Shown here in pieces: positions 1 to 64,000 of a DNA stretch of 64,000 nucleotides (position 1 is the first letter of the stretch; every line of letters begins with the position of its first letter). The notes beneath the pieces are model-generated. The model had not been told where the DNA came from. It saw only the letters and a program-made list of their open reading frames with translations, and made no database searches. The position numbers and the translations under genes are program-made. This DNA is from Ruegeria sp. TM1040 (GTDB taxonomy: Bacteria > Pseudomonadota > Alphaproteobacteria > Rhodobacterales > Rhodobacteraceae): the NCBI RefSeq assembly GCF_000014065.1, contig NC_008043.1, positions 510,001-574,000 on the forward strand, read 5' to 3'.

Positions 1-1183
<1,183 letters not shown>

Positions 1184-1240
1184 CTGATCCAGTAAAAGAC
1201 AGCCAAAAACCAAAAAGCAAAAACAAAACTTGGACAACTC

Positions 1241-1288
1241 GTTGACCCTCATAAAGGGGTCAACACGTTGATGATGAAAATCATCAAC
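1241..1288 (+). other. two hairpins in the 23S-5S spacer
   Basis: The spacer of about 240 bases between 23S and 5S holds two perfect inverted repeats: GTTGACCC (1241-1248) with GGGTCAAC (1257-1264), and GTTGATGAT (1267-1275) with ATCATCAAC (1280-1288). I infer that they are processing or anti-termination structures of the rRNA precursor. No gene is seen in the spacer. Confidence 0.55.
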
Positions 1289-1412
1289 ACGTTGATAAAA
1301 CTGAAATGAAGCAGAACATACATGTTCTGTGACATAACTCAGGTGTGGCCACGCGATTTGCCTCCGGCATATCGCTTCCGGCCACCGTCTGAACTCGCTT
1401 CGCGAGTGCAGC

Positions 1413-1560
1413 TTTGGGTTCTTATTCGGTTTGGTGGCCAAAGCACAAGCGAAACACCCGGTCCCTTCCCGAACCCGGAAGTTAAGCGCTGTTGCGCCGA
1501 TGGTACTGCATCTTAAGGTGTGGGAGAGTAGGGCACCGCCAAACCTAATAAGAACCCAAA
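1413..1560 (+). repeat. 14-bp inverted repeat enclosing 5S rRNA
   Basis: TTTGGGTTCTTATT at 1413-1426 is the exact reverse complement of AATAAGAACCCAAA at 1547-1560. The two arms flank the 5S gene directly and would form a long helix extending the 5S terminal stem. Such stems are typical RNase III/RNase E maturation substrates; that role is inferred. Confidence 0.7.
1428..1545 (+). rRNA. rrf: 5S ribosomal RNA
   Basis: The terminal helix is GGTTTGG (1428-1434) with CCAAACC (1539-1545). Between the arms are conserved 5S blocks: ACACCCGGTCCC, CCGAACCCGGAAGTTAAG, GCGCCGATGGTA and GTGGGAGAGTAGG. Length is about 118 nt, normal for 5S. It follows 23S and precedes tRNA-fMet, the usual order in Rhodobacterales rrn operons. 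Ends are set by the terminal stem and could shift by one or two bases. Confidence 0.95.
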
Positions 1561-1595
1561 TAAATCCTCTCTAAACAAAAAAACAAAACAAACAA

Positions 1596-1672
<77 letters not shown>

Positions 1673-1756
1673 AATCAAATACATGATTACAACAAACTAA
1701 ACCTCGCATCCGCGGGGAAAATCGCGTTCGAGAAAACGAAAAACAACGCACAAGGG

Positions 1757-2020
1757 TCACGAGAACTCGGAAACAAGTTGGTCCAGCATATCTCGTCCCA
1801 AGGGCTTCGACAGAAACCAGCCGACTGACGCAAATGACTCAGCCTTGCGTGCATCCGCGGGATTGCTTGACGTCGTCAAAAGAGCAACTTTGACTGGCGG
1901 TTGCGCCTGGCTCAACTTCTCATCGACAATCTCCAGGAACTCAAAGCCGTTCATTCGGGGCATGTTGATGTCCAGAAGAATAAGCTCCGGTAGCCTGTCA
2001 CACCGCTCAAGCTCCTCAAT
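1757..2020 (-). pseudogene. response-regulator receiver domain, N-terminus lost
   Basis: The C-terminal two thirds of a CheY-like receiver domain. The phospho-acceptor segment ILLDINMPRMNG, the conserved LLTTSS segment (Thr/Ser) and the FLSKPL segment (Lys) are all present. The first beta strand and its acidic pair are absent. The open frame runs on into IS3 orfA sequence (2021-2116, first possible start TTG at 2116), so no proper receiver start exists. I infer that an insertion element landed in, or recombined with, a small stand-alone response regulator and removed its 5' end. It is unlikely to work as a phospho-receiver without the acidic pocket. Confidence 0.7.
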
Positions 2021-2283
2021 CGCCGACTCGGACAGGATCAACGTGTCCAGTGCCAGTTCCGACACTTCGCGCCAAAGCCGGTCGTTGTCCTTCTGAAGAC
2101 GCTTGAGTTCCTGCAATTGACCGGAGCCCGTCCTACCGTATTTCGTCTCTAGCGGAAGAACGTCTGTTCAGTCACACCAATCTGATGCATCTCATCCAGA
2201 AGTGGCATGCCTGGACCCGTCAGAAACGTAACCTGCCGTAACTTCGTGACAATCTTTACAGGCTTGGGGCGCTTAGAGCCCAT
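2021..2283 (-). pseudogene. decayed IS3-family orfA (transposase HTH subunit)
   Basis: From ATG at 2283 the minus strand reads MGSKRPKPVKIVTKLRQV, then QIGVTEQTFFR, before a TAG stop at 2149-2151. In another frame the following segment reads KYGRTGSGQLQELKRLQKDN then LDTLILSESA. Joined, this matches the shape of an IS3-family OrfA of about 88 residues: HTH, an RW..YGG-like segment, a leucine-rich ELKRLQ coiled coil and an LDKLIL-like end. The frame break near 2140-2150 makes it a pseudogene. No orfB and no convincing terminal inverted repeats are present, so only a remnant survives, fused in frame to the receiver fragment. Assignment is by recalled family pattern. Confidence 0.7.
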
Positions 2284-2318
2284 CTGTGCTATGGGCCTTC
2301 GGTTTCTGGGGGCAGGTG

Positions 2319-2354
2319 CAAACGCGCGCAGCCCTGATGCGCGGCGCGCGTTTG
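2319..2354 (-). terminator. candidate terminator after ABC ATPase gene
   Basis: A perfect 11-bp inverted repeat, CAAACGCGCGC (2319-2329) and GCGCGCGTTTG (2344-2354), lies 20 bases past the stop of the minus-strand ABC gene. There is no strong T-run, so it may end transcription inefficiently or only stabilise the mRNA 3' end. Confidence 0.45.
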
Positions 2355-2373
2355 ATGCGGCGCGTGAGCAGCC

Positions 2374-3432
2374 CTAGCGCAACCGTTCTTCGGATTGCGC
2401 GTCAAACAGGAACACGTCGCGGTCTTCAAAGTCAAAGCCGACGGAGTCGCCTTCCTCTAGGCTGTCTTCTTCGCGGGTTTCCACGATGAGCTTGGCGCCC
2501 TCTGCGCAGATCAGGTGATCGTAAGAGACCCCTCCCAAGCGTTCGCGCAGATCCAACGTGGCAGGACCATCGGCGCTCAGTCGGATGTGTTGCGGACGCA
2601 GGCCCACGATGACCTTGGCCCCGTCTTGCGGCAACGCTACCGAAGTGGTGATCTCGCGTCCGCCAAAGGCTCTTACCACAACCTTGCCACCGCGAACCTC
2701 TCCCTCGACAAAATTCATGCTCGGAGAGCCGATGAACCCGGCGACAAAGCGATTGTCGGGATCGTTATACAACTCCATCGGCTTGCCGACCTGCTCGACG
2801 CGCCCGGCGCGCAGCACCACGATCTTGTCCGCAAGGGTCATGGCCTCGACCTGATCATGGGTAACATAGATCATCGTTGCGCCAATTTCCTTGTGCAGAC
2901 GCGCGATCTCCACCCGCATGTCAACGCGCAGCTCTGCGTCAAGATTGGAGAGCGGCTCGTCAAACAGGAACACCTCGGGGCCCCGCACGATGGCGCGGCC
3001 GATGGCAACGCGCTGGCGCTGGCCACCAGAGAGCGCCTTGGGCTTGCGTTTGAGGTATTGATCGAGTTGCAGGATGCGCGAGGCCTCTGCGACCTTCTCC
3101 TTGATCTCCGCCTTGGGGTGGCCGGTCATCTTGAGGCCAAAGCCCATGTTTTCCTCAACCGTCATATGGGGATAGAGCGCGTAGGACTGGAATACCATTG
3201 CGACACCACGCTCGGCGGCATCCAGATCTGTCACATCGCGGCTGCCGATGTGGATCTTGCCCGCCGTGGTTTCCTCAAGCCCCGCCACCATGCGCAGCAA
3301 GGTGGATTTCCCGCAGCCCGAAGGCCCCACGAAGACGCAGAACTCGCCGTCCTCAATCTCGAGGTTCACATCAAAGATGGTCTGCACTTCGCCGTATTTC
3401 TTGACGGCATTTGTCAGCGTGACACCAGTCAT
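2374..3432 (-). CDS. sugar ABC transporter ATPase (UgpC/MalK type)
   Basis: Energises the sugar uptake system whose binding protein and permeases are encoded divergently at 4420-7583. The protein has 352 residues from ATG at 3432, normal for MalK/UgpC proteins. Walker [11 protein letters not shown]-loop [12 protein letters not shown], signature LSGGQRQR, Walker [13 protein letters not shown] and switch His in YVTHDQ are all present, followed by a C-terminal MalK regulatory OB-fold domain ([10 protein letters not shown]). A longer frame reaches 3531 but the family start is [14 protein letters not shown]. It lies 55 bases downstream of the IclR gene on the same strand, so both probably share a transcript. 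Substrate, inferred from context, is an alpha- or beta-galactoside. Confidence 0.93.
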
Positions 3433-3487
3433 GATTTCGTCCTTTTCAAAAAGCGCGGGAGCGATGGTGCCCGACGCCGGTCGTGGG

Positions 3488-4279
3488 TCAGGTGGGGAAC
3501 TGCCAGCTTTCGGCAGCCTCAGCGATCTCATTTGCAGTCTTCAAAAGCAGCGGTTTCAGAGAGGTGAGACCCTCCAGAGATTGCCGCTCTGTTGATGAGG
3601 TGATCGACAAGGCCCCCATGACACGATCCTTTGATGACAGGATCGGGGCGGCGATGCAGATGATACCGGGTTCGTGTTCTTCGCGGTCAAAGGCGATGCC
3701 CTGCGCGCGAATGTCGTCAAGCTCTGCGCGAAAACCGGCTTCATTGGCCAGAGTATGCGCGGTGTGCTGGAAAAACGCCTGCCGCCGGATCGCGTCCTCG
3801 CGGGCGCTCTCGTCCAGATGCGCGATCATCGCTTTGCCGACCCCGGTGCAATAGCCGGGGCCGATCTTGCCAGCCTGACTGAACATCTCGATCGGGGTGC
3901 GGGCGTTGCGCTTGTCCACATAGAGCACCTGCCCCTGATCGAGCTGCGCCAGGTGGATGGTCTCACCAACCTCTGCAGACAGCGCATCCAGATGCGGACG
4001 GGCCACCGGCGCAAGCGAGCTCTGTCGCCAGGCCGCATGCGCGAGCCGGACCAACCGCAATCCGGGGGCGTAGGTCTGCTGTGCCTCGTCGAAACTGAGC
4101 ATGCCCTGATTCGTCAGTGTCTGGACCAGCCGATAGAGCGTGGCCTTTGGATGCACCGACGCCGCGAGCAATTCGCCAAAGCGCACAGGCCGTCCGTATT
4201 CCGCGACCTGATCCAAAACTTCCAAGGCTTTTCCGACGGTTCCGTCATTGCTGCGCTGCGGCGCATTTGCCGTTGCCAT
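3488..4279 (-). CDS. IclR-family transcriptional regulator
   Basis: DNA-binding regulator of 263 residues, the usual size for IclR proteins. Residues about 15-75 form the winged HTH ([20 protein letters not shown], then [13 protein letters not shown]). The rest is the IclR effector domain, with [28 protein letters not shown] and, near the end, GALSIT. It is transcribed away from the sugar-binding-protein gene at 4420 across a 140-base region holding a large palindrome, the usual layout for a local regulator that controls both directions. The effector is probably a galactose-derived metabolite, by inference only. Confidence 0.92.
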
Positions 4280-4349
4280 TGCTGTCCTCCCTCACGTCTC
4301 CAAGCTCAAGAGCGAAGAGACTGTTGACATTCATAGCCAGACTCTTCCA

Positions 4350-4390
4350 TGGTTTCAATAGTTGGAAACTGGTTCCATATAATGAAACCA
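4350..4390. promoter_or_regulatory. nested palindrome, probable IclR operator
   Basis: TGGTTTCA at 4350-4357 and TGAAACCA at 4383-4390 are perfect inverted arms. Inside them TGGAA (4363-4367) and TTCCA (4373-4377) form a second palindrome. It sits in the divergent region between the IclR gene and the sugar operon and overlaps the likely -10 box. Control by the adjacent IclR protein is inferred. Confidence 0.6.
4378..4383 (+). promoter_or_regulatory. candidate -10 box of the sugar operon
   Basis: A perfect TATAAT, 37 bases before the ATG of the binding-protein gene. No good -35 box is found 16-18 bases upstream, where the palindromic operator lies instead, which would suit activator-dependent or repressible transcription. 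A TTGACA at 4324-4329 has no matching -10. Confidence 0.4.
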
Positions 4391-4419
4391 CTGGCCGACA
4401 GTCAATATGGGAGGATACC

Positions 4420-5673
4420 ATGAACTTGCTGAAGGGAACGGCCGCAGGACTTGCGATGGCCGTCGGGCTGGCCGCATCTGCTCAGGCATCGGAGCTGACC
4501 GGAACGCTCAAGATTTTCTCGGATATGTCGAACCCGGCACCGCGCGCGGTGATGGAGAAGATGGCGTCCGATTTTGATGCACTGCATCCCAATCTGAAAG
4601 TCGAACTGACCGTCATCGACCGCGAAGCCTACAAGACCCAGATTCGCAACTTCCTGACCGCCAATGCGCCGGATGTTGCCAACTGGTACGCTGCCAACCG
4701 CATGCGCCCCTATGTGTCGGCCGGTCTCTTTGAGGATGTCTCTGACCTCTGGGCAGAGCCTGCGATTGCGGAAAACCTTGCGTCCACCAAGGGCGCGATG
4801 ACGCTTGATGGCAAGCAGTGGGGCGTGCCCTATACCTACTATCAGTGGGGCGTCTACTACCGCGAGGACATCTACAACGAACTGGGTCTCGAAGAGCCAA
4901 GCGACTGGGCAACCTTCAAGTCCAACTGCCAGAAGATTCTCGACTCGGGCCGCAAGTGCTTCACCATTGGTTCCAAGTTCCTCTGGACCGCCGGCGGCTG
5001 GTTTGACTATCTGAACATGCGTACCAACGGCTACGACTTCCACATGGCGCTGACCAATGGGGACGTGGAATGGACCGATGACCGAGTGAAGCAAACCTTT
5101 GCCAATTGGCGCGAGCTGATCGACATGGGCGCCTTTATCGACAACCACCAGTCCTACAGCTGGCAGGAGGCGCTGCCCTTCATGGTGAATGGTGAAGCGG
5201 CGGCCTACCTCATGGGGAACTTTTCCGTGGCCCCGCTGCGCGAAGCGGGTCTGAGCGACGAGCAACTTGATTTCTACCAGTTCCCGGCGATCAACCCGGA
5301 TGTCGAGCTGGCCGAAGATGCGCCGACCGATACGTTCCACATCCCGTCCGGGGCCCAGAACAAGGAAGCGGCGCGTGAGTTCCTGCGCTATGTGGTCTCT
5401 GCGGACGTGCAGACCGCGATCAATGCGGGCGACGCACTTGGGCAGCTGCCGGTCAATGCCTCTTCCTCGGTGGATGATGACGAGATGCTGAACCAGGGCT
5501 TCGAGATGCTCTCCTCCAACAGCCCCGGCGGTATCGCGCAGTTCTTTGATCGCGACGCCCCGGCCGAGATGGCCTCGGTGGCGATGGAAGGCTTCCAGGA
5601 GTTCATGGTGTTCCCCGACAATCTCGACGACATCCTGAACCGTCTCGAGAAGGCCCGTCAGCGGATCTACTAA
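4420..5673 (+). CDS. extracellular sugar-binding protein (ABC, family 1)
   Basis: Periplasmic receptor of a carbohydrate ABC importer, 417 residues. The start ATG at 4420 has GGGAGG about 5-10 bases upstream and gives a classic signal peptide: MNLLKG, a hydrophobic stretch and ASAQASE with cleavage near residue 24. The in-frame extension to 4117 overlaps the regulator gene and is rejected. The mature part shows the type-1 solute-binding pattern: FDALHPNLKVELTVIDREAYKTQ near the N-terminus, PDVANWYAANRM, GVPYTYYQWGVYYREDIYNE and many aromatic residues that stack on sugars. It is the first gene of the operon and is followed by a strong stem-loop, typical for a binding protein made in excess over its permeases. 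Confidence 0.92.
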   Translation: MNLLKGTAAGLAMAVGLAASAQASELTGTLKIFSDMSNPAPRAVMEKMASDFDALHPNLKVELTVIDREAYKTQIRNFLTANAPDVANWYAANRMRPYVSAGLFEDVSDLWAEPAIAENLASTKGAMTLDGKQWGVPYTYYQWGVYYREDIYNELGLEEPSDWATFKSNCQKILDSGRKCFTIGSKFLWTAGGWFDYLNMRTNGYDFHMALTNGDVEWTDDRVKQTFANWRELIDMGAFIDNHQSYSWQEALPFMVNGEAAAYLMGNFSVAPLREAGLSDEQLDFYQFPAINPDVELAEDAPTDTFHIPSGAQNKEAAREFLRYVVSADVQTAINAGDALGQLPVNASSSVDDDEMLNQGFEMLSSNSPGGIAQFFDRDAPAEMASVAMEGFQEFMVFPDNLDDILNRLEKARQRIY

Positions 5674-5684
5674 GCGTGACAGTC

Positions 5685-5707
5685 GGGCGGGAGCATGCCT
5701 CCCGCCC
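5685..5707 (+). terminator. intercistronic stem-loop after the binding-protein gene
   Basis: GGGCGGGAG (5685-5693) and CTCCCGCCC (5699-5707) form a perfect 9-bp GC-rich stem with a 5-base loop, 11 bases after the stop codon. There is no T-run. Such hairpins between a binding protein and its permeases usually protect the upstream mRNA and reduce read-through; that role is inferred. Confidence 0.6.
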
Positions 5708-5811
5708 GCATCCCCCTGCGGCCATGTGGGCCGCTTTGCCGATATATTTTTGATCGCCCACCCGATCCGCCTGACGGCGGGGCGCGGTGCCTGTATCCGG
5801 GAGAGACTCCT

Positions 5812-6735
5812 TTGGCTGACACTACGACCCCCCTCAGAGATGGCGCGCCGGGCTGGATACGGCGCAACCGTCAGTCGCTTGCACCTGCCCTGTTCTTGTT
5901 GCCTGGGGTGTTGTTCTTCCTGTTCTACGTGATCTTTCCGATCCTGCAGAGCTTCAACCTGTCGTTTTACCGTTGGGACGGCTTGGGCGAGCCGGTCTAT
6001 GTCGGTGTAGAGAACTACGTCGAGCTGATGGACGACCGCGCCTTTGAGGTCTCCATGTGGAACAACCTCAAATGGCTGCTGCTCTACTTGCTTGCGATCC
6101 CTGCAGGGTTGGCGATCGCATTGTTTCTCAACCAGAACATTGTCGGCATCCGGCTCTATAAGTCTCTGTTTTTCTTCCCCTTTGTGATCAGTCAGGTGGT
6201 TGTCGGACTGGTGTTCAGCTGGTTCTATGACCCCACGTTTGGGCTCTTGAACCAGATCCTTGGCTTTTTTGGCTTTGGCACGCTCAACGTTCTGGGCGAT
6301 CCGAGTCTTGTCACATACGGGATCATTTTTGCCGGGCTCTGGCCGCAGACGGCCTATTGCATGATCCTCTATCTCACCGGTCTCAATGCCGTGGATCCAG
6401 AACAAGTGGAAGCTGCGCGGCTTGATGGGGCCAAGGGGCTCAAGATGCTGTGGTATGTCATCATCCCGCAGCTGCGTCCTGCGACTTTTATTGCCTTTGT
6501 GGTCACAATCATCGGTGCGCTCCGGTCCTTTGATCTGATCTCGATCATGACCAACGGTGGTCCCTTTGGGTCGTCGCGGGTGCTGTCGTTTTACATGTTT
6601 GAAAAAGCGCTCTCGGAATATGGGTTTCGTATGGGCTATGGCGCCGCCATTGCCGTGGTCCTGTTCCTCATCATGCTGTCCTTCATCGCCTACTTCCTGT
6701 GGTCGATGTACCAAGAAGAGAAGGGGGGCCGCTGA
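5812..6735 (+). CDS. sugar ABC transporter permease, MalF/UgpA type
   Basis: Inner-membrane channel subunit, 307 residues with about six membrane segments. The likely start is TTG at 5812, preceded by GGGAGA at 5799-5804; upstream codons to 5695 read low-complexity spacer and are rejected. The N-terminus is ADTTTPLRD, followed by the first membrane segment (LAPALFLLPGVLFFLFYVIF). The cytoplasmic EAA loop that contacts the ATPase is VEAARLDGAKGLKMLWYVI. It pairs with the permease downstream (TGATG overlap at 6733-6737) and with the ATPase at 2374-3432. Confidence 0.9.
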   Translation: MADTTTPLRDGAPGWIRRNRQSLAPALFLLPGVLFFLFYVIFPILQSFNLSFYRWDGLGEPVYVGVENYVELMDDRAFEVSMWNNLKWLLLYLLAIPAGLAIALFLNQNIVGIRLYKSLFFFPFVISQVVVGLVFSWFYDPTFGLLNQILGFFGFGTLNVLGDPSLVTYGIIFAGLWPQTAYCMILYLTGLNAVDPEQVEAARLDGAKGLKMLWYVIIPQLRPATFIAFVVTIIGALRSFDLISIMTNGGPFGSSRVLSFYMFEKALSEYGFRMGYGAAIAVVLFLIMLSFIAYFLWSMYQEEKGGR

Positions 6736-7583
6736 TGTTCCCGCGTCCGATCGAGAAATCCTCGCCCGCCTGGGCCGCCACCTATCAGGCCCTGGTGCCG
6801 ATGGCGTTGGTTCTGTGGCTTTTGCCGCTGATCGCGGTGGCTGTGTTCTCCATCAAGCCGGATGTGGATTTCACCACCGGCAACTACTGGGGCTGGCCCT
6901 CTGCCTTCAAAGGGTTTGAGAACTACGGCAAGGTGTTCTTTGCCTCAGACATGCCGCGCTATCTTTTGAATTCGGTGCTGATCACGGTGCCGACGGTGAT
7001 CGGTGCAGTGGCGCTCTCCTGCATGACGGGCTTTGCGCTTGGGGTGTATAAATTCCGGGGCAACCTCTTGTTGTTCTTCATGTTTGTTGCCGGAAACTTT
7101 GTTCCGTTCCAGATCCTGATGGTGCCGGTGCGGGACCTCACCCTGGATATGGGGCTCTACAATACCAAACTGGGCCTGGTGCTCTTTCATGTGGCGTTTC
7201 AGACCGGGTTCTGCACGCTCTTCATGCGCAACTTCATTCGGGCGCTCCCGTTCGAGCTGATCGAGGCTGCGCGGGTGGAGGGCGTCGCAGAATGGCGGAT
7301 CTTCTGGTTTGTGGTGCTGCCGTTGATGAAGCCCGCCATTGCGGCGCTGGCGGTGCTGATCTTCACCTTTATCTGGAATGATTACTTCTGGGCGGTGGTC
7401 CTGACCCAAGGGGCCGAAAGCCAGCCGGTGACGGCGGGGATCACCTCTTTCAATGCGCAATATCGCGCGGCCTACCACCTGATGAGCGCAGGCTCCATCG
7501 TGGCGGCGCTGCCGCCGGTTGCGATGTTCTTCCTGATGCAGCGGCACTTTATCGCCGGGCTGACGCTTGGGGCCGTGAAATGA
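6735..7583 (+). CDS. sugar ABC transporter permease, MalG/UgpE type
   Basis: Second channel subunit of the importer, 282 residues. The start ATG at 6735 overlaps the previous stop (TGATG). There are about six hydrophobic segments, the first being LVPMALVLWLLPLIAVAVF. The EAA loop reads IEAARVEGVAEWRIFWFVVL. The stop overlaps the start of the alpha-galactosidase gene (ATGA at 7580-7583), so transport and hydrolysis are translationally coupled. This suits uptake of intact oligosaccharide followed by cytoplasmic cleavage. Confidence 0.91.
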   Translation: MFPRPIEKSSPAWAATYQALVPMALVLWLLPLIAVAVFSIKPDVDFTTGNYWGWPSAFKGFENYGKVFFASDMPRYLLNSVLITVPTVIGAVALSCMTGFALGVYKFRGNLLLFFMFVAGNFVPFQILMVPVRDLTLDMGLYNTKLGLVLFHVAFQTGFCTLFMRNFIRALPFELIEAARVEGVAEWRIFWFVVLPLMKPAIAALAVLIFTFIWNDYFWAVVLTQGAESQPVTAGITSFNAQYRAAYHLMSAGSIVAALPPVAMFFLMQRHFIAGLTLGAVK

Positions 7584-9646
7584 GCGACGGGCTGCAACTC
7601 TGGCGGATCGATGCGCCGGGTCAAACGCTGGTGCTGTCGTCCGATGGCGGTCTGCCCGGCGCGCTCTACTGGGGCCCTGCGCTGCAGCCGGAGACGGATC
7701 TGATCGCACTGGCGCGCGCCGTTGAACAAGAGGTGACAGGCGGGATGATCGACCGGCTGCCGCCCTTGTCGCTCTGCCCGGAGGCCGGGCTCTCCTTTGA
7801 GGGTCAGCCGGGGCTGGTTGCCTATCGTGACGGAGCGCCGCTTTATCCACGCTTTCGCCTCGAAGACACCAACGGCGCGCAGTTTACCTGCCGTGATCGC
7901 GCGCTAGGACTGACGCTGTTCTTTGACTTCGAGGTGCGGGGCGGGACGATTGCGGCCTCGACCACGCTGACCTCGGAGCAGGACATCATCCTGCACCATC
8001 TCGCTGCGCCCGTTCTGCCGGGTCCTCAGATGGGGCAGGAGATTGTCGATGTCTGTGGCCGCTGGATCGGTGAATTCCAACTGCAACGCACCCCATGGCG
8101 CGCGGGCATTCACAAGCGCGAGGCCCGTACCGGGCGTTCGGGGCACGAGCACCCGCCCTTGGCCTATTTTCCCGAGGCGGGCGCGACCAACACCCACGGC
8201 ACCGTTTTTGCCATGCATTACGGCTGGTCCGGCGGGCATGTGATGCTGGCCGAAGAGCTGCCCTCTGGGCGGCGCCAGATCCAGTGGGGCCATGCCACGG
8301 GCACGCAAGGCGCAGGGACAAAGTTCCGCAGCGCGCCCCTCTACCTGGCGGTGTCGCAAGCAGGGTTCAACGGTTGTGCAGTGGCCTTTCAGCGTCTGCT
8401 CAGCGATCATGTGGTTGTCTGGCCCAAGCCCGAAACTCCGCGTCCGGTGCATTACAACTGCTGGGAAGCGGTCTATTTCGATCATGACTTCACTGTCCTG
8501 AGCGACATTGCCGAGCGCGCCGCGGCCCTGGGTGCAGAACGGTTTGTGCTTGATGATGGCTGGTTTGGCAGACGCGATGATGACACCACCTCCCTTGGGG
8601 ATTGGCAGATCGACCGGCGCAAATGGCCCGAGGGGCTAGGCCCGCTCATTGATCACGTCGAACGCCTAGGGATGACATTTGGTCTCTGGGTCGAGCCGGA
8701 AATGGTGAACCTCGACAGTGATCTGGCGCGGGCACATCCCGACTGGGTCTTGGGGCCTGTGGATCAGATCGAAGGCCGCCAGCAGCGGGTGTTGGACCTG
8801 TCGCGCGAAGACGTGCGAGAGCATCTTTTTCAAGTGCTGTCCGCGCTCTTGAGCGAGAACCGCATCGACTACCTGAAATGGGACCACAACCGCCTGTTGC
8901 CGATTGCGGATGCGGCCCAGACGGAGGGTATCTATGCCCTGTTGCGGGACCTTCGCAGCGCGTTCCCTAAGGTCGAAATCGAGAGCTGCGCCTCCGGCGG
9001 CGGGCGGATCGACGCGGGTATCCTGAGCCTCACGCAGCGGGTTTGGCTCTCGGACAGCAATGACGCGCTGGAGCGGATGCGCATTCAGCATGATGCGGCG
9101 CTCCTGTTGCCACTATCCGTGACGGGCTCTCACGTAGGGCCGCGCACCTGCCATACCTCCGGGCGAACCATCGATATCCACATGCGCGCCTGGGTCGCCG
9201 CCCAGCGGCACATGGGGTTTGAGATGGATCCGCGCGAGCTGACCCCGACAGAGATCGAGGCGCTGACGCGAGTCACAACCTGGTGGAAAAACAATCGCAA
9301 CTGGCGCATGCAGGCGGATATCTTGCGGTTGGATGCGCCTGATCAAAGCGTGATCGCAGAGCAGCAGATGGCCGCGGATGCCAGCCGCTTTGTGGTGTTT
9401 GCGGGCAAGGCACGGAGCGTGCATCAGATCCTGCCGCGCCCCTTGCGCCTGACAGAACTTGACCCCAAAGCCCAATACCGGATCGATCTCGTCAACCGCG
9501 AGGCGTTGCACCACCTGTCGCGCGGGCGCACCGCGCTCAAGGACGGGCCGCTTACGCTCAGCGGTGAGATTCTGATGCAGCAGGGGCTGACTCTGCCCTG
9601 GCAATTTCCTGAAACGATCTGGGTGATCGAAGGAGAAAAACTATGA
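7580..9646 (+). CDS. alpha-galactosidase, GH36
   Basis: Hydrolyses alpha-1,6-galactosides such as melibiose or raffinose-type sugars to free galactose. It has 688 residues and no signal peptide, so it is cytoplasmic. The family layout is an N-terminal beta-sandwich, a central barrel and a short C-terminal domain. The nucleophile lies in YLKWDHNR (Asp435) and the acid/base in VWLSDSNDA (Asp492). FVLDDGWFG, ESCASGGGRID and GSHVGP are other GH36 landmarks. It overlaps the permease upstream and the dehydratase gene downstream by four bases each. Substrate range beyond alpha-galactosides cannot be read from sequence. Confidence 0.93.
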   Translation: MSDGLQLWRIDAPGQTLVLSSDGGLPGALYWGPALQPETDLIALARAVEQEVTGGMIDRLPPLSLCPEAGLSFEGQPGLVAYRDGAPLYPRFRLEDTNGAQFTCRDRALGLTLFFDFEVRGGTIAASTTLTSEQDIILHHLAAPVLPGPQMGQEIVDVCGRWIGEFQLQRTPWRAGIHKREARTGRSGHEHPPLAYFPEAGATNTHGTVFAMHYGWSGGHVMLAEELPSGRRQIQWGHATGTQGAGTKFRSAPLYLAVSQAGFNGCAVAFQRLLSDHVVVWPKPETPRPVHYNCWEAVYFDHDFTVLSDIAERAAALGAERFVLDDGWFGRRDDDTTSLGDWQIDRRKWPEGLGPLIDHVERLGMTFGLWVEPEMVNLDSDLARAHPDWVLGPVDQIEGRQQRVLDLSREDVREHLFQVLSALLSENRIDYLKWDHNRLLPIADAAQTEGIYALLRDLRSAFPKVEIESCASGGGRIDAGILSLTQRVWLSDSNDALERMRIQHDAALLLPLSVTGSHVGPRTCHTSGRTIDIHMRAWVAAQRHMGFEMDPRELTPTEIEALTRVTTWWKNNRNWRMQADILRLDAPDQSVIAEQQMAADASRFVVFAGKARSVHQILPRPLRLTELDPKAQYRIDLVNREALHHLSRGRTALKDGPLTLSGEILMQQGLTLPWQFPETIWVIEGEKL

Positions 9647-11358
9647 CCAAAGACCGTCGCAGCCGTGCATGGTATGGCAAACTCGACAAGGACGGCTTTA
9701 TTCACCGCTCCTGGATGAAAAACCAAGGGTTTCCGGATCACGCCTTTGACGGCCGCCCCATTGTGGGCATCTGCAACACCTGGTCCGAACTCACGCCTTG
9801 CAATTCTGGCCTGCGCGATCTGGCGGAAGGAGTGAAGCGCGGCGTCTGGGAAGCCGGGGGCTTTCCGGTGGAATTTCCGGTGATGTCGCTGGGCGAGACC
9901 CAGATGAAACCTACGGCGATGCTGTTTCGCAATCTCCTTGCCATGGACGTCGAGGAGTCAATCCGCGCCTATGGAATTGACGGTGTTGTGCTCTTGGGGG
10001 GCTGTGACAAGACCACGCCCGGCCAGCTGATGGGTGCGGCGTCGGTGGATCTGCCGGCGATCGTGGTGTCGTCTGGGCCCATGCTCAACGGGAAGTATCG
10101 CGGTGAGGACATCGGCTCCGGCACCGATGTTTGGAAATTCTCCGAAGCTGTGCGCGCGGGCGAGATGACGCTCAAGGACTTTATGAACGCCGAGTCCGGC
10201 ATGAGCCGCTCCAAGGGCGTCTGCATGACCATGGGCACCGCCTCCACCATGGCCTCCCTCGTCGAGGCGATGGGGATGTCACTGCCGACAAATGCCGCGC
10301 TCCCGGCTGTTGACGCGCGGCGGATGGCGCTGGCGCATCTCACCGGCAAGCGCATCGTCGAGATGATCGACGAGGATCTGAAACCTTCTGATGTCTTGAC
10401 CAAAGAAGCCTTCGAGAACGCAATCCTCGCCAATGCCGCCGTGGGGGGGTCCACCAATGCGGTGGTGCATCTTCTGGCGCTTGCGGGCCGGGTCGGGGTT
10501 GACCTCGACCTGCGCGATTTCGAGATCGGATCGGAAATCCCGCTTTTGGTCAACTGCATGCCCTCGGGCAAATACCTGATGGAGGACTTCTGCTACGCGG
10601 GTGGCATGCCCGTGGTGCTGAAGGCACTCCATGAGAAGGCACATTTGCGCTCCACGAAAACCGTTTTGGGTGGCGACATCACCGCCTATGCCGAGGGCGC
10701 CGAATGTTTCAACGACGATGTGATCCGCAGCTTTGAGGCACCGGTGAAACCTGCTGCAGGCCTGCGCGTTCTGCGCGGCAACCTTGCGCCCAACGGTGCG
10801 ATCATCAAACCTTCGGCGGCTTCGGATCACCTCCTCGAACACGAAGGCGAGGCCTATGTGTTCGAGAGCATCGAGGACATGAAAGCCAATATCGACCGCG
10901 AGGATCTTCCGGTGACACCCGACACCATCCTTGTGCTCAAGGGCTGCGGGCCAAAAGGCTATCCGGGCATGCCAGAGGTCGGCAATATGCCGATCCCGCG
11001 CAAGCTTGTGACCCAAGGGGTAAAGGACATGATCCGTGTCTCGGATGCGCGCATGTCGGGCACCGCTTTTGGCACCGTGATCCTGCATGTCTCGCCCGAG
11101 GCACAGGCGGGTGGTCCGCTGGCGCTGGTGCAGACCGGCGATCGCATTCGGGTGTCGGCCGCCGGAGGCGTGCTGGAGCTGATGATTTCCGCCGAGGAAA
11201 TGGAACGCCGCAGCAAAGCATGGGAGCCGGATGCCCCCCATTACACGCGGGGATATGCGAAACTTTATGTGGATCACGTCCTGCAGGCCGACAAGGGCGC
11301 GGATCTCGACTTCCTGGTGGGCAAGGACACCCGCCCCGTCACAAGGGAGAGCCACTGA
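9643..11358 (+). CDS. IlvD/Edd-family sugar acid dehydratase (probable galactonate dehydratase)
   Basis: A 571-residue iron-sulfur dehydratase. The cluster ligands of the family are visible in CNTWSELTPCN and GGCDKTTPG, with a further Cys in SRSKGVCMTMGTAS; the C-terminal domain has GCGPKGYPGMPE and SDARMSGTAFG. The sequence style (SWMKNQGFPDHAFDGRPIVG) is that of the arabonate/xylonate/galactonate group rather than dihydroxyacid dehydratase. The neighbours are galactosidases, a KDGal kinase and a KDPGal aldolase, so the expected reaction is D-galactonate to 2-keto-3-deoxy-galactonate. No enolase-type DgoD is present in the cluster. Some relatives act on L-arabonate, so dual activity is possible. 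Confidence 0.88.
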   Translation: MTKDRRSRAWYGKLDKDGFIHRSWMKNQGFPDHAFDGRPIVGICNTWSELTPCNSGLRDLAEGVKRGVWEAGGFPVEFPVMSLGETQMKPTAMLFRNLLAMDVEESIRAYGIDGVVLLGGCDKTTPGQLMGAASVDLPAIVVSSGPMLNGKYRGEDIGSGTDVWKFSEAVRAGEMTLKDFMNAESGMSRSKGVCMTMGTASTMASLVEAMGMSLPTNAALPAVDARRMALAHLTGKRIVEMIDEDLKPSDVLTKEAFENAILANAAVGGSTNAVVHLLALAGRVGVDLDLRDFEIGSEIPLLVNCMPSGKYLMEDFCYAGGMPVVLKALHEKAHLRSTKTVLGGDITAYAEGAECFNDDVIRSFEAPVKPAAGLRVLRGNLAPNGAIIKPSAASDHLLEHEGEAYVFESIEDMKANIDREDLPVTPDTILVLKGCGPKGYPGMPEVGNMPIPRKLVTQGVKDMIRVSDARMSGTAFGTVILHVSPEAQAGGPLALVQTGDRIRVSAAGGVLELMISAEEMERRSKAWEPDAPHYTRGYAKLYVDHVLQADKGADLDFLVGKDTRPVTRESH

Positions 11359-11359
11359 C

Positions 11360-12130
11360 ATGGACCTGAACGCAACCTTTCACGACCTTGAAGGCGCTTC
11401 CGTTTTTATCACCGGAGGCGGTTCGGGCATCGGCGCATCGCTCACCGAGGGCTTCTTGCGGCAGGGGGCCAAAGTGGCCTTTGTCGGGCGCTCTGATGCC
11501 AGCGCTTTTGTCGACAGGATGGCGGAAGAGACGGGCTCGCGGCCCCTCTTCATTCAATGCGACATCACTGACATTGTGGCGCTCAAAGCCGCGATTTCAC
11601 AGGCGGCAGAGGCCCATGGACCTATCAAGGTGCTGGTGAACAACGCCGCCAACGATCAGCGCCACGCCACGCTCGAGGTGGATGAGGAATTCTGGGACTG
11701 GTCGCAGTCGATCAACCTCAAGGCCTATTTCTTTGCCTGCCAAGCGGTGTTGCCTGGGATGCAGGCGCTTGGTGGCGGTGCGATCGTGAATTTCACCTCC
11801 ATCAGCTACATGATGGGCAACAGCGGCTATCCGGCCTACACCACCGCAAACTCGGGCATCAATGGCATGACCCGCAGCCTCGCGCGCGAATTCGGCCCGG
11901 ACCGCATCCGGGTCAACGCGCTGGCGCCGGGCTGGGTGCTCACGGACAAGCAGCTTGACAAATGGGCCACGCCCGAGGCCCTCGCCGCCCATCTTGAGCG
12001 CCAGTGCCTGAAGGATCATCTCGCGCCACAAGACATCGTGGAGTCGACACTTTTTCTGGCCTCCAACGCCAGCCGGATGATCTCCGGTCAAGCCTTGGTG
12101 GTGGATGGTGGCGTCGTGGTGTCGGGATGA
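11360..12130 (+). CDS. SDR-family sugar dehydrogenase with altered active site
   Basis: A 256-residue short-chain dehydrogenase/reductase. ATG at 11360 follows AGGGAG; the in-frame extension to 11231 lies inside the previous gene. The nucleotide-binding TGGGSGIG and the structural NNAAN are present. Catalytic Ser147 and Tyr160 are in place, but the lysine of YxxxK is Asn164 (codon AAC at 11849-11851). By context the job would be oxidation of D-galactose to galactonolactone. The Lys-to-Asn change raises doubt about full activity, or marks an unusual subgroup. It overlaps the kinase gene downstream (ATGA), so it is translated with the pathway. Confidence 0.82.
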   Translation: MDLNATFHDLEGASVFITGGGSGIGASLTEGFLRQGAKVAFVGRSDASAFVDRMAEETGSRPLFIQCDITDIVALKAAISQAAEAHGPIKVLVNNAANDQRHATLEVDEEFWDWSQSINLKAYFFACQAVLPGMQALGGGAIVNFTSISYMMGNSGYPAYTTANSGINGMTRSLAREFGPDRIRVNALAPGWVLTDKQLDKWATPEALAAHLERQCLKDHLAPQDIVESTLFLASNASRMISGQALVVDGGVVVSG

Positions 12131-13041
12131 CCGCGCCTGAGCAGACCTCGGTTGACTGGGTGGCGGCGGATTGGGGCACCTCCCATCTGCGCCTCTGGCC
12201 CATGGGCACTGATGGCGTGCCGCTAGAGCGGATCGATTCTGATCAGGGCATGTCGCGGCTGACTGCGGATGACTACGAGCAGGTGCTGCTGGATCTTCTT
12301 GCGCCCTACCTGGCTCCTGAAACCGCGCTGGATGTGATCTGTTGTGGCATGGTTGGCTCGCGTCAGGGCTGGCGCGAGGCGCCTTACGCCGCAAGCCCCT
12401 GCGCGCCGCCGTCCTTTGATACCGCGACGGCGGTGCAAACCGACGATCCCCGGCTGCGCGTGCATGTGCTTTCGGGGGTGAAACAGCTTGCACCCGCGGA
12501 TGTGATGCGCGGAGAAGAGACGCAGATCGCCGGCGTGCTGGTGGCCGACCCCGGCTTTGACGGGGTGGTCTGTCTACCCGGCACCCACACCAAATGGGTT
12601 TCGCTCAAGGACGGGGCGATCACCGGCTTTTCCACCTTTCTCTCGGGCGAATTGTTTCAGCTCATCAGCGCGCAATCCGTCCTGCGCCACACGCTTGCGG
12701 GCGCGGGCTGGGATCAGGCGGCATTCGAAACTGGCTGCCAACAGGGGGCCGCACGCCCCGAGTTCCTGGCAAATGCGCTCTTCGGGCTGCGCGCCGGTGC
12801 CTTGCTCGAAGGGCTTGATCCGGTTGCGGCGCGCGCGCGTGCATCTGGCTATCTCCTCGGTATGGAGGTCGAAGCCATGCGCGAGGACTGGCAAGGCCGC
12901 CCGGTGGCCATGGTGGGCGAGAACGAGATCGCCCAAGCCTATGCCACCGCCCTCAGACTGCAGGGCGCGTCGGTGGAAATCCTCGACGCCCAGGACATCA
13001 CACTGGCTGGCCTCTGCGCCGCCCGTGCGCAAATGAAGTGA
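12127..13041 (+). CDS. dgoK: 2-dehydro-3-deoxygalactonokinase
   Basis: Phosphorylates 2-keto-3-deoxygalactonate with ATP, the fourth step of the De Ley-Doudoroff route. The protein has 304 residues, the usual DgoK length. The ATP-binding start WVAADWGTSHLRLW, the FDGVVCLPGTHTKW segment and the CCGMVGSRQGW segment identify the family. ATG at 12127 overlaps the SDR stop by four bases, and the gene ends next to the aldolase start; kinase and aldolase are commonly adjacent or fused in alphaproteobacteria. Confidence 0.92.
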   Translation: MTAPEQTSVDWVAADWGTSHLRLWPMGTDGVPLERIDSDQGMSRLTADDYEQVLLDLLAPYLAPETALDVICCGMVGSRQGWREAPYAASPCAPPSFDTATAVQTDDPRLRVHVLSGVKQLAPADVMRGEETQIAGVLVADPGFDGVVCLPGTHTKWVSLKDGAITGFSTFLSGELFQLISAQSVLRHTLAGAGWDQAAFETGCQQGAARPEFLANALFGLRAGALLEGLDPVAARARASGYLLGMEVEAMREDWQGRPVAMVGENEIAQAYATALRLQGASVEILDAQDITLAGLCAARAQMK

Positions 13042-13049
13042 GAACCAAC

Positions 13050-13655
13050 ATGAGTCGTAACATCATCGCCATCCTGCGCGGCCTGACCCCAGAGGAGGCG
13101 CTGCCTGTCACCGACGCGCTGATCTGCGCCGGCATCACCCGCATCGAGGTGCCGCTGAATTCGCCGGACCCCTATGCCAGCATCGCCGCCATGGTGGCCT
13201 ATGCCGCCGACCGGGCCATGATCGGGGCGGGCACCGTGCTCGACCAAGGCGCCGTCAGCAACCTGCATCAGATCGGCGCGCAGATGGTCGTTTCTCCCGA
13301 CTGCAACCCAGAGGTCATCAAGGCCACCAAGGCACTGGGCATGCACTCTTTTCCCGGTGTCTTTACCCCGACAGAAGCCTTTGCGGCGCTCCGGGCCGGG
13401 GCCGATGGGCTCAAGTTCTTTCCAGCCTTCAAACTCGGCACTGACGGGTTCAAGGCGCTCAAAGCGGTTTTGCCGCCCGAGGTTGCCACCTATGCGGTTG
13501 GCGGTGTGGGTCCGGAGAATTTCGCGCAGTGGCAGGCGGCTGGCATCACAGGGTTTGGCATTGGCTCCAATCTCTACAAGCCGGGGATGCATGTGGATGA
13601 GATCGCCGCCAATGCCGAGGCGATAGTGCGCGCCTATGACGAGGTCTTTGCATGA
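13050..13655 (+). CDS. dgoA: 2-dehydro-3-deoxy-6-phosphogalactonate aldolase
   Basis: Class I aldolase cleaving KDPGal to pyruvate and glyceraldehyde-3-phosphate. It has 201 residues and is a single barrel of the KDPG/KDPGal type. IIAILRGLTPEEA, the catalytic-Glu strand RIEVPLNSP, GAGTVLD, VSPDCNP and the Schiff-base Lys in LKFFPAFK are all present. ATG at 13050 was chosen. A GTG at 13038 overlapping the kinase stop would add four residues (MRTN) and fits the ATGA-type coupling elsewhere in this operon, so the start is uncertain. Confidence 0.92.
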   Translation: MSRNIIAILRGLTPEEALPVTDALICAGITRIEVPLNSPDPYASIAAMVAYAADRAMIGAGTVLDQGAVSNLHQIGAQMVVSPDCNPEVIKATKALGMHSFPGVFTPTEAFAALRAGADGLKFFPAFKLGTDGFKALKAVLPPEVATYAVGGVGPENFAQWQAAGITGFGIGSNLYKPGMHVDEIAANAEAIVRAYDEVFA

Positions 13656-14497
13656 CCGCGACGGTGTTTTGTGCCGAGACCTGCACCTTGGGCGAGGGGC
13701 CGTTGTGGCACCCTGAGCGCGCGCAGCTTTTCTGGTTCGACATTCTCGGCAAGCGCATGCTGGCGCGCGAGGGCGATGACACACGGATCTGGCAGTTTGA
13801 TGAATGTGTCTCGGCCGCCGGCTGGATTGATCGCGACACGCTCCTGATGGCGAGCGAGACGGGCCTCTGGCGCTTTGATCTCGGCACGGCAGAGCGTCGC
13901 CTCATGTGCGCGCTGGAGGCCGACCAGCCCGAGACCCGCTCCAACGACGGGCGCGCGGACCCCTGGGGGGGCTTTTGGATCGGAACCATGGGGTTTGAGG
14001 CGCAAAAAGGCGCGGGCGCCATCTATCGCTATTGGCGTGGGGAGCTGCGCAAACTCGTCAGCGATGTGACGATCTCCAACGCGATCTGTTTTGCGCCGGA
14101 CCGGGCCTGCGCCTATTATACCGACACCGATCTGGGTCGGATCATGCGCCAGCCGCTTGCGCCCGAGGATGGCTGGCCTCTGGGAGCACCAGAGGTGTTT
14201 CTGGATCTCAGCGCTGAACCCTACGGCGTCGATGGCGCGGTGGTCGACCGTGACGGCAACCTCTGGAATGCGCAATGGGGAGCGGGGCGCGTGGCGTGCT
14301 ACAGCCCCACGGGCGCGCTCTTGCAGACGGTGGAGGTGCCAACGCCACAGGCCTCCTGTCCGGCCTTTGGCGGTGCGGATCTCTCGACGCTCTTTATCAC
14401 CACTGCCGCCGAGGGCGTGGACACCCCACCCGCCGGTCAGACCTTTACCGCGCCAACAAACGCGGTTGGGCAGCGCGAACATCAAGTCATCTTGTGA
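13652..14497 (+). CDS. SMP-30/gluconolactonase-family lactonase
   Basis: Probable galactonolactone hydrolase, 281 residues, a six-bladed propeller of the SMP-30/Gnl/LRE family. Metal-site landmarks are the Glu in CTLGEGPLWHP, the Asn/Asp in RSNDGRADPWGGFWIG and the Asp of YGVDGAVVDRDGNLWNA. No signal peptide is visible, so it acts in the cytoplasm. It overlaps the aldolase stop by four bases. The step fits between the sugar dehydrogenase and the dehydratase; sugar specificity is inferred from the operon. Confidence 0.9.
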   Translation: MTATVFCAETCTLGEGPLWHPERAQLFWFDILGKRMLAREGDDTRIWQFDECVSAAGWIDRDTLLMASETGLWRFDLGTAERRLMCALEADQPETRSNDGRADPWGGFWIGTMGFEAQKGAGAIYRYWRGELRKLVSDVTISNAICFAPDRACAYYTDTDLGRIMRQPLAPEDGWPLGAPEVFLDLSAEPYGVDGAVVDRDGNLWNAQWGAGRVACYSPTGALLQTVEVPTPQASCPAFGGADLSTLFITTAAEGVDTPPAGQTFTAPTNAVGQREHQVIL

Positions 14498-14504
14498 GAC
14501 ACTC

Positions 14505-16412
14505 ATGAAACGAACCCTTGGCACCTGCTATTACCCCGAGCACTGGCCAGAAGAGATCTGGGCCGAAGACGCCGCGCGTATGAAAGCTGCGGGCCTGACG
14601 TGGATCCGGATTGGGGAATTTTCGTGGTCGAAACTCGAACCCACTCCCGGCGATCTGCACTGGGACTGGCTCGACCGCGCGATCGAGACATTGGGGGCGC
14701 AAGGCTTGCGGGTGGTGCTCGGCACCCCCACAGCGACCCCGCCGCGCTGGATGGCCGAGCGTCACCCGGACATGTTTGCTGTCACCGCCGAGGGCCAGCC
14801 ACGCGGCTTTGGCTCCCGGCGGCACTATTGCTTTAGCCACAAGGGTTATTTTGCCGAGAGCCAGCGCATCACCCGCCTGATGGCAGAGCGCTATGGTGCC
14901 AACCCGCATGTGGCCGCGTGGCAGACCGACAATGAATATGGCTGCCATGATACCGTGATCAGCTATTCCGACGCGGCTCAAACCGCTTTTCGGGCGTGGC
15001 TGGCAGAGCAGTTCGACGGCGAGATCGGCGCGCTCAACGCGGCCTGGGGCAATATGTTCTGGTCCATGGAGTATCGCAGCTTTGACGAAATCGGCCTGCC
15101 CAACCTCACCGTGACGGAGCCGAACCCGGCGCATGTGCTGGCGTTCAGACGCTTCAGCTCCGATCAGGTGGTGGCTTTCAACCGCGCGCAGGTCGAGATC
15201 ATCAAGGCCCATTCAACCGCGCCGATTTCTCATAACTACATGGGGCGGATCACCGATTTCGACCACTTCAAACTAGGTGAGGATCTCGAGATCGCGACCT
15301 GGGACAGCTACCCGCTGGGCTTTCTGGAAGACCGCGTGGGGGCCTCACCCGAGGAACAGCGCGCTTATGCCCGGCAGGGGGATCCGGATTTTCAGGCCCT
15401 TCATCACGATCTCTATCGCGCGGTTGGGCGCGGGCGCTGGTGGGTCATGGAACAGCAGCCGGGGCCAGTGAACTGGGCGCCCTACAACCCGGCACCCCTG
15501 CCGGGCATGGTGCGGCTCTGGACCTGGGAGGCCTTTGCCCATGGCGCCGAGGCTGTGTGTTATTTCCGCTGGCGGCAGGCGCCTTTTGCGCAGGAACAGA
15601 TGCACGCAGGCCTCTTGCGTCCCGACAGCCAGGACGCCCCCGCCATGCAAGAAGCGATGGATGTTGCGGCAGAGCTTGGCGCGGCAGCCGATGTGCAGCC
15701 CGCGCAGGCACCGGTGGCGATCCTTTTTGATTACGATGCCGATTGGGCGTGGTCGACGCAGCCGCATGGTGCAGGGCTGAGCTATTTCCAGCTGATCCTC
15801 GAACACTACAAGGCGCTTCGGCGCGCTGGTCAGACCATCGACATCCTGCCCCCGGAGACCCGCGATTTCACGGGGTACAAGATGATCCTTGCGCCCGGGA
15901 TGATGCATCTGCCAGAGCCCCTCAAAGAAGCGCTCGCAAGAAGTGAGGCCGAGGTGCTCTATGGTCCGCGCAGCGGTGCGCGTGACGGTCATTTCTCCAT
16001 CCCGACCAGCCCACTGCCACCTGCATTGCCGGGGCTGGACGTGACCGTGGCACGGGTGGAGAGTCTGCGCCCGGATATGCCCATCGCCCTTAAGGGCGGT
16101 GGTGCAGTGCGCGGCTATCTTGAGGAGCTTGAAGGCACTGCAGAAGTGGTCTTTGAAACCTCCGAGGGCGCGGCGGTCGCGCTCCGGGCCGGGCGACAGA
16201 CTTATTGTGGCGGCTGGCTCGATGCAGAGGGGCTTGATCGGTTGATTGCCACCGTTGCGCAGGCGGCGGGTCTGGAGTTGCGCCAGATGCCGGAAGGGGT
16301 GCGCACCCGCCGCACGGCAACCGAGGTCTTCTGGTTCAACCACAGCGCAGAGCCTGTCGAAACCGAAGTTGGCCTCTTGCCTCCGGCGGGGGTGAAACGG
16401 ATCGCGCTTTAG
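14505..16412 (+). CDS. beta-galactosidase, GH42
   Basis: Hydrolyses beta-galactosides to galactose, 635 residues, no signal peptide. ATG at 14505 gives MKRTLGTCYYPEHWPEE, the expected GH42 N-terminus; the long upstream in-frame extension runs through the lactonase gene and is rejected. The acid/base is in QTDNEYGC (Glu144) and the nucleophile in WVMEQQPGPVNW (Glu316), followed by the trimer/domain-B segment with PFAQEQMHAGLLRPDS. The layout resembles the thermophilic A4-type enzymes. It is the last gene of the sugar cluster and broadens the cluster from alpha- to beta-galactosides. Confidence 0.93.
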   Translation: MKRTLGTCYYPEHWPEEIWAEDAARMKAAGLTWIRIGEFSWSKLEPTPGDLHWDWLDRAIETLGAQGLRVVLGTPTATPPRWMAERHPDMFAVTAEGQPRGFGSRRHYCFSHKGYFAESQRITRLMAERYGANPHVAAWQTDNEYGCHDTVISYSDAAQTAFRAWLAEQFDGEIGALNAAWGNMFWSMEYRSFDEIGLPNLTVTEPNPAHVLAFRRFSSDQVVAFNRAQVEIIKAHSTAPISHNYMGRITDFDHFKLGEDLEIATWDSYPLGFLEDRVGASPEEQRAYARQGDPDFQALHHDLYRAVGRGRWWVMEQQPGPVNWAPYNPAPLPGMVRLWTWEAFAHGAEAVCYFRWRQAPFAQEQMHAGLLRPDSQDAPAMQEAMDVAAELGAAADVQPAQAPVAILFDYDADWAWSTQPHGAGLSYFQLILEHYKALRRAGQTIDILPPETRDFTGYKMILAPGMMHLPEPLKEALARSEAEVLYGPRSGARDGHFSIPTSPLPPALPGLDVTVARVESLRPDMPIALKGGGAVRGYLEELEGTAEVVFETSEGAAVALRAGRQTYCGGWLDAEGLDRLIATVAQAAGLELRQMPEGVRTRRTATEVFWFNHSAEPVETEVGLLPPAGVKRIAL

Positions 16413-16565
16413 CGCGCCCTGTCGTCATCCGGGGCGCCACCCGTTGAAAGTGTCGCGAATGTATCGGGGGGGGGGCAACGCGCGCCGCGGCTTCCGTCTG
16501 ACTGACATTATCCGCTTGCGTCGCGCGGCTGGCCTTGGTTCAGTCGCGCGGAGTGAGGGGATAGT
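16413..16565 (+). other. short intergenic region with a G10 tract
   Basis: 153 bases between the beta-galactosidase and the next gene. It contains ten consecutive G at 16466-16475 and an AGTGAGGGG ribosome-binding site just before TTG at 16566. No gene or convincing terminator is seen. Confidence 0.6.
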
Positions 16566-17798
16566 TTGATCAAGATACTGCACACCGCCGACGTTCACCT
16601 GGATTCTCCCCTGCGTTCGCTCGCCCTGCGCAATGCGGGCCTGCGCGAGACCGTTGCCGCCGCCTCGCGCGCGGCCTTCAGTCAGATGATCGACCGCGCC
16701 CTCTCGGAAGAGGTCGCCGCTATCTTGATTTCCGGCGATCTTTTTGACGGCAGGGAACGCACCGCCAGAACCGGTGCCTTTCTTCTGGCCGAACTCGACC
16801 GGCTCGCCGAGGCTGGTATCCAGGTCTATTACATCAAAGGGAACCACGACGCGGAGAACCCGATCACCGGGACGCTGGATTTGCCTCAGCATGTGCATGT
16901 TTTTGATGCCCGTGGCGGCAAACACCAGCTGTCCGAGGACGTCTGGATCCACGGGGTAAGCTTTGCCGAAAGTCATGCGCCAGAGAGCTTGCTCCCGCGG
17001 TTCAAGGCGCCTGTGGCGGGGGCGGTGAACATTGCCATGTTGCACAGCTCGTTGGCCGGGGCGGCGGGGCATGATGTCTATGCGCCTTGCAGCGTCTCGG
17101 ACCTGGCCGCGATGGGCTTTGATTACTGGGCGCTTGGGCATATCCACAAGCGTCAGATCCACGCCGAAGCGCCTTGGGTCGTGATGCCCGGTATCCCGCA
17201 GGGGCGCGATATTGGTGAGGCAGGCCCCAAATCCGCAACTCTCCTCACGATCGAGCAGGGGCAGATCGCGCTCTCGGAGGTGCCGACCTCCGTGGTGGAA
17301 TTTGTGGAAACCGAGCTGGACGTGACGGGGGCCGCCAACGATGAGGCACTGCGCGCGACACTCAAGGCTCACCTCTCTGTGCTCAGTGCTGCGCTTGTGG
17401 CCCCGACCGGCGTGGTTCGCCTCACGCTCAAGGGCGCACCAGCGCGGCACTGGCAGATCCTGCGCGACCGCGATGTCTGGACAGAACAGGTGCATGTGCT
17501 CGCGCAGACCTGCGGGGATCTCTGGATCGACAAGCTGATCTTTGATCTTGCCCCGGAGGCGGCACAAGACACCTCCGGCGCGTCTGACGAACTGGCCGCA
17601 ACCATGGCGACGATTTGTGGCGAGCCAGGATTTCAGGAACACGCCCGCCAGTATGTCGAAACCGTTCTTCAGGACCTGCCAGCCACGTTGCGCGAACGCC
17701 TGATCGCGGATGAAGCGGCTAGAGACGCATTGGTCGCGCGTCTGACCCAAGCCGGGGCAGATCGCGTGCTGGCGCAGATGAAGGGGGCCGAAAGCTGA
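16566..17798 (+). CDS. SbcD/YhaO-like metallophosphoesterase (DNA exonuclease subunit)
   Basis: Predicted Mn-dependent nuclease subunit, 410 residues. The five calcineurin-like motifs are clear: HTADVHLDSPL, SGDLFDG, KGNHDAE, MLHSSLAG and GHIHKRQI. The start TTG at 16566 is preceded by AGTGAGGGG 6-14 bases upstream. The stop overlaps the start of the large ATPase gene (TGATG at 17796-17800), so both subunits are made together. The pair resembles YhaO/YhaN of Bacillus, an SbcCD/Mre11-Rad50 relative, more than the classical SbcCD. A role in double-strand end processing is inferred from family. Confidence 0.88.
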   Translation: MIKILHTADVHLDSPLRSLALRNAGLRETVAAASRAAFSQMIDRALSEEVAAILISGDLFDGRERTARTGAFLLAELDRLAEAGIQVYYIKGNHDAENPITGTLDLPQHVHVFDARGGKHQLSEDVWIHGVSFAESHAPESLLPRFKAPVAGAVNIAMLHSSLAGAAGHDVYAPCSVSDLAAMGFDYWALGHIHKRQIHAEAPWVVMPGIPQGRDIGEAGPKSATLLTIEQGQIALSEVPTSVVEFVETELDVTGAANDEALRATLKAHLSVLSAALVAPTGVVRLTLKGAPARHWQILRDRDVWTEQVHVLAQTCGDLWIDKLIFDLAPEAAQDTSGASDELAATMATICGEPGFQEHARQYVETVLQDLPATLRERLIADEAARDALVARLTQAGADRVLAQMKGAES

Positions 17799-20700
17799 TG
17801 CGCCTCAAACGTCTGTCACTGGATCGGTTTGGCCATTTCACCGATCAACAGTTCGATTTTGGCTCTGCCCACGATGGGCATGACTTTCATATCATCTACG
17901 GGCGCAACGAAGCCGGTAAGACCACCACGATGGAAGCCGTCCTGCGGCTGTTTTACGGCTTTCCAACGCGCGAGGCCTACGCGTTTCGCCATCCGCGCAA
18001 CAATCTACAGATCTCTGCGACGCTCGATTTCAATGGTGAGCTGCGCCAGTTCACCCGCCTGCCCACGCGCAGTGGCGCGCTGGTGGATGAGAGCGGCACC
18101 CCACTGCCGGAGGCTGCGCTTTCGGCGCATCTCGCCGGGCTTTCGGAACCGGATTACCGCCGTCTTCTGTGTCTGGATGACGAGACGATTGAACGCGGCG
18201 GCGAAGAGATCGCCAATGCTCAGGGCGATATTGGCCGGCTGCTGTTCTCGGCCGCGGCGGGGGTTGCGGATCTGAGCCAGGTGCTTGATGGCGTGCGCAG
18301 CCGGGCCGATGAGATTTGGAAGAAACGCGCCCGCAACACGCGGATGCGCGAGCTGAAACGCGCGCTTGAGGAGCTCGACAAGGAGATCAAGGCCCGCGAT
18401 GTCTCTGCAAACGCGTGGAAATCCCTCAAGCGGGATCTCACCAAGGCGCAACAGGCTGAAGAAGACGCGCGGACGCGTCGCGATGATCTCAATACAACCC
18501 GGGCCCGGACCGAGGCCGAACGGCGCGCCGTGCCGCTTCTTGCAGAACTTCAGGAGTTGGAACAGGCGCTTGCGCCCTTTGCGGATTTTCCCGCACAGCT
18601 GGATTTCAACCCCGAGCGGCTCGTCGAGTTGCGCAGCGATTTAGGCAGCGCCACGCAGAACATCGCGCGCCTCAGCGACGAACTTCAGACCCTTGAGGAG
18701 GAGCAAGCGGCGCTTGTATTGGATCCCGCACTTGAGGCGCTTCCTGCGGCACTCGAGGCGCTTGAGGATCTGAGTGCCCGCCACCGCACCGCTGCGCTTG
18801 ATCTGGATCGGCGCAAGGCCGAGCAGCAGGAGGCGCTCGAGACAATGCGGCAGGCCGCCCGCGACCTTGGTCTCGTCGCAGAGAACGCCGACCTTGCGGC
18901 CTTGGTTCTTTCCGGCGCTGATATCACCGCGCTTCAGGACGCAAGAGAGCAACTTCGCGCGGCCATCACCCACGAAGGTCTAGAAGCGCGCGAGGTCGAG
19001 GATCTCGAGGAGCGCCTGCGCGTAGCGCAGGATGCTGTGCACGATTGTGCGCCGCTCGCTGCAGAGGCCGGGCAGTTGCAAGAGCTGCTCTTGAATTTTG
19101 ATGCAGAGCGGCTGGCGACGGCCCATGCAGCGGCAGCGGAGGCGATCACAGCCGCCCAATCCCGGGCCGCCCGCAGCCTGGCAGCGCTGTCTGTGCGCCA
19201 CGTGACTTTTGATACCCTGCCGCATTGCCCGAGCAGCTTGCGTCAGGCGCAGGAGCACGCGGATCGTGACGCAGCGCTGGTTCAGGACCTGCGCCGGGCG
19301 ACTGAGACGCGCAATCAGCATAAGGAGGACGCCAGCGCCCGCGCCGCGCAGGCAAAGGCCCTTGAACGCGCTGCAAATGTGGTCTCCGACAGTGAGGCCG
19401 AGGCCTTGCGCACCAAACGCGACGCACTCTGGGCCGTGCATGTAGACAGTTTGGATGCCGAGAGCGCCGCCACGTTCCACGAAGCGCTGAGCCGCCACGA
19501 CACCGCTGCTGACGCGCGACTGACCCAATCGCGAGAACTGGCGCAGCTGCGAGAGATTGCGCAATCAGAGGCTGCGTCGAAGGCCCGCGCCGCAGAGGCC
19601 GCCACCCGGATCACTGCGCTAGAAGAACAGCGCGATGCCATTGCGGCAGAGGTCAACGCCGCTGCCACCCAGCTTGGCCTTGCGCCGCTTTCCCCGGCAG
19701 AGTGGCGCGATTGGGTTGAGCGTCATGAAACCGCGCGCGCGGATGCCGAGGCGCTTCGGGACACCAAGGACAGCCATTCGGCCACCTTTGCGCGGGCGCA
19801 GGCGTTGATGGACGCCCTTGCAGAACGTGTACCGTCTCTTCCGGCTGATCTTGATCCGGCCCTTGCACAGGCGCGCCGGATGGCAGAGGCGGCGCGCCAG
19901 ACCTCCGAGGCGCGCGGCGCCGCAGAAAAGCTCTTGCGGCAGGTGGAGCGCGACCTGAATCGGCGACAGGATCGCCACAACGCCGCACAAGAGGCCAAGA
20001 AAAAGGCCGAGGACACATGGCGGGCCTTGGTGCAGGAACTTCTGGCAGGGCAGGTCTCGCCAGAGTCGCTTATGGCCTCTTTGGAGCCACTGCGGGTGCT
20101 ACGCGAGCATGACAAGACCCGCAGCGCCGCCGCACGTCGGGTCCGGATGATGGAGGCGGATCAGGCGCTTTTTGCTCAAGAGGTCAACGCCTTGGCACAG
20201 CTGCACGGGGTCGGGGTCAGTTCGGACCCGGGCCAGACCTATGGCGACCTCAAATCCCTGGCCGAGACGGCCCGCATCGCGCGCGACAAGGCCGCGCGTC
20301 TGGAGCGTGCAATTGCAACGGCCACGGCAGAACGTGCGGACAACACCGCGCGGGTTGAGGCCATAGATCAGGAGCTCCGGGCGATCGCTGCGAGCTTTCC
20401 CGAGCCCCCACCTGCACAGGACATCGACACGTTGCGCCAATGCGCCGCGCAGGCCCAGAAGGTCATTGCCGACCGCGCGGCCCGCGACCGCCTGCGCCGT
20501 CAGATCCTCTCCGAGCTCGACCTGTCGGATCTGGAGTCGGCGCGCGCGCAGCTTGCCGAGACCTCGGTTGCCACGCTCAACGCGCGCCTGGAAAGCACCC
20601 TCTCCGATCTGACCCACGCCGAAGACGACCTCACGCAGGCGATCCAACAGCGGGTCAACGCAGAACATGCGCTGGCAGAGATCAACGGCGACCGCACGGC

Positions 20701-21232
20701 AGCGGCGCTGGTCGAGCAAAAAGCAACGCTGGAACTGCAGCTCGAAGAGGCCGCGCTCGAACATCTGGAGCTGTCTTTGGGGCATCACCTGGCCTCAGAC
20801 GCAATCAAGCGCTACCGCGACAGCCACCGCAGCGGCATGCTGACCGCCACGGAACAGTGTTTTGCCGATCTGACGCAGGGCGCCTATCCCGCCCTCAGCA
20901 CACAGATCTACGGCGACAGCGAGGTCCTTTTGGCGGTCGACAGAACCGGTGCCAGCAAACGGGCCGACGAGATGTCCAAAGGCACCCGGTTCCAGCTCTA
21001 TCTGGCGCTCCGGGCCGCAGCGCATGAACAACTGGTGGCGCAGGGCACCATATTGCCGTTCTTCTGCGATGACATCTTTGAGACCTTTGACGAGACCCGA
21101 ACCAGTGCGGCCTGTCAGGTGATGGAAGCCATCGGCACGCGAGGACAGGCGATCTATCTCACCCATCATCGCCATGTGGTTGAAATCGCCCAAAGCGTCT
21201 GTGCCACCCCGCCAATCATTCACGAGCTCTGA
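17798..21232 (+). CDS. YhaN-like AAA ATPase (Rad50/SbcC-type, coiled coil)
   Basis: SMC-like partner of the upstream nuclease, 1144 residues. The N-terminus MRLKRLSLDRFGHFTDQQ leads to Walker A GRNEAGKTT (35-43). The middle (about residues 190-960) is Ala/Glu/Arg/Leu-rich with heptad character, a long coiled coil. The C-terminal head has the signature region DEMSKGTRFQLYLALR and Walker B LPFFCDDIFETFD, then the His segment YLTHHRHVVEIA. A zinc-hook CxxC is not evident in the coiled coil, which sets it apart from canonical Rad50. It is one base-overlap coupled to the nuclease gene. Confidence 0.88.
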   Translation: MRLKRLSLDRFGHFTDQQFDFGSAHDGHDFHIIYGRNEAGKTTTMEAVLRLFYGFPTREAYAFRHPRNNLQISATLDFNGELRQFTRLPTRSGALVDESGTPLPEAALSAHLAGLSEPDYRRLLCLDDETIERGGEEIANAQGDIGRLLFSAAAGVADLSQVLDGVRSRADEIWKKRARNTRMRELKRALEELDKEIKARDVSANAWKSLKRDLTKAQQAEEDARTRRDDLNTTRARTEAERRAVPLLAELQELEQALAPFADFPAQLDFNPERLVELRSDLGSATQNIARLSDELQTLEEEQAALVLDPALEALPAALEALEDLSARHRTAALDLDRRKAEQQEALETMRQAARDLGLVAENADLAALVLSGADITALQDAREQLRAAITHEGLEAREVEDLEERLRVAQDAVHDCAPLAAEAGQLQELLLNFDAERLATAHAAAAEAITAAQSRAARSLAALSVRHVTFDTLPHCPSSLRQAQEHADRDAALVQDLRRATETRNQHKEDASARAAQAKALERAANVVSDSEAEALRTKRDALWAVHVDSLDAESAATFHEALSRHDTAADARLTQSRELAQLREIAQSEAASKARAAEAATRITALEEQRDAIAAEVNAAATQLGLAPLSPAEWRDWVERHETARADAEALRDTKDSHSATFARAQALMDALAERVPSLPADLDPALAQARRMAEAARQTSEARGAAEKLLRQVERDLNRRQDRHNAAQEAKKKAEDTWRALVQELLAGQVSPESLMASLEPLRVLREHDKTRSAAARRVRMMEADQALFAQEVNALAQLHGVGVSSDPGQTYGDLKSLAETARIARDKAARLERAIATATAERADNTARVEAIDQELRAIAASFPEPPPAQDIDTLRQCAAQAQKVIADRAARDRLRRQILSELDLSDLESARAQLAETSVATLNARLESTLSDLTHAEDDLTQAIQQRVNAEHALAEINGDRTAAALVEQKATLELQLEEAALEHLELSLGHHLASDAIKRYRDSHRSGMLTATEQCFADLTQGAYPALSTQIYGDSEVLLAVDRTGASKRADEMSKGTRFQLYLALRAAAHEQLVAQGTILPFFCDDIFETFDETRTSAACQVMEAIGTRGQAIYLTHHRHVVEIAQSVCATPPIIHEL

Positions 21233-21292
21233 TTGTACCAGAGCGCGCGGAATCATTTGCCGACAGGGCGGGTTTTGTTCTAGACGCGGGCC

Positions 21293-22558
21293 ATGGATCA
21301 TTTTCTCTATCGCGATGGCGCTTTGTACGCCGAAGATGTCCCCGTAGCCGAGATTGCCGCTACGGTGGGCACGCCGTTCTACGTCTACTCCACCGCGACG
21401 CTCCTGCGCCATTTCCGTCTCTTTGACGAGGCGCTTGAGGGCACCGACCATCTGGTTTGTTACGCGATGAAGGCCGCCTCCAATCAGGCGATCCTAAAGA
21501 CACTCGCGGCGGCGGGCGCAGGCATGGATGTGGTGAGCGAAGGCGAATACCGCCGCGCCAAGGCCGCAGGCGTGCCGGGCGACAAGATCGTGTTTTCCGG
21601 TGTCGGCAAGACCGCCGAAGAGATCCGCACCGCGCTCACCGGGGGCATTCGCCAGTTCAACGTCGAATCCGAGCCCGAGATGGACGTGATCAATGCCGTT
21701 GCGCTCGAGCTTGGTGTCACCGCGCCGATCACCGTGCGGGTGAACCCGGATGTGGATGCAAAGACCCACGCCAAGATCGCGACCGGTAAATCCGAGAACA
21801 AATTCGGCATCCCCATCGCCAAGGCGCGCGCGGTCTATGCCCATGCCGCCAGCCTGCCGGGCCTTGAGGTGATCGGGATCGATGTTCACATCGGCTCGCA
21901 ACTCACGGATCTTGAGCCCTTCCGCCTTGCCTATCAAAAGGTTGCGGAGCTGACACAGGCTCTGCGCGCGGACGGTCACGATATTCGCCGCCTTGATCTT
22001 GGGGGCGGTCTGGGCATCCCCTATACCCGCTCCAATGAGGCCCCGCCGCTGCCGGTGGAATATGGCCAGATGATCAAGGAAGAGCTCGGTCATCTGGGCT
22101 GCGAAATCGAGATCGAACCGGGCCGTCTGGTGGCGGGCAATGCGGGGCTGATGGTCTCTAAGGTGATCTACATCAAAGAGGGCGAAGGCCGCGATTTCCT
22201 GATCCTCGACGGGGCCATGAACGACCTCATCCGCCCAGCGATGTATGAGGCCCATCACGACATCATCCCCGTGGTGGAACCGACCCCCGGTCTCGAACCG
22301 CAACCCTATGACATCGTGGGCCCGGTCTGCGAAAGCGGCGACACCTTTGCCAAACAACGCCTGATGCCGCCGCTTGCTGCGGGGGATCTGGTGGCGTTTC
22401 GCAGTGCCGGGGCTTATGGCGCGGTGATGTCCAGCGAATACAACTCGCGCCCCCTCATCCCCGAGGTGCTGGTCCACGGCGATCAATTTGCAGTCATCCG
22501 GCAGCGTCCGACCTTTGACGAGATGATAAATCGCGATACCATCCCAGAGTGGCTGTAA
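21293..22558 (+). CDS. lysA: diaminopimelate decarboxylase
   Basis: Last step of lysine biosynthesis, meso-diaminopimelate to L-lysine, PLP-dependent. It has 421 residues, the family length. The PLP-lysine segment VCYAMKAASN, GIDVHIGSQ, the GGGLGIPY loop, EPGRLVAGNAG and the active-site CESGDTF are present. ATG at 21293 gives MDHFLYRDGALYAEDVPV, the usual family start. Sixty bases separate it from the ATPase gene, so it may have its own promoter there. It is followed by the TIGR02302 gene, as in other Rhodobacterales. Confidence 0.96.
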   Translation: MDHFLYRDGALYAEDVPVAEIAATVGTPFYVYSTATLLRHFRLFDEALEGTDHLVCYAMKAASNQAILKTLAAAGAGMDVVSEGEYRRAKAAGVPGDKIVFSGVGKTAEEIRTALTGGIRQFNVESEPEMDVINAVALELGVTAPITVRVNPDVDAKTHAKIATGKSENKFGIPIAKARAVYAHAASLPGLEVIGIDVHIGSQLTDLEPFRLAYQKVAELTQALRADGHDIRRLDLGGGLGIPYTRSNEAPPLPVEYGQMIKEELGHLGCEIEIEPGRLVAGNAGLMVSKVIYIKEGEGRDFLILDGAMNDLIRPAMYEAHHDIIPVVEPTPGLEPQPYDIVGPVCESGDTFAKQRLMPPLAAGDLVAFRSAGAYGAVMSSEYNSRPLIPEVLVHGDQFAVIRQRPTFDEMINRDTIPEWL

Positions 22559-22651
22559 CGCTCTGGGCTGCGCGCCCTGCCTGATCCGACGGGATCATCT
22601 CTGGCGGGCGCGGATCGCTTGGGCGTGGGCCGGCACCCAAGGCGGAGCGGT

Positions 22652-25303
22652 ATGAGCGAGCAGAAAACCCCCGACGGACCCGACCACCACCCGGTTGAAG
22701 CAGCGCTGAGGCAGCTGGCGCCCCTGCGGCGTGCGCTGTTGCTGACGCGCGCGGGCATGGTGGCTGAACGTCTCTGGCGCAGTTTCTGGCCTTTGGCGAC
22801 GGTGCTGCTTCTGGCCGCCGGTTTGGTGCTTCTGGGGATTTTCGACTGGGTCGTTCTCGAGGTCGCCTGGGGCGGTGCGGTGCTGGTGGTGCTGGGCGCG
22901 GTCGCTGCTACCGTCTGGGGCGTTATGCTGTTTCGCTGGCCAAAGCCGCATGAGGCCGTGGCCCGCCTTGACGAAACCCTGCCCGGACGCCCGATTGCAG
23001 CGATTCTGGATCATCAGGTGTCTGGGGCCGAGGATGCCGCGTCCGTCGCGCTCTGGCAGGCGCATCAGGCCCGGATGGCAGCCCGCGCCGCCGAGGCCGA
23101 AGCGCCGGCCCCCAATCTGCGTATTGCTGACCGCGATCCCTATGCGTTGCGTTATGTGGCGCTTCTGGTGCTGGTCACGGGGCTGTTGTTCGGCACCGCC
23201 TGGCGCGCAGGCAGGGTCGCCGAACTCATGCCCGGCGGTGGCAATGCGGGTCTGAATGGCCCGACCTGGGAGGGCTGGGTCGAGCCGCCGCGCTACACCG
23301 GCCTGCCGACGCTCTATTTGGGGGATCTTACCGAAGATACCCTGCGCATACCGCAAAACAGCCGCGTCACCCTACGGTTCTATGGCGATGTGGGCGATCT
23401 GACGCTGGCAGAGACCGTCTCTGGCCGCACCGGAGAGCTGCCCTCTGCCTCCGCGCCGGAGCAGAATTTCACCGTGACCGAGGCTGGGGATCTCACCATT
23501 GATGGTGCTGGCGGTCGCAGTTGGCGCGTGGAGGTGATCCGCGATGCCCCACCGCTTGTCTCTCTCGCAGGAGAGCCGGATCTGTCGGCGGATGGCACGC
23601 TGACCTTGCCGTTTAATGCCTCGGACGACTACGGCGTCGTGGGCGGCACGGTGACGATTTCCCTCGACGGGGCCGCATTGGACCGCCGCTATGGGCTGGC
23701 AACCGCGCCGGATGCCCGCGATCCCATCACGCTGCCTTTGCCGCTCTCTCTGACCGGCGATCGTCGCCTCTTCAGCGAAGTGCTCGAGGAAGAATTCTCC
23801 GCTCATCCCTGGGCCAACCTGCCGGTGATCTACAGCCTGCGTGCCGAGGATGCGGCGGGCCAACAGAGCGTTGCAGCCACCTTGCACGGCCCTTTGACCG
23901 CTCGGCGCTTCTTTGACCCGATGGCGGCGGCTTTGGTCGAGCAACGGCGCGATCTCCTCTGGGCGCGCGCCAACGGGCCACGAGTCGCAAAAATCCTGCG
24001 CACCCTCAGCCACCGCCCCGAAGAGCTCTTCTCGGACATGGGCAACTACCTGCAATTGCGCACGATTTTGAAGCGATTGGAGCGGTATAGCGCACATGGC
24101 CTGAGCCCCGTTCACCAGGACGAGATTGCAAGCGCGCTCTGGGCCCTGGCGTTGCAGCTGGAGGAGGGCGATGTCGGCGATGCGCTGGAACGGATGCGGC
24201 AGGCGCAGGAACGGCTGAGCCAGGCCATGCGCGACGGCGCCAGTGATGAGGAAATCGCCCGCCTGATGCAGGAGTTGCGAGAGGCCACCGACGACTACAT
24301 GCGCCAGCTGTCGCGACAGGCGCAGCAGCAGGATGGAGACCAGGAGGGCGGCGAGAGCAGCGACAATGCGATCCAGCTCAGCCAGCAGGACTTGCAGGCC
24401 ATGATGGACCGCATCCAGGAGCTGATGGAACAGGGCCGCATGGCCGAAGCCGAACAGGCCCTTCGGGAGTTCCAGCAGATGATGGAAAACATGCAGGTCA
24501 CACAGGGTCAGCCCGGTCAGGGCGACAGCCCCGGCCAGCAGGCCATGGACGGTTTGGCGGATACCTTGCGCGAACAGCAAGGCCTGTCGGATCAGGCCTT
24601 CCGAGACCTGCAAGAACAGTTCAACCCCAACGCCCAGCGGGGCGAAAGCCAGGGCAATGAGGGCCGGGACGGCGGCCTTGGCCGTGGACAGAGCCATCAG
24701 GGCGGCGGCGCAGGCGGTCAGGACGACGGCCCCCAGGGCGAAGGCGGTCAAAACGAAGGCCGAGAGGCCGAGGGCGGCCAATCTCCAAGCGGGGGACAGG
24801 GCAACGGCGCGGGCGATCTTGCGCAACGTCAGCAGGCCCTGCGTGACGAGCTGCAACGCCAGCGCGATGGCCTGCCTCTTGGCGGACCCGAGGGCGAGGC
24901 TGCACGGGACTCGCTCGATCAGGCCGGGCGCGCCATGGAAGGTGCCGAAGAGGCGCTGCGCGAGGGCGATTACGCCGAAGCCATTGACCGCCAGTCCGAG
25001 GCCATGGAAGCCCTGCGCGACGGTATGCGCGCCTTGGGCGAGGCCATGGCAGAGCAGCAACAGCAAGGCCAGCAACCGGGCGGCCAGCAAGGACAGAGCA
25101 CCCGTCAGGGCAATGCGCTCGACCCGCTGGGCCGGGACCGGGGCGGGCAGGGCAGCGACTTCTTTAGCCGTGACAGCATTGGCGAGGGGCAGGCCTATCG
25201 CCGGGCTTGGGATCTTCTGGAAGAAATCCGACGCCGCGCTGGAGAGCGTGAGCGCAGCGAAAGCGAGCGCAACTACCTGCAACGTCTGCTGGATCGCTTC
25301 TGA
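22652..25303 (+). CDS. TIGR02302/DUF4175 family membrane protein
   Basis: A large membrane-anchored protein of unknown function, 883 residues from ATG at 22652 (after GGCGGAG). It has two hydrophobic segments at about residues 45-95 (LATVLLLAAGLVLLGIFDWV, then VVLGAVAATVWGVML) and another near 160-180. A beta-rich periplasmic part follows. The C-terminal third is very rich in Gln, Gly and Glu (blocks of QQQ and GGQ) and partly coiled coil. It is conserved next to lysA in alphaproteobacteria. The low-complexity region makes the opposite strand open for over 600 codons, but that frame is not a gene. Confidence 0.85.
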   Translation: MSEQKTPDGPDHHPVEAALRQLAPLRRALLLTRAGMVAERLWRSFWPLATVLLLAAGLVLLGIFDWVVLEVAWGGAVLVVLGAVAATVWGVMLFRWPKPHEAVARLDETLPGRPIAAILDHQVSGAEDAASVALWQAHQARMAARAAEAEAPAPNLRIADRDPYALRYVALLVLVTGLLFGTAWRAGRVAELMPGGGNAGLNGPTWEGWVEPPRYTGLPTLYLGDLTEDTLRIPQNSRVTLRFYGDVGDLTLAETVSGRTGELPSASAPEQNFTVTEAGDLTIDGAGGRSWRVEVIRDAPPLVSLAGEPDLSADGTLTLPFNASDDYGVVGGTVTISLDGAALDRRYGLATAPDARDPITLPLPLSLTGDRRLFSEVLEEEFSAHPWANLPVIYSLRAEDAAGQQSVAATLHGPLTARRFFDPMAAALVEQRRDLLWARANGPRVAKILRTLSHRPEELFSDMGNYLQLRTILKRLERYSAHGLSPVHQDEIASALWALALQLEEGDVGDALERMRQAQERLSQAMRDGASDEEIARLMQELREATDDYMRQLSRQAQQQDGDQEGGESSDNAIQLSQQDLQAMMDRIQELMEQGRMAEAEQALREFQQMMENMQVTQGQPGQGDSPGQQAMDGLADTLREQQGLSDQAFRDLQEQFNPNAQRGESQGNEGRDGGLGRGQSHQGGGAGGQDDGPQGEGGQNEGREAEGGQSPSGGQGNGAGDLAQRQQALRDELQRQRDGLPLGGPEGEAARDSLDQAGRAMEGAEEALREGDYAEAIDRQSEAMEALRDGMRALGEAMAEQQQQGQQPGGQQGQSTRQGNALDPLGRDRGGQGSDFFSRDSIGEGQAYRRAWDLLEEIRRRAGERERSESERNYLQRLLDRF

Positions 25304-25484
25304 TCGGCACAGCCGGTAACGGCAAAGCGCGTCGCGCCACGCTTGCCATCTGCCCGGTCACGATCACCGCCGCCGTTGCGCCGCAGCCTGTGGGACCTGT
25401 GGGACATGGGCGCCGGATGCGTCGTGGAGTCGGTAAGCAGCCCCGAGCTAAGCCGAGCTAAACGGTGAACCGACCAGACGGCTG

Positions 25485-26399
25485 TTATTCTGCTGCCAGC
25501 GCCTGTGCTTGCGCATCAAGCCAGAGCCGCCACTGATCGACCCAGGCCACATAGGAGCTGAGGTAAGGATCAGCTTGCGGCAGGCTCTCCGCAATCATTG
25601 CGGCATTGCTGTAAACCAGAATAGCCAGCGCCATCAGTAGGATCACCAACAGAAATCCGCGCGAAAATCCGCGTTTGCGCGCAGGTGGCGCGGGGGCATC
25701 CGCAGGCGGTGGCGTCGCGGGTTTGGTTTCCCCCGGCGCATTGGTGGCTACATCCTCAATATTCGGCAACAACCCTCTGCGCGATCCCGGCTGCGGGTCT
25801 AGGCGATCCCGGTCCAAAGGCGCGGCATGCGCCTGCGGGGCAGGGTCCAGGCCTTGCATCCGGGCCACCCGCTCCTCGGATTGGCGGGCCCGGCGCGCGG
25901 CTTCATCCTCAGGCAGGTCCTCAAGCCCCAATTCTGGCTGGGTTTCCAAACTGTCGCGCCCAGACCGCAGGGCTTCTTCGCGCATGGCTTCTTCGCGCAA
26001 CACGCGCGAGATCTCGGGATCGAGACGACGCTTTGCGGGCGCGGGGTCTGCTTCGGGTTCTGGCGGGGCGGCTGGCGGTGTGCCCGGTGCAGGCGCATCC
26101 GGATCTTCGTGCCAGTGCTCTTCGGCCGCTGCCGGCTCGGGCTCGGGGGCGCTTGGCCATGCGTCCTGGGGCGGCTCCTGCAGCGCGTCCTCTCGCGTGT
26201 GAGCGGCGTCGACAGAACCCGCTTCCGTTGCCGGAGGCGGGGTGGCGGCGCGGGCCTCGGCCTCTTCGGCCATCATCTGCGTGGAGGGCTGAAACCAGGT
26301 ATCACCGCAATTGGAACACTGCACATCACGCCCGTCCTGCGGGATCACATCCTCGGGCACCTCATACTGTGCGCCGCAATTGGGGCATATCAGTCTCAT
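25485..26399 (-). CDS. zinc-ribbon (MJ0042-type) membrane protein
   Basis: 304 residues. The N-terminus carries a zinc ribbon: CPNCGAQYEVPEDVIPQDG then CSNCGDTWF. A long Pro/Glu/Ala-rich disordered linker follows, then one membrane segment near residues 245-262 (GFLLVILLMALAILVYS) and a short C-terminal tail with Trp residues. Proteins of this build are common in alphaproteobacteria beside ftsE and lack a known function; a regulatory or cell-envelope role is a guess. It is transcribed away from ftsE across 225 bases. Confidence 0.85.
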   Translation of the reverse strand: MRLICPNCGAQYEVPEDVIPQDGRDVQCSNCGDTWFQPSTQMMAEEAEARAATPPPATEAGSVDAAHTREDALQEPPQDAWPSAPEPEPAAAEEHWHEDPDAPAPGTPPAAPPEPEADPAPAKRRLDPEISRVLREEAMREEALRSGRDSLETQPELGLEDLPEDEAARRARQSEERVARMQGLDPAPQAHAAPLDRDRLDPQPGSRRGLLPNIEDVATNAPGETKPATPPPADAPAPPARKRGFSRGFLLVILLMALAILVYSNAAMIAESLPQADPYLSSYVAWVDQWRLWLDAQAQALAAE

Positions 26400-26624
26400 C
26401 CGATCTCCTTGGCGGGTGCTCTGGCCGCGAAAAGGGTGAATTTCCCTCTAATCATAGTAACTTCCTGAAAGGCAAGAAAGAGCCAATCCCCGCCGAGATC
26501 CACAATGAGCACAGGGCTGGCTCTCCTGCACCATTGAAACTGCCGCAGCGGTCGTGCAAAACACCGCGACGAACGGCGGCATCGCCAACGACGACCAAAT
26601 GACACGCCGGGCTGGGATGGTACC

Positions 26625-27302
26625 GTGATCGAACTCGAAAACGTGGGCTACAACTATGGCGGAGGCGAGCTCTTCAGCGACCTTTCCGTGCAATTGGCCC
26701 CCGGCTCCTTTCATTTTCTGACCGGTCCTTCGGGGGCCGGGAAAACCACGCTGCTCAAGCTCTGCTACGGGGCGTTGACCCCGACGGCGGGGCGCGTGCG
26801 GGCGTTCAATATGGATGTCAAAGGGCTCGATCGCGATCAGATGGCCTATCTGCGCCGCCGCGTCGGTGTGGTGCATCAGGATTGCCGTTTCCTCGACCAC
26901 CTGCCGGTGGTGGAGAACATTGCCCTGCCGCTCACGGTGTCGGGGCGTGGCCTTCTGGAAGAACAGGCCAACCTGCACGAGTTGATGAACTGGGTCGGAC
27001 TTGCGGAGCGTATGGATGCGTTGCCGCCGGAACTTTCGGGCGGGGAGCGGCAGCGCGCCGCCCTTGCCCGCGCCGTGATTCTGAGCCCGGACGTCATCAT
27101 CGCGGATGAGCCCACCGGCAACGTCGATTGGGAAATGTCGCAACGGTTGCTGCGCTTGCTCGTTGAACTCAACCACATGGGCAAGACGATCCTTGTGGCG
27201 ACCCACGATCTGCCGCTTATCCGCGCGGCCAAGAACCAGGTACAGGCGCGGGTGCTCAGGATTTCCAACCGGCAACTGATCTCGGCGGGGGCAGACCTAT
27301 GA
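26625..27302 (+). CDS. ftsE: cell division ATP-binding protein FtsE
   Basis: ABC ATPase of the FtsEX complex, which links divisome status to activation of septal peptidoglycan amidases. It has 225 residues. Walker A GPSGAGKTT, signature LSGGERQR, Walker B VIIADEPTGNVD and switch ATHDLP are intact. The start is GTG at 26625 (MIELENVGYNYGGG); the ATG eight bases upstream is out of frame. It overlaps ftsX by four bases. Confidence 0.95.
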   Translation: MIELENVGYNYGGGELFSDLSVQLAPGSFHFLTGPSGAGKTTLLKLCYGALTPTAGRVRAFNMDVKGLDRDQMAYLRRRVGVVHQDCRFLDHLPVVENIALPLTVSGRGLLEEQANLHELMNWVGLAERMDALPPELSGGERQRAALARAVILSPDVIIADEPTGNVDWEMSQRLLRLLVELNHMGKTILVATHDLPLIRAAKNQVQARVLRISNRQLISAGADL

Positions 27303-28192
27303 ATGCGCTGCGCAAGCTGATTTTGGGAGATGCACAGGCGGACCGCGTGGTGCCGCCGTCTGGCTTTACCGCGCAGCTGACCCTCTTTGTGTCGGGCGCG
27401 ATGGCCTTTCTGTGTGTCTTTGCGCTGGCGCTCTCGCTTGCGTCGGGCCGGGTGGCGGATCGCTGGTCGGACGAGCTCGCCCGTGCAGCCACCCTGCGCA
27501 TCAATGCTCCGGCTGAACAGCGTGTGGCCCAGACTGAGGCCGCGCTCAGGATCCTGCGTCAGACCCCGGGTGTGGCCAATGCCCGCGCGCTGACACAGGA
27601 CGAGCAGGCGGCACTGTTGCAGCCCTGGTTCGGTGCGGGCATCCCCCTTGATACGCTGCCGGTGCCGCAATTGATCGAGGTCACGGAGGATACGCCCGGC
27701 TATGACGCGCAGGGCCTGCGTCTGAGGCTGCAGGCCGAGGTGCCCGGCGCGGTGCTTGACGACCACGCCCGCTGGCGCCGCCCGCTGGTGGAGGCCGCGA
27801 TTGCGCTGCGTCGCCTCGGGGTGGTCTCGATCCTGCTGATCGGTGGCGCCATGGCCGCGATGATCACGCTTGCGGCCAATGCGGCCCTTGCGGCCAATGC
27901 GCAGGTGATCGAGGTTCTGCGTCTCGTTGGGGCGCAGGACAGCTATATCGCGCAGGCCTTTGTGCGCCGCTTTACGCTCCGGGCGCTCTTTGGGGCCACA
28001 GTCGGCGTCGTGTTGGGGATGCTTGGCGTTTTCCTGATGCCCGAAGCCTCCGAGGAGGGCGGCTTTCTCACGGGACTTGGCTTTCAAGGCTGGCGCTGGC
28101 TCCTGCCGCTTGCTATCCCGCCACTGGCGGCGCTTGTGGCCTTTGTGGCCACCACCCGCGCGGCCCGCAAACGCCTTGGAGATCTCGCGTGA
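27299..28192 (+). CDS. ftsX: cell division protein FtsX
   Basis: Membrane partner of FtsE, 297 residues. There is one membrane segment near the N-terminus (TLFVSGAMAFLCVFALALSL), an extracytoplasmic loop of about 120 residues, then three more segments (ILLIGGAMAAMITLAANAAL, LFGATVGVVLGMLGVFL, LLPLAIPPLAALVAFV). That four-helix FtsX/MacB-like layout is typical. ATGA overlap with ftsE upstream and with plsC downstream (28189-28192) indicates one transcript. Confidence 0.93.
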   Translation: MNALRKLILGDAQADRVVPPSGFTAQLTLFVSGAMAFLCVFALALSLASGRVADRWSDELARAATLRINAPAEQRVAQTEAALRILRQTPGVANARALTQDEQAALLQPWFGAGIPLDTLPVPQLIEVTEDTPGYDAQGLRLRLQAEVPGAVLDDHARWRRPLVEAAIALRRLGVVSILLIGGAMAAMITLAANAALAANAQVIEVLRLVGAQDSYIAQAFVRRFTLRALFGATVGVVLGMLGVFLMPEASEEGGFLTGLGFQGWRWLLPLAIPPLAALVAFVATTRAARKRLGDLA

Positions 28193-28938
28193 CCCTTGCT
28201 TTTCAATATCTGCGCTCGCTGCTCTACATGATCCAGATCTATGTGGCGATGCTGGTGCTCGGGATCGCTTTTGCGCCCTATGCGCTACTGTCCAAAAACG
28301 GCGCGCGTCAAGCCTGCAAGACCTATGCCCGCTGGGCGATCTGGTCGGCGCGCTGGATGGTGGGCATCCGCTGCGAAGTGCGCGGCCCGGTTCCCCAGGG
28401 TGAGGTGCTCGTGGCCGCCAAGCATCAGAGCTTTCTCGATATTCTGGTGATCTTCAATGCCCTGCCACAGGCCAAGTTCATCATGAAACAAGAGCTGATG
28501 TGGACCCCGATCATTGGCATCTACGCCAAACGTCTGGGCTGTATTCCAGTCAACCGCGGCAAGCGCGGCGCAGCGATTGCGCGTATGATCAAGGACGTGG
28601 CGCGCGAGTTTTCCGAACCCGGCCAACTGGTGATCTATCCGCAAGGCACCCGTGTCGCGCCCGGAGCGCAGAAACCCTACAAGGTCGGCAGCGGCGTGCT
28701 CTATGAAGAGCTGAAACAGCCCTGCGTCCCGGTTGCCACCAACGTGGGCCTGTTGTGGCCCCGCACCGGCCTTTTGCGCAAACCCGGACTTGGGGTGGTC
28801 GAATTCCTCGACCCGATCGCACCGGGACAGGCGCGCGACAGTTTCATGGCTGAGTTGGAGCAGCGTATCGAGGCCCGGTCAGATGCATTGATGGCAGAAT
28901 TGGGATTTGAACAAGATGGACGCGATAGAATCCATTGA
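28189..28938 (+). CDS. plsC: 1-acyl-sn-glycerol-3-phosphate acyltransferase
   Basis: Makes phosphatidic acid from lysophosphatidic acid, at the inner membrane. It has 249 residues. The catalytic HX4D is in AAKHQSFLDILV, and the glycerol-phosphate-binding region has GCIPVNRGKRG and YPQGTR. The N-terminal hydrophobic segment IQIYVAMLVLGIAFAPYALL anchors it. The start GTG at 28189 overlaps the ftsX stop. The last 23 bases overlap the following gene. Confidence 0.94.
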   Translation: MTLAFQYLRSLLYMIQIYVAMLVLGIAFAPYALLSKNGARQACKTYARWAIWSARWMVGIRCEVRGPVPQGEVLVAAKHQSFLDILVIFNALPQAKFIMKQELMWTPIIGIYAKRLGCIPVNRGKRGAAIARMIKDVAREFSEPGQLVIYPQGTRVAPGAQKPYKVGSGVLYEELKQPCVPVATNVGLLWPRTGLLRKPGLGVVEFLDPIAPGQARDSFMAELEQRIEARSDALMAELGFEQDGRDRIH

Positions 28939-29521
28939 AGACCTAGAGGCGCTTTACGGGACACCGGGAGCGCCTTCTTTACGCAAGGTGGCGCGGCAAA
29001 TGACGCCGCTTTATCGCAAGTGGATCATGGCGTCTCGGCTGTGCATGCTGGCCACGGTCGGCCCCGAAGGCACCGACGACAGCCCGCGTGGCGATGATGG
29101 CCCGGTGGTGCTGGAACTCGATCCGGGCACGCTGGCGCTGCCCGATTGGCGTGGCAACAACCGGATCGACTCCTTGCGCAATATCGTGCGCGACGGGCGG
29201 GTATCGCTGATGTTTCTGGTGCCCGGCTTAAACAATGTGGTGCGGGTGAATGGCTCCGCGATAGTGACTGCCGACCCTGATCTGCTGCAACGCTTTGATA
29301 AGGCAGGTAAACTGCCGCGTACGGTCATCGTGATCAAGATCAACGAGATCTACAGTCAATGCGCGCGCGCCCTGATGCGCGCCCGTACCTGGACTTCGGG
29401 TGACGAGAGCGAGGGCCTGCCGTCGATGGGCGACATCCTTGCCGAGCAGACCGCAGGCGAAGAAGGCGGTCGCTCCTACGATGAGGCATGGGCTCCCCGT
29501 GCCGCCAAAACCATGTGGTAG
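28916..29521 (+). CDS. pyridoxamine-phosphate-oxidase-like FMN protein (MSMEG_1061 type)
   Basis: A split-barrel flavoprotein of 201 residues from ATG at 28916; an in-frame TTG at 28907 would add three residues. The PPOX-type pattern is visible: residues MLATVGPEGTDDSPRGDDG, LALPDWRGNNRIDSLRNI, VSLMFLVPGLNNVVRVNG and IKINEIYSQCARALMRA. This matches the subgroup of small FMN-dependent proteins with unknown substrate. It overlaps plsC by 23 bases and is likely cotranscribed. Confidence 0.85.
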   Translation: MDAIESIEDLEALYGTPGAPSLRKVARQMTPLYRKWIMASRLCMLATVGPEGTDDSPRGDDGPVVLELDPGTLALPDWRGNNRIDSLRNIVRDGRVSLMFLVPGLNNVVRVNGSAIVTADPDLLQRFDKAGKLPRTVIVIKINEIYSQCARALMRARTWTSGDESEGLPSMGDILAEQTAGEEGGRSYDEAWAPRAAKTMW

Positions 29522-29571
29522 GGGGTTACGCCGGTGCAGGCGGCGCCATGAAAATCAAAGAACTGCCCGCG

Positions 29572-30084
29572 CTATCCCCCCCAATCGGGATAGGCCACGT
29601 GGAAGATGCCCCACCGCTCGGGGGATTGTGGCGCCCCCAAGAACCACCCTTTGGAAAGGGCCTCGTCGCCCATTTTTGCCTTGGGATCAAAAACCAGCTG
29701 CGGGAAATCCCGCGAAACGATTATGCGTGTCAATTCCAACAGTTCTGCAGCGTCTTCATAGCTCAGCGCATAAGGGGCGTAGGTGGATATTGTGCAACGG
29801 GAGTCCTCCAGTCGCAGGAAACTGCCCGATTGCGTGTCGATCCAGCTTTTGTCCGGTTTTTGAAACAGCCCCGACAGCAGCGTGTCTGGACTGTCTCCGG
29901 TCAGTACGGGGGCAAGACAGATACCATAAAACAGTTCGGCAATGCGTTCCGCGCGTGAGTGCGTTGGCCAGATTTGCGATGCCGCGCCAAGCCCCATCGC
30001 AAAACCTGCGACAATGATCCCGAACAGAAGGCGTTTCTTCAAAACACAGGCCCCAGATATCCGCCGGTGACCTGTTTCGGCCAC
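29572..30084 (-). CDS. hypothetical exported or membrane-anchored protein
   Basis: 170 residues in the longest frame (GTG at 30084). I do not recognise the family. A hydrophobic segment LLFGIIVAGFAMGLGAAS at about residues 19-36, preceded by KKR, looks like a signal peptide or anchor, so a TTG at about 30042 (LKKRLLFG) is an alternative start. The rest is soluble with two Cys (GICLAPV and RCTIST) that could form a disulfide. It ends 50 bases from the convergent PPOX gene. Confidence 0.6.
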   Translation of the reverse strand: MAETGHRRISGACVLKKRLLFGIIVAGFAMGLGAASQIWPTHSRAERIAELFYGICLAPVLTGDSPDTLLSGLFQKPDKSWIDTQSGSFLRLEDSRCTISTYAPYALSYEDAAELLELTRIIVSRDFPQLVFDPKAKMGDEALSKGWFLGAPQSPERWGIFHVAYPDWGG

Positions 30085-30097
30085 CAGTGCGCTTGCC

Positions 30098-30418
30098 TCA
30101 GCTCATCAACAACTCGCCCACGAGGATCTGCGGGCGGATGTTGGTGAAATTGGCCACATCATCAATGATTACGCCGCCCTTTTCACCCATAGCAGTGTTG
30201 AGCGCGTCCTGATCGGGAAAGGTGATGGTCGCAATCAACAGATAGGGCGGCGGCACATCCGGCCCCCCGGCCAGCCCACGCGACGCCTCGACCGTTTCAA
30301 TCAAGTCACCCCAATGCTCCTCGATGAGCGGCAGATGGGTCTCAACATAGTAATCATAGTCAAACGTCGCCTCATCGGAGGCGGGGTAGAGCACTTGCAG
30401 GCTGAGGGTCATTGGCAT
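30098..30418 (-). CDS. EthD-domain protein
   Basis: A small ferredoxin-fold (dimeric alpha-beta barrel) protein of 106 residues. The EthD pattern is clear: LQVLYPASDEATFDYDYYVE, THLPLI, GGPDVPPPYLLIATITF and DVANFTNIRPQILVGEL. Such proteins are often accessory to oxidative degradation, but no partner gene is nearby. It lies between the hypothetical exported protein and the lpdA terminator. Confidence 0.85.
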   Translation of the reverse strand: MPMTLSLQVLYPASDEATFDYDYYVETHLPLIEEHWGDLIETVEASRGLAGGPDVPPPYLLIATITFPDQDALNTAMGEKGGVIIDDVANFTNIRPQILVGELLMS

Positions 30419-30439
30419 GTCTCCTGTTGAGGACGCAAA

Positions 30440-30461
30440 CGGCCCGCCAAGTGGCGGGCCG
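30440..30461 (-). terminator. terminator of lpdA
   Basis: CGGCCCGCCA (30440-30449) and TGGCGGGCCG (30452-30461) form a perfect 10-bp GC-rich stem with a two-base centre, 40 bases after the lpdA stop on the minus strand and followed there by GTTTGCG. It also separates lpdA from the EthD gene. Confidence 0.7.
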
Positions 30462-30501
30462 CTGGTGATGGACGTGCCGGGGCGCGCCCCCCGCGCGGGG
30501 C

Positions 30502-31899
30502 TTAACTGTGGATCGCGCCGTCGCCGCAGGCAAGGGCTGCTTCGCGCACGGCCTCGGAATAGGTCGGATGCGCGTGGCAGGTCAGCGCCAGATCCTCGGC
30601 GGAGGCGCCAAATTCCATCGCCACACAGATCTCGTGGATCAGATCGCCTGCACCGGGGCCGATGATGGCCGCACCGAGGATGCGGTCGGTTTCCTTGTCG
30701 GCAATCAGTTTCACAAAACCACCCTCGGCCTGATGCACGGCCTTGGCGCGGGCGTTGCCCATGAACATGAACTTGCCCACCTTGATCTTGCGACCTTCGG
30801 CCTTGAGCGCGTCTTCGGTGGCACCGACGGTCGCCACCTCTGGGGTGGTGTAGACCACACCGGGAATGACGCCGTAATTCACGTGGCCATGTTTGCCCGC
30901 GATCACTTCGGCCACGGCCATGCCTTCGTCTTCGGCCTTATGCGCGAGCATCGGACCCTCGATGACGTCGCCGATGGCGTAGATGCCTTTGACGTTCGTG
31001 GCCCATTGCGCGTCGGTGGCGATCTGGCCGCGTTCGGTCATCTTGACGCCAAGCGCGTCGAGGCCAAGGCCTTCGGCATAGGGTTTGCGCCCCGTGGCGA
31101 CGAGCACCACATCGGCCTCGATGACCTCTGCGTCGCCGCCTTTTTTGGGCTCATAAGAGACTTTGGCCTTGGATTTCGTGGTTTCAACGCCCTTGACGGC
31201 GGCCCCCATGATGAAGCTGAGGCCCTGCTTTTCAAGGATGCGTTTGAAGCCGCGCTGGACGTCCTTGTCCATGCCGGGACAGACCGCGTCCATATATTCG
31301 ACCACGGTGACCTCTGCGCCAAGGCGCGCGTAGACCGAGCCGAGCTCGAGGCCAATGACGCCTGCGCCGATCACGACCATTTTCTTCGGGACTTTGGGCA
31401 GTTCCAGAGCGCCGGTGCTGTCGACCACAAGGCCCTTGTCGTTGTCGACCTCGACACCCGGCAGGGCGGAGGGCACGGAGCCGGAGGCGATGATGATGTT
31501 CTTGGCCTCATGGGTGTCGTCGCCCACTTTGACCTTGCCCGCCTCGGGGATCGACGCCCAGCCCTTGATCCAGTCGATCTTGTTCTTCTTCATGAGGAAC
31601 TCGACACCGCCGGTGTTCTGGCCGATGACCTCATCCTTGTAGGATTTCATCTGGTTCCAGTCGACCGAGGGGCTTTTGCCCTTGAGACCCATGGCGCCGA
31701 AGTTGTGCTCTGCTTCATGCAGCATATGGGTTGCGTGCAAGAGCGCCTTGGAGGGGATGCAGCCCACGTTGAGGCAGGTGCCGCCAAGGGTTTCGCGGCC
31801 TTCTACGATGGCGGTCTTGAGGCCCAGCTGGGCGCAGCGGATTGCGCTGACATAGCCGCCGGGACCGGCGCCGATTACGATGACGTCATAGGATGCCAT
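30502..31899 (-). CDS. lpdA: dihydrolipoamide dehydrogenase (E3)
   Basis: Flavoprotein reoxidising the lipoyl groups of the 2-oxoglutarate dehydrogenase complex encoded upstream on the same strand (sucA, sucB), and perhaps of other 2-oxoacid complexes. It has 465 residues. The FAD motif [17 protein letters not shown], the redox-active disulfide [13 protein letters not shown], the NAD motif [17 protein letters not shown] and the C-terminal active base HAHPTYSE are intact. ATG at 31899. Between it and the gene upstream lies a dispersed repeat, so it may be transcribed on its own. Confidence 0.97.
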
Positions 31900-31924
31900 G
31901 GGTCATGTGCTCCTTTGGAGTTGA

Positions 31925-31993
31925 GCGGGGAGGGGGCGCTGCCCCCGGCCCGTACGGGCCTCCCCCGGGATATTTTGGGTTAGAAGATGAAGA
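31925..31993 (+). repeat. dispersed intergenic repeat, copy 1
   Basis: Contains a hairpin (GGGGGCGCTGCCCCC, with a second palindrome CCCGTACGGG) followed by CCCCCGG and GATATTTTGGGTTAGAAG. The same two blocks in the same order and orientation occur at 49137-49210. Both copies lie between genes. This looks like a dispersed palindromic element or a conserved terminator-type module of this genome. Confidence 0.65.
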
Positions 31994-32039
31994 TGCGCTC
32001 GGCAATGTCCAGAGCGAATTTGTTCGATCTGAAAGATCA

Positions 32040-32600
32040 TCAGAGCGCCTCCGCGATGGTGATTGGAGTTCCGTCTGGCACAAGCGACCAGATTTCGCGC
32101 ATCTCGGCGTTGGTGACCGCGATGCAGCCGTCGGTCCAGTCTAGCATCAGGTGCAATGCGCCCAAGGCCCCCCAGCCATTGGGCAGGCCGTGGATCATGA
32201 TATTGCCGCCGGGATCGCGCGCCGCGGCTTTGGCTGCGGCCTGGTCTGCGGCATTGGGGTAGGAGATATGCAGGCTCAGATGCGCGATGGAGTTTGGATT
32301 GCGCCAGTCGATTTCATAGCGCCCTTCGGGGGTGCGCTCGTCGCCCTCGGATTGTTTGTGGCCTTCGGGTGCGGCCCCAAGCGAGATGTCGTAGCTGCGG
32401 ATGGTTTCGCCGTCGCGCAGCAGATGCAGCGCGCGGGTGGATTTGATCACGAGGATCTCATCCGCCTGTTGGTGGGCTTCGGCCATTGGCGGCGGTGTGC
32501 CGGACCCCGTGCGCGCCATCACCTTGGTATAGGCGAAGATGGCCACGCCGAGCCCCAGCCCCAGCAGGCCTAAGCGCAGGATATGTCTGGTGATGCTCAT
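32040..32600 (-). CDS. L,D-transpeptidase (YkuD) family protein
   Basis: Predicted cell-wall cross-linking or lipoprotein-attaching enzyme, 186 residues. There is an N-terminal signal anchor (ILRLGLLGLGLGVAIFAYTKV), then the YkuD domain with IMIHGLPNGWG and the catalytic segment WTDGCIAVTNAEM holding the nucleophilic Cys. The stop is followed by the repeat at 31925-31993. It overlaps the upstream MAPEG gene by four bases, so they are probably cotranscribed. Confidence 0.88.
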   Translation of the reverse strand: MSITRHILRLGLLGLGLGVAIFAYTKVMARTGSGTPPPMAEAHQQADEILVIKSTRALHLLRDGETIRSYDISLGAAPEGHKQSEGDERTPEGRYEIDWRNPNSIAHLSLHISYPNAADQAAAKAAARDPGGNIMIHGLPNGWGALGALHLMLDWTDGCIAVTNAEMREIWSLVPDGTPITIAEAL

Positions 32601-33007
32601 ATCAGGGCGGCCACCAGCATCGCCGCGGTCGCGAGATAGCCCACGGCCCAGATCAGGCTGCGCCAGGGCACCCAGCCAAAGGCATAGGCCGGGATGTAAA
32701 GCACCCGCGAGCCAAGGTAAGCAAAGGCGCAGACGGTGGTGAAGAGCGAGGATTGTCCCGAAAGGGTGACGACCACGCAGGCGATCGAAAAGAGGATCAG
32801 CCCCTCAAAGTGGTTGTTCATCGCCCTGAAGAGCCGCGCGGTGCGTTTGGAGACCATATCCTGCAAATCGCCGCCCATGCGATCCCGGTCCCGCGGCCCT
32901 AGCGTCTGACCGGGCTTCAGCTCAAGGTTCGCAGGCACCGCCATCAGGGCGATCTGAAAGACCTGAAGCAGGGCCGCGAGGGTGAGGGCGGTGAGTTCGG
33001 GGGTCAT
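32597..33007 (-). CDS. MAPEG-family membrane protein (copy A)
   Basis: 136 residues from ATG at 33007. It has four hydrophobic segments and the MAPEG-like signature of the bacterial subgroup: RDRMGGDLQDMVSKRTARLF, RAMNNHFEGLILFSIACV, YLGSRVLYIPAYAFGWVPWR. It is a tandem paralogue of the next gene upstream. Function of this subgroup is unknown; eukaryotic relatives act in eicosanoid and glutathione metabolism. The longer frame to 33028 overlaps the upstream stop and is not preferred. Confidence 0.85.
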   Translation of the reverse strand: MTPELTALTLAALLQVFQIALMAVPANLELKPGQTLGPRDRDRMGGDLQDMVSKRTARLFRAMNNHFEGLILFSIACVVVTLSGQSSLFTTVCAFAYLGSRVLYIPAYAFGWVPWRSLIWAVGYLATAAMLVAALI

Positions 33008-33008
33008 G

Positions 33009-33401
33009 TCAGAAAAAACTCGCGCCAATCATCAAAAGCGTGGCGAGGAGACCAATGACATAGATCACACTGCGCCAAGGCACCCACGCAAAGGCATAGG
33101 CCGGCACATAGAGCGCGCGCGCGGCCACATAGGTCCAGGCGCAGATTGCAGTCAAGGAAGAGGCATTGTCGGTCAGGGTGAGCAGCAGCACCGCAATGAT
33201 GAACGGACCGATATTCTCGGTATGGTTCGCCAGCGCGCGCCGCAGGCGATTGCTGCGTTCCGACAGCCGCTCATCCAGATTTTCGCGGGTCCCGACGTTG
33301 CCATCGCGACCGATATCGGCTTCCAGCGCCCGTTGCGACCAGATGACCGTGACCACATGGATCAGGACCGTTGCAGCAAGTGCGCTGAGTTCTGGCGTCA
33401 T
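33009..33401 (-). CDS. MAPEG-family membrane protein (copy B)
   Basis: 130 residues, four hydrophobic segments. It shares with copy A the start MTPEL(S/T)ALA, the (E)NLDERLSERSNRLRRAL / NHTEN(I)GPF segment and the C-terminal ALYVPAYAFAWVPWRS. One base separates its stop from the copy A start, so the pair arose by tandem duplication and is cotranscribed. Its start overlaps the stop of the hypothetical gene upstream by four bases. Confidence 0.85.
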   Translation of the reverse strand: MTPELSALAATVLIHVVTVIWSQRALEADIGRDGNVGTRENLDERLSERSNRLRRALANHTENIGPFIIAVLLLTLTDNASSLTAICAWTYVAARALYVPAYAFAWVPWRSVIYVIGLLATLLMIGASFF

Positions 33402-33925
33402 TGTGCCCCCTCATACTCTGAGATCAGGTGTCGGATATGGGTGGTCTCCTCTCGGGTGAAATCTCCCTCTGTACCGTCAACCACAAATTCCTGAAGCACG
33501 TACCACTCCGCGTCATTTACAAGTTTACCGCGTTTTACGGCCTTGTTCATCGTTTTGCGTATGAGGCCGGACTCCGAAAAGAAATCAAACCCGATATCCG
33601 CGCGAAACCGGGCGAGGAAAGCGTTGATGTCCTGAACAACCTCCTGCTCGCCGGATTTCATAAACGAATGAAATTCATTGGCAGTGTGGGCGTACCAGTT
33701 TTGGACCTCTTTTAGAATTTGCTTGCGATCGCTTTTGCGAGACTGCTGATCATAAAGATCGAGGAAGAAACTCCCGGGCACCACAACGGTGTCTAGGTCC
33801 AGCGTTTCTCCCGCTGGGAGCGTGGCTTCCAGCTGTGCAATGCGCCACGTGCGAAAGTAGTCCAGACCTTCGATCAGTCGGACAAGTTCGGCACGGATCT
33901 CTATATCTGGTTGAGGAGGCGTCAT
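33398..33925 (-). CDS. hypothetical soluble protein
   Basis: 175 residues from ATG at 33925 (MTPPQPDIEIRAELVRLIEG). Family not recognised. It is mostly helical and charged, with segments LEATLPAGETLDLDTVVVPG, SFFLDLYDQQSRKSDRKQIL, VNDAEWYVLQEFVVDGTEGD and FTREETTHIRHLISEYE. No membrane segment or signal peptide. It overlaps MAPEG copy B by four bases, which supports the reading frame and a common transcript. An upstream extension to 33991 is possible but unsupported. Confidence 0.65.
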   Translation of the reverse strand: MTPPQPDIEIRAELVRLIEGLDYFRTWRIAQLEATLPAGETLDLDTVVVPGSFFLDLYDQQSRKSDRKQILKEVQNWYAHTANEFHSFMKSGEQEVVQDINAFLARFRADIGFDFFSESGLIRKTMNKAVKRGKLVNDAEWYVLQEFVVDGTEGDFTREETTHIRHLISEYEGAQ

Positions 33926-33941
33926 TGTCGCCCTGTTGAGG

Positions 33942-34376
33942 TCATTGCAGAAGGTTACCTTGCTTTTGTTTAAGCAAGTAGACGATGGCACATGTTGAAA
34001 CGGAAATCACAATTCCCCAGTAGCCGAAAAACGTCCAAAACATGAAATTTAGCAGCGTTCGACCAAAGGCGGTGGCTTCGAGAACTGAAAGAAATACCAA
34101 TAGCTGCGAGGCAAGAAATAATGCCGTAAATGCAACCGCCCGTCGCGATCTCAAGAAACTTGAAATCGCGACGCCAGCGCTTGCAACGACGCTGCCAAAG
34201 AAACCCGCGAGTGAGAGGACATATGCAATCTCGTTCGAAAGTAGTGCTGGATAACGTTTCTCTGGCATTGGCATAGAAAGAACGTCTGCAGTCCGCGACA
34301 ACCCGGAAATTGCAAAAATGGCGTAACCAATGATGATTAACCAAAGCAAGATGGGCTTCCCAGACTGCAGTTGCAT
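33942..34376 (-). CDS. hypothetical four-helix membrane protein
   Basis: 144 residues, family not recognised. Four hydrophobic stretches: ILLWLIIIGYAIFAISGL, VLSLAGFFGSVVASAGVAI, AVAFTALFLASQLLVFL and FMFWTFFGYWGIVISVST. The base composition (about 48% GC here) is lower than the neighbours, which may point to later acquisition. It is squeezed between the sucB stop (seven bases away) and the hypothetical gene at 33398, all on the minus strand. Confidence 0.6.
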   Translation of the reverse strand: MQLQSGKPILLWLIIIGYAIFAISGLSRTADVLSMPMPEKRYPALLSNEIAYVLSLAGFFGSVVASAGVAISSFLRSRRAVAFTALFLASQLLVFLSVLEATAFGRTLLNFMFWTFFGYWGIVISVSTCAIVYLLKQKQGNLLQ

Positions 34377-34383
34377 CGCTTTC

Positions 34384-35889
34384 TTACAGATCCATCAACA
34401 ACCGGCGGGGATCTTCCAGCGCTTCTTTGACGCGCACGAGGAAGGTCACAGCGCCTTTGCCGTCGACGATACGGTGGTCATAGGACAGCGCCAGATACAT
34501 CATCGGGCGGATTTCCACCTTGCCGTTGATTGCCATCGGGCGGTCCTGGATCTTGTGCATGCCGAGGATACCGGACTGCGGCGGGTTCAGGATCGGCGAG
34601 GACATCAGCGAGCCATAGACACCACCGTTGGAGATGGTGAAGGTGCCGCCCTGCATTTCCGCCATCGACAGCTTGCCGTCACGGGCGCGCGCGCCTTTTT
34701 CGGCAATCGCCTTCTCAATATCGGCAAAGGACATCGCATCGGCGTCGCGGATGACCGGAACCACCAGACCCGTGGGCGTGCCTGCGGCGATGCCCATGTG
34801 GACGAAGTTCTTGTAGACGATGTCGGTGCCGTCGATCTCGGCGTTGACCTCGGGGACCTCTTTCAACGCGTGGCAGCAGGCCTTGGTGAAGAAGGACATA
34901 AAGCCCAGTTTCACGCCGTGCTTCTTCAGGAACAGGTCTTTGTATTCGTTGCGCAGCGCCATCACCTCGGTCATGTCGACCTCATTGTAGGTAGTGAGCA
35001 TGGCAGCAGTGTTCTGGCTGTCCTTCAGACGCTTGGCGATGGTCTGGCGCAGACGGGTCATTTTTACGCGTTCTTCGCGCGAGGCATCATCGGCAGACAC
35101 CGGCGCGCGCGGGGCTGCGGGAGCCGCTGTCGGGGCGGGCGCGGATTTTGCGGCGGCGATCGCCGATGCCACGTCCTCTTTCATGATGCGTCCGTCGCGG
35201 CCTGTGCCTTTGACATCCGATGCGGAGAGACCGGCCTCGGCCATCGCCTTTTCCGCCGATGGCGCATTGGCGACATCCTTGGAGACGGCGGCAGGGGTCT
35301 CCGCCGCAGCGGGCGCTGCAGCCGGGGCCGCCGCTACCGCTGCACCGTCACCGGAGATGACGCCGAGTTTGGCAGAGGCGTCCACGGTGGTGCCTTCGGG
35401 CGCGGTGATCTCGGCCAGAACGCCAGCGGCAGGCGCGGGCACCTCGACGGAAACCTTGTCGGTTTCCAGCTCGCAAAGCATTTCGTCCTGCGCGACGCTG
35501 TCACCGACTTTCTTGAACCATGTGGAAACGGTCGCCTCAGAGACGCTTTCGCCCAGCGTCGGCACCATCACGTCAACAGCATCCCCACCCGAAGAGGCAG
35601 GTGCCTCAGCCGGGGCGGGTTTCGCTGCCGGGGCTGAGGCTGCTGCGGCGCCGCCTTCGGTAATATTGGCCAGGAGCGCATCAACGCCCACGGTGTCGCC
35701 TTCCTTGGCAACGATCTCGGCCAGAGTGCCAGCCGCCGGGGCGGGCACTTCGACTGTGACCTTGTCGGTTTCCAGCTCACAGAGCATCTCGTCTGCGGCA
35801 ACAGTGTCGCCCGGCTTCTTGAACCAGGTGGCGACGGTGGCTTCGGTCACGGATTCGCCCAGAGTGGGCACGCGCACTTCGGTGGTCAT
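34384..35889 (-). CDS. sucB: 2-oxoglutarate dehydrogenase E2 (dihydrolipoyl succinyltransferase)
   Basis: Core of the 2-oxoglutarate dehydrogenase complex, 501 residues from ATG at 35889. It has two lipoyl domains in tandem, with lipoyl lysines in ETDKV at residues 43 and 145, separated by an Ala/Pro-rich linker. A peripheral-subunit-binding domain ([18 protein letters not shown]) and the catalytic domain with its C-terminal active-site [15 protein letters not shown] follow. Most E2o proteins have one lipoyl domain, so the second is notable. It lies 14 bases after sucA. The longer frame to 36045 overlaps sucA and is rejected. Confidence 0.96.
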
Positions 35890-35903
35890 GATCTCAATCT
35901 TCC

Positions 35904-38855
35904 TCAGATGCTCAGCGCTTCGTTCACGAGCGCAGCTTGTTGGGCTTTGTGTTCGCTGGCCAGGCCGGTTGCAGGCGAGGCCGAGGTGGCGCGCCCGACA
36001 TAGATCGGACGGGTGTTCTTTGCCTTGATGCGGGTCAGGACCCACTCAATGTTGGGCTCGATAAAGGTCCAGGCACCCTGGTTCTTGGGCTCTTCCTGGC
36101 ACCAGACCATTTCTGCGCCCTTGAACCGCTCCAGTTCCTTCACGAGGCTGATCGCCGGGAAGGGGTAATACTGCTCGATCCGCATGATATAGACATCGTC
36201 GATGCCGCGGGCGTCGCGCTCTTCAAGAAGGTCGTAGTAGACCTTGCCCGAACACAGCACCACGCGCTTGATCTTCTTGTCCTCAACGAGCTTGGTCTCA
36301 GAGAGACCCGTTTCCGCATCATCCCACAGAACCCGGTGGAAGGACGAGCCGGTGGTGAACTCATGTGCCTTGGACACGGCAAGCTTGTGGCGCAGAAGCG
36401 ACTTCGGCGTCACCAGAATGAGCGGCTTGCGGAAGGTCCGGTGCAGCTGACGGCGCAGGATGTGGAAGTAGTTCGCCGGCGTCGTGCAGTTCGCCACGAT
36501 CCAGTTATCCTGACCGCACATCTGCAGGAAACGCTCCAGACGCGCCGAAGAGTGCTCTGGACCCTGGCCCTCAAACCCGTGCGGCAAGAGGCACACAAGA
36601 CCGGACATCCGCAGCCACTTGCTCTCGCCCGAGGATACGAACTGGTCGAACATGATCTGCGCGCCATTGGCAAAGTCGCCAAACTGCGCTTCCCAGAGGG
36701 TCAGCGCGTTGGGCTCTGCCAGCGAGTAGCCATATTCAAAGCCCAGAACCGCGTATTCCGACAGTGCCGAGTCGATGACCTCATAGTTGGCCTGACCCGC
36801 GCGGATATTGTTGAGCGGGTAGTAGCGCTCTTCGGTGTCCTGATTGACGATGCCCGAATGGCGCTGCGAGAAGGTCCCGCGGGTGGAGTCCTGCCCCGCC
36901 AGACGCACCGGATACCCCTCGGTCAGAAGCGAGCCGAACGCCAGCGCCTCGCCGGTGGCCCAGTCAAAGCCTTCGCCGCTCTCGAACATCTTTTTGCGCG
37001 CATCAAGGAAGCGACCGATGGTCTTATGCACCGGATAGCCCTCGGGCAGAGTGGTCAGACCCTTGCCGACCTCCTCCAGCGTCTCGGGCTTGATGGCGGT
37101 TTCGCCACGCTGATAATCCTCGTCCTTGCTGTCGAGATGCGACCAGCGCCCATCCAGCCAGTCGGCCTTGTTGGGCTTGTAGGTCTTGCCGATCTCGAAC
37201 TCTTCGTTGAGGTGCGCCTGGAACGCCGCCTTCATGTCTTCGATCTCGCCCTCGGGGATCAGACCGTCCTTGACCAGACGTTCCGTGTAGAGGCTCAGGG
37301 TCGTCTTGTGACCCTTGATCTTCTTGTACATCAACGGGTTGGTGAACATCGGCTCGTCGCCTTCGTTGTGACCAAACCGGCGATAGCAGAAGATGTCGAT
37401 GACGACGTCCTTGTGGAACTTCTGGCGGAATTCGGTTGCGACCTTGGCTGCGTGGACCACGGCCTCCGGGTCGTCACCGTTGACGTGGAAGATCGGTGCC
37501 TCAACCACCAGCGCGTTGTCGGTGGGATAGGGCGAGGAGCGCGAGAAATGCGGTGCGGTGGTGAACCCGATCTGGTTGTTCACAACGATATGCATGGTGC
37601 CGCCGGTGCGGTGACCGCGCAGACCGGAGAGCGCAAAACATTCCGCCACAACACCCTGACCCGCAAAAGCCGCGTCGCCGTGCAGGAGGATCGGCAGAAC
37701 CGCCGTGCGGTCCTTGTCACCCAGCTGGTCCTGCTTGGCACGGACCTTGCCCAGCACAACCGGGTTCACCGCCTCAAGGTGCGAGGGGTTTGCGGTCAGC
37801 GACAGGTGGACGCTGTTGCCATCAAACTCACGGTCCGAAGAGGCGCCGAGGTGATATTTCACATCGCCCGAGCCATCCACGTCTTCGGGCTTGAACGATC
37901 CGCCCTGGAACTCGTTGAAGATCGCGCGATAGGGCTTTTGCATCACATTGGCCAGAACCGACAGGCGGCCGCGGTGCGGCATGCCGATCACGATGTCTTT
38001 GACACCGAGGTTGCCGCCGCGCTTGATGATCTGCTCCATCGCCGGGATGAGGCTCTCACCACCATCCAGACCAAAGCGCTTGGTGCCCATGTATTTTACA
38101 TGCAGGAACTTTTCGAACCCTTCGGCCTCAACCATCTTGTTGAGGATCGCCTTGCGGCCTTCGCGGGTGAAGGTGATTTCCTTGTCATAGCCCTCGATGC
38201 GCTCTTTCAGCCAGGCAGATTGCTCGGGGTCCGAGATATGCATGTACTGAAGCGCAAAGGTGCCGCAATAGGTCCGCTTCACGATATCCACGATCTGACG
38301 CATGGTGGCCACTTCCAGCCCCAGCACGTTGTCGATGAAGATCGGGCGGTCCATGTCGGCGCCGTCAAAACCGTAGGATTTCGGATCAAGCTCCGGGTGC
38401 GGCGTGGCGGCGCGCATGCCCAGCGGGTCGAGATCAGCCGCCAGATGGCCCCGGATCCGGTAGGCCCGGATCAGCATCAGAGCGCGGATCGAGTCGAGCA
38501 CCGCGCGCTGGATCGCCTCGTCAGAGACTTCGACACCCTTTTCCTTGGCCTTGTCGGCAATCTTCTTGCCGGCCGCCTTGGCCTCGACGGGGGCAGGCCA
38601 CTCGCCGGTCAGAGCCGCCGTGAGGTCGTCGGCAGGGGCGGGCGGCCAGTCGTTGCGCGCCCAGCTGGGGCCTGCAGCTTCGGCCTTCACGTCGCCATCA
38701 GCGTCGCCCATGGCGCGAAAGAATTCCGCCCACGCGGCGTCTACTGCGTTGGGATCATTGGCGTACTGGGCATAAAGCTGCTCCAGATACTCCGCGTTGT
38801 GCCCCTGCATAAAGGAGGACGCATGGAAGATGTCGTTGGGGCTCTGTTCGGTCAT
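35904..38855 (-). CDS. sucA: 2-oxoglutarate dehydrogenase E1
   Basis: Thiamine-diphosphate-dependent decarboxylase of the complex, 983 residues, the usual length. The N-terminal segment [54 protein letters not shown] and the C-terminal EEPKNQGAW are family marks. ATG at 38855 is preceded by GAGG. It follows sucD after a 240-base gap that holds a small hairpin. The opposite strand is open for 982 codons, an artefact of high GC. Confidence 0.97.
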
Positions 38856-38913
38856 TTGAGTGCCTCGTATGGGTTTGGACCGTAAGCGATCAGCCGGTTC
38901 TCAAAGGCTGAAA

Positions 38914-38925
38914 GCCCGAAAGGGC
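38914..38925 (-). other. small hairpin in the sucD-sucA gap
   Basis: GCCC-GAAA-GGGC, a four-pair stem on a GAAA (TTTC on the minus strand) loop, 59 bases upstream of sucA. The gap 38856-39096 has no gene. The hairpin could pause or protect the sucCD-sucAB transcript; evidence is only the inverted repeat. Confidence 0.3.
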
Positions 38926-39096
38926 GAAATGTTCCGTCTCAAGTTCCAGGTGGATCTTGCGGCGAAGGCGGCCACAGGGCCGCATCAGCAACAGGATCCG
39001 TATGCCTGCAAAGCAAGCGCAGGAAGGGGGCGGGCACATGATGCCCACCCCGAAGATCATCAGATGATCGTTGGCGATATGCCGACATGGGCTGCA

Positions 39097-39984
39097 TCAG
39101 CCGTTTGCAATCGCTTTCTGAACCGCTTCGCCCAGGGTGGCGGGGCTGTCGGCAACAACGATGCCTGCGGATTTCATCGCTTCGATCTTGTCTTCGGCGC
39201 CACCTTTGCCACCGGCGACAATCGCGCCCGCGTGGCCCATGCGGCGGCCCGGAGGGGCGGTACGGCCTGCGATGAAGCCCGCAATCGGCTTCCAACGGCC
39301 TTTTTTCTTCTGCTCGGCGATGAATTCCGCCGCTTCTTCTTCGGCAGAGCCACCGATCTCACCGATCATGATGATGGACTGGGTCTCATCATCGTCGAGG
39401 AACATGTCAAGGACGTCGATATGCTCGGTGCCCTTGATCGGGTCGCCGCCGATGCCAACTGCCGAGGACTGGCCCAGACCGATGTCAGAGGTCTGCTTCA
39501 CGGCCTCGTAGGTCAGGGTGCCGGAACGGGACACAACACCAACAGAACCACGCTTGTGGATGTGGCCTGGCATGATGCCGATCTTGCAGGCATCCGGGGT
39601 GATGACGCCGGGGCAGTTGGGGCCGATGAGGCGCGATTTGGAGCCTTCGAGGGCGCGCTGCACCTTCATCATGTCCAGAACCGGGATGCCTTCGGTGATG
39701 CAGACGATGAGTTCCATCTCGGCGTCGATCGCCTCGAGGATGGAGTCCGCTGCAAACGGCGGTGGCACATAGATCACCGAGGCGTTGGCTTCGGTTACAT
39801 GCTTGGCTTCATGCACGGAGTTGAAAACCGGCAGGTCAAGGTGGGTCTGACCGCCTTTGCCGGGGGTCACGCCGCCGACCATCTTGGTGCCATAAGCGAT
39901 GGCCTGTTCGGTGTGGAAGGTGCCCTGAGAGCCGGTGAGGCCCTGACAGATGACTTTGGTGTTTTCGTCGATGAGGACTGCCAT
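39097..39984 (-). CDS. sucD: succinyl-CoA synthetase, alpha subunit
   Basis: Substrate-level phosphorylation in the TCA cycle with SucC, 295 residues. The CoA-binding Rossmann segment [27 protein letters not shown] and the phospho-histidine segment [15 protein letters not shown] are present. It starts at ATG 39984 with AAGGAAAGGAC upstream, only 18 bases after the glycosyltransferase stop. In most bacteria sucD follows sucC directly; here a glycosyltransferase gene separates them. Confidence 0.97.
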
Positions 39985-40002
39985 GATGTCCTTTCCTTTC
40001 GA

Positions 40003-40842
40003 TTATGCGGTTTGTGCCTCGGCGGCACGCGCCGCGCTGTCGTCGGTGAGCGCCCGATCCGCGTAAAGAACCCGCACAAGCCGTGCGCGCCCCGAGATCA
40101 GGCGAAGGAGATGCAGGGGCAGAGCGCGCAGCTCGGCCATGCCCCGCAGGCGTTTTTGTTTACGGTAGAGCGCACCCTTGGGCTTGCGCTGCGCATGCCC
40201 GAGAAAGGTGCCCTCCTCAGGAGGTGTATTGCCCTGCGTCACAAGCGCAGGGGTGATCTGATGGGGTTCAAGAGAGACCGCCAAAGGGGAAACAAGTGGA
40301 TTGAACAGCAACTGATCAATCGACATCGTAAATGGCCGCGACGCCAACAGAGCCTCTGCCCCCTTGCGGGAGACCAGGTAGCCGGCAGAGCCGGGATTGC
40401 GCGACAACATCGGTGCTACCTGGCGACCAAGGTGCTGCGACGCAGAGGTGCCAACCATCACCTTGAGAGTCTCGCTGCGCCAGAACTCCAGGTTCACAAG
40501 TTCACAGCCCTGCGGCCACCAGCTCAGATCCTCTGTCCATTGACGCAACTCTGCCGAGATAAAGACATCATCCTCAAAGATGAGGGCAACATCCGCATCC
40601 GACGCCAGAAACTGTTCCCAAACCTTGGCGTGGCTCAGGGTGCAGGCCATGTTGCCATGGGCAAACACCCCCCAGGGGCCAAAGCTCTTGCACTGCTGCA
40701 ACAGCTCCTCTTCCGAGGTCTCGGCCAGATCCACGGCGGACACGAATTCCGCGTCCAGACCGGCATCCCTCAGGGTGGCCTGCATCGCTGCATGCCGACC
40801 CTTGGCCCGGTCCAGAGAGATCATGTATGTCGCCAGCTTCAT
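40003..40842 (-). CDS. GT25-family glycosyltransferase inserted between sucC and sucD
   Basis: 279 residues of the LPS glycosyltransferase family 25. The marks are the N-terminal YMISLDRAKGRHAAM, the SAVDL segment, ACTLSHAKVWEQFL, the acidic motif ALIFEDDVFIS, and PGSAGYLVSRKGAEALL. No signal peptide, so it is cytoplasmic and likely modifies lipooligosaccharide or capsule. It sits in the sucC-sucD operon on the same strand, 58 bases after sucC behind a hairpin and 18 bases before sucD. Its link to the TCA cycle is unclear; coexpression is enforced by position. Confidence 0.88.
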   Translation of the reverse strand: MKLATYMISLDRAKGRHAAMQATLRDAGLDAEFVSAVDLAETSEEELLQQCKSFGPWGVFAHGNMACTLSHAKVWEQFLASDADVALIFEDDVFISAELRQWTEDLSWWPQGCELVNLEFWRSETLKVMVGTSASQHLGRQVAPMLSRNPGSAGYLVSRKGAEALLASRPFTMSIDQLLFNPLVSPLAVSLEPHQITPALVTQGNTPPEEGTFLGHAQRKPKGALYRKQKRLRGMAELRALPLHLLRLISGRARLVRVLYADRALTDDSAARAAEAQTA

Positions 40843-40870
40843 ATCTGGAAAACCAATCAGATCCTGCGCT

Positions 40871-40892
40871 CCCCGAACCCGAGAGTTCGGGG
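40871..40892 (-). terminator. hairpin between sucC and the GT25 gene
   Basis: CCCCGAAC (40871-40878) and GTTCGGGG (40885-40892) form a perfect 8-bp stem nine bases after the sucC stop on the minus strand. No T-run follows. It may be a leaky terminator or an RNA-stability element that sets a lower level of the GT25-sucD part. Confidence 0.5.
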
Positions 40893-40900
40893 AAGGCGGG

Positions 40901-42094
40901 TTAACCCTTTACCGCTTTCACGATCTTCTCGGCCCCATCGGACAGATCATCTGCCGCGATCACGTTAAGACCGGAGTTCGCGATGATTTCTTTGCCCTTC
41001 TCGACGTTTGTGCCTTCGAGACGCACAACCAGCGGCACCTCAAGGCCCACTTCTTTCACGGCTGCAATCACGCCTTCTGCGATCACGTCGCAGCGCATGA
41101 TGCCGCCAAAGATGTTCACGAGGATACCTTTGACGTTCTTGTCGGAGGTGATGATCTTGAACGCTTCGGTCACTTTCTCTTTGGTGGCGCCGCCGCCCAC
41201 ATCGAGGAAGTTCGCAGGCTCTGCTCCATAGAGCTTGATGATGTCCATGGTGGCCATCGCCAGACCCGCGCCGTTCACCATGCAGCCGATCTCACCGTCG
41301 AGCGCGATGTAGTTCAGGTCGTACTTGGACGCTTCGAGCTCTTTGGGGTCTTCTTCGGTCTCGTCGCGCAGGGCGGCGATATCGGCGTGGCGATAGATCG
41401 CGTTGCCGTCGAAACCGACCTTTGCGTCCAGCACTTTCAGGTCACCATTGTCGGCGACGATCAGCGGGTTGATCTCCAGCATCTCCATGTCCTTCTCGAT
41501 GAAGGCTTGGTAGAGCTGACCCATCAGCTTGACGCACTGCTTCACCTGCGCGCCCTCAAGGCCGAGCGAGAAGGCAACGCGGCGCCCGTGGTACGCCTGA
41601 TAGCCGGTGGCCGGATCAACGGAGAACGACAGGATCTTTTCCGGGGTCTCAGCGGCGACTTCTTCAATGTCCATGCCGCCCTCGGTGGAGCAGACAAAAG
41701 ACACGCGGGAGGTCACGCGATCCACCAGCAGCGCCAGATACAGCTCGGTCTGGATGCCAGAGCCCGCCTCGATGTAGATGCGGTTCACCTGCTTGCCCGC
41801 CGGGCCGGTCTGGTGGGTCACGAGGGTGCGGCCCAGCATCTTCTTGGCTTCTTCGGCGGCTTCTTCGACCGATTTGGTCAGGCGTACGCCGCCTTTTTCA
41901 CCGGCGTCGGCTTCCTTGAAGGAGCCCTTGCCGCGACCACCTGCGTGGATCTGGGCCTTCACGACCCAAAGCGGGCCGTCAAGCTCGCCTGCTGCGGTTT
42001 TGGCTTCGTCTGCTTTCATCACCACGCGCCCGTCCGAAACCGGAGCGCCGTAGCTGCGAAGGAGGGCCTTGGCCTGATATTCGTGGATGTTCAT
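40901..42094 (-). CDS. sucC: succinyl-CoA synthetase, beta subunit
   Basis: ATP-grasp subunit partnered with SucD, 397 residues from ATG at 42094 ([12 protein letters not shown]). The segments [22 protein letters not shown] and [18 protein letters not shown] and the C-terminal [13 protein letters not shown] are family marks. It is the first gene of the sucC-GT25-sucD-sucA-sucB unit. The paired TGTGATCACA palindrome lies 113 bases upstream of the start codon. The longer frame to 42151 lacks support. Confidence 0.97.
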
Positions 42095-42206
42095 GAGAAA
42101 CTGTCCCGTCTGGCTGCAATTGTCCCTTGCTAGTACGCCTGCATCAAACAAGAGGTTAAAGCCTTTTCTGCCCAGTGAGCGCTAAATGATGAAGATTTTT
42201 CGTTTT

Positions 42207-42237
42207 TGTGATCACAGCCCAGAGACGTGTGATCACA
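42207..42237. promoter_or_regulatory. paired TGTGATCACA palindromes upstream of sucC
   Basis: Two exact copies of the 10-bp palindrome TGTGATCACA at 42207-42216 and 42228-42237, starts 21 bases apart, about two helical turns. The same pair with the same spacing is upstream of sdhC. This indicates side-by-side binding of a dimeric regulator on one DNA face. The regulator is unknown; a GntR/FadR-like or CRP-type protein is a guess from the half-site form. Confidence 0.75.
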
Positions 42238-42294
42238 TATGGAAAACGACTAAAATTCAGCGATTCGCGTAAGCGCGCCCGGCGTGTTTGAGAA

Positions 42295-42914
42295 ATGCTG
42301 CGCCGCGTCAAGAGCCTTCCAATGACTGGAGGCTATAGTTTTGACCTGTCGGAAAAATTTCATTTCCCTCCCGCAATCAGGGGCGGTTCTCGGCTGGGCA
42401 GGGCCGTCTGTGCCTGGACTACCGCACGCCCAGAGATCAGGTCCAAGCCAAAGAAGCGGAAGTTCTGGCGAAAGCCACTCGTCTTGCAAGCGTCTCGTGT
42501 GCAAGATGGCTTGCCCACGTTTGTCGACTTCTATCTTTACAACGACAAGCCCAAGATGCGCCTGATCCAACGGTGGAACTTCACCGGTCTTTGGCGCGAT
42601 CCAGAAACAACGATTCACGTCCCGAAATCCCTGATTTTCCCCTCCAAGATGCTGAAATGCACGGTATCCTCCTGCGCGTTCCCGCCAAGGCAGAAGAGGT
42701 TTGCGCCTTTCTTTATGGCCCGTCCTGGCGGACGTCAGCGCGCAAAGGAGAAGGATACGAGATGAAGATTGTGGATAATCGCCCGCAATTTATTCAGAAA
42801 ATACGGCGTGATCGCGGTCACGACATCTCTGCTCTGAACGAGTTCTGTGCAGCGCGGGCCAAGTACATGGCTCGCGCTTTTTCGCAAACTCTGGAATCGC
42901 AGGCTACAGCTTGA
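42295..42914 (+). pseudogene. frameshifted gene, possible LicD-related protein
   Basis: Two open frames read as one protein of about 206 residues when joined by a single-base shift near 42636-42645 in the run ATTTTCCCCT. Frame 1 gives VDFYLYNDKPKMRLIQRW then ETTIHVPKSLIFP. The other frame continues DFPLQDAEMHGILLRVPAKA, EEVCAFLYGPSWRTSARKGE and GYEMKIVDNRPQF to the stop at 42914. The FLYGPSWRTS part recalls the C-terminus of LicD-type (phosphocholine or sugar-phosphate transfer) proteins, but the catalytic LicD start is not seen, so the family is uncertain. It is either decayed or carries a one-base sequence error. Confidence 0.55.
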
Positions 42915-43755
42915 TCCGCGCCGTCTTGTTGGGCTTCACTCTCTGGCGCGCAGGAGGCAGATCGTAAATTCTGCTCGACCCCTTCAGGGAGCGATCCGCC
43001 TCACGCGCTTTTATCATGGTCTGCAGATGCCTCGGTCGCACCACCTCCTGCAAGCCAATCGGCTCATCCGTGTTTGGATGCGCGACGTCATGCAATGCGC
43101 GCACATGCAGACACCGAATGCCACCATTTATGCGCCCCCATTTGTCCAGGAGAGACTGTTTTAACAGGTTGTACTCAGGGGGGAGCACGAGAGGCATCAG
43201 TTGATGCTCATAAAGAGTAGCGCGCAAAACCGGTTGATCCTTTCCGATCTTTGACCGCGCATAGTTTCTATCCCAGTCTTCCCAAAAAGCGAGTGTCTGC
43301 GGGGTTCTGCGGATGGCAAAAACGCCTGAATTCAAAACTGGAAACGCGTGTGGGATATCTTTGCGGTATGACGTCATCTCGGTCCTGGAACGGGACACGC
43401 CGAGCGCTGCGGCGATTGGATGAGTGTCAAGGAGATCAAACACATCCGAGATGTCCTCGACAACGACCACGTCTGCGTCGAGGTAGATCGTTTTTTCAAA
43501 ACGCGACGAAAGAAGCGCTTCCATTTTGGGGCGGGGCCCGCGATGGGTGACCGGATGTATTTTGTCAAAGATCGGATCCTCGATCTTTTGGTCGGTACAT
43601 AGATCGATCTGCGCTTTTGGCATCGCCAGCTTGAGGCTGCGCGCAGCCCGGCGGGCGAGGTTGGTATATTGAAGGCCAGTGGTGGCAAAAACAAAACCCT
43701 CTCCCTCGCGGTTCTTGGTCTGCCGCGGGCGCAAGAGATTTTTCAAATAAATCAT
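42904..43755 (-). CDS. GT8-like glycosyltransferase
   Basis: 283 residues from ATG at 43755 (MIYLKNLLRPRQ). The nucleotide-sugar and metal-binding DXD is in KTIYLDADVVVVEDIS. Other segments are FVFATTGLQYTNLARRAARS, FPVLNSGVFAIRR and DQPVLRATLYEHQLMPLVLP. This is the pattern of GT8-type or related surface-glycan transferases. A longer frame reaches 43848, but that start falls inside the mdh terminator. The last 11 bases overlap, tail to tail, with the frameshifted gene on the other strand. GC is lower than in mdh and sucC, so it may be acquired. Confidence 0.75.
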   Translation of the reverse strand: MIYLKNLLRPRQTKNREGEGFVFATTGLQYTNLARRAARSLKLAMPKAQIDLCTDQKIEDPIFDKIHPVTHRGPRPKMEALLSSRFEKTIYLDADVVVVEDISDVFDLLDTHPIAAALGVSRSRTEMTSYRKDIPHAFPVLNSGVFAIRRTPQTLAFWEDWDRNYARSKIGKDQPVLRATLYEHQLMPLVLPPEYNLLKQSLLDKWGRINGGIRCLHVRALHDVAHPNTDEPIGLQEVVRPRHLQTMIKAREADRSLKGSSRIYDLPPARQRVKPNKTARIKL

Positions 43756-43848
43756 GTCTTTAGAAATTAAAATTCGGGGGGCGATGAAAGCGCTGCCATT
43801 GAACGGGGGCTTGTAGAATGGCCTGAAAACGGAGCGTTCTAAGGGCAT

Positions 43849-43872
43849 AAGCCCGGCTCAAAAGCCGGGCTT
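43849..43872 (-). terminator. terminator of mdh
   Basis: AAGCCCGGCT (43849-43858) and AGCCGGGCTT (43863-43872) form a perfect 10-bp stem with a four-base loop, 32 bases after the mdh stop on the minus strand. Confidence 0.75.
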
Positions 43873-43903
43873 ACTGTTTTCTTCAGTTTCGAGATGCTTT
43901 GGC

Positions 43904-45735
<1,832 letters not shown>

Positions 45736-46047
45736 TCAGGCGTCGGTGTCCATTGCCGGAAGCGCTTCGGCCAGAACCTCATAGGATTGTCCCGATGCCA
45801 CCAGGCAGGTCATGCCATTGGGAGTGGTGACGGTGATGGTCCAGGATCCGGTTTCTGCCGAGGCGAAGGTTTCCATAACCATGCCCTGCTGGCCCATGCC
45901 GATGCTTTGACGGCTTTCACCGTATTTTTCAGCAAGGCGCTTCACCACCATTTCGCGGGGGGCGCAGTTCTGGCTCTGAGCGGCGGACATTTGACTGGAC
46001 AGCACAAGCGCGAGACCAGCGGCGAATGTAAAAAGCGTCTTCTTCAT
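45736..46047 (-). CDS. small secreted hypothetical protein
   Basis: 103 residues from ATG at 46047 with a clear signal peptide: MKKTLFTFAAGLALVLSSQ, cleavage near MSAAQS. The mature part has NCAPREMVVKRLAEKYGESR, a GMGQQGMVMETFAS segment, GSWTITVTTPNGMTCLVASG and two Cys that may form a disulfide. The family is not named here, but the pattern (short exported protein with a REM..RL..YGE start) is common in Roseobacter-type genomes. Periplasmic location is inferred. It converges on no gene and faces the mdh-side gap. Confidence 0.82.
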   Translation of the reverse strand: MKKTLFTFAAGLALVLSSQMSAAQSQNCAPREMVVKRLAEKYGESRQSIGMGQQGMVMETFASAETGSWTITVTTPNGMTCLVASGQSYEVLAEALPAMDTDA

Positions 46048-46409
46048 AGGTTTTACCCCTTTCGGAACGATCCCCCACAAGGGCCGTGACAGGGGCCCAA
46101 AAGGCACCCCGGCGACCTGGAATGGACCGGTTTTCTGGTGACGTAATCATGACTGCAGACCCAAGGTCCGCGTGGCGCCAGAGCGGAAAACAGCCGCCAG
46201 AGGAGAGCGCCGGTACGAGTCAGAATGGCATAGAGGTCCAAAGAACTGGTTAACTTTGAGAACGGTATATTTATCAATAGCATAGCAAATTCTCCCTGTA
46301 GTCGCCGCAGGAAGTTTCTGCGTTGCAGAAGGATTTCCCTTGAAATCAACCTGCTGCAAATGTAGCCATTTCGGTAATATTATGACTTTGACATCTCTGG
46401 GAGAGCCCT
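46048..46409. other. intergenic region upstream of the malyl-CoA lyase-type gene
   Basis: 362 bases without a gene. The part 46230-46390 is AT-rich and probably carries the promoters for both divergent neighbours. GTTGCAG near 46321 and CTGCAA near 46353 form a spaced inverted repeat that could be an operator. GGGAG at 46400-46404 is the ribosome-binding site of the next gene. Confidence 0.4.
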
Positions 46410-47264
46410 ATGGATCCGCGTGCGCGCCCTTATCGTTCCGTCCTTTATATCCCCGGCTCCAAGCCGCGTGCGCTGGACAAGGCCCGCACTCTGCCGGTGG
46501 ACGCGATCATCTTTGACCTCGAAGACGCGGTCTCGGTAGAGGAAAAGGAAAACGCCCGCACAACATTGGCGGACGCGCTGGCGGCGGGGGGCTATGGCGC
46601 CCGGATGAAGATCGTGCGCATCAACGGGCTCGACACTGCATGGGGGCATGCGGACGCCGAGGCGGCGGCTCGCATGGGATGTGACGCGATCCTTCTGCCG
46701 AAGGTGTCTTCGCCCGCGGATCTTGATGCGCTGGCAGAGATCACCGGCGACGTGCCGCTCTGGGCGATGATGGAGACCCCGCGTGGCATGCTCAACGCCG
46801 CAGAAATCGCCGCGCATCCTAGGCTTCAGGGCATGGTGATGGGCACCAATGATCTTGCCAAGGACATGCAGACCCGCTTTCGCGCCGACCGGTTGCCGCT
46901 GATGAGCGGGCTTGGGTTGTGCGTTCTGGCCGCCAAGGCGGAGGGCAAGATCATCGTCGATGGAGTCTTTAATGCCTTTAAGGATGTGGAAGGGCTGGCG
47001 GCGGAATGCGCGCAGGGGCGCGACATGGGCTTTGACGGCAAGACGCTCATCCATCCCGCGCAGGTTGATGTGACCAATGAGGCCTTTGCACCTTCTGCCG
47101 CCGAGATGGACCTTGCGCGACGCCAGATCGCCGCCTTTGAGGAGGCCGAGGCCAGCGGGCAGGGGGTGGCCGTGGTCGATGGCAAGATTGTCGAGAACCT
47201 CCATGTGGTCACCGCGCGCGAGATTCTCGCAAAAGCAGATGCAATTGCAGCGATCTCCGGCTAG
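46410..47264 (+). CDS. mcl2: HpcH/HpaI-type CoA ester lyase or (3S)-malyl-CoA thioesterase
   Basis: 284 residues of the CitE/malyl-CoA lyase superfamily. The marks are RSVLYIPGSKPRALDKA, the metal/active-site segments IIFDLEDAVSVEEKE and VRINGLDTAWG, ILLPKVSSP, MMETPRGMLNA and DGKTLIHPAQVDV. In Rhodobacter relatives a paralogue in this position, between mdh and the mesaconyl-CoA hydratase gene, is the (3S)-malyl-CoA thioesterase Mcl2 of the ethylmalonyl-CoA pathway; the true lyase Mcl1 is encoded elsewhere. The choice between thioesterase and lyase is inferred from context. Confidence 0.82.
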   Translation: MDPRARPYRSVLYIPGSKPRALDKARTLPVDAIIFDLEDAVSVEEKENARTTLADALAAGGYGARMKIVRINGLDTAWGHADAEAAARMGCDAILLPKVSSPADLDALAEITGDVPLWAMMETPRGMLNAAEIAAHPRLQGMVMGTNDLAKDMQTRFRADRLPLMSGLGLCVLAAKAEGKIIVDGVFNAFKDVEGLAAECAQGRDMGFDGKTLIHPAQVDVTNEAFAPSAAEMDLARRQIAAFEEAEASGQGVAVVDGKIVENLHVVTAREILAKADAIAAISG

Positions 47265-47329
47265 GGCTGTGGTGGGGGCGGCGTGACGGCACCCGGCCCC
47301 TTGGCACCCGTCTGACGTTGGAGAAAGAC

Positions 47330-47878
47330 ATGGCACTTCTTATACTTGGCATCATCCTGTGGTGGGGCGCCCACCTGTTCAAACGCGTGGCACCCGCGCA
47401 GCGCGCAAGCCTTGGCGACAAGGGCAGGGGGCTCGTGGCTCTTGTTCTGCTGGTAAGCGTGGTCCTGATGGTCCTCGGGTATCGCGGCACCGAGTACATC
47501 CATGTCTGGGCGCCCGCACCTTTCCTCGTGCATGTCAACAACACGCTGATGCTGTTCGCGCTCTATTTCACCAGTCCCGGTCCCAACAAGGGGGCGCTGT
47601 TTCACAAGATGCGCCATCCGATGCTGACCGGGTTCAAAATCTGGGCGGTCGCGCATCTTCTGGTCAACGGCGATCTGGCTTCGGTGATCCTCTTTGGGGG
47701 GCTTCTGGCCTGGGCCGTGGTCGAGGTGATCACCATCAACAAATCCGAACCGAACTGGCAGCCTAATCCTAAAGGCAGCCTTGCCAAGGACGCCATGTTC
47801 TTTGTCGCTTCGATCGTGCTTCTGGGCGTGATCGGCTATATTCACGGGCTCGTCGGGCCCTCACCATTCCCGGGGTAA
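47330..47878 (+). CDS. NnrU-family membrane protein
   Basis: 182 residues, five or six hydrophobic segments. ATG at 47330 with GGAGAAAG upstream. The family marks are LILGIILWWGAHLFKRVAP, LVLLVSVVLMVLGYRGTEYI and the HKMRHPMLTGFKIWAVAHLL segment with conserved His residues. NnrU proteins were described near denitrification genes, but many Rhodobacterales carry one in this TCA/ethylmalonyl-CoA neighbourhood; no denitrification gene is present here. Function remains unclear. It is followed after four bases by the DUF1737 gene. Confidence 0.88.
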   Translation: MALLILGIILWWGAHLFKRVAPAQRASLGDKGRGLVALVLLVSVVLMVLGYRGTEYIHVWAPAPFLVHVNNTLMLFALYFTSPGPNKGALFHKMRHPMLTGFKIWAVAHLLVNGDLASVILFGGLLAWAVVEVITINKSEPNWQPNPKGSLAKDAMFFVASIVLLGVIGYIHGLVGPSPFPG

Positions 47879-47882
47879 CTCT

Positions 47883-48086
47883 ATGAAACTCTATCGTTTT
47901 CTGAGCGAAGATGACACATCTGCGTTTTGTCACAAGGTGACGGATGCGCTCAACAAGGGCTGGGAGCTCTATGGCAGTCCGACCCAGACCTTTGATCCCG
48001 TAAAGGGCATCATGCGCTGCGGTCAGTCGGTGGTCAAAGAGGTGGACGGCACCTACACGCCCGACACCAAATTGGGAGCGCACTGA
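47883..48086 (+). CDS. DUF1737 small protein
   Basis: 67 residues: MKLYRFLSEDDTSAFCHKV, then ALNKGWELYGSPTQTFD. This is the DUF1737 pattern, a short protein found next to acyl-CoA enzymes in this group. It lies four bases after the NnrU gene and one base before the hydratase gene, so all three are probably cotranscribed. Confidence 0.85.
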   Translation: MKLYRFLSEDDTSAFCHKVTDALNKGWELYGSPTQTFDPVKGIMRCGQSVVKEVDGTYTPDTKLGAH

Positions 48087-48087
48087 C

Positions 48088-49128
48088 ATGAGCAAGACCA
48101 ACCACGGGCGTTTCTTTGAGGATTACAAACTGGGCGAGGTGATCCGCCATGCGGTGCCGCGCACCGTGTCGGGCGGTGAGCGGGCATTGTATCATGCGCT
48201 CTATCCGGCGCGACATGCGCTCTATTCCTCGGATGAATTTGCCCGTTCGGTTGGTCTGACCCATGACAACGGCGCGCCGCTGGAGGATCTGGCGGCGTTC
48301 CATATCGTCTTTGGCAAGACGGTGCCGGATATCTCGCTCAATGCGGTGGCGAACCTTGGGTATGCCGAGGGGCGCTGGCTTTTGCCGGTCTATCCGGGCG
48401 ACACCTTGCGCGCCGAGAGCGAGGTGATCGGGCTCAAGCAGAACTCCAACGGCAAGACAGGCGTGGTCTGGGTCCGCACGCGCGGGCTCAACCAGCGCGA
48501 TGACTGCGTGCTCGAATACGTGCGTTGGGTGATGGTCCGAAAGGGCAACCTGGACGCCGATGCACCGGAGACCTGCGTGCCGGAGCTGAAACCGGCTTTG
48601 GCCGCGGAAGATCTGGCGCTGCCTGCGGGGCTTGATTTCACGTCCTATGATTTTGCACTGGCCGGAGAGCCGCATCGCTGGGGGGACTACGCCATTGGCG
48701 AGCAGATCGACCATGTGGATGGCGTCACGGTGGAAGAGGCCGAGCATATGCTTGCCACCCGCCTGTGGCAGAACACGGCCAAGGTCCATTTCGACAGCAC
48801 CGCGCGCCCGGATGGCAGCCGGTTGATTTACGGCGGTCATGTGATCTCGATGGCGCGGGCCTTGTCGTTCAACGGGTTGGCGAATGCGCAGATGATCGTG
48901 GGGCTGAATGGCGGTGCCCATGCCAACCCTTGTGTCTCTGGTACAACGATCCGGGCGTGGTCCGAGGTTCTGGATAAGGCGCAGACCGCAGCGCCCGGTG
49001 TGGGCGCGATCCGCTTGCGTCTCGTGGCCACCTCTGGCGGTGCACCCTTTGCCTTGAAAGGCGCGGATGGGAAATATGTGCCAGAGGTGCTGCTGGATCT
49101 GGATTACTGGGCATTGATGCCGCTGTGA
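48088..49128 (+). CDS. mch: mesaconyl-CoA hydratase (MaoC type)
   Basis: Interconverts mesaconyl-CoA and beta-methylmalyl-CoA in the ethylmalonyl-CoA pathway of acetyl-CoA assimilation. It has 346 residues, close to the 343 of the Rhodobacter enzyme as I recall. Double hot-dog layout: first half with DYKLGEVIRHAVPRTVSGGE, HIVFGKTVPDISLNAVANLG; second half with DYAIGEQIDHVDGVTVEEAE, GGHVISMARALSFNGLANAQ. It is coded with the malyl-CoA lyase-type gene upstream, which acts on the next intermediate. The dispersed repeat follows its stop. Confidence 0.88.
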   Translation: MSKTNHGRFFEDYKLGEVIRHAVPRTVSGGERALYHALYPARHALYSSDEFARSVGLTHDNGAPLEDLAAFHIVFGKTVPDISLNAVANLGYAEGRWLLPVYPGDTLRAESEVIGLKQNSNGKTGVVWVRTRGLNQRDDCVLEYVRWVMVRKGNLDADAPETCVPELKPALAAEDLALPAGLDFTSYDFALAGEPHRWGDYAIGEQIDHVDGVTVEEAEHMLATRLWQNTAKVHFDSTARPDGSRLIYGGHVISMARALSFNGLANAQMIVGLNGGAHANPCVSGTTIRAWSEVLDKAQTAAPGVGAIRLRLVATSGGAPFALKGADGKYVPEVLLDLDYWALMPL

Positions 49129-49136
49129 TGCAGACC

Positions 49137-49210
49137 GGGAAGGGGGCGCTGCCCCCTCGCGCCGCTTCTGACGAAGCGGCCCTCACCCCCGGGATATTTT
49201 GGGTTAGAAG
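49137..49210 (+). repeat. dispersed intergenic repeat, copy 2
   Basis: Shares with 31925-31993 the hairpin GGGGGCGCTGCCCCC and the tail CCCCCGG plus GATATTTTGGGTTAGAAG. A second hairpin (CCGCTTCTGACGAAGCGG) lies between the two conserved blocks. It sits between mch and the histidine phosphatase gene and ends just before the latter's ribosome-binding site. Confidence 0.65.
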
Positions 49211-49223
49211 AGGAGGGGCCTCT

Positions 49224-49799
49224 GTGGCGCAGGTTCTGTATCTGACGCATCCCGAGGTGGGTATTGATCCGGCGGTGGCGGTTCCTGATTGGGGGTTGAG
49301 CGCCCATGGTGCGGCGCGGGTGGCGGATCTGGCCAAGCGCGGCGCATGGAATGGCTGGCATGTGGTGACAAGTGCGGAGCGTAAGGCGTTGGAGACGGCA
49401 TGGCCGCTTGCTGCCGCAGCGGGCTCTGCCGTTGAGGTGCGTCCTGACATGCATGAAAATGACCGCTCGGCCACGGGGTATCTGCCGGGGGCGGAGTTTG
49501 AGGCCGTGGCGGATGCGTTTTTTGCCTACCCTGAGGTCTCGGTGCGGGGATGGGAGCGGGCGGTGGACACGCAGGCGCGGATCATCCGCGAGGTGCAGGC
49601 TGTATTAGCGGCACAACGCGGGCGGGATGTGATCTTTTGTGGTCATGGCGCTGTGGGCACACTTTTGTATTGTGCGCTGGCCGGAGAAGCGATCTCGCGC
49701 CGCTGGGATCAGACCGGGGGTGGGCATTATTTTTCATTCGATCTTGAGCATATGACACCTATGACGCATTGGCAGGCGCTGGAGACGCTCTGGCGTTAA
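49224..49799 (+). CDS. histidine phosphatase superfamily protein
   Basis: 191 residues from GTG at 49224, chosen because AGGAGGGG lies six bases upstream and the more distal in-frame start at 49125 would translate the intergenic repeat. The fold marks are the N-terminal LYLTHPEVGID, where the usual RHG is degenerate (THP), the SAERKALETAWPLA segment, and the second His in IFCGHGAVGTLL. Whether it is an active phosphatase is uncertain because the arginine of the first motif is not obvious. Confidence 0.78.
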   Translation: MAQVLYLTHPEVGIDPAVAVPDWGLSAHGAARVADLAKRGAWNGWHVVTSAERKALETAWPLAAAAGSAVEVRPDMHENDRSATGYLPGAEFEAVADAFFAYPEVSVRGWERAVDTQARIIREVQAVLAAQRGRDVIFCGHGAVGTLLYCALAGEAISRRWDQTGGGHYFSFDLEHMTPMTHWQALETLWR

Positions 49800-49876
49800 G
49801 CGGATGTGTAAGGATCGCGGGGTAGCCTCTGGCGACTCAGTGATTAATTCTGACTGTTATACTTGGGATTTGACTT

Positions 49877-49907
49877 TGTGATCACAGCAATCTGGCTTGT
49901 GATCACA
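49877..49907. promoter_or_regulatory. paired TGTGATCACA palindromes upstream of sdhC
   Basis: Exact copies at 49877-49886 and 49898-49907, starts 21 bases apart, ending 115 bases before the sdhC start codon. Arrangement and distance match the pair upstream of sucC, so a shared regulator of the TCA operons is likely. Confidence 0.75.
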
Positions 49908-50021
49908 ACGTGTAGAAATTGCCCCGAACGGCAGCGATAACAGCGGATTTTTACCACTCGTTTGCGTGACAGGGCGCAAAAATAGGCTAAAACGTCGACA
50001 GCTAACCGGAAAGGAGCCAAC

Positions 50022-50405
50022 ATGGCCGATGTCAATCGGGGCAAACGCCCGCTTTCGCCGCATTTGACCATTTATCGCCCGCAGCTCACCTCTATGTCGT
50101 CGATCATGGTGCGCATCACCGGAATCGCGGCGCTTGCGGTGGCGCTGCTTGTGGTGTGGTGGCTCTTGGCCGCTGCCACCTCCGAGAGCGCCTTTGCGTT
50201 CATCGACGGGCTGTTGCGCAGCTGGCTGGGAGACATCGTGATGCTCCTCGCGGCCTGGGCGATCTTTTATCACATGCTCGGACGCCTGCGTCACGTGGTC
50301 TGGGACTTCGGCTACTGCCTTGAGGTCGAAACCTCTGAGAAGCTGGGCGTGGGCATGTTTATTGGCGCAACCGTACTGACCGTCCTTGCGGCGCTCGTGG
50401 TCTGA
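50022..50405 (+). CDS. sdhC: succinate dehydrogenase cytochrome b556 subunit
   Basis: Membrane anchor of complex II carrying haem and the quinone site, 127 residues. The start ATG at 50022 follows AAAGGAG. The family segment RPLSPHLTIYRPQLTSMSSI is followed by RITGIAAL and two further hydrophobic stretches; the haem-ligand region is HMLGRLRHVVWD. It begins the sdh operon. Confidence 0.95.
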   Translation: MADVNRGKRPLSPHLTIYRPQLTSMSSIMVRITGIAALAVALLVVWWLLAAATSESAFAFIDGLLRSWLGDIVMLLAAWAIFYHMLGRLRHVVWDFGYCLEVETSEKLGVGMFIGATVLTVLAALVV

Positions 50406-50419
50406 GGGAGCACATAATC

Positions 50420-50791
50420 ATGAACTATCTAACTGACCGCAAACGCGCAGAAGGCCTTGGGGCCGGGGGGGCAGGCACCCATCATCACTGGCAGATGATG
50501 GTGAGCTCGATCCTCCTTGTGGTTCTGGTGCCGGCCTTTGTGATCACCTTTGGGCTTGGTCTCGGTGGCACCTACGAAGAGGTGCTGGCTTACTATGGCC
50601 GTCCGGTGCCCGCGATCATCACTGGTCTCACGCTGGTGGTTGGCATCATCCATCTGATGCGCGAGGCGCAGGTCGCGGTGGAGGACTACATGCATGGGCT
50701 GGCGGAAAAGCTGACGCTGATCGCAGTTGCAGCCCTGTCCTACACGATGATTGCCGCGGGGCTTTTTGCCCTCGTCAAGCTCGCCCTGTGA
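50420..50791 (+). CDS. sdhD: succinate dehydrogenase hydrophobic membrane anchor
   Basis: Second anchor subunit, 123 residues with three membrane segments (MVSSILLVVLVPAFVITFGL, PAIITGLTLVVGIIHLM, IAVAALSYTMIAAGLFALV). The N-terminal GLGAGGAGTHHHWQ and the loop HLMREAQVAVEDYMH are typical of the alphaproteobacterial SdhD. It lies 14 bases after sdhC. Confidence 0.93.
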   Translation: MNYLTDRKRAEGLGAGGAGTHHHWQMMVSSILLVVLVPAFVITFGLGLGGTYEEVLAYYGRPVPAIITGLTLVVGIIHLMREAQVAVEDYMHGLAEKLTLIAVAALSYTMIAAGLFALVKLAL

Positions 50792-50815
50792 CCCGCGCGG
50801 TAAGGAACAAAGACG

Positions 50816-52624
50816 ATGACAGCAGCATATGAATATGAAACCCATGAATATGACGTGGTGGTTGTGGGCGCCGGCGGCGCCGGTCTGCGGGCGACGCTTG
50901 GCATGGCCGAGCAGGGTCTGCGCACAGCCTGCGTAACCAAGGTCTTCCCGACCCGCTCGCACACCGTGGCCGCACAGGGGGGCATCGCCGCCTCGCTTGG
51001 CAACATGGGGCCCGACAGCTGGCAGTGGCACATGTATGACACCGTCAAAGGCTCGGATTGGCTGGGTGACACGGATGCGATGGAATATCTCGCCCGTGAG
51101 GCGCCCAAAGCGGTCTACGAACTTGAGCACTACGGCGTGCCGTTCTCGCGGACGGAAGAAGGCAAGATCTATCAGCGTCCCTTCGGGGGTCACACCACCG
51201 AGTTTGGTGAAGGCCCGCCGGTGCAGCGCACCTGTGCCGCCGCCGACCGGACCGGCCACGCGATCCTGCACACGCTCTATGGGCAGAGCCTCAAGAACAA
51301 CGCGGAATTCTATATCGAGTATTTCGCCATCGACCTGATCATGTCCGAGGACGGGCAATGTCAGGGTGTGGTGTGCTGGAAGCTCGATGATGGCACCATG
51401 CATGTCTTCAACGCCAAGATGGTGGTGCTGGCGACCGGCGGTTATGGCCGTGCCTATTTCTCTGCGACCTCGGCCCATACCTGCACCGGCGACGGTGGCG
51501 GTATGGTAGCGCGCGCGGGTCTGCCGCTTCAGGATATGGAGTTTGTGCAGTTCCACCCGACCGGCATCTACGGCTCCGGCTGTCTGATCACCGAGGGCGC
51601 GCGCGGCGAAGGCGGCTACCTGACGAACTCCGAGGGTGAGCGCTTTATGGAGCGGTATGCGCCCAACTATAAAGACCTCGCACCGCGCGACTATGTCTCG
51701 CGCTCCATGACCATGGAGATCCGCGAAGGTCGTGGTGTGGGTGAGCATGGCGACCATATCCACCTGAACCTCAGCCACTTGCCGGCCGAAGCGCTGGCGG
51801 AGCGTCTGCCGGGGATTTCCGAGTCTGCAAAAATCTTTGCAGGTGTCGACGTCACCAAAGAGCCGATCCCGGTTCTGCCGACCGTGCACTACAACATGGG
51901 CGGTATCCCCACGAACTATTGGGGTGAGGTGCTGAACCCCACTGAGGACAACCCGACCGGTGTTGTTCCGGGTCTTATGGCCGTGGGTGAGGCGGGCTGT
52001 GCCTCTGTGCATGGTGCCAACCGTCTGGGCTCCAACTCTCTCATCGACCTTGTGGTCTTTGGCCGTGCATCGGCGATCCGCGCCGGCAAGGTCGTGGACC
52101 CAGAGGCCCCCAACCCGGTGCTGAACCAGGCGTCCATCGACAAGGCCTTTGATCGCTTTGACGGGCTGCGCAACGCCAAGGGTGGCACGCCGACCGCGGA
52201 ACTGCGCCTTGAGATGCAGCGCACCATGCAGGCGGATGCGGCGGTGTTCCGCACCGACAAGACCCTCAAGGAAGGCGTCGAGAAGATGGAGGTGATCGCG
52301 GCCAAGCTCGACGATCTCCATGTCACCGATACCTCGTTGGTGTGGAACTCCGACTTGATGGAGACGCTCGAGCTTACCAACCTGATGCCCAACGCGCTGG
52401 CGACCATCGTTGGCGCTGAGGCGCGCAAGGAAAGCCGTGGTGCCCATGCGCATGAGGATTACGCCGAGCGTGACGATGAAAACTGGCGTGTGCACACCGT
52501 GGCACGGGTTGAGGGCAACAAGACCTCCCTCAGCTATCGTCCGGTGATTGTTGATCCGCTGACCAATGAGGACGCCGGTGGCATCAGCCTCAAGAAGATC
52601 GCGCCCAAGGCTCGGACCTTCTAA
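50816..52624 (+). CDS. sdhA: succinate dehydrogenase flavoprotein subunit
   Basis: Catalytic subunit oxidising succinate to fumarate, 602 residues. The FAD motif [19 protein letters not shown], the covalent flavin His segment [17 protein letters not shown], the substrate-site HPTGIYGSG with EGARGEGG, and GAGGNRLGSNS-like [18 protein letters not shown] are intact. ATG at 50816. Its TAA stop is directly abutted by the ATG of the sulfotransferase gene (52625), so that gene is translated with it. Confidence 0.97.
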
Positions 52625-53497
52625 ATGACCTCTGCGCCTCCCAGAATTCTCTGCGTCGGCACGCATCACAAGACGGGTACCGTCTGGATGCGGCGTGTCT
52701 GGCGCGAGATCGGGGAGGCGCTCTCTATTCCCTTTGTTCCGGTTCACAATCCGCAGAACTGGACACGTATCCCCACCAAGGGGCGCGTGATTGTTGCAAA
52801 CTGGGGTGCGCGCTTTGCGCCTGATTTGTTCGACACCCCGGAGGCGCGGTTCCTGCATGTAATCCGTGATCCGCGCGATGTCCTGATTTCGGGCGCGCGC
52901 TATCACGAGGACGCACCGGGGCGCTCGGAGCGGTTCTTGCACAAAGCGCGTGCGGATCTTGGCGGTCTGACCTACCAGCAGCATCTGCGCAGCTTGCCCA
53001 GCCGCGACGACAAGTTGCGGTTCGAGATGGGGGAGATGCATCAGCGTACCCTGACCGAGATGCTCGATTGGCCCTATGGCCACCCGCGTGCCTTTGACGT
53101 CACCTTTGAGACGCTGATGGCCGATACTGGCTGCGAGACCTTCGCGGCAGCGCTGGAGTTCTTTGGTTTTGACGCGCCAGAGGTCGAGGTTGCGCAGAAG
53201 ATCTTCTTCAAGCATGCGCTTTTTGGTGGCTTCAGTGATAAAAACTCTGACGGCACCACGGATCGCAGGCTGAACGCCCATGTGGCACCGGGCGCGAAAC
53301 GCGGCTGGCGGCAGGTATTCTCGGCCGAGATCGCCGAAGATTATTGCGCACGCTTTGGCGCGGCGCTGGTGCGCCTGGGCTATGAAACGGACGCGCGGGC
53401 GTGGTGCGATGCGATCGCGCCGAAGACAGCGATCCCGGAGCCCGCGCATATGGTGCAGCCGCCCCCTTTGGGGCTGGCGATGGGGGGGATGGCATGA
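52625..53497 (+). CDS. sulfotransferase-like protein 1, within the sdh operon
   Basis: 290 residues. The PAPS 5'-phosphosulfate loop is CVGTHHKTGTVWMRRVW and the 3'-phosphate segment is LHVIRDPRDVLISGARYHED, both standard for the sulfotransferase superfamily. No signal peptide. The start follows the sdhA stop with no spacing (TAAATG), and its stop overlaps the next gene by four bases, so it is embedded in the sdh operon ahead of sdhB. The acceptor is unknown; a polysaccharide or a small metabolite is possible. A PAPS-independent role cannot be ruled out. Confidence 0.85.
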   Translation: MTSAPPRILCVGTHHKTGTVWMRRVWREIGEALSIPFVPVHNPQNWTRIPTKGRVIVANWGARFAPDLFDTPEARFLHVIRDPRDVLISGARYHEDAPGRSERFLHKARADLGGLTYQQHLRSLPSRDDKLRFEMGEMHQRTLTEMLDWPYGHPRAFDVTFETLMADTGCETFAAALEFFGFDAPEVEVAQKIFFKHALFGGFSDKNSDGTTDRRLNAHVAPGAKRGWRQVFSAEIAEDYCARFGAALVRLGYETDARAWCDAIAPKTAIPEPAHMVQPPPLGLAMGGMA

Positions 53498-54360
53498 CCT
53501 CTGTCGCTGCTTTCGCCACCTCACCAAACGCCTGGGAGGCGCTCGGCATCCGGCCTGCGCGCGCCCTGCGCATGATCGGCATGCGGCGCTCTGGCAATCA
53601 CGCGATTGCCAACTGGCTGCAGCGCAACGCCGAGCGTGCGGTGTTTCTGAACAACTGTCGCCCGACGCGCGACCCGCTCCTGAGCCACAATGGCATCGAG
53701 GTCGGCGGCGCGCGTTTTGCAGGCGATCCCGTCGAGGCGGCGGCTGAGGCGGGCGAGGGGGCGCTGCTATTGGTGTCTTATGAGGACACGATCCATCAGC
53801 GTTTTGTGACCAAGGACAATCTGTCCGGCCCCTACAAAAGCGCTAATTTCAGTGCTGAGTTGTTGATCTATCGCAGCTTTCTGAACTGGAGCGCCTCGCT
53901 TCTGAAAAAGCTGCAGCGCAACGAGAGTTACCGCGCGGCGGACCGGATGGCGGTCGCTGCGCGCGCTGTGGCGACCTATGGCGACCTGCTTGTCGAGGTT
54001 CTCGAAGCGCCGCAGGACGGTCGGGTTGCGATCTGCTATGACGCCTGGGCGCAGGATGAGCTTTATCGCGCGCGGCTGCTCTCGGATCTGGGTCTGAGCC
54101 TGCGCGACAACAGCCTGGGCGATGTCCAGCCCTACGGCGGCGGGTCGAGCTTTCAAGACAGCGCCACGGACCCCGCAGAGCTGCAGCCGTCCGCGCGCTG
54201 GCGCGAGATGGCCCGGGACCCCGAGTATCAGGCCCTGTTGCAGGTCGCCGCATTGGACCGCGCCTTCATGGATCGCGTTGATGCGCTTTTCCCCGCAGAT
54301 GCCGCGCTGATGGCGCGCCTGCCGGATCTTCCCGCTCTGGACGTGGAGGCAGACCTGTGA
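53494..54360 (+). CDS. sulfotransferase-like P-loop protein 2, within the sdh operon
   Basis: 288 residues from ATG at 53494 (ATGA overlap with the previous stop); the longer frame from 53401 lies in the preceding gene. The N-terminal loop LRMIGMRRSGNHAIANWLQR is the P-loop of a sulfotransferase-related group in which the loop reads RRSGNHA. The other conserved segments are VFLNNCRPTRDPLL, LLLVSYEDTIHQRF and IYRSFLNWSASLL, the last filling the place of the RDP segment. Pairing with protein 1 suggests joint action on one acceptor. No signal peptide. It is followed by a 129-base gap before sdhB. Confidence 0.75.
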   Translation: MTSVAAFATSPNAWEALGIRPARALRMIGMRRSGNHAIANWLQRNAERAVFLNNCRPTRDPLLSHNGIEVGGARFAGDPVEAAAEAGEGALLLVSYEDTIHQRFVTKDNLSGPYKSANFSAELLIYRSFLNWSASLLKKLQRNESYRAADRMAVAARAVATYGDLLVEVLEAPQDGRVAICYDAWAQDELYRARLLSDLGLSLRDNSLGDVQPYGGGSSFQDSATDPAELQPSARWREMARDPEYQALLQVAALDRAFMDRVDALFPADAALMARLPDLPALDVEADL

Positions 54361-54489
54361 CCTCCCGCCCGATGAACACGCGCAGCGATTGCGCCCGAAA
54401 TGACGCCCGGATCTGTCCGGGCCCAGCCCTCTCCCCGCATGTGCTGCCGCTGGCAGCCCATGTGGGCAGCTAAGCAAGGAGACACGATC

Positions 54490-55269
54490 ATGGTCGAATT
54501 CGCACTTCCGAAAAACTCCAGGATCACCACTGGCAAGACGTGGCCCAAGCCTGAAGGCGCAACCAATGTGCGCAAGTTCCAGATCTACCGCTGGAACCCG
54601 GACGATGGCAAAAACCCCAGCGTGGACACGTATTTCCTCGATATGGACAAATGCGGTCCGATGGTTCTGGACGCGCTCATCAAGATCAAGAACGAGATCG
54701 ACCCGACGCTGACCTTCCGCCGCTCCTGCCGCGAGGGCATCTGTGGCTCCTGTGCGATGAACATCGACGGGATCAACACGCTGGCCTGTATCTATGGTCT
54801 CGACGAGATCAAGGGCGACGTGAAGATCTATCCGCTGCCGCATATGCCGGTGGTGAAGGACCTTATTCCCGATCTCACGCATTTCTATGCCCAGCATGCC
54901 TCGATCATGCCGTGGCTTGAGACCAAGACCAACCGTCCCGCCAAAGAGTGGAAGCAGTCCATCGAGGACCGCAAGAAGCTTGACGGGCTTTATGAGTGCG
55001 TGATGTGCGCGTCCTGCTCCACCTCCTGCCCGAGCTACTGGTGGAACGGCGACCGTTACCTCGGCCCTGCCGCGCTGCTGCATGCCTATCGCTGGATCAT
55101 CGACAGCCGCGACGAGGCAACCGGTGAGCGTCTCGACAATCTTGAAGACCCGTTCAAGCTCTACCGCTGCCACACCATCATGAACTGCGCCAAGACCTGC
55201 CCCAAAGGCCTGAACCCCGCCAAGGCGATCGCGCATATCAAGAAACTGATGGTCGAACGCACCGTTTGA
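54490..55269 (+). CDS. sdhB: succinate dehydrogenase iron-sulfur subunit
   Basis: Electron transfer subunit with [2Fe-2S], [4Fe-4S] and [3Fe-4S] clusters, 259 residues. The ligand segments are [17 protein letters not shown] with [22 protein letters not shown] and [20 protein letters not shown] at 54490 with AAGGAGAC upstream; the in-frame frame to 54400 lacks a good start. It is separated from sdhA by the two sulfotransferase-like genes (1.87 kb), and closes the operon at a strong terminator. Confidence 0.97.
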
Positions 55270-55323
55270 CCGGGACGGCTTGATCACGACTGTCTGATCG
55301 AGGCCGATAGGTCACGAGATTTG

Positions 55324-55354
55324 CCCCGTAGCCCATGGCGGCTGCGGGGTTTTT
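55324..55354 (+). terminator. rho-independent terminator of the sdh operon
   Basis: CCCCGTAGCC (55324-55333) pairs with GGCTGCGGGG (55340-55349), one T:G wobble, six-base loop, followed by five T (55350-55354). It lies 55 bases after the sdhB stop. Confidence 0.9.
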
Positions 55355-55389
55355 GTTTGCGTTCTGATACGAATTGCAAACCGAGAACG

Positions 55390-55442
55390 GCCCCCGATCC
55401 TGGGTGGGGGTGAAGCCCCCTCCCGTGGGGAGGGTCGGGGGC
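55390..55442 (+). repeat. three-way-junction palindrome in the gap after sdhB
   Basis: The outer stem GCCCCCGA (55390-55397) with TCGGGGGC (55435-55442) encloses two hairpins: GGGGG-TGAAG-CCCCC (55406-55420) and CTCC-CGTG-GGAG (about 55420-55432). The rest of the gap 55355-55804 holds no convincing gene. The shape suggests a dispersed palindromic element (REP-like) or a structured RNA; the sequence alone cannot tell. Confidence 0.5.
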
Positions 55443-55804
55443 TGTTCGGCCTGTCGGCCAAACGGGACTTCTTGGTTCATTATCAAAAACAGGCGGCCGC
55501 CCATTGGGGCGGGGAGTTGGCTGGGGTGGAAAGCCCCACGTCCGAAAGTGAGCTCGGATCGGACCCAGCCTGCACCCAATGAGGGGGTGGTCTCTGGCGG
55601 GCCAGTCTCCTGAGGGTCTTGGTGTCGCGACGCATCGATCCTGACAGATCTTCCTAAATTCCGGTTCAACAGGGCGTACGCCGGGGGCGCAACGGATCCG
55701 GCGCGCTTTGCTTGCAAGGGGCGCATAACCCCTTTGCAAAACTGTCTGATGCGGCAGTGCAGCATCGTACCTAAATTGGCCCCCAGGGAGGCGCTGATAC
55801 TGAC

Positions 55805-56011
55805 ATGACGAAAGACACCGCAATGACAACCGTGATCCCCGCCCCTATGACCCCGACTGCTCTTGATCAGGCCGAAGCTGCCCTCAGCCCCGCTGCGGTC
55901 GCGCTGGCTGTGCTTGAGGAAAGCTGGGCCTATTACACCCCCGAAGCCCCTGTGGTGAGCCGCGATATCGACGCCGTGGATGGCGTGCTGGCCTATTACG
56001 AAGCTGCCTGA
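55805..56011 (+). CDS. small hypothetical protein
   Basis: 68 residues, ATG at 55805 (an internal ATG at 55823 would give MTTVIPAPMTPT). It is Ala/Val/Pro-rich at the start and ends with VLEESWAYYTPEAPVVSRDI then VDGVLAYYEAA. No membrane segment. The acidic, repetitive C-terminus with YY pairs looks like real coding rather than noise, but I do not recognise the family. It lies 450 bases past the sdh terminator and so needs its own promoter. Confidence 0.55.
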   Translation: MTKDTAMTTVIPAPMTPTALDQAEAALSPAAVALAVLEESWAYYTPEAPVVSRDIDAVDGVLAYYEAA

Positions 56012-56071
56012 GGGCGCCAGCACTTGAGGCGGTCCCTTGAACCGGCCTGCGCCAACCGATAGGTCTCCTGC

Positions 56072-56260
56072 ATGCCGGTTCTTCTGCTCCTTCTTTTGCT
56101 CGGCGTGTTGGGCTATCTGTTCTGGCGGCGCAAAACCACAACGCTGACACGCGATTGCCGCTGGCGGCGCGCGCCGGGTGGCAATGGCTGGCACTGCGCC
56201 TTTTGTGGTGCCAGCGATCCCGACCCAACTCCACCCCGCGATTGTCAAAGGCCGCGCTAG
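56072..56260 (+). CDS. small membrane-anchored protein with CxxC
   Basis: 62 residues: one N-terminal membrane segment (VLLLLLLLGVLGYLFWRR), then a basic TRDCRWRRAPGG segment and WHCAFCGASD with a CxxC. The pattern of one helix plus a short Cys pair suggests a small membrane protein with a partial zinc site (three Cys: DC, CAFC). ATG at 56072. Function unknown, and it could be a chance frame. Confidence 0.5.
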   Translation: MPVLLLLLLLGVLGYLFWRRKTTTLTRDCRWRRAPGGNGWHCAFCGASDPDPTPPRDCQRPR

Positions 56261-56499
56261 AGCAGCCGCAAGCGCCCCGCCGCCCCGCGAGGGGCGGCGC
56301 CGGGCCCCAAGGCTTTGCCCGGCATCTGTGATGCAGGGCCAAAGGGGCGGGAGCCCCCCCTCGCGCATTCCATGACCCTATCTGGCGATGCCGCCGTTCG
56401 TTCCGGGTGAGGTGAAGCTCCGCGAAGAGCCCAAAGCGAACATTGGCCGTGCGAGCAGCGAACGACGGCTTAGGAGGTTCGCTGCCAAGCCGCATAGGC

Positions 56500-57681
56500 T
56501 TATGCCATTCTTGCACTACTCATTTGATCGAGCCGCTCGGCGAAGGCATGCTCCTCGATCCCTTCAACCAATGCCCGCCGAAAGAAGGCGGCTTGGGTTT
56601 CCGGTGCTAGACCGTTTGTCGGCGGATCGCGATCGAGATTTGTCGGAAACGAGTACCCTTCGGCGGTCGCAGCTATTGCCGCAGACAATTCGGCAACGCT
56701 GAGCTTGTTTGTTTGCTTGGCCTGAAACGCATACGGGAAAATCAGTCTACACATTCTGTCCCGATCGACTGTCTCCATTGCGCGACCGAAGGCCGATGAC
56801 ACCTGCAAAAGGTTGGCGAAGCGGTGAATGTCGTGGCTCGTGTTGGCTCCGGCCGCGTGAAACAAAGCGGGGGAGAAAAACACGGCATCTCCCTTGGCTA
56901 GCGGCAACTGCACATGGTGTTCTTCGAAAAGGGCCCGAAAGTCATCCCGGCGCCATGCTGCATAGCCCGGACGATATGCTTGCGAAAAGGGCAGCAGTTT
57001 GGTCGGGCCGCTTTCTAACGGCATGTCGGAATGGGCGACAGCGCCCTGAAGCGTCAGAATTGGCGAGACGTCGTGGACGTGCGCAGGATAGGACGCGCTG
57101 ACATCGGAGGTTTGAAATCCCAGATGATAGTCGCGATGCGCCTGCTGAGCTGCGCCGCCGGGGTGCACGAGGTTTACCTGCGCGGTCATCTGATAATTCG
57201 GCCCCAGCCAAGCTTCGCAAACTGCCGCAATAGAAGTGTTTGCGAAATAATTCAGAAACGCGTCGGGCGAGGCTTCGCAGAGCTTCTGAAGCGAGTTCCA
57301 TATCCGATCGTTCGCTCCCGACGCTGCGAAGTGATCGCCTGCGCCCCCAGTTCCCTGCTTCTCTTCCGCAATAATTCCTTCGTAAATGCGGGTTGCCTCA
57401 TCCAGAACTGCCGTATCGGCATAGGCTCCCTTTAGGGCCACGACCCCCGCACCGGAGCGCAGGACCTGTGCCCATTCCGCCATGATCCCTCTACGGGTCC
57501 TGTCATCTTCGAGAGCCGGACGCAGCTTTGCCATGTCGTAGATCGGAATGTTCTTTTCGATGGCGGCCGCAAGCGGCACCTGCTCGCTCCTTGTCGCTTG
57601 ACCTATGAGTGCCTTGAACTCTCCCAGATCACAGTTATCGGGGTCGTAGTAGGCGATGGTGTTATCGACGGTATCCTTCAT
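56500..57681 (-). CDS. phytanoyl-CoA dioxygenase (PhyH) family protein
   Basis: Predicted Fe(II)/2-oxoglutarate-dependent oxygenase, 393 residues from ATG at 57681. The facial-triad HxD is in AAQQAHRDYHLGFQ, and the distal His in SPALFHAAGANTSHDIHRF, with a downstream basic residue for 2-oxoglutarate binding. The substrate is unknown; PhyH proteins include hydroxylases of ectoine, halogenated compounds and lipids. It diverges from the LacI-type regulator at 57761 across 79 bases, so its induction is probably under that protein. The GC of the gene (about 55%) is below that of the TCA genes. Confidence 0.82.
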   Translation of the reverse strand: MKDTVDNTIAYYDPDNCDLGEFKALIGQATRSEQVPLAAAIEKNIPIYDMAKLRPALEDDRTRRGIMAEWAQVLRSGAGVVALKGAYADTAVLDEATRIYEGIIAEEKQGTGGAGDHFAASGANDRIWNSLQKLCEASPDAFLNYFANTSIAAVCEAWLGPNYQMTAQVNLVHPGGAAQQAHRDYHLGFQTSDVSASYPAHVHDVSPILTLQGAVAHSDMPLESGPTKLLPFSQAYRPGYAAWRRDDFRALFEEHHVQLPLAKGDAVFFSPALFHAAGANTSHDIHRFANLLQVSSAFGRAMETVDRDRMCRLIFPYAFQAKQTNKLSVAELSAAIAATAEGYSFPTNLDRDPPTNGLAPETQAAFFRRALVEGIEEHAFAERLDQMSSARMA

Positions 57682-57760
57682 GACGGATCCTCCCTTGTCC
57701 CGCACAGGATACGGATGCGGGGATTGCTTTGGGGCGAGAAACGCATCAAAAACACATCAA

Positions 57761-58780
57761 ATGACACACCGTTTTCCAATCAAGGAGATCGCGCGGCAGG
57801 CGGGTCTTGGCACCGCCACTGTCGATCGGGTCCTGAATGACCGGGCGCATGTGAGCCCGCAGACAAAGCTGCGTGTTACCGCTGCAATAAAAGAGTTGAA
57901 GGCCCAAGAGGCCCAGCTTGCTGCTCATGGAAGGCGATTGTTCTTTGACTTCGTCGTTGAAGCGCCATCACGCTTCAGCCTTGAAGTGAAGGCGGCCGCA
58001 GAAGCAGTACTCCCTCAGATCGGAACCGCTGTTTGCCGCCCTCGATTTCTGCTGCAGGAGATCATGGAAGAGGATGAGGTCGTCGGGGCACTGAAACGGA
58101 TCATGAAGCGAGGTAGTCAGGGCGTGTGTCTAAAGGCGCGGGACACGGCGCGGATTAGGGAAGCAGCGAAGACGCTGACCGCCGCAAAAATCCCCGTGGT
58201 CACGCTGGTCACCGACATCGGGGGTACTGATCGTCTTGCCTACGTCGGGTTAGACAACGCCGGTGCAGGACGCACTGCAGCCTACCTTATCTCCCGAGCG
58301 CTTGGGGATGTGCAGGGAATGGTCTTGGCCACGCGCAGCCATGAACGCTTTCTAGGAGAAGAAGAGCGCGAGTTCGCATTTGTCGAAACCTTGGCACGCG
58401 AGCGTCCAGGTCTACAGGTATTTGCTGTCCAGGGCGGTAGTGGAGTGGACTTTGAAACGTCAAAGCTCTTAACGAAGTCCATGGTTGGCATTCACCATCT
58501 GCGCGCGGTCTATTCGATGGGGGGTGGCAACCTATCGATCCTACGCACGCTGGAGCACAAAGGTCTGAGCCCCGATGTGTACGTGGCCCATGATCTTGAT
58601 CGGGAAAACAGGGAGCTGATCCAGGACCGGCGCATCGACTTCATCCTGCATCACGATTTGCAGCTGGACGTACGGAACACGTTCAACGCCTTTCTATCCT
58701 ATCATGGGCTGTCCAGTGGTCTTGTGGGGGCGCCGATCTCCACGGTCCAGGTGCTGACACCGGAGAATATACCGCGTTGA
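57761..58780 (+). CDS. LacI-family transcriptional regulator
   Basis: 339 residues from ATG at 57761. The N-terminal HTH is RFPIKEIARQAGLGTATVDR then VLNDRAHVSPQTKLRV, followed by a periplasmic-binding-protein-type effector domain (VVTLVTDIGGTDRLAYVGLD, AYLISRAL, and near the end VYVAHDLDRENRELIQDR). The effector domain suggests a sugar or polyol ligand. The frame from 57656 lacks the HTH start and is rejected. It diverges from the PhyH gene; direct repeats GCATCAAAAA/ACATCAAA at 57743-57760 lie in the shared promoter region and could be part of an operator. Confidence 0.88.
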   Translation: MTHRFPIKEIARQAGLGTATVDRVLNDRAHVSPQTKLRVTAAIKELKAQEAQLAAHGRRLFFDFVVEAPSRFSLEVKAAAEAVLPQIGTAVCRPRFLLQEIMEEDEVVGALKRIMKRGSQGVCLKARDTARIREAAKTLTAAKIPVVTLVTDIGGTDRLAYVGLDNAGAGRTAAYLISRALGDVQGMVLATRSHERFLGEEEREFAFVETLARERPGLQVFAVQGGSGVDFETSKLLTKSMVGIHHLRAVYSMGGGNLSILRTLEHKGLSPDVYVAHDLDRENRELIQDRRIDFILHHDLQLDVRNTFNAFLSYHGLSSGLVGAPISTVQVLTPENIPR

Positions 58781-59522
58781 GGTCAGTCCAGTCAGGGGCG
58801 CGCTTCAACCGGAAAGGCAGACATCACCGCTTTCATCGGCAACTTCTGCTCTGTCCGGCATCCTCACCGTTCGAAGGTGGTCGGCGGCTGCATATGCGGC
58901 GAAGGTCTGCTCTTCTTCATGCGACCGCGGCATGGAGCGTCCGCAAAGCTGCAAGATCTGTCGAGTTTGCAAAGGTCGCTATCTGCGCTTCGCTGACATC
59001 AGTTCAGGGTGCAGCATCGCCTGGCCCTATTGATCAGATTTGAAGGCCCGCTTTCGGGAAGCCTTTCGCGCGCAGCGATCCCTTCGCTGCGCTTTACATG
59101 AGTGTCGTGGTTGGGCTGCCTGCCGTCTTTATTTTCGGTGGAGGGAGCGGCAGCGTTGGTCTGCTTTGGGGACGCCCGCGACGACAGCACGGGGTGGGCG
59201 CTTCGGCGTAAGCCGCCCACTCAGAGGCAAATCCTTTGGTCAGAAAAGCAGAACTAACTGGTGCTCTTCACTCAGAAAACCGGGAAGCTGTTGTGTTGGC
59301 TGCGCTTGGCGCGCACTCTACTTTTCGTAAGTTTATTTTTGCTTTGGCTGGCGATACTGTACCGATGTCGGTGTCCCATTGAAGGACCCATCGCTCTTTT
59401 ATGAGCCGTTCGCTTGGGGGGGCGACACCCCAGCGCCTTGGTGAATGGAATGGGGCATCGGGCCATGTGGCCTGCGTTGCCCCTTCCAATGGTTTGGGGA
59501 CATTTTTCCTGCGGAGAGTTCG
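58781..59522. other. 742-base region with no gene seen
   Basis: No credible coding frame: the open stretches are short, Arg/Ser/Cys-rich and unlike any family I know. GC is variable. It lies between the LacI regulator and the 3' end of the interrupted integrase and probably belongs to the island boundary. No tRNA or CRISPR is present. Confidence 0.5.
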
Positions 59523-60443
59523 TCACTCTAGCACGCCATCATCGAGCGCGGCTTCTCGCTGCCTGACCAGCTGCCGAGCTGCGCGGTACTCGGGTGAGCC
59601 AGGGGTTAATGCGTGGAGTAAGTAACGGAGCATCAGATCCTTTTCATCGTCCGAGGTCTCATCCTTCTGCTTGATGGCGGCCAAGACCTGCATTCGAGTG
59701 GCCTCAGTCATCTTGCCGTAGTGAGCTTCCGTGATGACCATGCTCTCGTGCCCGAGGTTCAGTGACCAGGCCTTACGCTCTTCAGAGCGGGTGCAGATCT
59801 GATCGCCCAGCGCTTTGAGGCAATGGCGCGCTGAATGGGGCGAGTAGGACTGCCCAACGCCTGTGCTTGCGATGCGAAAGGCCTTATTGACCGCCCCTGA
59901 CGTTTCTAGGATCGGAAGAGGTGCCGGGCTGGTTTTGGGCGTCGAGAGATACTTACTGTCAGGAAACAGAGCATCCTCTCCGCCAAAGCCATTGCTTTCC
60001 AGTTCCCGTTTCCATTCCACCACGACGAGACTGATCTCGCTAGGCACCGGAAACCATCGGACGGTGAAGCTTTTTCCATTCTTCGCCCGCATTTCGCGAG
60101 CATCTTGCACCGCTGTCTCTGCCTCGCAATCAATGTGTTTGAGACGCATGCTGGAAAGAGCTGCCGCTCGCAGACCAGTAAGAAACGCGCAGGCGACGAT
60201 TGCGCGGTCCCGGCGTTGGGCAAGCGTGAGGCTTGGCATGGATTGCACCATCGCCTGAGCCTCTTCTACGGACGGGTAGAGCTTGTCTGGTCGCGCCAAG
60301 GCCCTAGCCATCTTCTGCCTTGGTAGGTCGAAGTAGTCGGGCAAGGTGACGCCAAGCCGCCGATATCCCTCCTGCTTGGTTAGCCATTTTACGAATGCTG
60401 CCAGATGAGAGGCCCGATGGCGAATAGTGGATGCACTGAGGCC
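59523..60443 (-). pseudogene. tyrosine-type integrase, 5' end cut off by IS3 element
   Basis: The catalytic domain of a phage-type tyrosine recombinase. First-box Arg in LTGLRAAALSSMRLKH, the basic KNGKSFTVRW hairpin, HxxR in PHSARHCLK, and the last box LGHESMVITEAHYGKM with the Tyr nucleophile. The frame is open back to 60443 (GLSASTIRHRASHLAAFVKW, part of the core-binding domain), where the IS element begins; the N-terminus is missing. An in-frame TTG at 60344 exists but would leave out this domain. The sequence beyond the IS (61680 onward, minus strand) does not clearly continue the protein, so a deletion or rearrangement may have accompanied the insertion. Confidence 0.82.
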
Positions 60444-60524
60444 TGATGTGATCCCCGAAAACGCCCCCGTTTTTGATTAGAGTTTTCCGCAGAGAAACCC
60501 TGGCTGGGAGAGGAGCGGAAACGC

Positions 60525-60791
60525 ATGAAGGCATCGAAGTTCACGGACGCGCAGAAGGCGTTCATCATCAAGCAGGCGGAGGACGGCACCTCGGTGGCCG
60601 AGGTCTGCCGCAAGGCCGGGATCAGCACGGCGACATTTTTCAACTGGAAGAAAAAATATGCTGGCCTGATGCCATCCGAGATGAAACGGCTCAGGGAACT
60701 CGAGCAGGAGAACGCGCGTCTGAAGAAGATCGTCGCGGATCTCGCGCTCGACAAGGAAATGCTGCAGGACGTCATTAAGCGAAAGCTTTGA
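60525..60791 (+). CDS. IS3-family transposase subunit OrfA
   Basis: 88 residues: HTH segment FTDAQKAFIIKQAEDGTSVA, EVCRKAGISTATFFNWKKKY then the leucine-zipper LRELEQENARLKKIVADLAL ending in LDKEMLQDVIKRKL. This is the standard IS3 OrfA. The stop TGA (60789-60791) overlaps a TTG start of OrfB. The AAAG/CTTTG sequence at the overlap could permit programmed -1 frameshifting to make OrfAB, as in other IS3 elements. Confidence 0.95.
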   Translation: MKASKFTDAQKAFIIKQAEDGTSVAEVCRKAGISTATFFNWKKKYAGLMPSEMKRLRELEQENARLKKIVADLALDKEMLQDVIKRKL

Positions 60792-61621
60792 GGCCTGCCC
60801 GGAAAAGGTCGCTGGTCGACGGGATGCGGGCGGATTGGCAGGTGTCGATCCGCCGGGCCTGCGAGGTGATCCGGTTCGATCCGAGAACCTATCGCTACAA
60901 ATCCCGCCGGCCTGGGCAGGCCGCTTTGGAACAGCGGATACGAGAGATTTGCCAGACGCGCGTGCGCTTCGGCTACAGGCGCGTGCATGTGCTGCTGCGC
61001 CGGGAGGGCTGGGAGATCAACGCCAAGAAGACCTATCGCATTTACAAGGAGTTGGGTATGCAACTTCGGAGCAAGACACCTAAGCGCCGGGTGAAGGCCA
61101 AGCTGCGGGATGACCGCAAGGAGGCTGTCAGCCCCAATGACGTCTGGGCTATGGACTTTGTTCATGATCAGCTGGCTACAGGCTGGAAACTTCGGGTTCT
61201 GACGGTCGTCGACACCTTCTCACGCTATGTCCCGGTGCTTGATGCTCGGTTCACATATCGCGGGGAGGACGTGGTCGCGACGCTTGAGCAAGTATGCAAG
61301 CGCACCGGCTACCCAGCCACCATCCGTGTTGACCAGGGCAGCGAGTTCATCTCCAAGGATATGGACCTTTGGGCCTATGCCAACGACGTGACATTGGACT
61401 TCTCCCGTCCGGGCAAACCTACCGACAACGCCTTCATCGAGGCGTTCAATGGCCGGTTCCGGGCGGAGTGCCTGAACGCGCACTGGTTCATGAGCCTTGA
61501 AGATGCAGCCGAAAAGTTGGAGGCTTGGCGTAGAGACTACAATGAAGAACGCCCGCACGGGGCTATCGGGAACAAGGTCCCGGCAGACCTGATGAAATCA
61601 GTTCACGACACCAGCCCGTGA
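60788..61621 (+). CDS. IS3-family transposase catalytic subunit OrfB
   Basis: 277 residues with an integrase-core DDE domain. The segments VWAMDFVHDQ (first D), IRVDQGSEFISKDM (second D) and NAFIEAFNGRFRAECL (E), then NEERPHGAIGNKVP near the C-terminus, are in order with normal spacing. The HTH_21-like part KTYRIYKELGMQLRSKTPKR precedes them. It appears intact and probably active. The start TTG at 60788 overlaps OrfA; the fused OrfAB product is the expected transposase. Confidence 0.95.
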   Translation: MRPARKRSLVDGMRADWQVSIRRACEVIRFDPRTYRYKSRRPGQAALEQRIREICQTRVRFGYRRVHVLLRREGWEINAKKTYRIYKELGMQLRSKTPKRRVKAKLRDDRKEAVSPNDVWAMDFVHDQLATGWKLRVLTVVDTFSRYVPVLDARFTYRGEDVVATLEQVCKRTGYPATIRVDQGSEFISKDMDLWAYANDVTLDFSRPGKPTDNAFIEAFNGRFRAECLNAHWFMSLEDAAEKLEAWRRDYNEERPHGAIGNKVPADLMKSVHDTSP

Positions 61622-61693
61622 ACCTGATGGAACCGCGGAAATTCTAACAACGGCCGAGGGCACGTTGGGTAGCACATCAACAGGGCGATTCTG

Positions 61694-61729
61694 TGGGGCA
61701 GTTTGTAGGGCAAAAAGTGGGGCAAACTG
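61694..61729 (+). repeat. three 12-bp direct repeats beside the integrase scar
   Basis: TGGGGCA at 61694, TAGGGCA at 61706 and TGGGGCA at 61718 recur with an exact 12-base period, with a weaker match near 61681. The rest of the gap 61680-62092 shows no gene. Such iterons could be arm-type binding sites of the nearby tyrosine recombinase or replication-type iterons; the role is inferred. On the minus strand the period encodes a CPTx repeat. Confidence 0.4.
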
Positions 61730-62092
61730 TCGGCTGAACGAATCTGAAATCGAGCAAAAACAACAACTTCAGATACTTGGGTGCATTTTCCTTGACGTAA
61801 ATGGTGCCGGGGGCGGCCCCTCATTGGGGGCTTAAGCATTTGTAATAAAGACGGAAAAGGTATGTGGTTTTTCCGTGTACCCCTAGGTGTACCCCGCATC
61901 GGGATTTTACCTCGGGTTCGATGTCAGCTAACGCTGAATTGAGAATGTACTGCAGGGCGCAAAACCGGATCTAATTCTGTCCCGCGAAAGGGAGGGCGCA
62001 ACAGCCTCTCCCACTTCGCCCTGACGGTATGCGTATTTCGCCAGCGTACGCAAGACTTATAGATGCGCCGAATTTGTAGCGGACTCCCAAAG

Positions 62093-62400
62093 ATTACAGG
62101 CACTATCAAAAGTCATATCGATCAGATCAGGAACGCATTCTGGTCTGGCGGGGCCTCCAACCCGCTCTCCGTGTGATCGAACAGCTGACCTTCCTCATGT
62201 TCATTGAGCGGCTTGACGATCTGCACACCGTCGACGAAAGCAAATCCGAAGACCTGGGAACCTCCACGTCCCGCAGCATTTTCTCTGCAGGCACGGAGGA
62301 CAAAGGCGAGCCCTTTGAGACCTGCGCGGGTCCCGCTCCTAGCACTTCTAGGCCCGCGAGATGATGCGTATCGTTGACGAGCATAATTCCACATTAACCG
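62093..62400 (+). pseudogene. decayed hsdM fragment (type I methyltransferase N-terminal domain)
   Basis: Readable segments are SHIDQIRNAFWSGGASNPLSV, then, after a two-base shift (GTGTG near 62171), IEQLTFLMFIERLDDLHTVD and GTEDKGEPFE, and a last piece DLRGSRS*HF*AREMMRIVDE with two in-frame TAG stops where the family has K and E. This matches HsdM_N (the N-terminal helical domain of type I methyltransferase subunits). Start ATG is replaced by ATT at 62093. Frameshift plus stops mean no function. It lies next to the C-terminal part of hsdR on the other strand, so a type I system has broken down here. Confidence 0.75.
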
Positions 62401-62580
62401 GTGTCGTGCCATGTGCGGACGGCAGCTCTGCGCAGATAGTGACCTTTGCAAAGTAGCAGAAGCTAGCCAGTCTCGAATACGTGACCGGCCCAAAGCCGAC
62501 CTTATCAATTTGATCGGATGCCGCATCGCTGAAGCGGCCGTTGATTGCAATAGATCAGGCAAAGCATCGACCGCGCGAAT

Positions 62581-64000
62581 TTAGGCTGCAGCGGTTTGAT
62601 TGGTTTCTCTGACCAGTCTGATTATCTCGGCCGATTGAGTTTCACTGAAAACACCCATAATCCCCATGTCATCCAGGTCAGTGAACGGACTCTCATAGAA
62701 GGTCTTGGGGTCCAAAACGCCATTTTCGCAAAGGCTGTTGATGATTAGATCGATGAATTCTGTTTGGTTCGCCGAAAGTTGGTTGGCTGCCGCGAAATCG
62801 CTGAACAAGGCTTTCGCTGCGGCTCGATCAAGCCCCGTAAGCGACCGCAGAAACACTCCGAGACCACCTTCATTCTGCAGGCCATCCAGAACGTCATGGT
62901 CGGCTACGCCTTCATCAATCAGCATACGTTCTAGCTCCTGAAGATCGGCGGGCGTAAGTTGTTCGCCGCGCCGAATTTTTTGGAGAGCGATGTGGTCAGA
63001 ATGGGCTTCGATGAATTTCCGTGTCTTGGTTTTGAAACGCACCTTATCCACGCCGCTTCCCACTTCGGGCAAGTCGATAGTGGTTGAGGTGCCGATGCTG
63101 TCTTCAAAATCCGTGATAACGTTTTTTCGTTCCTTCGGCTGGATTAGCTCTGCCAAGTTGCGGAAGCGTCGCCGGACGTCTTCTAGGATTTCAACATTGA
63201 TATCCTGCCAAAACTCATCAGTTTGGATCGCCAATACGAGCTCAAGCTCTTGGGTCACTGCCGGAACATTCGAAAGGCTTTCCAAGGCGGAAGCAAAGGA
63301 CACGATCCGTCTTTGAAGATTGGCGAATGCCGCGTCACCGCGAAGTAGAAGTAGTTGGGCATTTAGCACCAATAGATCGAACTGCTTTGCTGCGAGTCGG
63401 CCGTCTTCGAAAGCTGTAGGAAGACCGGCAACTTCTTCAATCAAAGCTAGACGTGCATCGAGGTCCAAAGTGTCCCAAGCTTCGGCGCTTTGAAATCGTT
63501 CGACCGGTCGGCGCGCTTGACGTACGATGAAGTTCTCTAAGTTCATGCCGAGAACTTCCTGATGCAAACGGTCCTTAATGTCGGCAGCCAAGGGGCTTTC
63601 GTTCCCGGCTTCGTCCAAAGCGCTAATCAACTCGACACGCGACACAAACAACCGTTCGCCAATTGGTCGCGCAGTAGGGCTATCTGTGATTTTCGGGTTC
63701 TCGTTGAAGAACTCTAAGTTTTGGCAGAAGTCAAAGATGATGAACTCTTGTTTGTCTTGCCCTGGCCCGAACAGATCCTCGCAAGTTCGGGTGCCTCTAC
63801 CAACCATTTGCCAGAACTTCGTTTTAGAACGAACAATCTTGAAAAAAACGAGATTCACGACCTCGGGCACATCAATGCCTGTGTCCAACATATCGACAGA
63901 GACCGCGATATGGGGGGCTTCCTCCGCTTCTGAGAAATCGTCGATCAACGATTGCGCATAGGTGACACTGTAGTCGATGAGACGTGCAAACTGACCCATG
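62581..64000 (-). CDS. hsdR: type I restriction endonuclease subunit HsdR, C-terminal part
   Basis: At least 472 residues at the C-terminus of a type I R subunit (or DEAD-type helicase-nuclease); the gene runs off the right edge of the window. Helicase motifs V and VI are present: HIAVSVDMLDTGIDVPEVVN, WQMVGRGTRTCEDLFG. The rest is the EcoEI-R-type C-terminal domain, with DDMGIMGVFSETQSAEIIRL near the end. It is intact as far as seen. The accompanying hsdM here is decayed, so either the true hsdM and hsdS lie beyond the edge or the R subunit is stranded. GC (about 50%) is below the chromosome average, consistent with island DNA. Confidence 0.85.
   Translation of the reverse strand, partial: MGQFARLIDYSVTYAQSLIDDFSEAEEAPHIAVSVDMLDTGIDVPEVVNLVFFKIVRSKTKFWQMVGRGTRTCEDLFGPGQDKQEFIIFDFCQNLEFFNENPKITDSPTARPIGERLFVSRVELISALDEAGNESPLAADIKDRLHQEVLGMNLENFIVRQARRPVERFQSAEAWDTLDLDARLALIEEVAGLPTAFEDGRLAAKQFDLLVLNAQLLLLRGDAAFANLQRRIVSFASALESLSNVPAVTQELELVLAIQTDEFWQDINVEILEDVRRRFRNLAELIQPKERKNVITDFEDSIGTSTTIDLPEVGSGVDKVRFKTKTRKFIEAHSDHIALQKIRRGEQLTPADLQELERMLIDEGVADHDVLDGLQNEGGLGVFLRSLTGLDRAAAKALFSDFAAANQLSANQTEFIDLIINSLCENGVLDPKTFYESPFTDLDDMGIMGVFSETQSAEIIRLVRETNQTAAA

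Follow-up and report, generated by a model that had tools for sequence, protein, structure and literature searches.

Upstream of sucC and of sdhC lie paired palindromic boxes that are real, and whose near-fixed spacing has been kept across a large bacterial family. Very probably they are binding sites for AkgR, a regulator of the GntR family, to judge from sequence comparison and the published motif. The regulator was already known to others, because motif and targets match AkgR of Rhodobacter sphaeroides. The feature that seems to be new is how strictly the boxes and the DNA beyond them are laid out.

Paired boxes before sucC and sdhC

The original prediction had placed two palindromes, with starts 21 bases apart, in front of each gene (42207 and 42228 at sucC; 49877 and 49898 at sdhC), and we could confirm these coordinates. 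Both pairs consist of perfect 10-bp palindromes, 21 bp from start to start. Box and start codon differ in coordinate by 113 at sucC and 115 at sdhC, leaving 112 and 114 intervening bases. The box-bearing promoters would drive the sucCD, 2-oxoglutarate dehydrogenase and sdh loci, genes recognized by domain search and the predicted targets of AkgR; sucA, downstream of sucC on the same strand, is presumably co-transcribed with it. Positions are those of the window, the whole 64-kb stretch of DNA that was analysed.

42228..42237, minus strand: distal AkgR box of sucC, TGTGATCACA (sequence scan and conservation; binding predicted)
42207..42216, minus strand: proximal AkgR box of sucC, TGTGATCACA (sequence scan and conservation; binding predicted)
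49877..49886, plus strand: distal AkgR box of sdhC, TGTGATCACA (sequence scan and conservation; binding predicted)
49898..49907, plus strand: proximal AkgR box of sdhC, TGTGATCACA (sequence scan and conservation; binding predicted)
45529..45538, no strand given: unpaired exact copy of TGTGATCACA, ~667 bp upstream of mdh
40901..42094, minus strand: sucC, succinyl-CoA synthetase beta (NCBIfam NF001913)
39097..39984, minus strand: sucD (Pfam CoA_binding and Ligase_CoA)
35904..38855, minus strand: sucA, 2-oxoglutarate dehydrogenase E1 (NCBIfam NF006914)
50022..50405, plus strand: sdhC, first gene of the sdh operon (NCBIfam TIGR02970)
50816..52624, plus strand: sdhA (NCBIfam TIGR01816)

With up to one mismatch the motif occurs seven times in the window against 1.53 expected, a count reached in 0 of 100 dinucleotide shuffles. 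The genome as a whole (4.15 Mb) holds eight exact copies of TGTGATCACA: the four at sucC and sdhC, the one at 45529, one 9 bp 5′ of the ATG of an akgR-like gene, and two that are intragenic. Allowing one mismatch raises the number to 123. The paired form is not scattered at random: exact pairs of the 8-bp core GTGATCAC, at gaps of 2 to 32 bp, exist at two places in the genome, the sucC and sdhC promoters. We therefore gave up the idea of a wider paired TCA regulon in this genome; gltA, icd, acn and aceE had been expected as further targets, and none of them has an exact pair.

For conservation we compared 81 genomes of one family, covering 77 genera, and accepted a pair at up to one core mismatch. 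The pair has been kept, as anticipated, 5′ of sucC in 78 of the 81 and, where sdhC could be assessed, 5′ of that gene in 69 of 73 genomes (G008 has akgR and lacks the sdhC pair). Perfect pairs, sought at spacings of 8 to 40, all lie 21 or 20 bp apart (72 and 5 at sucC, 57 and 9 at sdhC). Across the order an exact 31-bp pattern is present in 193 of 292 genomes, its reversed control in none; class-wide, the exact pair was found in 3 of 385 genomes, each from this family, which contributes five of the 385. When six genomes were searched with TTGTGATCACA, G224 gave five matches, every one at sucC, sdhC or akgR, and the other five genomes had zero to several additional sites each. Short palindromes do arise by chance, and two of the eight genomic copies fall in coding sequence, yet the probability that the pairs are a chance or non-regulatory repeat is negligible: at a spacing of 20–21 the sucC pair recurs in 74 of the 77 sampled genera, against a median pairwise identity between genomes of 0.36 (sucC) and 0.30 (sdhC) in the 50 bp after the boxes. 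Because the pairs are conserved, we regard that explanation as refuted.

The unpaired copy at 45529 is probably not a functional part. Eight exact copies lie outside the sucC and sdhC promoters in 1.57 Mb (81 loci), and one stands shortly 5′ of mdh elsewhere only in G038. As its position is not conserved among the 81 loci, we set the site aside as an mdh operator.

AkgR as the candidate regulator

We take RSP_0981 to be AkgR. The name was reportedly defined by Imam et al. 2015. From the literature come the motif, the description as an activator and the predicted targets in Rhodobacter: an excerpt of PMC6365646 describes R. sphaeroides AkgR as a transcriptional activator with the motif GTGATCAC, and one of PMC4344238 has RSP_0981 as a GntR regulator with predicted control of sucCD, sdh and 2-oxoglutarate dehydrogenase genes. 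The system described here resembles that regulon in its GntR family, its GTGATCAC and its targets (succinyl-CoA synthetase, succinate dehydrogenase and 2-oxoglutarate dehydrogenase). Described here, family-wide, are the tandem pair at 20–21 bp, its constant position ahead of the core promoter, the A/T tracts in phase and the box that accompanies akgR. The genome's own candidate is encoded elsewhere.

C3:535543-536202, locus L007: akgR-like gene, GntR/FadR family

The protein has an N-terminal winged helix-turn-helix (Pfam GntR, 3.4e-13) and a C-terminal FCD domain (2.3e-17), and its best solved match, both by sequence and by fold, is McbR (4p9f). A fold model of the Tritonibacter mobilis relative (22 sequences; mean pLDDT 65) is confident in its N-terminal part only. 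Of the 292 genomes of the order, 289 have matches at E<=1e-30, though paralogues too may clear this threshold. Our protein is a candidate orthologue of R. sphaeroides AkgR, which was not among the 80 loci compared. A box (up to one mismatch) accompanies akgR in 29 of the 31 genes examined, 30 of these being best-scoring relatives. Being single and placed at the gene's start (in our genome an exact copy), it suggests that AkgR may limit its own synthesis through autorepression.

Boxes and regulator are also absent together. Among assessable genomes the AkgR orthologue is missing in G141, G231 and G110, and these are the three that have no pair; genome-wide, the exact-core pair is absent from these three and present in 39 of 39 others searched. 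On the tree this pattern takes two changes; G231 falls within a group of genomes that carry AkgR. One genome, G023, has pairs and no detected akgR, and since its akgR neighbourhood reads N it was counted neither way. A different protein might occupy the boxes, for instance the akgR paralogue (40% identical) or an unrelated factor, the co-occurrence with AkgR being incidental; our genome does contain further GntR/FCD homologues. A precedent of sorts is PS417_07240 from the deoxyribonate cluster of Pseudomonas simiae, a GntR-like protein 32% identical to AkgR and, in the same excerpt of PMC6365646, the proposed binder of the same GTGATCAC; it differs in that its site is reported at -47 to -40 from its own gene's start codon and that it serves a catabolic cluster instead of TCA genes. 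We consider such a different occupant of the boxes very improbable: the pairs are missing along with the orthologue even though G141 and G110 retain more distant homologues, akgR itself carries a box, and the published motif is AkgR's, although presence and absence are separated by just two events.

CRP and FnrL were ruled out on their motifs, the palindrome here having no spacer. CceR (RSP_1663, LacI family), which also governs carbon metabolism in R. sphaeroides, is likewise predicted on sdh and mdh in the excerpt of PMC4344238, but its motif there, [AGT]GTT-N6-8-AAC[ACT], is unlike the box palindrome; by inspection the boxes read TGTGATCACA, and we rejected it. For Paracoccus denitrificans, an excerpt of PMC11323563 reports sdh and 2-oxoglutarate dehydrogenase outside the CceR regulon.

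From the boxes to the core promoter

We think it probable that the pairs are AkgR operators, on which two dimers bound to one face of the DNA activate sucC and sdhC from upstream. That one regulator contacts two adjacent same-face sites and so coordinates 2-oxoglutarate dehydrogenase, succinyl-CoA synthetase and complex II had been proposed from the window; conservation, spacing, co-absence with AkgR and the published motif and regulon now lend this comparative support. AkgR would work as a GntR/FadR-family dimer, each palindrome taking one, and the neighbouring dimers would be separated by two helical turns. Start sites are predicted near 50000 for sdhC and near 42123 for sucC; counted from them, the box centres lie ~97 and 118 bp upstream at sdhC, and ~88 and 109 bp at sucC in this genome, from where the dimers would contact polymerase. 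For R. sphaeroides, PMC7471390 names a set of start-site data, GEO GSE150944. In class I promoters such as those dependent on CRP, the activator sits upstream of the -35 on a fixed helical face. Looking for a site upstream of the -35 at whole-turn spacing, we saw that the offset from the boxes is constant at sdhC and that a TGTG element moves by ten bases between two sucC classes, the starts of both genes being predicted. The arrangement differs from the CRP type in its GntR-family activator and its two tandem sites, the proximal one ~77–97 bp from the predicted start.

49966..49971, plus strand: predicted -35 of sdhC, GTGACA (from the GTGAC offset in relatives)
49988..49993, plus strand: predicted -10 of sdhC, TAAAAC, 16 bp past the -35 (from the column profile of 53 genomes)
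42154..42159, minus strand: predicted -35 of sucC, TTAACC, offset +52 from the proximal box; weak consensus
42142-42147, minus strand: alternative predicted -35 of sucC, TTGATG
42130..42135, minus strand: predicted -10 of sucC, TACTAG, offset +76
42119-42124, minus strand: alternative predicted -10 of sucC, GACAAT
42154..42203, minus strand: 50-bp segment in which A/T tracts recur at ~10 bp, between the proximal box and the predicted sucC core promoter (putative function)
49911..49960, plus strand: 50-bp segment in which A/T tracts recur at ~10 bp, between the proximal box and the predicted sdhC core promoter (putative function)

Column profiles and the positions of k-mers supplied the offsets. 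At sdhC the distance between the boxes and a promoter-like element is constant: in 53 of 69 genomes GTGAC is found at +61 to +64, counted from the centre of the box (16 are without it there), despite an ATG whose position varies from 118 to 208 bp off, and in the 53 the column profile shows TAWWAM 16 bp further on. A -10 peak at +83 to +87 (34/56) is partly by construction, the matrix having been trained on sdhC. At sucC the element is displaced by one helical turn between lineages, with TGTG at +59 in 8 of 15 short-spaced promoters, at +68 to +70 in 25 of 61 long-spaced ones, and neither in the opposite class. The predicted core promoters of sucC are weak. Its relatives have TTTA/TTG maxima at +51/+52, near our own -35 offset of +52; among the 61 long-spaced relatives TAT stands most often at +76, yet does so in just nine. 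Scores above 4 for a -10-like element came from 36 of 78 sucC sequences (10 at +62 to +66, 9 at +72 to +76, 17 elsewhere), and a sigma-70 consensus scan gave scattered matches.

Many GntR/FCD proteins are repressors, and AkgR could bind the boxes and mainly repress or block the road, leaving the A/T tracts and promoter spacing as unrelated promoter features. The lone akgR box is placed as a repressor's would be, and some A/T periodicity is kept at sucC promoters of genomes without AkgR. We hold this to be unlikely, given boxes that stand far upstream of where the core promoter is predicted, with a constant offset at sdhC, and with AkgR termed a transcriptional activator in the excerpt of PMC6365646.

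The stretch between proximal box and core promoter is itself patterned, and its tracts keep a register common to sucC and sdhC although the bases themselves are close to random between genomes. Phasing has a mean z of 2.1 and 2.0 at the two genes vs 0.18 for 1500 random windows, and phase coherence is 0.93 and 0.89. The best-fit period is 9.5 bp at sucC vs 10.5 at sdhC. Predicted curvature, modelled with wedge parameters, is only moderately raised (z 0.64 at sucC, 1.33 at sdhC). A periodicity of ~11 bp is general in bacterial genomes, according to an excerpt of PMC4132750.

At sucC, 42 of 45 all-A/T tracts at +13 to +16 are without a TpA step. Such steps are expected to be absent from A-tracts and UP elements, and promoters with upstream curvature or UP elements carry A/T tracts near the positions of the alpha-CTD. 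In the three AkgR-less genomes, with segments placed from the ATG, sucC upstream regions remain periodic (mean z 1.83), so the tracts may serve polymerase without AkgR. Together with the missing TpA steps, this makes it conceivable, at rather less than even chances, that the tracts simply form an extended UP element independent of AkgR, to which the boxes add regulation from upstream; such an element is compatible with the boxes being AkgR's. Against it, sdhC periodicity is lost in the same three genomes (z -0.17), and the register to the box is coherent, though a fixed promoter offset would yield the same. Only tentatively do we suggest that the two AkgR dimers, two turns apart, activate polymerase by way of an A-tract ladder with one tract per turn, a bent or alpha-CTD-docking spacer acting over ~77–97 bp, and that the core promoter has moved solely by whole turns between lineages and genes.

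Significance

We found no description of the tandem spacing and phased tracts in the literature searched, which lay outside the original AkgR study. To our knowledge, how GntR-family proteins activate instead of repress is poorly understood. The geometry links a regulator that is known, though it has received little study, to a precise, family-wide arrangement of DNA at consecutive steps of the TCA cycle, and within genomes of the family the paired boxes would offer a simple predictor of AkgR control.

Paired boxes before sucC and sdhC

Two exact pairs of the palindrome TGTGATCACA, each with box starts 21 bp apart, had been noted before sucC and sdhC, and the sequence bears this out exactly as stated. 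The genes concerned were identified by NCBIfam and Pfam matches (sucC, sucA, mdh, sdhC and sdhA) or from Pfam domains (sucD and sdhB). On the minus strand the order is sucC-sucD-sucA, likely a single operon, and therefore the sucC promoter would also serve 2-oxoglutarate dehydrogenase. The features of the window are as follows.

40003-40842 (minus): family-25 glycosyltransferase gene, between sucC and sucD
42207 and 42228: paired boxes before sucC
42904-43848: second glycosyltransferase-like gene, between sucC and mdh
45529-45538: fifth exact copy of TGTGATCACA, without a partner, some 667 bp 5' of mdh, not conserved
49877 and 49898: paired boxes before sdhC
52625-54360: two ORFs without a Pfam match, between sdhA and sdhB

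The distance from the sdhA match to the sdhB match, taken over 73 loci, ranges between 14 bp and 5.35 kb, with a median of 737. This variability makes the interior of the sdh operon look like an insertion hotspot for differing genes.

The genome (three contigs, 4.15 Mb) holds eight exact copies of TGTGATCACA: the four paired boxes, the copy at 45529, one before a GntR-family gene and two within coding sequence, one of these in a gene that by eye is lipA-like. Allowing one mismatch gives 123 copies; rarity is thus a property of the exact paired form and not of the relaxed single motif.

The exact 31-bp pair occurs in 193 of 292 genomes of the order (83 of 112 genera), all from the window's own family; a reversed control pattern occurs in none of the 292. 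Among 385 genomes of the class it turns up in three, every one again from that family. For a closer view we took up to 19.5 kb around sucC, found in every case, from 80 genomes: three congeners, for each genus g2-g76 the genome listed first, and also G023 and G231, included because an earlier search for akgR, the regulator gene discussed below, gave no match in either. With the window this makes 81 genomes in 77 genera. Pairs were sought at spacings of 8 to 40 bp. At sucC, 77 genomes have perfect 8-bp cores, one has a mismatch and three have no pair (by genus, 74 of 77 have it). At sdhC, assessable in 73 genomes (the other eight lack sdhC in the stretch taken), 66 pairs are perfect, three have one mismatch, and none was found at those spacings in G231, G141, G110 and G008. 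Perfect pairs lie 21 bp apart in 72 cases at sucC and 57 at sdhC, and 20 bp apart in five and nine. Three genomes (G015, G009 and G046) carry several extra boxes or pairs outside suc and sdh, possibly regulon growth or chance.

AkgR as the probable regulator

The palindrome matches the published motif of AkgR, a GntR-family transcriptional activator of Rhodobacter sphaeroides (PMC6365646). Control of sucCD, sdh and 2-oxoglutarate dehydrogenase genes has been predicted for a GntR regulator, RSP_0981 (PMC4344238). In the present genome one exact TGTGATCACA lies 9 bp 5' of the start codon of an akgR-like GntR-family gene on another contig (L007, C3:535543-536202). Its protein has Pfam GntR and FCD matches, and of the solved structures E. 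coli McbR matches it best. The closest named relative of the protein, 99% identical, comes from Tritonibacter mobilis, so Tritonibacter is the probable origin of the window. A structure model built for this relative has a mean pLDDT of 65 and is confident in the N-terminal, DNA-binding part only. The same genome encodes a second GntR+FCD homologue, 40% identical (L069, C3:3149654-3150253). Two records that bear the names Nocardioides marinus and Phyllobacteriaceae (L198 and L210) contain akgR genes sharing 91% and 85% identity with that of the window's genome; they are probably mislabelled or contaminating contigs of the window's family.

We examined 31 akgR genes, the 30 best-scoring relatives plus G094, a sample biased to the nearest relatives, from 300 bp upstream to 40 bp past the match start. 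Of these, 29 have a box with no more than one mismatch, mostly ending some 7-12 bp before a likely start codon, a position that would suit autorepression; none was found in the stretch scanned in G094, the most distant of the 31.

A strong akgR match is missing in four of the 80 genomes (G023, G141, G231 and G110), the best E-values in the rest being 1.1e-81 or lower. A sensitive search found no homologue in G231, a 32% identical one in G141, and in G110 a 49% one adjoining what by eye is an agmatinase-like gene. Exact-core GTGATCAC pairs were then counted genome-wide in 42 genomes, picked so as to include G141, G231 and G110. These three have none, against 39 of 39 others with pairs; the count is exactly two in 32 of the 42. 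G023 retains its pairs and counts neither way for akgR, because its sequence reads N where its relative G020 has the gene. A quick SucC+Mdh tree was built from 79 rows; 31 of its 76 inner branches lack support, and its root serves for drawing only. It groups G141 with G110 in a supported clade close to the base and places G231 deep within genomes that carry akgR. The joint absence of pairs and akgR thus appears as two events on this tree, one of them best read as loss.

Both pairs are very probably AkgR operators, to judge from motif and distribution, and RSP_0981 we take to be AkgR. The original prediction of one regulator coordinating these operons was right in substance, the regulator and its core regulon being already known.

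Predicted promoter geometry and phased A/T tracts

Offsets here start at the midpoint of the proximal box, the one nearer the start codon, and run towards the gene. At sdhC, GTGAC starts at +61 to +64 in 53 of 69 genomes, a steady offset although the distance between box and start codon ranges from 118 to 208 bp. Alignment on GTGAC brings out a 16-bp spacer followed by a TAWWAM hexamer, plausibly a -35/-10 pair. By ATG distance, 15 of the 78 sucC promoters form a short class and 61 a long class, while two fit neither. TGTG is found at +59 in 8 of the 15 and at +68 to +70 in 25 of the 61, never at the other class's position. A -10 matrix learned from sdhC, where its peak near +85 is thus partly by construction, scores above 4 in 36 sucC sequences, weakly clustered: 10 at +62 to +66, 9 at +72 to +76 and 17 elsewhere. 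Predicted core promoters may thus be stepped by one helical turn (about +65, +75 and +85), the sucC part being weak.

Between proximal box and promoter, both sucC classes and sdhC have A/T maxima near +5, +15, +25, +35 and +45, in a 50-bp stretch whose median pairwise identity between genomes is 0.36 (sucC) and 0.30 (sdhC). In non-redundant sets (54 sucC and 61 sdhC sequences) none of 2000 random rotations gives as strong a periodic signal. Mean z of the A/T periodicity per sequence is 2.1 at sucC and 2.0 at sdhC, against 0.18 in random windows (n = 1500) whose A/T content is similar; nearby control segments give -0.5 to 0.5. Phase modulo 10.1 bp is nearly equal (4.4 and 4.8; coherence 0.93 and 0.89), and best-fit periods are unequal (9.5 and 10.5 bp). 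Positions +13 to +16 at sucC are all A/T in 45 of 54 sequences, with TpA in only 3 of those 45; it is avoided less in the other sucC tracts (2/27, 5/17, 7/19) and at sdhC (3/27, 5/11, 8/29, 3/21). Predicted curvature is moderately raised (0.64 sucC, 1.33 sdhC).

Might AkgR act on the tracts directly? Three AkgR-less genomes (L118, L149 and L151) keep a periodicity of about 10 bp in box-free sucC upstream segments placed by distance from the ATG (z 1.83), which counts against such a link; their sdhC promoters show none (z -0.17). With the two-turn spacing of the boxes, the fixed offsets of the promoter elements and the phasing of the tracts, the findings extend the AkgR literature consulted here, and together these features suggest that two AkgR dimers, bound on one face of the DNA, would activate from upstream.
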